From IMG/VR virus record IMGVR_UViG_3300037234_000005, positions 1-20,059 of that record: DNA of 20,059 bases; one strand, written 5' to 3'. The number at the start of each line of letters is the position of its first letter. Position 1 is the stretch's first letter. The stretch comes from a virus. Positions 1-20,059 of the stretch are shown piece after piece. A program made the translations under genes and the position numbers. A model generated the notes under the pieces. That model saw nothing but the letters and a program-made list of their open reading frames with translations. It did not search any database and was not told where the DNA came from.

Positions 1-399
1 TATATCAGCTGCTACTTCTTTTTTAGATTTTAAAGCTGCCATTGCTAACGCTGTAGCTCCACCTGCACTTGCTCCTGTTTGTTCTAATGTATCTAAAGTA
101 TTAGCTAAAGCTATATCAGCTTCTTCGGCTTGCATTTCTGCAGCCGCTGTAGATACTGTTAGTTGATTAAAAGGATTACTAATTTGCGAAGATAAATCAC
201 TAGCTAGTCCTGATAGATCAGTTACTCCTGCGTATGGATTTGTTATTTCTTGTCTATTCGCCATAGCCTTTAACATCGCGGCTTTTGCTTTTTGTTTTCT
301 TCCTCTAGCTCTACGCATTTCTTTATGCGCTTTACCGGCCTGTACTGCTCCTCCTACCGCTTTGCCTACTCCAGTTACCACTGCTGCTACTGCTGCCAT
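1..399 (-). CDS. Putative internal virion / DNA-ejection protein, N-terminal part (partial at window edge)
   Basis: An open frame of 133 codons starts with ATG at 399 and is still open at base 1, so the C-terminus lies outside the window. The first 22 residues are Ala/Gly/Val-rich with few charges, followed by a basic helix-like stretch (HKEMRRARGRKQKAK). An Asn-Pro-rich segment follows (ITNPYAG, ISNPFNQL), then an acidic Ala-rich segment with a TGASAGGATALA motif near residues 108-120. This order, and its place just after the tail genes, resembles a widespread family of Ala-rich virion proteins in marine and crAss-like phages, thought to be internal or ejected proteins. The assignment is from recalled family pattern; no catalytic motif is visible. 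The gap to the upstream GNAT-like gene is 12 bases, so the two are probably co-transcribed. Confidence 0.6.
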   Translation of the reverse strand, partial: MAAVAAVVTGVGKAVGGAVQAGKAHKEMRRARGRKQKAKAAMLKAMANRQEITNPYAGVTDLSGLASDLSSQISNPFNQLTVSTAAAEMQAEEADIALANTLDTLEQTGASAGGATALAMAALKSKKEVAADI

Positions 400-411
400 A
401 TTGTTATTTTT

Positions 412-819
412 TTAAATTATTCTTTTTATCATTTCATGAGATGGAGTTTCGTCTATAGTCCACCCTAGTTTTTTATGTATTTTTAATAAGCTATTGCTTC
501 TGCTTATTGACATTAGGCATTTTTTACCTGCTGCCTTTACTAGTTCTTCTGCTGTTTCTATCAATAGCTTTACTGCTAAAGGTCTAGCTCTTTTGTTTCC
601 TTTGTGATCAGATATTACCCAGTCTAACCAACATAAACCTGAATTACTCCAGTATAAAAAACCAGCGGCAATTGGCTTACCTTCATTTTCAATCATAATA
701 CCACCTGTTCCATTGTCAGGTAATATATCTTTATTTAATACAGGCCAACCCCAGTCTTTCCACCAACTTTCTAACAACTTCCAGTCATTTTCAGTTAGTG
801 CTCTTGAATTTAATTTCAT
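412..819 (-). CDS. GNAT-like N-acetyltransferase domain protein
   Basis: This 135-residue protein has the length and layout of a single GNAT domain. An N-terminal strand-helix region (ALTENDWKLLESWWKDWGWP) is followed by central strands (GGIMIENEGKPIAAGFLYWS, LCWLDWVISD). Next comes a KGNKRARPLAVKLLIETAEE segment where the acetyl-CoA-binding loop and helix would lie, and a C-terminal KIHKKLGWTIDE motif typical of the GNAT end (..HKKLGF). The usual Q/RxxGxG/A loop is not clear: NKRARPLA takes its place, so activity is uncertain. It sits between tail and ejection genes, 10 bases after the 481-residue virion protein. Acetyltransferases in phage tail regions are known, but their substrates mostly are not. 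It could modify a virion or host protein, or it could be a GNAT fold kept for structure. Confidence 0.6.
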   Translation of the reverse strand: MKLNSRALTENDWKLLESWWKDWGWPVLNKDILPDNGTGGIMIENEGKPIAAGFLYWSNSGLCWLDWVISDHKGNKRARPLAVKLLIETAEELVKAAGKKCLMSISRSNSLLKIHKKLGWTIDETPSHEMIKRII

Positions 820-829
820 ATGATTATAT

Positions 830-2275
830 TTATCTATTATTGTAAGTAGTACTTACAGAAAATAATTGTTTAGAATCTTCTTTAGAGGCAATTCCATCGG
901 TAGAAAACTTAACAGTTAAATACATACCTTTTATACCACTATTGTTGCTATATTCGTTTGGAAAAATTCCACCACCTAAAATTACCTGTCCAGGCAAAGT
1001 AGCGTTATTTGCTTTTATAGGTGCGTAATATTTATTTTGTTTTCTATCAAAACCTGCTCTATAATTAACCCCTTTATTAGTGTAAAAACCTTCGTCGTAA
1101 CTAAGTATTCTATTACCTTCTTGTTCTAAATCAGTTTCTCCAAGAGCTGGTTGCTGTGGATTTGTATCTGTACCAGTATAATCTACATTAGAATAAACAA
1201 CCTCCCAACCATTACTACCAGTGTATTCCATAGTTTTAAAAGTTTTTGTAAGTGTAGGTTGAGGATTAAACACAAAAATAACACTAGACTCTGTAGTTAC
1301 ACCGTAAAAAGTATTGTAGTTACTGTTGCTGTAGTGTTTCCAAACACCACTTTTAGCAAATGTATAATACTCTCCTTGTAAACTAGTTGATAGATCAGGT
1401 ATATATGTTTGAAAGCTAACCCAACCATTTACAGAAGTATCGTAATGTAAAGTTTGCGATGCTAAAGTTACTACATAATTTTTTTGAAAAATATCATAAC
1501 CACCTATAATTTCTTGATTAGAAAGAGAGTTTAAAGAGTTAAATGTATCTCTAAAATAATCAATCATACCAAAGTTAGATATTTCAGTAAGACCATTAGG
1601 CCCTAGTTGCATTGTTACTCCGCGATCTCTATCTGTAAAATATTTAAAGTATCCATATGTAGCAAAAGAACTTGGATCTTCAGAGATACCAAAGTTACCT
1701 TCAAAAGGAGTTGGTGTTCCAATGACTAAAGTACTGTTAGCTGTTAAAGGTTGACCTTCTTGTGTAAATACAACGTCTTTATCTATAGGCGCTCTGTTGA
1801 CTTTACGCTCTTGAAATATAACTAAGTTTGTATTTTCTGCAAATAACTTTTGTATGCTTCCAGAAGCAGGATCAACTGCTCTTGTAATATCTTCGCCAAT
1901 AGGAAATTGATTACTATTGTTGATACCGTTTTTAGAATTATATACACCTGAATATATTATGGCATTTTTTCTACGCTCTTGTCTAGATTCTTCTTCTACG
2001 ATGTAAGCTTTGTTACCAAAGTCAACAGAAGCATTATTAAAACCACCTTCTATTCTTGCCTCTTCTACAAACCAATCTTCGTTTACATTTGAATCAATAT
2101 ACCCTTCACCGGTAGTTATATCTGGTGTACCAGTTGTTATTCCTCCTCCTACAGGATCTACACCTGATAGAAAATCTAGTTCACCGTCAGGCAATCTTTC
2201 TTGAAACTGAGTAGCGTTTTTTAGTCTCTTTAGCCAAAAGGAATTAAAGTACGATATTTCTAGTGTAGTCGCCAT
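830..2275 (-). CDS. Virion protein related to the crAss-like tail stabilization (P22 gp10-like) family
   Basis: 481 residues, with no signal peptide or membrane segment. The N-terminus (TLEISYFNSFWLKRLKN) and the centre look like a conserved tail-stabilization segment. Residues 103-112 (KNAIIYSGVY) lead into NQFPIGEDITRAVDP, then GSIQKLFAENTNLVIFQE at 139-156, then a YGYFKYFTDRDRG and TEISNFGMIDYFRDTF stretch. In crAss-like phages, as recalled, such motifs belong to the tail stabilization or muzzle protein that closes the neck. Here they are on a separate polypeptide, just after the 1657-residue protein (29-base gap). The C-terminal third is aromatic and beta-rich (NGWVSFQTYIPDLS, GFDRKQNKYYAP), as in beta-propeller-like tail proteins. 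The likely role is a distal tail or hub component; the fold is inferred. Confidence 0.65.
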   Translation of the reverse strand: MATTLEISYFNSFWLKRLKNATQFQERLPDGELDFLSGVDPVGGGITTGTPDITTGEGYIDSNVNEDWFVEEARIEGGFNNASVDFGNKAYIVEEESRQERRKNAIIYSGVYNSKNGINNSNQFPIGEDITRAVDPASGSIQKLFAENTNLVIFQERKVNRAPIDKDVVFTQEGQPLTANSTLVIGTPTPFEGNFGISEDPSSFATYGYFKYFTDRDRGVTMQLGPNGLTEISNFGMIDYFRDTFNSLNSLSNQEIIGGYDIFQKNYVVTLASQTLHYDTSVNGWVSFQTYIPDLSTSLQGEYYTFAKSGVWKHYSNSNYNTFYGVTTESSVIFVFNPQPTLTKTFKTMEYTGSNGWEVVYSNVDYTGTDTNPQQPALGETDLEQEGNRILSYDEGFYTNKGVNYRAGFDRKQNKYYAPIKANNATLPGQVILGGGIFPNEYSNNSGIKGMYLTVKFSTDGIASKEDSKQLFSVSTTYNNR

Positions 2276-2304
2276 ATATTATTATCACTTATTTTATATT
2301 TTTA

Positions 2305-5300
2305 TTACAGTGGTCCAAGACATTCTGTACAAGGTATTACTGGTTGCGCTTGTTGAGCGTCATAATAGTTTACAGTAAATTCAGCACAGCTGTCGCAGTT
2401 GTTACAACCAACAGCATGAAGTCCATTGTTTCTAACCGCATATTCTCCAACATTTTGGAAAAAATATGTAATACTAGCTGTTGTTGCGCCAGGTCCTAAA
2501 ACTTCTAGTTCATTAAAATTACCTACAGTTCCACCCGCTGGTTGAGAAGGTGAACCAACTAAACAAGTGGCTAATTGCCATGCGTCACTACTAGTTGGTC
2601 GGTATACTATTGTAAAATTAGTTTTGTACGTATGTTGGGTTCCTGTTGTTGCTGACTTAGTTAATATAGCTTGAATAGCCATTATACCTTGAGTTAAAGC
2701 TCCTGTTGTGTACGCAGGTGTAAACACCGGGTCTGGTAAAATTACACATTCAGTTTTATCAGCTCCATATCTAATTTCTTGCAAAACATTATAGTAAGAT
2801 AAGTTTAGACCATTGTTAGATGTAAAACCATACTTAGGTCCTAAAGCTCCTAAAGCTGTATCTATAGTACTCATTATTGTAGTTGTGTCGCTACCAATAT
2901 TTGCCCCAGCTGTTCCAGCAATACCAGAATTAACAAATCTATTCGCTCCAAAAAACACTTCTAAAGGTAAACCAGTTCCACCAAAAGATGAAGGACAAGA
3001 TGTGTCTAGCAAACCTAATTCAGACGTAGGTCCAGCACATATAGCTTGATTAGTTGGAGGTGTTCCAAATACTAATTCATACTCACATGTTGTATCTAAG
3101 CTGCCAGCATCTAAAACACAAGAAGAAGCTGCATCAGTAACAGTGCATTCAAAAATATAAGTACCGTTAATTAGAGTTCCGCTTGTTAAACTTAAAGTAC
3201 CATCTTGACTTATTGCCCATATAGCTGTAGAACCAACAGGTTCTGATGTAACACTTAAAGTGTAGCAAAGGTCTTGAGTTTCATTAGTTACATCTGCCGA
3301 ACCGTTTTTAGCATTAGTAAATTGACCAAATACACCTGTCATTGTGGTATCATAACCTACTGTGCCACCTGGTTTACTACATGCTTGCTGTACTCCATTA
3401 TCAGCAGAGCTAGTTTGTGCAGGTGTAAAACCTCCTATAGTTGGCGCTATGTTATTTAAATCAATAGTTATTTCATTTGACAATACGTCTATAAAAGCTC
3501 CAGCTTGATAACTTGTTTGAAAGCTTACAAACCATTGATTTGATTTAGTTACAGAAGAATATCCATACCAAAATAAACTGTTTGTTTCAAGATCAAATTT
3601 ATCGTAAATTGTAGGAACAGACTCACTTATACTAAATATTCCTGTTACATCATTACCATTAGAGTCTAATACTTGAGTTATTATAGGAACACTATCTAAG
3701 GTTAACGTATTACCTGCTGAATCTTGAAAATCAAACGAAGTAATAATATCAGTTCCACTAGGAACGTCTTCATCAAAACTACCAAGCGTAAGAGATGTTT
3801 TAGTTACGCCTCCGTAATCTGCTAATACTGTATCGTTTAAATCTACAAAGTTTCCAGAAGTAGAAGTTTCATAAAATATTTCTAGTAAACTTTCTACAGG
3901 TTCTGTTTCTGATACACTTAAAAAAGGATACATACAACCAATATCATTAACTGGTACTGGAAAAGCTCCGTTGTTAGTAACTTTAGCGCCTAACGTATTT
4001 AATTGTGGCGAACCTGGTTGTGTTAAATTTGGTTGAGTATCTTCAGCTCCTATTTTAACAACAACAGCTAAAGGGTTTTGTTCTACGTTATAAAAGCTTT
4101 GCACTGCCCCAGCATTACCCCATGGTATATGAGGACCACTTCCCGAGGCATCATTAGTAAAAGCAGCTTTTGTAGAAGTACTATCAAAAGGAGAGTTAGC
4201 TAACTCTAAACCACCAAAACCAACTGGTCCTATAGTTACAGCTTCATCTTTTAATCTTCCTGGATAATATTGACAATTCCAAGGGTAATTTCTATTTTCA
4301 TAATAAAAATTACCAGCCCCACCTTTTTGATTGTTGTTAATATTAGGGTTATTAACTCTTCCAATTAAACCAACTGAACTACTAAATTCGTTTTGAGTTG
4401 GTCCTACTTCATTTAAATCTCTAGGTACTTTATTTATATTATCTCCAAATAAAGAAGCAAACGCTATTCTACCATAATCGTTCGCTGTTGATATTGGATA
4501 ACCAGATATATAACCTGGAAGATATACATTGTAATATTCTTGCTCTTGTTGTTTTACAACTAATTTGTATGACTGCCAACCTAAAACATTAGGAGGGTTT
4601 ACAGTAACCTGCACTTGTAAACCAGTTCCTGTAATTATAATATTGTTATCAAGAATTTGACCATCAACATATCCACCACCTGATTGTACAATACTTAAAC
4701 CAGTAACTCCACCAGCTCCATCAACAGTAATAACTTCAATCTCTAAACCACCACCTTGTCCATTTCCGCTATTAAATGATATTTCTTGCCCAACAATATA
4801 ACCAGTACCTGGAGTAGCAACAGCAACACTATCTGTAGTTTTATCACGCCAAGATTTATAAAGACCTGGTTCGCCAGTTTGAGAGTTGTTAGTTATTTGC
4901 GTAACACCATTATTTATTTTTAATCTTAAAACATTTCCTAACCACTTATAAGTAGTTACGTCTGTAATAGGATCGTCAAGTTCTCCAAATGTTTTATAAG
5001 GAACGTATAATGTTGAACCTGCTAAGTCTGGATTAGAATCATTAGTAGATAAAACAACACTAGAAGCTCTACCATATCTATCACTTAAAACAAAGCCTGC
5101 TTGATAACTTCTATTTTGTTTTACAGTATGATAAGGATATTGAGCGTAATTATCATAATTAACAGATTTGTCTTCGTTAATAATTTCGTAATCAATACCA
5201 TTTGGTGGAGTATGTTTTTGTAAAAAATTACCATACATAACTCTATTAGCTGTTATTTCTTGAGCTAAAGCTTTAACAGGCACATTGTCGTAAACTCTAT

Positions 5301-7278
5301 TTTGTTCTGATGTTGGTAAAGTTCTAAAAGCTTTTATAGATTTATAATCAAAATTATAATACCATTCTCTTCCACTTAATCCGCTTCCTACTTGTGGTAT
5401 TAATTGCAAAAAAGAAGGTAATATAGTATCATCTACTTGTATACTTTCTAGTATTTTAGTAGACAAAGCATCGCTTTCTTTATATAAAATTTCTATGTTT
5501 GTTATTTTATATTCGTTTATTAAATTGCTTACTACCTGTGCACTTGTAGAAGTGGTAATAGTTGGTAAAGGTACTTTTAAAGATACAGTATCTATGTTGT
5601 TTGTAAACCATTCAACAATAGTTGAATCATAAGCGTTTTTCATGTCTTGAAGAGTCTCATTTTGACCTCCTCCAAAAAGACCATTATGTTTAGGTATAAA
5701 ACATATTTGTGTATAAGGAGCTGCTAAAGAATACTCATTGTCTTCAAATTTAAATCTATAGCTAAATCTTATAAATTTTTCTTCAACTAAATCAGGATCA
5801 CCTGTAAATAAAGAATCGTAATCTGGGTTAGCAGCTACTGTTACATCATCACCGATAGCGTTAACCGTTACGTCTTTTGTGAGTTGTAAAGTTATAAATG
5901 ATGATGTAGGAACAGATGACGGGCCGATATTTTGAATACTTTGTATGACTACTTCATCAGCAATAGTTATACCTACGCCACTTGGTCCTGTTAAAGTTTC
6001 ACTTATTATAAAGTCACCTACTCTTGGTGTTGGCTGTGCGCTTTGATCATCTACTTTATTAAAATAACTATAATTTAATACTATATCATTACCGGCTACT
6101 ACAGCTCCTGCGGCTGATGCTGTGGTTTCAAAACCATTTGTTTGTCTTTTATTAGCAAGGTTTTTTGAAGATGGTCTTTTAAAACTTACAAGCGCTTTTT
6201 GAGTTGCACCGTCAAAAGTGCCAGGTGACATGCCTGCTGCAAAGTCTCCATCTTTAAAGTTATTATAAATTGTAACACTAACGTTTGGTTCAATTGAAAT
6301 AACGTTCCATAGTTCTTGATCTCCTTGATCTGGAAAACCTGTAGCTATATCACCTATTTTTATACCTGAAGTATCTACAACACTTAAAACATAACCTTTT
6401 AAAGGGCTTACTGCTTGAGCTCCTCCATTTGCACTTCTTACGATATCTTCAAAGACTAAAGGTGTTCTGTATGGATAATATTTTGCTACAGATATTTGAT
6501 CTTCATTAACGTAATGAGTTGGTGAAGGTAAAGATTGAGGGTTAGCTAAACTAACGTTTATTTTTCTAGGTTGATTTCTATTGTCTGTCCAAAATAATAA
6601 ATCATCTATAAGATTAATTCCTGTTATTTTATTTTTTTGACTAAAGTTTAAAAAATCTCCTCTAACTAATAAATCTAAAGAATCACTAATAGGATTGTAT
6701 CTATGAATAGTGTTATTATATCCAATATAAATTTCATCACCTACTTGTAAGCTAGCAGGTAAAGGACCGTTAACTTGAATTTCTCCACTAGGAAATGAAG
6801 TTATATTTTCAACTAAAACATCATTTTCAAAACCGTTGGCTCCAGAAGGTAAACCAGATGGACCCCATGAATTTCCCCAAAGTAACATACCTATTTCTAT
6901 GCCTAAAACACTAGGATCAATTTGGGTACCTAAAGAATTTTCTATTGTAAAAATATTACTACTACCACCTACAAATCCTCCAAAATAAACTACAGTATCT
7001 CTAGGACATATACTATCTTCTGTAAAACTAGAGCTATAAAGAAATATATCACCAGATGTTTCATTTGTAAACTGACCTATAAATTTACTACTTTCGCCAG
7101 TATATAAATTTCTTAATTCAGTATTACCTGATATGTTCTCAAACTCTCCTACTTCTGATCCTTGTGATCTACTTATTTGTAGATTTTGAGCATCTCTATA
7201 TTCGCCACTTGGTAATATTCTAGAATCTAAGTCTTTATTCATTTTAGACTTTAGAAACGTATTAGTTATTTTTGGCAT
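2305..7278 (-). CDS. Large tail stabilization / muzzle-type structural protein (1657 aa)
   Basis: This is the largest gene in the window. Residues 10-44 carry a signature (KSKMNKDLDSRILPSGEYRDAQ, then GSEVGEFENI) recalled from tail stabilization proteins of crAss-like and many marine phages. Further family-like blocks are YQAGFVLSDRYGRASS near 722-740, SYKLVVKQQEQEYYNVYLPG near 898-918, and EPVESLLEIFYETS near 1124-1141. A Gly-rich beta module (GTGYIVGQ... SGGGYVDGQ) is inserted near 815-895. After about 1150 the sequence becomes Ser/Thr-rich and beta-rich, with a cadherin-like segment (VGSTAIWAISQDGTLSLTSG) and a Cys-rich end (C1625, C1628, C1631, C1650, C1653). The protein probably sits below the ring proteins and closes the tail, while the C-terminal 500 residues may form an exposed appendage. 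The upstream ring gene ends only 3 bases before its ATG, which implies translational coupling. Confidence 0.7.
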   Translation of the reverse strand: MPKITNTFLKSKMNKDLDSRILPSGEYRDAQNLQISRSQGSEVGEFENISGNTELRNLYTGESSKFIGQFTNETSGDIFLYSSSFTEDSICPRDTVVYFGGFVGGSSNIFTIENSLGTQIDPSVLGIEIGMLLWGNSWGPSGLPSGANGFENDVLVENITSFPSGEIQVNGPLPASLQVGDEIYIGYNNTIHRYNPISDSLDLLVRGDFLNFSQKNKITGINLIDDLLFWTDNRNQPRKINVSLANPQSLPSPTHYVNEDQISVAKYYPYRTPLVFEDIVRSANGGAQAVSPLKGYVLSVVDTSGIKIGDIATGFPDQGDQELWNVISIEPNVSVTIYNNFKDGDFAAGMSPGTFDGATQKALVSFKRPSSKNLANKRQTNGFETTASAAGAVVAGNDIVLNYSYFNKVDDQSAQPTPRVGDFIISETLTGPSGVGITIADEVVIQSIQNIGPSSVPTSSFITLQLTKDVTVNAIGDDVTVAANPDYDSLFTGDPDLVEEKFIRFSYRFKFEDNEYSLAAPYTQICFIPKHNGLFGGGQNETLQDMKNAYDSTIVEWFTNNIDTVSLKVPLPTITTSTSAQVVSNLINEYKITNIEILYKESDALSTKILESIQVDDTILPSFLQLIPQVGSGLSGREWYYNFDYKSIKAFRTLPTSEQNRVYDNVPVKALAQEITANRVMYGNFLQKHTPPNGIDYEIINEDKSVNYDNYAQYPYHTVKQNRSYQAGFVLSDRYGRASSVVLSTNDSNPDLAGSTLYVPYKTFGELDDPITDVTTYKWLGNVLRLKINNGVTQITNNSQTGEPGLYKSWRDKTTDSVAVATPGTGYIVGQEISFNSGNGQGGGLEIEVITVDGAGGVTGLSIVQSGGGYVDGQILDNNIIITGTGLQVQVTVNPPNVLGWQSYKLVVKQQEQEYYNVYLPGYISGYPISTANDYGRIAFASLFGDNINKVPRDLNEVGPTQNEFSSSVGLIGRVNNPNINNNQKGGAGNFYYENRNYPWNCQYYPGRLKDEAVTIGPVGFGGLELANSPFDSTSTKAAFTNDASGSGPHIPWGNAGAVQSFYNVEQNPLAVVVKIGAEDTQPNLTQPGSPQLNTLGAKVTNNGAFPVPVNDIGCMYPFLSVSETEPVESLLEIFYETSTSGNFVDLNDTVLADYGGVTKTSLTLGSFDEDVPSGTDIITSFDFQDSAGNTLTLDSVPIITQVLDSNGNDVTGIFSISESVPTIYDKFDLETNSLFWYGYSSVTKSNQWFVSFQTSYQAGAFIDVLSNEITIDLNNIAPTIGGFTPAQTSSADNGVQQACSKPGGTVGYDTTMTGVFGQFTNAKNGSADVTNETQDLCYTLSVTSEPVGSTAIWAISQDGTLSLTSGTLINGTYIFECTVTDAASSCVLDAGSLDTTCEYELVFGTPPTNQAICAGPTSELGLLDTSCPSSFGGTGLPLEVFFGANRFVNSGIAGTAGANIGSDTTTIMSTIDTALGALGPKYGFTSNNGLNLSYYNVLQEIRYGADKTECVILPDPVFTPAYTTGALTQGIMAIQAILTKSATTGTQHTYKTNFTIVYRPTSSDAWQLATCLVGSPSQPAGGTVGNFNELEVLGPGATTASITYFFQNVGEYAVRNNGLHAVGCNNCDSCAEFTVNYYDAQQAQPVIPCTECLGPL

Positions 7279-7281
7279 GTG

Positions 7282-8520
7282 TTATCGTTTTATCCATTTA
7301 GATTTACCTCTCATTACTTGAACTATTTCGTCAAGTTTAATGTTTGATAATCTTATTTTAGCATTTCTTAATTTAGCACTTTTTTCTTGTCTAAGTCTTT
7401 GAACAATGTACTCAGGTTGGTTAATTCTAGTAGAAATTATAGCATGAGAAATATAAGTATATAAAGCATCTTCTGCTAGTTTTGGTATTCTACTATCTAA
7501 ATCGTAAGCAAGGCCATCAGAGATGTATTCTAATACAATTAAAGCACCTACTAAATTACTTGAGAAAGATATTTTACCTTCTCTTTCATTCATGTTAAAC
7601 CATCCGTTATATTGAGCATATTGCGGAGACATTCCATATTGTTCTCCCCAGCCCCAATACCAGTAACCACCAAAACCCCAGTTATAACCTGCCCAGTCTA
7701 AACCTTCGTTATAAAGACCAAAAGATGGTAATCCATTTATTAAATTAGTATTACCTCTTTTCCATTTCATTTCAGTTAATGAAGTTCCTTCTGTATTTTC
7801 ACCAAAGTTATCTTGAGTTGGACTACCTAAATTATCTTGTACTGGATTTTCATAAGGAGATATAGTTAAATTGTTTGATGGGTATATAATTCTTTTAACA
7901 CCTAAAGCATCTATTCTCGAAACCCTAACATAATTAACATAGTCTTGTGGTAATATAACAGAAAGACTTGGAGGTATATTTAATTCTTGAGATTTTACAG
8001 ATTTTAAAGTATCATAACTAAATTCCTGTAAACCACGTTTTGCGTGAAATATTATATCAGTTCTTTTAGCATCTGATATTAATTTGTCTTTTCCAACAAA
8101 TCCAACTATAAAATTATTAACAATGTCTTTTAATGTTACATAACTATAACTTCCATAATTTTGCTCCGTAGTAACGCCATATGCATCTCTATTACCAAAG
8201 CTACCACCATCAATTGTTTTTAATTGACATACTAATATGTTATTCTGTGGTAGTGGAGCTGCTAAAGAAACAATATTCCTATCAACACTGTAAGATAATA
8301 TATATTCTACATAAGTTATACCATCTACACTAGAGTATAATTTAAAATTATTTAAAGCATAATCAGCATTGGCAGGATCATAATCACCTAATATTAAATT
8401 AGTATTAAAAGTGAATGTAAAATCACTTTGTCCTGCGATATCTGTTACTGTAAAACCCTGCGCGCCCGCGTAATATTGTTGATTTGTTTCGGTGATTAAT
8501 CCACCATTTGGTATTGCCAT
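7282..8520 (-). CDS. Ring / tail-tubular-type neck protein (412 aa)
   Basis: The C-terminus is the most diagnostic part: a helical run (RIPKLAEDALYTYISHAIIS) leads into RQEKSAKLRNAKIRLSNIKL and ends VMRGKSKWIKR. I associate this pattern with ring or head-tail connector proteins of crAss-like and marine phages. The N-terminal 130 residues are beta-rich (DFTFTFNTNLILGDYDP), like a receptor or fiber-docking domain. Residues about 276-297 form a striking aromatic loop (YNWGFGGYWYWGWGEQYG). It lies between the 244-residue ring protein and the stabilization-type protein, where a second ring layer would be expected. The gaps are 6 and 3 bases, so the three are one translational unit. A short GC-rich run (cgcgcccgcg near 8461) codes for YAGAQ and appears incidental. 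Exact ring number cannot be judged. Confidence 0.65.
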   Translation of the reverse strand: MAIPNGGLITETNQQYYAGAQGFTVTDIAGQSDFTFTFNTNLILGDYDPANADYALNNFKLYSSVDGITYVEYILSYSVDRNIVSLAAPLPQNNILVCQLKTIDGGSFGNRDAYGVTTEQNYGSYSYVTLKDIVNNFIVGFVGKDKLISDAKRTDIIFHAKRGLQEFSYDTLKSVKSQELNIPPSLSVILPQDYVNYVRVSRIDALGVKRIIYPSNNLTISPYENPVQDNLGSPTQDNFGENTEGTSLTEMKWKRGNTNLINGLPSFGLYNEGLDWAGYNWGFGGYWYWGWGEQYGMSPQYAQYNGWFNMNEREGKISFSSNLVGALIVLEYISDGLAYDLDSRIPKLAEDALYTYISHAIISTRINQPEYIVQRLRQEKSAKLRNAKIRLSNIKLDEIVQVMRGKSKWIKR

Positions 8521-8526
8521 ATCTTA

Positions 8527-9261
8527 TTAACTTTTTTCGTTTGCATCTACGTTAGCTACAGCTTGTGAAGCTGTTTGTATAATAGTTGGGTCTTGTATTA
8601 TAACACCTGCGTAAGCAAGTATTCTCATTATTAATTCATCTTGATCAGTAACGTCTAAGTCAAATTGAACTGAAGTACCTACAGCATATATAAAAGCACC
8701 TACGCTATTAGTTGTAAAACCCCAAAGAACATTGTTAGGCTTTTTTAAATATGATATAGATATATCATTAGTTATAGTGTTAGGATATACTTTAACTACG
8801 TCTTCTACGTAAGTATATATTGGAAAGTTTTCTGTAGGTTGAGTTAAAGGGGAAAGTAATAATTGTCTTAACTCATTTGGTTGAGTATATTGACCTAAAT
8901 CTGTGTCTTTGTAAAATACAGAACCTAATCTATATAAAACATTTGTAGTTCCTATAACAACCGGTTGATCAGGATCACTAGTCTTTAATAAAGGAAAATT
9001 AGAATTAACTGCATCATAAGGTATTACAGTATTTTTTTGAAAAAATTGTAATTTTTGTTCAATGTTTTTTACTCTATCTGAATACTCTGTATCATTACTC
9101 GGTAAACGATATTGTTGGTTTAAGTCACTAGCATAAGCTTCAAACATAGTAAGTTGAGCTTGCGTAGCAATTTTATTAAACTCATCAGGAGTTATATAAC
9201 CTCTTTGTTGTTGATTAAGGATTAATAATACCGTTTGATATACTGTGTTAACGTTTACCAT
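8527..9261 (-). CDS. Ring / tail-tubular-type adaptor protein (244 aa)
   Basis: The N-terminus (VNVNTVYQTVLLILNQQQRG, then YITPDEFNKIATQAQLTMFE) gives a helical pair typical of head-tail adaptors attached to portals. It resembles the first ring protein of crAss-like phages as I recall that family. A long helix with EQKLQFFQK follows, then a mainly beta core (YRLGSVFYKDTDLGQY, YTYVEDVVKVYP, ISISYLKKP) and a C-terminal helix after LDVTDQDELIMRILAYAGVI. The length suits a P22 gp4-like or tail-tubular-A-like adaptor. It is the first gene after the strong hairpin at 9284-9299, so it begins the neck/tail block. No Shine-Dalgarno is visible: the leader before the ATG is AAAACACAAATATA. Confidence 0.65.
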   Translation of the reverse strand: MVNVNTVYQTVLLILNQQQRGYITPDEFNKIATQAQLTMFEAYASDLNQQYRLPSNDTEYSDRVKNIEQKLQFFQKNTVIPYDAVNSNFPLLKTSDPDQPVVIGTTNVLYRLGSVFYKDTDLGQYTQPNELRQLLLSPLTQPTENFPIYTYVEDVVKVYPNTITNDISISYLKKPNNVLWGFTTNSVGAFIYAVGTSVQFDLDVTDQDELIMRILAYAGVIIQDPTIIQTASQAVANVDANEKS

Positions 9262-9275
9262 TATATTTGTGTTTT

Positions 9276-9299
9276 AATAAAAAGGCGGACGAATCCGCC
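9276..9299 (-). terminator. Intrinsic terminator with UUCG tetraloop
   Basis: On the minus strand a perfect 6-bp stem (GGCGGA with UCCGCC, plus-strand 9284-9289 and 9294-9299) is capped by UUCG and followed by TTTTTATT. The GGCGGA arm may extend by one G-U pair. This is a textbook Rho-independent terminator in an AT-rich background. It lies between the stop of the 274-residue gene (9310) and the ATG of the adaptor gene (9261), so it would end or attenuate head transcripts before the neck genes. No separate promoter motif was recognised downstream, so partial read-through is likely. Confidence 0.85.
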
Positions 9300-9309
9300 C
9301 TTGTTATTA

Positions 9310-10134
9310 TTATTTTAGTCTTTTTTCTATTGACTTAAATACTTCTACTCCTTCATCTGTTTTAAACCACGCAGCAATAGCTGAGTAAGGGTTTTCATCA
9401 AATGGAACAGTCATTAATTTTCTATCATTACTAGCCCAATGAATTGATCTTTGGTCTGGTGATATTCTTATAATGTTATGTTCTACCGCGTTAATTGCAA
9501 AGTTTCTTAACTGCACGTTTTCATCAGCAGCAAGAGACATAAACAATCTAGCGTTCTTTTTAGCAAGTAATAATAAGTCTCTTCTTAATTCTTTTGAAGA
9601 CATTTTATTTACTTTTGAACCATATTCTACTCTTACAATAGCTTCTGCTAAATCAATATCCATATCTCTAGCAACGTTTAATGCTTCAATTTCCCATTCA
9701 ATATCTTCAAGTTCATCTTGTGCTATACTAACAGGTTTATGTTCAGTATACTTCAAATCTTTCATTGGGTGATATATAGATAATAACTTTTGTAAAGCTG
9801 TTTTTTCTTTTGGAACACTTAAAGTTCCATCAACAAACGTAATATGACCTAAAGTTACTTCACCTTTTTGTTCGTCACGAAAAGGACTATTCATGTTAGT
9901 AGCGTATCTTAATTCTCTTTGTTCATTTGTCTTATTGTCAAACCACAACATTGGATGTCTTAAAGTATGTTTGCTTGGTATTGTAAAAGTTAAAGGTGAT
10001 TTACTTCCTTTAAGTAAATAAGTTCTATCTTTTATTTCCCAGCTTGGTTTAGCTGGTTTTTTTGGCGCAGCTTTCACTGCAACCTCTTGAGGAGCAACCT
10101 CAATAATTTCTTCTGCTTTAGCTTTTTTAGCCAT
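9310..10134 (-). CDS. Conserved phage head-accessory candidate (274 aa)
   Basis: The function is not established. The first 30 residues are a Lys/Ala/Pro/Glu-rich, probably disordered tail (MAKKAKAEEII ... APKKPAKP). A beta-rich domain follows (DRTYLLKGSKSPLTFTIPSK, LRHPMLWFDNKTNEQRELRY). The C-terminal half is helical: an acidic EDIEWEIEALNVARDMDID helix, then MSSKELRRDLLLLAKKNARLF, and a conserved-looking end (DRKLMTVPFDENPYSAIAAW, then FKTDEGVEVFKSIEKRL). I recall similar proteins beside the major capsid gene in marine phages, which suggests a head decoration, head-completion or cargo role. The gene stands alone between two hairpins and starts with a leader duplicated in front of the scaffold gene, suggesting its own expression level. 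The structural role is inferred from position. Confidence 0.55.
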   Translation of the reverse strand: MAKKAKAEEIIEVAPQEVAVKAAPKKPAKPSWEIKDRTYLLKGSKSPLTFTIPSKHTLRHPMLWFDNKTNEQRELRYATNMNSPFRDEQKGEVTLGHITFVDGTLSVPKEKTALQKLLSIYHPMKDLKYTEHKPVSIAQDELEDIEWEIEALNVARDMDIDLAEAIVRVEYGSKVNKMSSKELRRDLLLLAKKNARLFMSLAADENVQLRNFAINAVEHNIIRISPDQRSIHWASNDRKLMTVPFDENPYSAIAAWFKTDEGVEVFKSIEKRLK

Positions 10135-10153
10135 AATATAATATAATTAAATA
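10129..10153 (-). repeat. Duplicated AT-rich start-codon leader, copy 1
   Basis: A 25-base segment ending at the second codon of the 274-residue gene is identical to one at the scaffold-like gene start (12845-12869). On the minus strand it consists of an A/T-only run of TAT/ATT units directly followed by ATGGCT. The two genes are otherwise unrelated. It may be a shared translation-initiation leader, an AT-rich promoter element, or a trace of local duplication. Confidence 0.6.
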
Positions 10154-10170
10154 GTTTATAAAAGTAATAA

Positions 10171-10197
10171 TTACCCCCGTTGATATAACGAGGGTAA
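10171..10197 (-). terminator. Hairpin after the capsid gene (terminator-like or attenuator)
   Basis: The minus-strand RNA forms an 11-bp stem with a 5-base AUAUC loop (arms at plus 10171-10181 and 10187-10197). One position is a C/A mismatch in plus-strand RNA but becomes a U-G wobble in minus-strand RNA, so the fold favours the direction of transcription. The stem includes ACCCUCGUU pairing with AACGGGGGU. Downstream is AUUAUUACUUUUAU, a U-rich but broken tract, so termination may be incomplete. It lies 23 bases beyond the capsid stop codon. Confidence 0.65.
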
Positions 10198-10219
10198 AAA
10201 TTACATTAGTATTGAGTTA

Positions 10220-11671
10220 TTACACTCCTTTGAATAATACAAAGTTGTTAGCAGCTTGAGTTACTAAACATCTTTCTGATAGGAAGTTTACTTCCATAGC
10301 ATCAAGAGTTGAAGTAAATGCACCACCAACAGAACCTGTTAACCATGATTTCATTCTTCTATCATCAGTTTGTGAAGCTCTATATCTTACGTGTAAGAAA
10401 GGGCGTCTGATGTTAGTTCCTAAAATTTGATCGTAAACAGTTGTTGTTCCTGCTGGAATTAATACTCCTTCAATAGACTGAGGTCCTACCATTCCACCAC
10501 GAGTTGAAGCGTCGTTTAAGTATTTCCAATCAGTTTTGTAAAAGTCATAAGAACCTCTTCTGAAACCGCTGAAACCTAAGTTTAAAGCCATTTCTTCTGA
10601 GTTTTCAAATAATCCAAAAGCAGTACCACCATTGAATCCTGCAGAAATTCCTGCAAGCATATCATCAAAGTCAAGAGCCGTAGATCTGTCTAAGAATAAC
10701 ATGTTTTCTTCAATTGCACCTTGTGTATCTAAGTTTCTAAGAATACCATCGAAATCTCCAATACCTGTAGCAGCAGAGAATCCAACTTGTACATTACCTC
10801 TATCTTCGATAGCTGCAAATAAACCTTGAGAACCTATAGCGCCTGAAGCACCTAAAGCAACTGCAGAACCTGCTGCTGTAACTTCTGATTCAACACACAT
10901 CATTTCTAGGTAATCTTCAAATCTTAATCTTGTTTCAGATTCAGATTTTAAATACCAAAGGTATCCACCAGTTCCATCTTCAGTAGCAACTTCTACCCAG
11001 CCGATTTGAGCTGTATCAGATCCATTTACTGTGTATTTGTTTCTGATGATAATAGGGTTGTTACTAAATTGTGTGAAAGCAGGTTCAACACTTACGTACT
11101 CATTGTTCGCTAGTGTAGAAGCACCACCGTTACTATTTAAAGTAACTGATCCTTTAGCATATTCAGAACCGTATACGAATATTTTAAGATCTCCTACTAA
11201 TCCAGCAGCAGCCCAAGTAGACGTGTAAGGTTCAACTGTTATAGTACCACCTACACCAGGTGTAGAAGCTACTACTAAACATTTTACTTCACCACCAAAG
11301 TTATCTAAGATAACTACTGTAGCTCTAGCTGATACAACGTTTGATACAGTTCCTGGCAGTGTTAATACTGTTGGAGGTCCTGCAACTACGTTAGCAGCTG
11401 GTACATCATAAGCAATGTGTAATCTGTTTTGTTCTGACCAAATTACTTGGTCACTTGTCATTGGAAGCTCTGCTCCAACCATTCTTAAGAATCCAGATAA
11501 GGTTCTGTTACCATATCTTTCAACTTCAGCTTCGTAGATTTCTGGTAAATACTGCTGTGCAAAATCTGCAAAGTTAGCAGCTCCAGCATCTGTCCACTGT
11601 AAATAGTTAGATTGTAAAAGCTCTTGTTGTTGACTTGGTATTATAGTACCAAATTGTGGGTTTAAAGCCAT
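10220..11671 (-). CDS. Major capsid protein
   Basis: The 483-residue product has the size and position of a major capsid protein: after portal and scaffold-like genes, before head-accessory and neck genes. The N-terminal region (NYLQWTDAGAANFADFAQQY, then LPEIYEAEVERYGNRTLSGF) is helical, as in the N-arm and spine of HK97-fold capsids. The middle is beta-rich with Gly/Thr/Val runs (VVASTPGVGGTITVEPYTST). A family-like block near residues 370-400 reads GFRRGSYDFYKTDWKYLNDA followed by STRGG. C-ending codons such as GAC, TAC and AAC are more frequent than in neighbouring genes (26/60 G+C counted at 10441-10500), as expected for a highly expressed gene. An HK97 fold is inferred from the virus group. 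A hairpin 23 bases past the stop may stabilise or end the transcript. Confidence 0.8.
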   Translation of the reverse strand: MALNPQFGTIIPSQQQELLQSNYLQWTDAGAANFADFAQQYLPEIYEAEVERYGNRTLSGFLRMVGAELPMTSDQVIWSEQNRLHIAYDVPAANVVAGPPTVLTLPGTVSNVVSARATVVILDNFGGEVKCLVVASTPGVGGTITVEPYTSTWAAAGLVGDLKIFVYGSEYAKGSVTLNSNGGASTLANNEYVSVEPAFTQFSNNPIIIRNKYTVNGSDTAQIGWVEVATEDGTGGYLWYLKSESETRLRFEDYLEMMCVESEVTAAGSAVALGASGAIGSQGLFAAIEDRGNVQVGFSAATGIGDFDGILRNLDTQGAIEENMLFLDRSTALDFDDMLAGISAGFNGGTAFGLFENSEEMALNLGFSGFRRGSYDFYKTDWKYLNDASTRGGMVGPQSIEGVLIPAGTTTVYDQILGTNIRRPFLHVRYRASQTDDRRMKSWLTGSVGGAFTSTLDAMEVNFLSERCLVTQAANNFVLFKGV

Positions 11672-11683
11672 TTTTTCTAAATT

Positions 11684-12850
11684 TTAATTGTTAAATGTTC
11701 GTTTTTTTATTTTCAATTTTGATGAATCAGATCCACTAATAGACTTTACCTTCATTCCACCCACAAAAACATCTCCACTGGCAACCTGCCTAGGTGTGTC
11801 TGTAGCCGGATTTTTCGATTGTTTAACGATAGTTTTAACACCATCTGCTTTACCTTGCTCATAAAAATGAGAAGCTAGCTTGTCCGCATTCATCGCAGCA
11901 TATAAAGCTTTGTGGTAACCAGCTGCATCAGAAATATTTCCATTATTGTCAATAAATTTATTAACAAAATTTTCAATATTACTTTGAGCCTCTGCAACAC
12001 GCCCCGGATCTTTTACCTTGTATCTAAAATTTTTGTCTCCGACAGAATAATCAAAACCTTTGAATTCTGATCCGAACAAATCATTAGTACGTTTTTGGAA
12101 AATTTCCTGTGACTGCTTTATAGTTTCTTGCTGTTTGTTGTAACGATTAAAAAAATCTGTAGCTTTTTGTTGTTCTGGATTAGCTCCAGGTCTGTTTTTT
12201 ATATCAGCATAGTATTGATCTTTTAATTTAGTTAGATCATTTTTAGCATGAGCAACAGCTTCTTTGTAAGCTAGTTTTTTTCTTCGTATATCTTTTGCCT
12301 CATCTAAATCTTCATCGTATTGATAATCTTCTAATAATAGACCTATATCTTCACTGTCTAGATGTGGTTTAGTTTTTTTATAATATTCTTGTAATACCTG
12401 TTTATCATCTAAAGAACCATAATCTCTATTTAGTTCTACATAATCAGATACTGTACCACCTGTATCGTCCATAAACTTAACCAGCTTTTCAATATTTTCT
12501 GGTAATTTAGGAGTTTCAATTAAAGGTTCTTTTTTCTGTATTGGAGTAGTTTCAACTTTTTCAGTTACTTCTTCAATAATTTCAGTAAAAGGTTCTTCTT
12601 TAGTTTCAGTAAAAGTTTCTTCTTTAATTTCAACAATTGGTTTTTCTTCTACAACTTTTTCTGGTTCTTTAGTTAAATCCATTTTAGCAACAGCTGGTTG
12701 TACCTCGCCTTGTGCTTCTGGTTTAGATAAATCAATTTTAGCTACTTCTTTATCAGATTTAGCTAGTTGTTTTGGTTTTTTACTTTTTGGTTTTGACTTT
12801 ATTTTAAAGTCACCCTCCTGTTTTACAGGTTCTTTTGCTTCTTCAGCCAT
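11684..12850 (-). CDS. Scaffold-like head assembly protein (388 aa)
   Basis: It lies between portal and capsid genes, the classic scaffold position. Residues 1 to about 115 are highly charged and low in complexity (Lys/Glu/Pro/Thr), with repeats AKIDLSKPE / AKMDLTKEPE and EETFTETK / EEPFTEII. From about 120 on the protein is helical: DDTGGTVSDYVELNRDYGSL, EYYKKTKPHLDSEDIGLLLE, then DIRRKKLAYKEAVAHAKND, which fits a coiled scaffold rod. A Gly/Lys-rich C-terminus (SGDSSKLKIKKRTFNN, read approximately) is basic, as expected for a capsid-binding end. I recall a similar charged protein at this locus in marine phages. No catalytic motif is visible, and no protease gene is recognised in the window, so whether it is cleaved during maturation is unknown. 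Confidence 0.6.
   Translation of the reverse strand: MAEEAKEPVKQEGDFKIKSKPKSKKPKQLAKSDKEVAKIDLSKPEAQGEVQPAVAKMDLTKEPEKVVEEKPIVEIKEETFTETKEEPFTEIIEEVTEKVETTPIQKKEPLIETPKLPENIEKLVKFMDDTGGTVSDYVELNRDYGSLDDKQVLQEYYKKTKPHLDSEDIGLLLEDYQYDEDLDEAKDIRRKKLAYKEAVAHAKNDLTKLKDQYYADIKNRPGANPEQQKATDFFNRYNKQQETIKQSQEIFQKRTNDLFGSEFKGFDYSVGDKNFRYKVKDPGRVAEAQSNIENFVNKFIDNNGNISDAAGYHKALYAAMNADKLASHFYEQGKADGVKTIVKQSKNPATDTPRQVASGDVFVGGMKVKSISGSDSSKLKIKKRTFNN
12581..12628 (-). repeat. Tandem 24-bp repeat in the scaffold acidic tail
   Basis: Two adjacent 24-base units (12581-12604 and 12605-12628) match at 22 of 24 positions. They encode KEE(T/P)FTE(T/I)-type octapeptides in the disordered N-terminal part of the scaffold-like protein. 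The unit is a multiple of three, so copy number can change without a frameshift. Confidence 0.65.
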
Positions 12851-12869
12851 AATATAATATAATTAAATA
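12845..12869 (-). repeat. Duplicated AT-rich start-codon leader, copy 2
   Basis: Identical over 25 bases to 10129-10153, and likewise ending in ATGGCT at a gene start, here the scaffold-like gene. It falls in the 27-base gap between portal stop and scaffold start. No GGAGG-like motif is present in it. Confidence 0.6.
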
Positions 12870-12877
12870 ATTAATAA

Positions 12878-15280
12878 TTAAGCAACTGGAAATTGATCTT
12901 CCATTTGCCCTTGTTGTTCAAAATTAGTAGGTAATAAATCATTTTTTCTTTGATCTATCATAGTACTTTGTTGTGTACCTGCTATTCTTGTTCTTTTGTC
13001 TTTACGATCTTCTATTTCTTTTTCTCTTGTAGATTCTCTTTGAGTTTTCATTTGTTCTAATTGAACTTGATAATTAAACTCTTCTGACATTAATTCTCTT
13101 TTTATTTGAGCCTCTGCTTGCATACGTTGTATTTCAAACTGAGACTTAGCTTGCTCAAAGTTTACTTTTTCAGATGTTAAAGCTTGTTGTTTTTGTACTT
13201 CAGCCTCTGCTGCAGCTTGACTAGCTTGAGCGTTTGCTTGTGCTTGTTGTTGAGACATTTCAGCTTGCATTTGTCTTTCACGTTGTAACTTACGTTTACG
13301 TTTCATTTTTAACATTTGGTTAGCAAGCTTTAAATTACGTATTTGACGTATTTCTATTGCATCTTCTAAATCAATACCACCACTTGATAAAGCCACCTGT
13401 ATGTTTTGTTCTAACATTGCTTTTTCTTCTTCATCTGGCTCAAGATCTAAGAATATACCAAAGTCATGTAAATTAATTTGTTCTAAACCTCTTAACGTTT
13501 CAGTATTAAATATAGATATACTTTGTTTTAATACGTTAGCAGTTAGAGGATAATCTAACATGTCATTAACTTTCTTAGATATATTTTCACATATTCTTAA
13601 CGTTAAATATAAACTAGCGTTATTAATATGTTTTGTAGCTATATTAGAAGCTTGTGCTGCTAGTTTTTGTAAACCAACTAAAGTACTTTTATCTGGTGTA
13701 CTACCATCTCTTGCTTCGTTTAATCCTGTTACATCACGTATCATTTGTAAATAATAATTATACGTAGATATTAAACTTTGTATTTTAGCTTGACCAGAAC
13801 CTGTAGCTAATTCTTGTACAGGTACTTTACCTCTATTTATATCACCATCTTGTGTTAAAGATCTACCCACAACAGAACCTGTTTGGAAATACATATTAAG
13901 AGCTTCTGCTGGATTATAATTTGTACCATTACCTAAATCAACCTCTGCTAAACCGTCCATATCTAAGAATACACCATCTGGCACCATTCTAGCTATCACT
14001 TGTTGTAGTTTAAGATGTGTTATTTGAATCATGTCTGCAAAACCAGTTATTCTACCAACTGTAGAATCAATACGACCTTTATATATTCTAGGAGCGCATA
14101 TTGCATAATTCATTTCTACTTTTGTAGTGTCAGCAAAAGGTCTTGTCATATTAGGACACATTTCCCACCTTAATAATATATTTGTTCCTAAAACTTTAAC
14201 ACCTCTATATAAAACTTCTATTGTTCTTCCAACTCTTTCAAAGTTATCATTTTCAGGTGGATTAAAACTATCTGGTTTTTCTATAGCCTTTAATAAACCG
14301 CTTTCTGTTTCTTTTATTTTAAATACTTGATTACTATATGTTTTGTATTCAAAATACAATAAAGGAATAGTATTAGAATCCCATGCTCCTTGACCAAAAC
14401 CATATTTACTTTCTTGACTACCTTGATATTCTTGTATTTTTTCTAATACATTATCACTTAAGCTTGGAAATTGTTTTGCTATTTCTGGTAATGTTTGCGC
14501 TTTTAATTCACCTACATAATATATGTCTTCAAAATTTGGATCTTCTGTGTAAGAATATATTAAATAAGCTGGATCTACATAATCAACAGTTATACCGTTT
14601 GATACGTTAAAATCTGTTTTAACAGCTCCAATACCACAAGTTACTAAATCATAGTTTACTCTACGTCTTGTTAAATCCCATTTGTTATAATCTAACACTT
14701 GGTTTATAACTTCTTCTTCTGCTATTTCTACAGACTGCTTGTAAGTCAACTGCATATGAAGCTCTAACTCTTCTGGTGTTTGTGGTAATTGATCTTCAGG
14801 TATGTTAGTATTATATAGCTCTTTTCCTAGTTGAGCTGTTATTTGTTTCATTGTATCTCTTGCGAAAATATCTTGCGCTAATAATTCAGCATAACTAGTT
14901 CTTTTTTGTATAGCAGCAGGATCTTGTGCAAAAGCATTTATATCATAATCTTTGTTAGAAATACCATTAGATAATATATCTACGAATTTAGATATAATAG
15001 GTACTGGTTTCCAGTCTAAATTAAGATAAGACAAATCACCATTAATAGATAATTCATCTTTATATTTTTGAGTAGGTTGTTCGCCTCTAGCGTATAATCT
15101 AAGTCTATTATAATTATTCCATGTGGTTAGATATCTATTGCCATTTGTTCTCCCTTGATTAAACCATTCTTGCTCTATAGCTTGAGCAACCTGCTCGCCA
15201 TATTCCCAAGATGCTTTTTCAGCGTCGCTAACCACTTGGCTAGGAAAAATGCTATTACCGTTAGTATATACTTTTCTCAT
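12878..15280 (-). CDS. Portal protein
   Basis: An 800-residue protein encoded directly after TerL, the usual portal position. The N-terminal half has the alpha/beta character of portals: EQVAQAIEQEWFNQGRTNGN, NRLRLYARGEQPTQKYKDEL, and DWKPVPIISKFVDILSNGIS. A central conserved-looking segment reads RIYKGRIDSTVGRITGFADM, with QIRDVTGLNEARDGSTPDKS-like residues near 515-535 and LVGLQKLAAQASNIATKHIN after it. Residues 660-800 are a long Gln/Ala/Glu/Lys-rich helical region (QQQAQANAQASQAAAEAEVQ), consistent with an extended portal barrel or an interior DNA-contacting coiled coil. It would form the dodecameric DNA entry channel at one capsid vertex. Its ATG follows the TerL stop with no gap (TAA then ATG), so the two are translationally coupled. 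Confidence 0.85.
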   Translation of the reverse strand: MRKVYTNGNSIFPSQVVSDAEKASWEYGEQVAQAIEQEWFNQGRTNGNRYLTTWNNYNRLRLYARGEQPTQKYKDELSINGDLSYLNLDWKPVPIISKFVDILSNGISNKDYDINAFAQDPAAIQKRTSYAELLAQDIFARDTMKQITAQLGKELYNTNIPEDQLPQTPEELELHMQLTYKQSVEIAEEEVINQVLDYNKWDLTRRRVNYDLVTCGIGAVKTDFNVSNGITVDYVDPAYLIYSYTEDPNFEDIYYVGELKAQTLPEIAKQFPSLSDNVLEKIQEYQGSQESKYGFGQGAWDSNTIPLLYFEYKTYSNQVFKIKETESGLLKAIEKPDSFNPPENDNFERVGRTIEVLYRGVKVLGTNILLRWEMCPNMTRPFADTTKVEMNYAICAPRIYKGRIDSTVGRITGFADMIQITHLKLQQVIARMVPDGVFLDMDGLAEVDLGNGTNYNPAEALNMYFQTGSVVGRSLTQDGDINRGKVPVQELATGSGQAKIQSLISTYNYYLQMIRDVTGLNEARDGSTPDKSTLVGLQKLAAQASNIATKHINNASLYLTLRICENISKKVNDMLDYPLTANVLKQSISIFNTETLRGLEQINLHDFGIFLDLEPDEEEKAMLEQNIQVALSSGGIDLEDAIEIRQIRNLKLANQMLKMKRKRKLQRERQMQAEMSQQQAQANAQASQAAAEAEVQKQQALTSEKVNFEQAKSQFEIQRMQAEAQIKRELMSEEFNYQVQLEQMKTQRESTREKEIEDRKDKRTRIAGTQQSTMIDQRKNDLLPTNFEQQGQMEDQFPVA

Positions 15281-17494
15281 TTAATCTATCATTTTAGATA
15301 ATAACCCACTATTATCAAATTTTTTTATTCCTAAATCATAATTTTTTCTCATAACTTGAGGAACAGGTCTATATTTATTTTTATTACAAGCCATTATTGC
15401 TAAACCAGAGCTAATAGAAGCATCGTGTGTTGTTCTATTGTTTATATTAAATTTAGCCCAGTCTTCTAATGTTCTTTGAAAATATGTATCTCCATATGTA
15501 TTGTCGTCTCTAAGTCCAACGTAGCTTTCAACATAGCTTTCTATAGCAGCAGCGTGAGCTTGCATTATATCTTGACTAGAGTTAGGTATACCACCTATTT
15601 CTCTTTCTGTAACAGATAGTTTGTTATAAACTTTATCTGGTCTATTCATTGCAAAACCTCTATAACCTCTACGTTTAAAATGGTATAGTAATCTAGGTTT
15701 ATTATTCTCAGCAAGTATTGGCATACCATAAAAAATACAAGCCATTAAAACATCTTCAAAGAATATTTCAGCTGTTTGTGGACGAGCGATATATTCTAAA
15801 AAGAAATGATTTGGTGGCACGTCTTCCATGCTAAATTTAGTTAATCCATGCAAAGCTCCATTAGAACCTCTACCGTCTACTGTACCTGATATATCATAAC
15901 TGTCACAACCAAAAGCTCCTAAAGTATCATTACCAGGATATTTATTGCCTAACTTACTTATTACATTATTTTGTAATCTTTTAGGTGGAACCCATGAAAC
16001 AAAAAATCTTCCGTTTTTATTTGGTACAAATATAACAGTAGTATCTTTAATACCTCCTGTCCATTGAAAACTTCCTTGTGTTACAACAGATGATCTTTTT
16101 ATATCTGCATTCCAGTCTATTTGTTCGTATATTTTAGTTAAATTAAACAAAGAAGATTTAGCCTCATCTCTAAAAGCATGCTCTTCAGTTCTTGGAAATT
16201 GTCTATAAAATTCATTTAAAGCATCTTGATCTTGTTTTAAACCATCAACTTCATTTTGCCAGTATTCAATGACTCCAATTGTAATCGGTGTTCCGTGAGG
16301 GCCTTTAACAAGGTCTTTTGGTGAGTCGAAGACAGGATAACCGTAAGAATCAATGTATCCTTCGTAATTCCATTCCATAGGAATGAACAAAGAATAGAGT
16401 CCTGAACGTGTCTGTCCATTTGCATTTCTTTTTGTGACATCTGAGTCATAAAATAATTTTTTAAAATTCGCGCCTCCTTTATCTAAAGCATTTGATGTTG
16501 ATCCCATCATGCACTTACCGATAATTCTACTACCTAATCTAAGGGTGGTTTTCGTAACGCGCCAGTTGTTTTGAATATTGTTCGGGCGTTCCCATTTACC
16601 TGATTCGTCGTGGACGAGGAGCCTGAGTTTCTCTCCATCGTAGGCGTTGTCCCCCGTGTTTTTCCAGTCGATCGTGGTGTCCAACCCGGTGAGATCCTCG
16701 GTCTGCTCGGTTGATACGATTGATCTTCTTGTGAACTTGGACGCTGGTACTCTGTATGCGAGTTCGGTCTTTGGGCGGTCCATACCGTCCTGGATCGGTT
16801 TGAAAAAGAATGGATAATTAACGGATATTGGTACAACCTTATCGGTGAACATCTTCTTAGCATCGGAGCCAGATTTGGACAATATCCCAAAACGTGAGTC
16901 GCTTGATATGGTCGCCATATCCACTGTAACTCCGGACGCCATAAACGAAAAGCCTGAACGTCTATTCTTGAGATAGCACATACCGTAACACCTTGCATCA
17001 GCGTGTACTGCGGTCCAGAATATGAAAAAGAGACGGTTTGCCTCTCGAAAGTCTGGCTGCCCAACGTCAATCTTACTCCACTGCAAGTACATATAATGAT
17101 TGCCAGTAATGTAAGTAGGCTTATCTTTGTTAATATACCAGAAACCTTCTTCACGCCTTCTAAATTCTTCATTAATATATTCATACCATTGCTCTTTAAA
17201 ATCTTCTGGATATTCTCTCCAGTCGAATACTGTTTTTATTTTTTTTAAAACTTTAGGATATTCAAAAACTGTCCATTTATTTTCTTTAAACTTATGAACG
17301 TTCTCTTCTAAAGGCAATGCTATTTTAAGTCCTTGAATGTCATATATTTCACCTATTTTACCAGTCTTTGAAATAACAATAACATCATGTTCTGCGTTAT
17401 AACCATACTCCCATTTTTTATACCTATTTAATTGTTTTATTATTTTAGGTTTTATATGATCGTCTAGTATTTTATATAAAGTTTGCTCGTACAT
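15281..17494 (-). CDS. Terminase large subunit (packaging ATPase-nuclease)
   Basis: 737 residues. The N-terminal ATPase has a Walker A-like KNRRSGFS at 176-183, a Walker B LLVHDE at 292-297 with D296 and catalytic E297, and a coupling motif GSTSN at 331-335. The C-terminal RNase H-like nuclease probably uses GCDSYDI at 529-535 (D531), with D642 in SQDIMQ a later acidic candidate. Upstream blocks such as EGFWYINKDKPTYITGNHYM and CYGMCYLKNRRSG match my memory of crAss-like TerL. The Walker A lacks the usual GK[S/T] lysine, with Phe in its place. The enzyme translocates and cuts DNA at the portal. About residues 133-329 have strongly different base composition from the rest. Its ATG overlaps the preceding stop by one base (TAATG). 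Confidence 0.9.
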   Translation of the reverse strand: MYEQTLYKILDDHIKPKIIKQLNRYKKWEYGYNAEHDVIVISKTGKIGEIYDIQGLKIALPLEENVHKFKENKWTVFEYPKVLKKIKTVFDWREYPEDFKEQWYEYINEEFRRREEGFWYINKDKPTYITGNHYMYLQWSKIDVGQPDFREANRLFFIFWTAVHADARCYGMCYLKNRRSGFSFMASGVTVDMATISSDSRFGILSKSGSDAKKMFTDKVVPISVNYPFFFKPIQDGMDRPKTELAYRVPASKFTRRSIVSTEQTEDLTGLDTTIDWKNTGDNAYDGEKLRLLVHDESGKWERPNNIQNNWRVTKTTLRLGSRIIGKCMMGSTSNALDKGGANFKKLFYDSDVTKRNANGQTRSGLYSLFIPMEWNYEGYIDSYGYPVFDSPKDLVKGPHGTPITIGVIEYWQNEVDGLKQDQDALNEFYRQFPRTEEHAFRDEAKSSLFNLTKIYEQIDWNADIKRSSVVTQGSFQWTGGIKDTTVIFVPNKNGRFFVSWVPPKRLQNNVISKLGNKYPGNDTLGAFGCDSYDISGTVDGRGSNGALHGLTKFSMEDVPPNHFFLEYIARPQTAEIFFEDVLMACIFYGMPILAENNKPRLLYHFKRRGYRGFAMNRPDKVYNKLSVTEREIGGIPNSSQDIMQAHAAAIESYVESYVGLRDDNTYGDTYFQRTLEDWAKFNINNRTTHDASISSGLAIMACNKNKYRPVPQVMRKNYDLGIKKFDNSGLLSKMID
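16510..17095 (-). other. GC-rich compositional patch inside terL
   Basis: Hand counts give 29, 33, 31 and 34 G+C per 60 bases in the four blocks from 16561 to 16800 (127/240, about 53%). In contrast, 17401-17460 has 12/60 and 15301-15360 has 13/60. Codons in the patch end mostly in C or G (for example ACC ACG ATC GAC TGG, coding TTIDW), while flanking codons end in A or T. The fall on the right side is gradual over about 17090-17200. The reading frame and protein motifs are uninterrupted. This suggests a recombined segment from a higher-GC relative, or an assembly chimera. Confidence 0.8.
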
Positions 17495-17772
17495 TACTTA
17501 GATCTTCCTTCAGCAAAACCTTTAAACTGTTTAGGTTTCTTAGTTTCGTTTTCTATTTTACCTTCAATTATATCTTCTTCTTCTTGTATTCTATTTAAAA
17601 TTTCAAAAGCATCAAATATAGCAAGCTTTTTTGTAGCTGCAGCATTTTTAAGTCTATCAGCAGATATATCATCATCAGAGTCAACAATAGGTTCTTTAGC
17701 TACCTTTATTAATTCTTCAACTGCGACTTGCCCAGCTAGGATTATACTCTTCTTGGTTTTCTTTATTTCCAT
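17494..17772 (-). CDS. Small acidic protein upstream of terL, candidate terminase small subunit
   Basis: A 92-residue protein with no clear domain. The only Met is the first, so the start at 17772 is favoured even though it makes the gene overlap the end of the GroES-like gene by 56 bases. An acidic stretch (IVDSDDDISADRLKNAAATK) leads into a helix (KLAIFDAFEILNRIQEEEDI), and the protein ends with a basic KKPKQFKGFAEGRSK tail. Position directly before terL, small size, and a helical centre with a basic end fit a terminase small subunit, but no helix-turn-helix is evident. I recall similar proteins (..DKLKNAAATKKLAIFDAFEIL..) beside terL in marine phages, which supports a real conserved gene. 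The stop and the terL start overlap as TAATG. Confidence 0.55.
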   Translation of the reverse strand: MEIKKTKKSIILAGQVAVEELIKVAKEPIVDSDDDISADRLKNAAATKKLAIFDAFEILNRIQEEEDIIEGKIENETKKPKQFKGFAEGRSK

Positions 17773-18322
17773 ATTTAATTACAATATCATTTGATTTCAT
17801 ACAATAAAGACGTTGGTCGTCTACAATAAATTCCCATTCAGCACCTGGAACAAAACCTATAGTGTCTCCTGGTTTAATATTAGATGCTTCTAGTTTATTA
17901 TTACTAATTTTAAGCACTCCAACACTAGGATCTTCTTTTCTGTTGATTAGATCATTAGAATTTTTAATAGGCATTACAAAGCACCTATCTCCAAAAGATA
18001 ACCACTCTGTATCGTGTTTATATAAATATATTTGATCAATAGCAGCAAAATACATATTATCTTTAAAATAAGATCTACTGTTGCTTTGTTCACCTTTCAT
18101 ATTGTAAAATCTTCTAAATATGTTTTGATGAACAATTATAGTATCACCTTTTTTTATAGGAGTTTTTAAAGCTATTGGCAACGCTACAACTTTTGCTAAT
18201 CTATTAACAAATTTCCAAGACTCAACTTTAGTGTTAAGTATTAAATCTTTACCGCCTACTGTTTTTTTATTATCATACCTATCACCTACAGGTTCTATAA
18301 TAAAATCATATATACTATTCAT
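17717..18322 (-). CDS. Tandem GroES/Cpn10-like protein, putative phage co-chaperonin
   Basis: A 201-residue protein that reads as two Cpn10-like units. Unit 1 (about 1-102) has IEPVGDR at 9-15 (compare GroES IRPLHDR), GGKDLIL at 23-29 in the place of the mobile loop GGIVL, AKVVALP at 43-49, IKKGDTI at 56-62 and a closing MYFAAIDQIYLYK at 90-102. Unit 2 (about 108-185) repeats the order: FGDR at 110-113, VGVLKIS at 134-140, IKPGDTI at 149-155, RLYCMKSNDIVIKYG at 171-185. Only unit 1 has a plausible mobile loop. GroES-family proteins cap GroEL; phage versions such as T4 gp31 help fold capsid protein. Here the gene is just upstream of packaging and head genes. Start ATG overlaps the preceding stop (TAATG). 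Family membership is inferred from motif order. Confidence 0.6.
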   Translation of the reverse strand: MNSIYDFIIEPVGDRYDNKKTVGGKDLILNTKVESWKFVNRLAKVVALPIALKTPIKKGDTIIVHQNIFRRFYNMKGEQSNSRSYFKDNMYFAAIDQIYLYKHDTEWLSFGDRCFVMPIKNSNDLINRKEDPSVGVLKISNNKLEASNIKPGDTIGFVPGAEWEFIVDDQRLYCMKSNDIVIKYGNKENQEEYNPSWASRS

Positions 18323-18549
18323 TAATATTCTAAATCATACTCTATAGATATAGCCATGTTAGAGTTAAATTTCTTCCACGGCAATACCTCGTTATTTTTC
18401 TTTATATGTATGTTATATGAATTATCAGTTGTGTCTAAAAGTATATGAGATATTTCATGACCACCATAAACTTGTTGACCTACAGAATAATGCATAGCAT
18501 CATTTTTATAATCAGAACCAATGCTGATTTTTCTAACTACATTATTCAT
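18322..18549 (-). CDS. Conserved small phage protein of unknown function (75 aa)
   Basis: I do not recognise a domain. The protein looks like a small beta-rich fold: KISIGSDYKNDAMHYSVGQQ, then YGGHEISHILLD, NSYNIHIKKNNEVLPWKKF, and a closing MAISIEYDLEY. The alternating hydrophobic strands and the central Gly-Gly-His turn suggest a compact beta sheet. It has no signal peptide, membrane segment or Cys. Its start overlaps the preceding coiled-coil gene by 8 bases and its stop overlaps the start of the GroES-like gene, so the three small genes are likely translated together. A shared role in head assembly is possible but unproven. Confidence 0.6.
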   Translation of the reverse strand: MNNVVRKISIGSDYKNDAMHYSVGQQVYGGHEISHILLDTTDNSYNIHIKKNNEVLPWKKFNSNMAISIEYDLEY

Positions 18550-18784
18550 TTTCTTGATTTTCAGTATAAGTTCCGTCTTCTAAATTTATATTTATAGAAC
18601 CGTATTTATTTTCTAATTCTTTTTTTACAACATCTTGGTCTTGATTAACTCCTGCTATTTCATGAAGTATAGCATGTTTTTGAGTTTCTGCCAATCCTAT
18701 TTGTTGTGTTAGTTCAAAAAGTTTAGACTGAAAGTCTCTTACTTTTTTTAATTCTTCTTTAGTAATTTCTTTTACTTTTTCCAT
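18542..18784 (-). CDS. Small coiled-coil protein (80 aa)
   Basis: Residues about 5-62 read as one continuous amphipathic helix or coiled coil (EELKKVRDFQSKLFELTQQI, QDQDVVKKELENKYG), interrupted by an EIAGVNQ turn. The protein ends in a short strand pair (SININLEDGTYTE) and an acidic tail. The helix-turn-helix length and closing beta segment superficially resemble prefoldin-like proteins, but no diagnostic motif is present. I recall similar coiled-coil proteins in marine phage late operons. The leader before ATG is A/T only (AAATTAAATTAAATAAA), with no Shine-Dalgarno. It begins the chain of overlapping small genes that leads into the GroES-like gene. Confidence 0.6.
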   Translation of the reverse strand: MEKVKEITKEELKKVRDFQSKLFELTQQIGLAETQKHAILHEIAGVNQDQDVVKKELENKYGSININLEDGTYTENQENE

Positions 18785-18794
18785 TTTATTTAAT

Positions 18795-19154
18795 TTAATT
18801 TGTCATTATCCAGTGCCTTTTATATATAGAAGTTCTATTAGTGCTTCCTTCAAATTTCACTGATAAAGTGTTTTGGTCTACATGTTTATAGGTTAAAAAC
18901 ACTTCCCATTTATTTTTAGAGTTATAAATTCTTGTTTTAACGTAGTCTTTTTTTTGTTCAACCACAGTCTCTGCTACAGTGTTGTTATCTGTAAAAGAGA
19001 AATTAACAAACTTAAACTCTTTGCCGTTATGCAGTATAACTACATAATAACTTGTTGTGTCACTTGACCAAACTCCTTTTAATTTTTTGCTCAAGTCTTG
19101 ACTTTGGATGCTAATACTAAATAGCATTAACACACTTAATAATAAATTTTTCAT
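18795..19154 (-). CDS. Secreted beta-rich protein with Sec signal peptide (119 aa)
   Basis: The N-terminus is a clear signal peptide: MKN, a hydrophobic LLLSVLMLFSISI core, and a probable cleavage region SIQS before QD, a form common in Bacteroidota. There is no Cys at the cleavage site, so it is not a lipoprotein. The mature part is beta-rich (GVWSSDTTSYYVVILHNGKE, FKFVNFSFTDN, KWEVFLTYKHVD, LSVKFEGSTNRTSIYKR), like a lipocalin or calycin-type barrel. The GVW start of the barrel fits that idea. It is probably exported to the periplasm. Roles could include modifying the host envelope, superinfection exclusion or lysis control. It lies 28 bases after the holin-like gene. Function is inferred from location and topology only. 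Confidence 0.7.
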   Translation of the reverse strand: MKNLLLSVLMLFSISIQSQDLSKKLKGVWSSDTTSYYVVILHNGKEFKFVNFSFTDNNTVAETVVEQKKDYVKTRIYNSKNKWEVFLTYKHVDQNTLSVKFEGSTNRTSIYKRHWIMTN

Positions 19155-19182
19155 TTAATTGGATTTAATTAATATAATACTC

Positions 19183-19635
19183 TTATTTATTATCACCTAT
19201 TTTTTTGAATTTTTCCACCCCTCGTGAACCAAAGTATGCTACATAAACTGTTATAAGTAAAGATTTTAATAAATCTACCCAAGTATTATCAACTCCAAAA
19301 CCTATATTACCGCTGTCTAAAAGTATTAAAACAATTAAAGACACAGTTAAAAATATAAGTGTCATTGGTCTTGTATTTTTACTTAACCATGAGTCTGACG
19401 CCATGTCACTAGACCAACGTTTACTTATTTCTTGCATTTCAACTATATCTTGTTGTAATAATAATAAAGCTTTTTCTTTATCTTCTGGCGGTAAAGCCTG
19501 TTCTTTATGTATAAGATTTTTTACTAAACCCATAACACCATTGTTAGGTAATACATCGCCTACAGTGTTTAATATGCCAGGAGCTGCATTAGATAAAAAT
19601 TTACCTACTTTAGTGTCTTTAAATTTTTTTGACAT
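19183..19635 (-). CDS. Holin-like membrane protein (150 aa)
   Basis: Two hydrophobic helices are visible: residues about 91-107 (MTLIFLTVSLIVLILL) and 119-135 (WVDLLKSLLITVYVAYF), separated by a short polar loop. They follow a motif SKRWSSDMASDSWLSKNTRP at 71-90 that I recall from the gene-transfer-agent type holin family (GTA holin, three-TM), here with two clear helices. The N-terminal 70 residues are soluble and helical, ending LQQDIVEMQEISKRW. The C-terminus is basic (GSRGVEKFKKIGDNK). A holin would form inner-membrane lesions that release lysis enzymes. The next upstream gene is an HExxH protein, which supports but does not prove a lysis cluster. Function is uncertain because this family is also annotated simply as conserved membrane protein. 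Confidence 0.65.
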   Translation of the reverse strand: MSKKFKDTKVGKFLSNAAPGILNTVGDVLPNNGVMGLVKNLIHKEQALPPEDKEKALLLLQQDIVEMQEISKRWSSDMASDSWLSKNTRPMTLIFLTVSLIVLILLDSGNIGFGVDNTWVDLLKSLLITVYVAYFGSRGVEKFKKIGDNK

Positions 19636-19643
19636 ATTAAATA

Positions 19644-19985
19644 TTAATATTTTTTAAATGGATCTGTTTTAGAATACGCTTCTTTTTCCCAAGGCAAGTT
19701 TTCTGCACCTTCTTGCATTTCTTCTCTAGAGTATTTTTTACCTTTCCAATACACGTTTTCATCATCATAATCTAAGTCACCTCGTTTCATTTGATCTATA
19801 TGTACTTTCTCATGCTCAATAACACTTTGTCTTTCTTCAGGGTCTTTTATTTTGTCTGATACTAAAATAGTACCGTTATTATTAGCTTTACCTAGAACTC
19901 CTTCTTCAAGATCTGTATTATATATAGGTGTAGCATCTTTTAAAAATGGAGCTTTTACAGTAAATTTATTTTTTAGTCTAAGCAT
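19644..19985 (-). CDS. Putative zinc metallopeptidase with HExxH motif (113 aa)
   Basis: The protein carries HEKVH at residues 58-62, preceded by SVIE as in helix alpha of zincins, followed by IDQMKRGDLDYDD, YWKGKKY and PWEKEAY. E100 or E102 in that last motif is a good candidate for a third zinc ligand. It is short, about one minimal gluzincin-like domain, with no signal peptide. I recall this pattern in small phage proteins of marine and Bacteroidota phages. It may act on peptidoglycan-associated or host protein, or process a virion protein; the substrate cannot be judged. It sits next to the holin-like gene (8-base gap) and one base after the preceding gene's stop, so it is expressed with them. 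Confidence 0.65.
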   Translation of the reverse strand: MLRLKNKFTVKAPFLKDATPIYNTDLEEGVLGKANNNGTILVSDKIKDPEERQSVIEHEKVHIDQMKRGDLDYDDENVYWKGKKYSREEMQEGAENLPWEKEAYSKTDPFKKY

Positions 19986-19986
19986 A

Positions 19987-20059
19987 TTACTTTGAATTAC
20001 TATAAGGGAATTTTTTATTTAAAGCTTCTTGTCTTTGAGCGCAACCACATGGTTTACCT
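19987..20059 (-). CDS. C-terminal end of a small phage protein with CGC motif (partial)
   Basis: The last 23 codons of a gene running in from beyond the window. It ends with PCGCAQRQEALNKKFPY then SNSK and TAA, one base before the ATG of the metallopeptidase gene. A C-G-C..RQ..LN..FPY ending is one I recall from many small proteins of Bacteroidota and marine phages; what it does is unknown. The pair of Cys may bind metal. The evidence is a short reading frame, so the call rests on the motif and on tight spacing. Confidence 0.6.
   Translation of the reverse strand, partial: GKPCGCAQRQEALNKKFPYSNSK

Follow-up and report, generated by a model that had tools for sequence, protein, structure and literature searches.

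We report a 201-residue phage protein that is predicted to contain two Cpn10 domains in a single chain, arranged like those of the Cpn20 co-chaperonins, with a GroES-type mobile loop in the first domain and a shortened loop at the corresponding place in the second. The gene is carried by a 20,059-nucleotide stretch of viral DNA (IMG/VR record IMGVR_UViG_3300037234_000005, positions 1 to 20,059), referred to here as the window. The open reading frame proposed in the initial annotation (17717-18322, minus strand, 201 residues) was confirmed, as was its location upstream of the packaging and capsid genes, since terminase, portal and capsid-type genes do come after it. The protein is probably a Cpn20-like co-chaperonin subunit that caps GroEL for the folding of large head proteins.

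The phage co-chaperonin family to which the protein belongs is real and has been catalogued before, under the label GroES in PHROGs and in records of RefSeq and GenBank. Judged from sequences and models, its tandem architecture, with one predicted gripping loop and a coexisting single-domain Cpn10, appears to be new; no account of a phage tandem Cpn10 was found in the literature searched, in which the coverage of subscription journals was thin. The available text of PMC5780408 describes the tandem Cpn20 type as chloroplast-specific and refers to an even number of domains on a seven-fold chaperonin as a 'symmetry dilemma'. The phage family provides the tandem protein, the single Cpn10 and often GroEL as small, separable genes. 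With a second loop that is present or absent by clade, it forms a natural series for asking what number of gripping loops a lid requires, and also whether a lid can specialise for one capsid protein. The features discussed below are listed in Table 1.

Table 1. Features of the tandem gene and its neighbours in the window.
Feature	Coordinates	Strand	Basis
Tandem Cpn10-like protein, 201 aa (phrog_13932)	17717..18322	-	Open reading frame, profile, AlphaFold2 model, structure match
Predicted Cpn10 half 1, residues 1-104	18011..18322	-	Residues 1-105 folded separately, VIA matches
Putative mobile-loop region of half 1, residues 12-40	18203..18289	-	Low pLDDT, conserved triad, profile alignment
Hydrophobic triad Leu-Ile-Leu, residues 27-29 of half 1	18236-18244	-	
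Predicted two-residue turn between halves, residues 104-105	18008..18013	-	Secondary structure of the model (strands 98-103 and 106-109)
Predicted Cpn10 half 2, residues 105-184	17771..18010	-	VIA matches, Pfam Cpn10 below cut-off, phage Cpn10 profile
Shortened second loop at the mobile-loop place, residues 121-129	17936..17962	-	AlphaFold2 model, alignment of 22 rows
C-terminal tail with EYNPSW, residues 185-201	17720..17770	-	Fully overprinted by the following gene (different frame)
Small conserved upstream gene, 75 aa	18322..18549	-	Adjacent relative in 182/182 loci
92-aa gene between tandem gene and TerL	17494..17772	-	No Pfam or PHROG match at E 1
Terminase large subunit (TerL)	15281..17494	-	phrog_6681, E 1.5e-156
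Portal protein	12878..15280	-	phrog_6547, E 2.5e-146
Virion structural protein, probable major capsid protein, 483 aa	10220..11671	-	phrog_13704, E 1.7e-87

Overall structure

The AlphaFold2 model of the full tandem protein was built from 53 aligned sequences (mean pLDDT 83.1, pTM 0.76) and displays two Cpn10 barrels, with strand 98-103 of the first leading into strand 106-109 of the second through a two-residue turn. The best solved match over the full length is 7ekq_R (VIA Z 10.5, r.m.s.d. 4.4 for 158 aligned residues, spanning 1-185; Foldseek E 1.1e-5, TM 0.54), a chain of a Chlamydomonas structure that is named in the PDB as a Cpn20 co-chaperonin subunit. Chain 7ekq_Q (Cpn23) also spans the full length, with a weaker score (Foldseek E 4.1e-3). 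The single-domain Cpn10 chains found by VIA with the full-length query fall on half 2, which superposes on 8wuc_a with a Z of 9.5 (r.m.s.d. 2.3, 78 aligned) and on GroES, 1aon_O, with a Z of 8.5 (r.m.s.d. 2.2, 79 aligned). The best matches among viral models are an unnamed 186-residue protein (E 2.9e-20) and a protein of phage phi18:3 (E 3.1e-13). These results support the assignment of two Cpn10 domains in one chain with a Cpn20-like arrangement, as far as predicted structures allow.

Half 1 was also folded separately (residues 1-105, pLDDT 85.8). Its top 15 VIA matches are all Cpn10 or co-chaperonin chains (Z 7.5-6.0), with dehydrogenases at a Z of 5.0 or below, and Foldseek gave no match for half 1 alone at E 0.001 (best 4.4e-3). 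Because a best VIA Z of 7 to 8 is frequent even for models without relatives, the Cpn10 assignment of this half leans on the uniformity of the top matches and on the phage Cpn10 profile. For half 1, the profile comparison with phage single-domain Cpn10s gives E 2.2e-4 over 51 columns, aligned in the expected register, and its controls (one reversed, five column-shuffled) reached no better than 0.06; half 2 matches the same Cpn10s over 77 columns with E 3.5e-6, its controls reaching no better than 0.09.

The window protein matches phrog_13932 ('co-chaperonin GroES') with E 1.3e-22, residues 1-182 aligning to positions 1-197 of the 200 in the profile, and each half used alone as the query matches its own portion of this profile. 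Pfam Cpn10 aligns to residues 140-183 with 16.3 bits, below the curated cut-off of 21.1; the second halves of phi38:1, Calle_1 and one further record (L089) are above this cut-off, and only 17 of the 53 relatives match Pfam Cpn10 at E 0.1. DUF4261 and other weak Pfam matches, all below cut-off, were taken as chance.

The initial annotation had proposed two Cpn10s in tandem, one of the halves apparently lacking its loop, and the two predicted barrels together with the whole-length match to Cpn20 agree with this; neither a half with a different fold nor a match to a different family emerged from the structure and PHROG comparisons. The annotation had read the repeat from motifs shared by the two halves. 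The motifs are where it placed them (IKKGDTI at 56-62 and IKPGDTI at 149-155; GDR at 13-15 and 111-113), and the closing strands that it put at 90-102 and 171-185 are about right, the strands in the model being 98-103 and 180-183. The repeat itself is not visible from sequence alone: the halves share only the seven-residue IKxGDTI, their raw alignment score is equalled by 20% of 2000 shuffles (p 0.20) and their profile comparison gives 0.022, against 0.024 for the best of five column shuffles. Nor are the two GDR motifs equivalent, since the first is in the loop that follows strand 7-11 and the second lies just before strand 113-120; GD-R at the first place is found in 8 of the 53 relatives and GDR at the second in 17. 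We accept the repeat because of the structure and the separate matches of each half to single-domain phage Cpn10 profiles.

Mobile loops and roof

A GroES-type loop with a hydrophobic tripeptide is present in half 1 and absent from half 2 of the window protein; the loop had been assigned to the first half only, and the model and an alignment of 22 rows uphold this for the window lineage. In 50 of the 53 relatives each of residues 27-29 is hydrophobic, and in the profile alignment the triad falls on the mobile loop of the single-domain phage Cpn10s. The model is less confident here than anywhere except in the C-terminal tail (pLDDT 70 for residues 11-20, 72 for 21-30 and 56 for 31-40), as expected for a mobile loop. 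The triad place is not fully hydrophobic in Panino and phi18:3, which are both outside the 53 relatives. Seven polar residues of half 1 (Tyr16, Asn18, Glu34, Arg41, Asp60, His65 and Asn67) are invariant in the 53.

The second loop is long in four of the 22 rows, those of phi38:1 (L085), L089, L090 and phi18:3 (L241), and contains GroES-like stretches such as GSIIVPN (L089) and PSLIYIPED (phi18:3). The remaining 18 rows have a short loop; they include Panino, the elemoviruses, the window protein and the ctfjg026 group, in which the loop is two residues longer. Since the long form occurs both in phi38:1-like phages and in phi18:3, the comparison of sequences suggests that the second mobile loop was probably lost in the window lineage rather than never present. 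A TerL tree of 21 rows with a midpoint root places phi18:3 and the phi38:1 group on opposite sides and would agree with such a loss, perhaps twice; this agreement is not firm, as a gain is also compatible with the tree and phi18:3 is a long branch. The tree of the tandem proteins likewise has phi18:3 as a long branch, the placement of which is not settled.

The roof stretch (residues 49 to 58 of half 1 and 141 to 151 of half 2) is 10 residues long in half 1 of 50 of the 53 relatives and 11 residues long in half 2 of 47. Neither half of the AlphaFold2 model contains a roof hairpin. Compared with E. coli GroES, the stretch is nine residues shorter in 20 of 21 distinct phage single-domain Cpn10s and six shorter in that of Panino; by eye, the window protein is about eight residues shorter in half 1 and six in half 2.

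Genomic context

The surroundings of the tandem gene are highly constant in loci that were collected via the tandem gene itself and that include many near copies. A TerL gene is found downstream within 1500 bases in all 168 loci with at least 1400 bases of downstream sequence (an earlier pass with a 700-base limit had given 149 of 188), and a portal gene and a capsid-type gene follow in all 48 loci with at least 6500 bases. The gene of phage Calle_1 at the place that matches the probable capsid gene of the window is annotated as a structural or major capsid protein. The tandem gene is on the plus strand in 189 of 190 loci.

A relative of the 75-residue upstream gene is directly adjacent in every one of the 182 loci with more than 300 bases upstream, and in the window its stop and the start of the tandem gene overlap by one base. 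Searches of Pfam and PHROG with this small protein gave no family above cut-off; it is a possible partner of the co-chaperonin. By eye, the gene in this position of phi18:3 does not resemble it.

At its other end, the tandem gene of the window clade extends 56 bases into the next gene, an overlap that is identical in 79 of 80 clade members. The EYNPSW motif is kept in all 81 clade proteins, the window protein included, and is missing from the rows of other clades. As residues 185-201 are fully overprinted, the conservation of the tail may stem from the overlapping gene and is not evidence of function. In the ctfjg026 group, at least 39 of 80 members have a next gene that begins no more than six bases from where the tandem gene ends; in at least 29 of 80 (e.g. 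L094), about 450-570 bases separate the tandem gene from the 92-aa-type gene. The TerLs of the elemoviruses, Panino and phi38:1 are 139-142 residues longer than that of the window and directly follow the tandem gene. From a likeness seen by eye, the 92-residue protein may be fused to TerL in these phages, and it may represent a small-terminase part.

Two other genes of the window were noted. The 113-residue protein encoded at 19644-19985, beside a holin, contains HEKVH, which fits the HExxH pattern of zinc metallopeptidases; its best family is phrog_16532, of unknown function. The 135-residue protein encoded at 412-819, which ends the structural cluster, matches phrog_17252 (unknown function, E 3.7e-25) and looks acetyltransferase-like by eye.

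Companion GroEL and single-domain Cpn10

Chaperonin genes were counted in 31 records (26 viral contigs and five named phages) chosen by length or name from the tandem-gene loci; the phrog_13932 model finds the tandem gene in all 31, which is a control only, the records having been selected for that gene. Phage GroEL is present in 22 records, and a separate single-domain Cpn10 above the curated cut-off in 23, namely all 22 with GroEL and one more (G012). The eight records with neither GroEL nor a single Cpn10 are contigs of 21 to 42 kb and are probably fragments. Phage phi18:3 (71,443 bases, circular) encodes the tandem protein and a single GroES, and a search of its genome for GroEL gave no match. 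Among the records of at least 56 kb, a limit set after the fact and including phi18:3, the tandem and single genes occur together in 15 of 15 and GroEL in 13 of 15.

The elemovirus-type single Cpn10 occurs, as does the tandem gene, in 68 records of Flavobacterium phages, which are close isolates. A single Cpn10 sits beside GroEL in the elemovirus and ctfjg026 records. All three genes are present in four of 11 window-clade records (G004, G006, G007 and G011). In these four, 7.0 to 9.6 kb separate the tandem gene from the single Cpn10, which is upstream of it and in the same orientation, and GroEL comes just past the single Cpn10; this place would fall past the end of the window.

GroEL has been reported in 36 of 78 environmental genomes of the phi38:1 group of marine viruses (PMC5332604), and GroEL and GroES homologues in Panino (PMC11590407); the available text of these two papers makes no mention of a tandem protein. 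According to the available part of PMC13288928, the GroEL of phi38:1 is detected in infected cells and is also among the methylated proteins of free virions. In the accessible part of the phi18:3 record, the proteins marked as found by mass spectrometry do not include the tandem protein, as expected for a non-virion chaperone. Several Bacteroides phages, DAC16 and SJC03 among them (MT074137.1, MT074146.1; 167-179 kb), encode a homologue of the phi18:3 single GroES (48% identity over 92% of its length) that is annotated as hypothetical.

Comparison with known systems

The window protein shares with Cpn20 (Chlamydomonas CPN20 and CPN23, Arabidopsis Cpn20 and Plasmodium cpn20) the head-to-tail arrangement of two Cpn10 domains, the structural match over the full length and, in relatives of the window phage, a single Cpn10 partner encoded in the same genome. 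It differs in being only 12% identical over the residues aligned with 7ekq_R, in the predicted absence of the second loop, in the short roofs of both halves and in being encoded by a phage, inside a head gene cluster. Apicomplexan cpn20 has a mobile loop and a roof in both domains, in the portion of PMC3542282 that is available. The tandem protein is Cpn20-like, yet we do not class it as a Cpn20 because its model has a mobile loop in one domain where Cpn20 has one in both. Known Cpn20 rings combine tandem and single subunits to a total of seven domains, and tandem-only forms of Cpn20 are functional in vitro too (PMC5780408 and PMC3542282, in their available text). The 7ekq chains, two Cpn20, one Cpn23 and one Cpn11, amount to seven domains by count.

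T4 gp31 is likewise a phage-encoded protein with a Cpn10 fold, and 1g31_A superposes on each half (half 1, Z 7.0, r.m.s.d. 3.8, 79 aligned; half 2, Z 7.1, r.m.s.d. 2.8, 78 aligned). Its roof is missing or short. It is a single-domain protein that forms a heptamer and replaces the host GroES, whereas the window protein is a tandem with relatives whose genomes also encode a single Cpn10. The phrog_13932 proteins of Cellulophaga, Flavobacterium and Maribacter phages, annotated as 'co-chaperonin GroES' or 'chaperonin cpn10', are full-length members of the same family at the same place before TerL, but their annotations are silent on the tandem build, the missing loop and the coexisting single GroES. 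The ctfjg026 record labels its tandem gene 'hypothetical protein'.

Proposed function

The mechanism that we infer, including GroEL binding, ring formation, substrate and time of expression, would be as follows. Two short-roofed Cpn10 barrels, joined in one chain by a tight turn, would be made together with the packaging and head proteins and would cap a phage-made or host-made GroEL while large head proteins fold, the major capsid protein being the most likely substrate. Half 1 would grip GroEL via its mobile loop; half 2 would serve mostly in building the ring, with no grip left in the window lineage. Each GroES subunit joins its neighbour by strand pairing, its own last strand meeting the first strand of that neighbour. 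The tight turn, which links strands 98-103 and 106-109, would place one interface of this inter-subunit type within the chain and leave both ends free for neighbours. The position of the gene and the predicted loop make a part in capsid folding plausible for such a co-chaperonin, a picture complicated by the separate phage GroES and GroEL of many relatives.

Rings of the tandem protein alone would contain an even number of domains, against the seven places on GroEL. The occurrence of a single Cpn10 alongside the tandem protein suggests a mixed ring as in chloroplasts, in which three tandem chains and one single Cpn10 would provide seven short-roofed domains on GroEL. Four of the seven, the three first halves and the single, would grip, giving an asymmetric, open-topped lid suited to capsid proteins. 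We put this stoichiometry forward tentatively, as a possibility; its domain count equals that of the 7ekq chains and, by analogy, such a ring may perhaps have been reached independently in phages. The association of the tandem gene with the head genes and of the single Cpn10 with GroEL counts against it, as do the invariant polar residues of half 1, which a ring of this kind does not call for.

The co-chaperonin reading is favored because both halves have a predicted Cpn10 fold and the entire chain matches Cpn20, because the half 1 triad is hydrophobic in 50 of 53 relatives and second-loop motifs survive in some of them, and because the roofs are short, the TerL, portal and capsid context is constant and GroEL is present in 22 of 31 records. 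Counted against it are the triads of Panino and phi18:3, the weak Pfam Cpn10 match and the Foldseek E of 4.4e-3 for half 1. The single Cpn10 of the relatives also counts against it, as the tandem protein is therefore not required merely as a source of GroES, as do the invariant polar residues of half 1, which plain Cpn10 function perhaps does not explain. These residues would fit a specialised paralogue that has kept the Cpn10 fold but leaves folding to GroEL and the single Cpn10, itself acting independently in packaging or head assembly, perhaps as an assembly factor on the terminase, the portal or the capsid shell. The presence of that pair in the same 22 records, the constant nearness of the tandem gene to TerL and the short second loop in most rows would suit such a role. 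The hydrophobic triad and the retention of a second motif-bearing loop in some relatives argue against it, and the tandem protein is not marked as a virion protein in the accessible part of the phi18:3 record; we regard a specialised paralogue as rather unlikely.

The top solved match also raises the idea that the protein caps or regulates a protease, for instance the host ClpP, since it is the Cpn20 chain of a Chlamydomonas complex in which CPN11, CPN20 and CPN23 form a heterotetramer on one axial side of the CLP core (PMC8889267, available text). The match is to the co-chaperonin itself, which is active with chaperonins too, and the neighbouring genes that were inspected gave no hint of ClpP, so that this function appears highly improbable. 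The TerL gene downstream in all 168 testable loci would also fit a small-terminase-like or virion structural protein that resembles GroES by chance. Both halves have the Cpn10 fold in the models, the 92-residue protein or the longer TerL that intervenes before the terminase core is a better small-terminase candidate, and the portion of the phi18:3 record available does not mark the tandem protein as found in virions; we consider a chance likeness very unlikely.

Distribution

The group is widespread among marine and freshwater phages. Relatives are encoded in 426 viral-contig stretches found with the window query and in 540 found with the ctfjg026 query, and the best 80 of each were analysed; the expectation in the initial annotation that a phage version with one apparently loop-less half would be unusual is not borne out by these numbers. 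Other queries found four (phi38:1) and 20 (elemovirus) relatives among the viral contigs, in sets that may overlap, and the Panino query found none there. The phage records that match the window query number 77, with GenBank and RefSeq copies counted separately: 68 of elemoviruses from one host, seven of Cellulophaga phages, one of a Maribacter phage and one uncultured. The L089 query matched 87 phage records at E 10; two of these matches, to an Erwinia phage and to a fecal fragment, were discounted as too weak.

The species-genome collection yielded 16 relatives, every one in a metagenome-assembled genome (MAG) record, and no cellular tandem Cpn10 family at the search sensitivity used. The small upstream gene is present at all 16 loci and TerL at 14, the other two contigs ending too early, so that these loci are read as phage sequence inside MAGs. 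One of them (L247, CP070801.1) is a complete-looking head cluster with the tandem gene in the record of a 1.05-Mb archaeal MAG chromosome.
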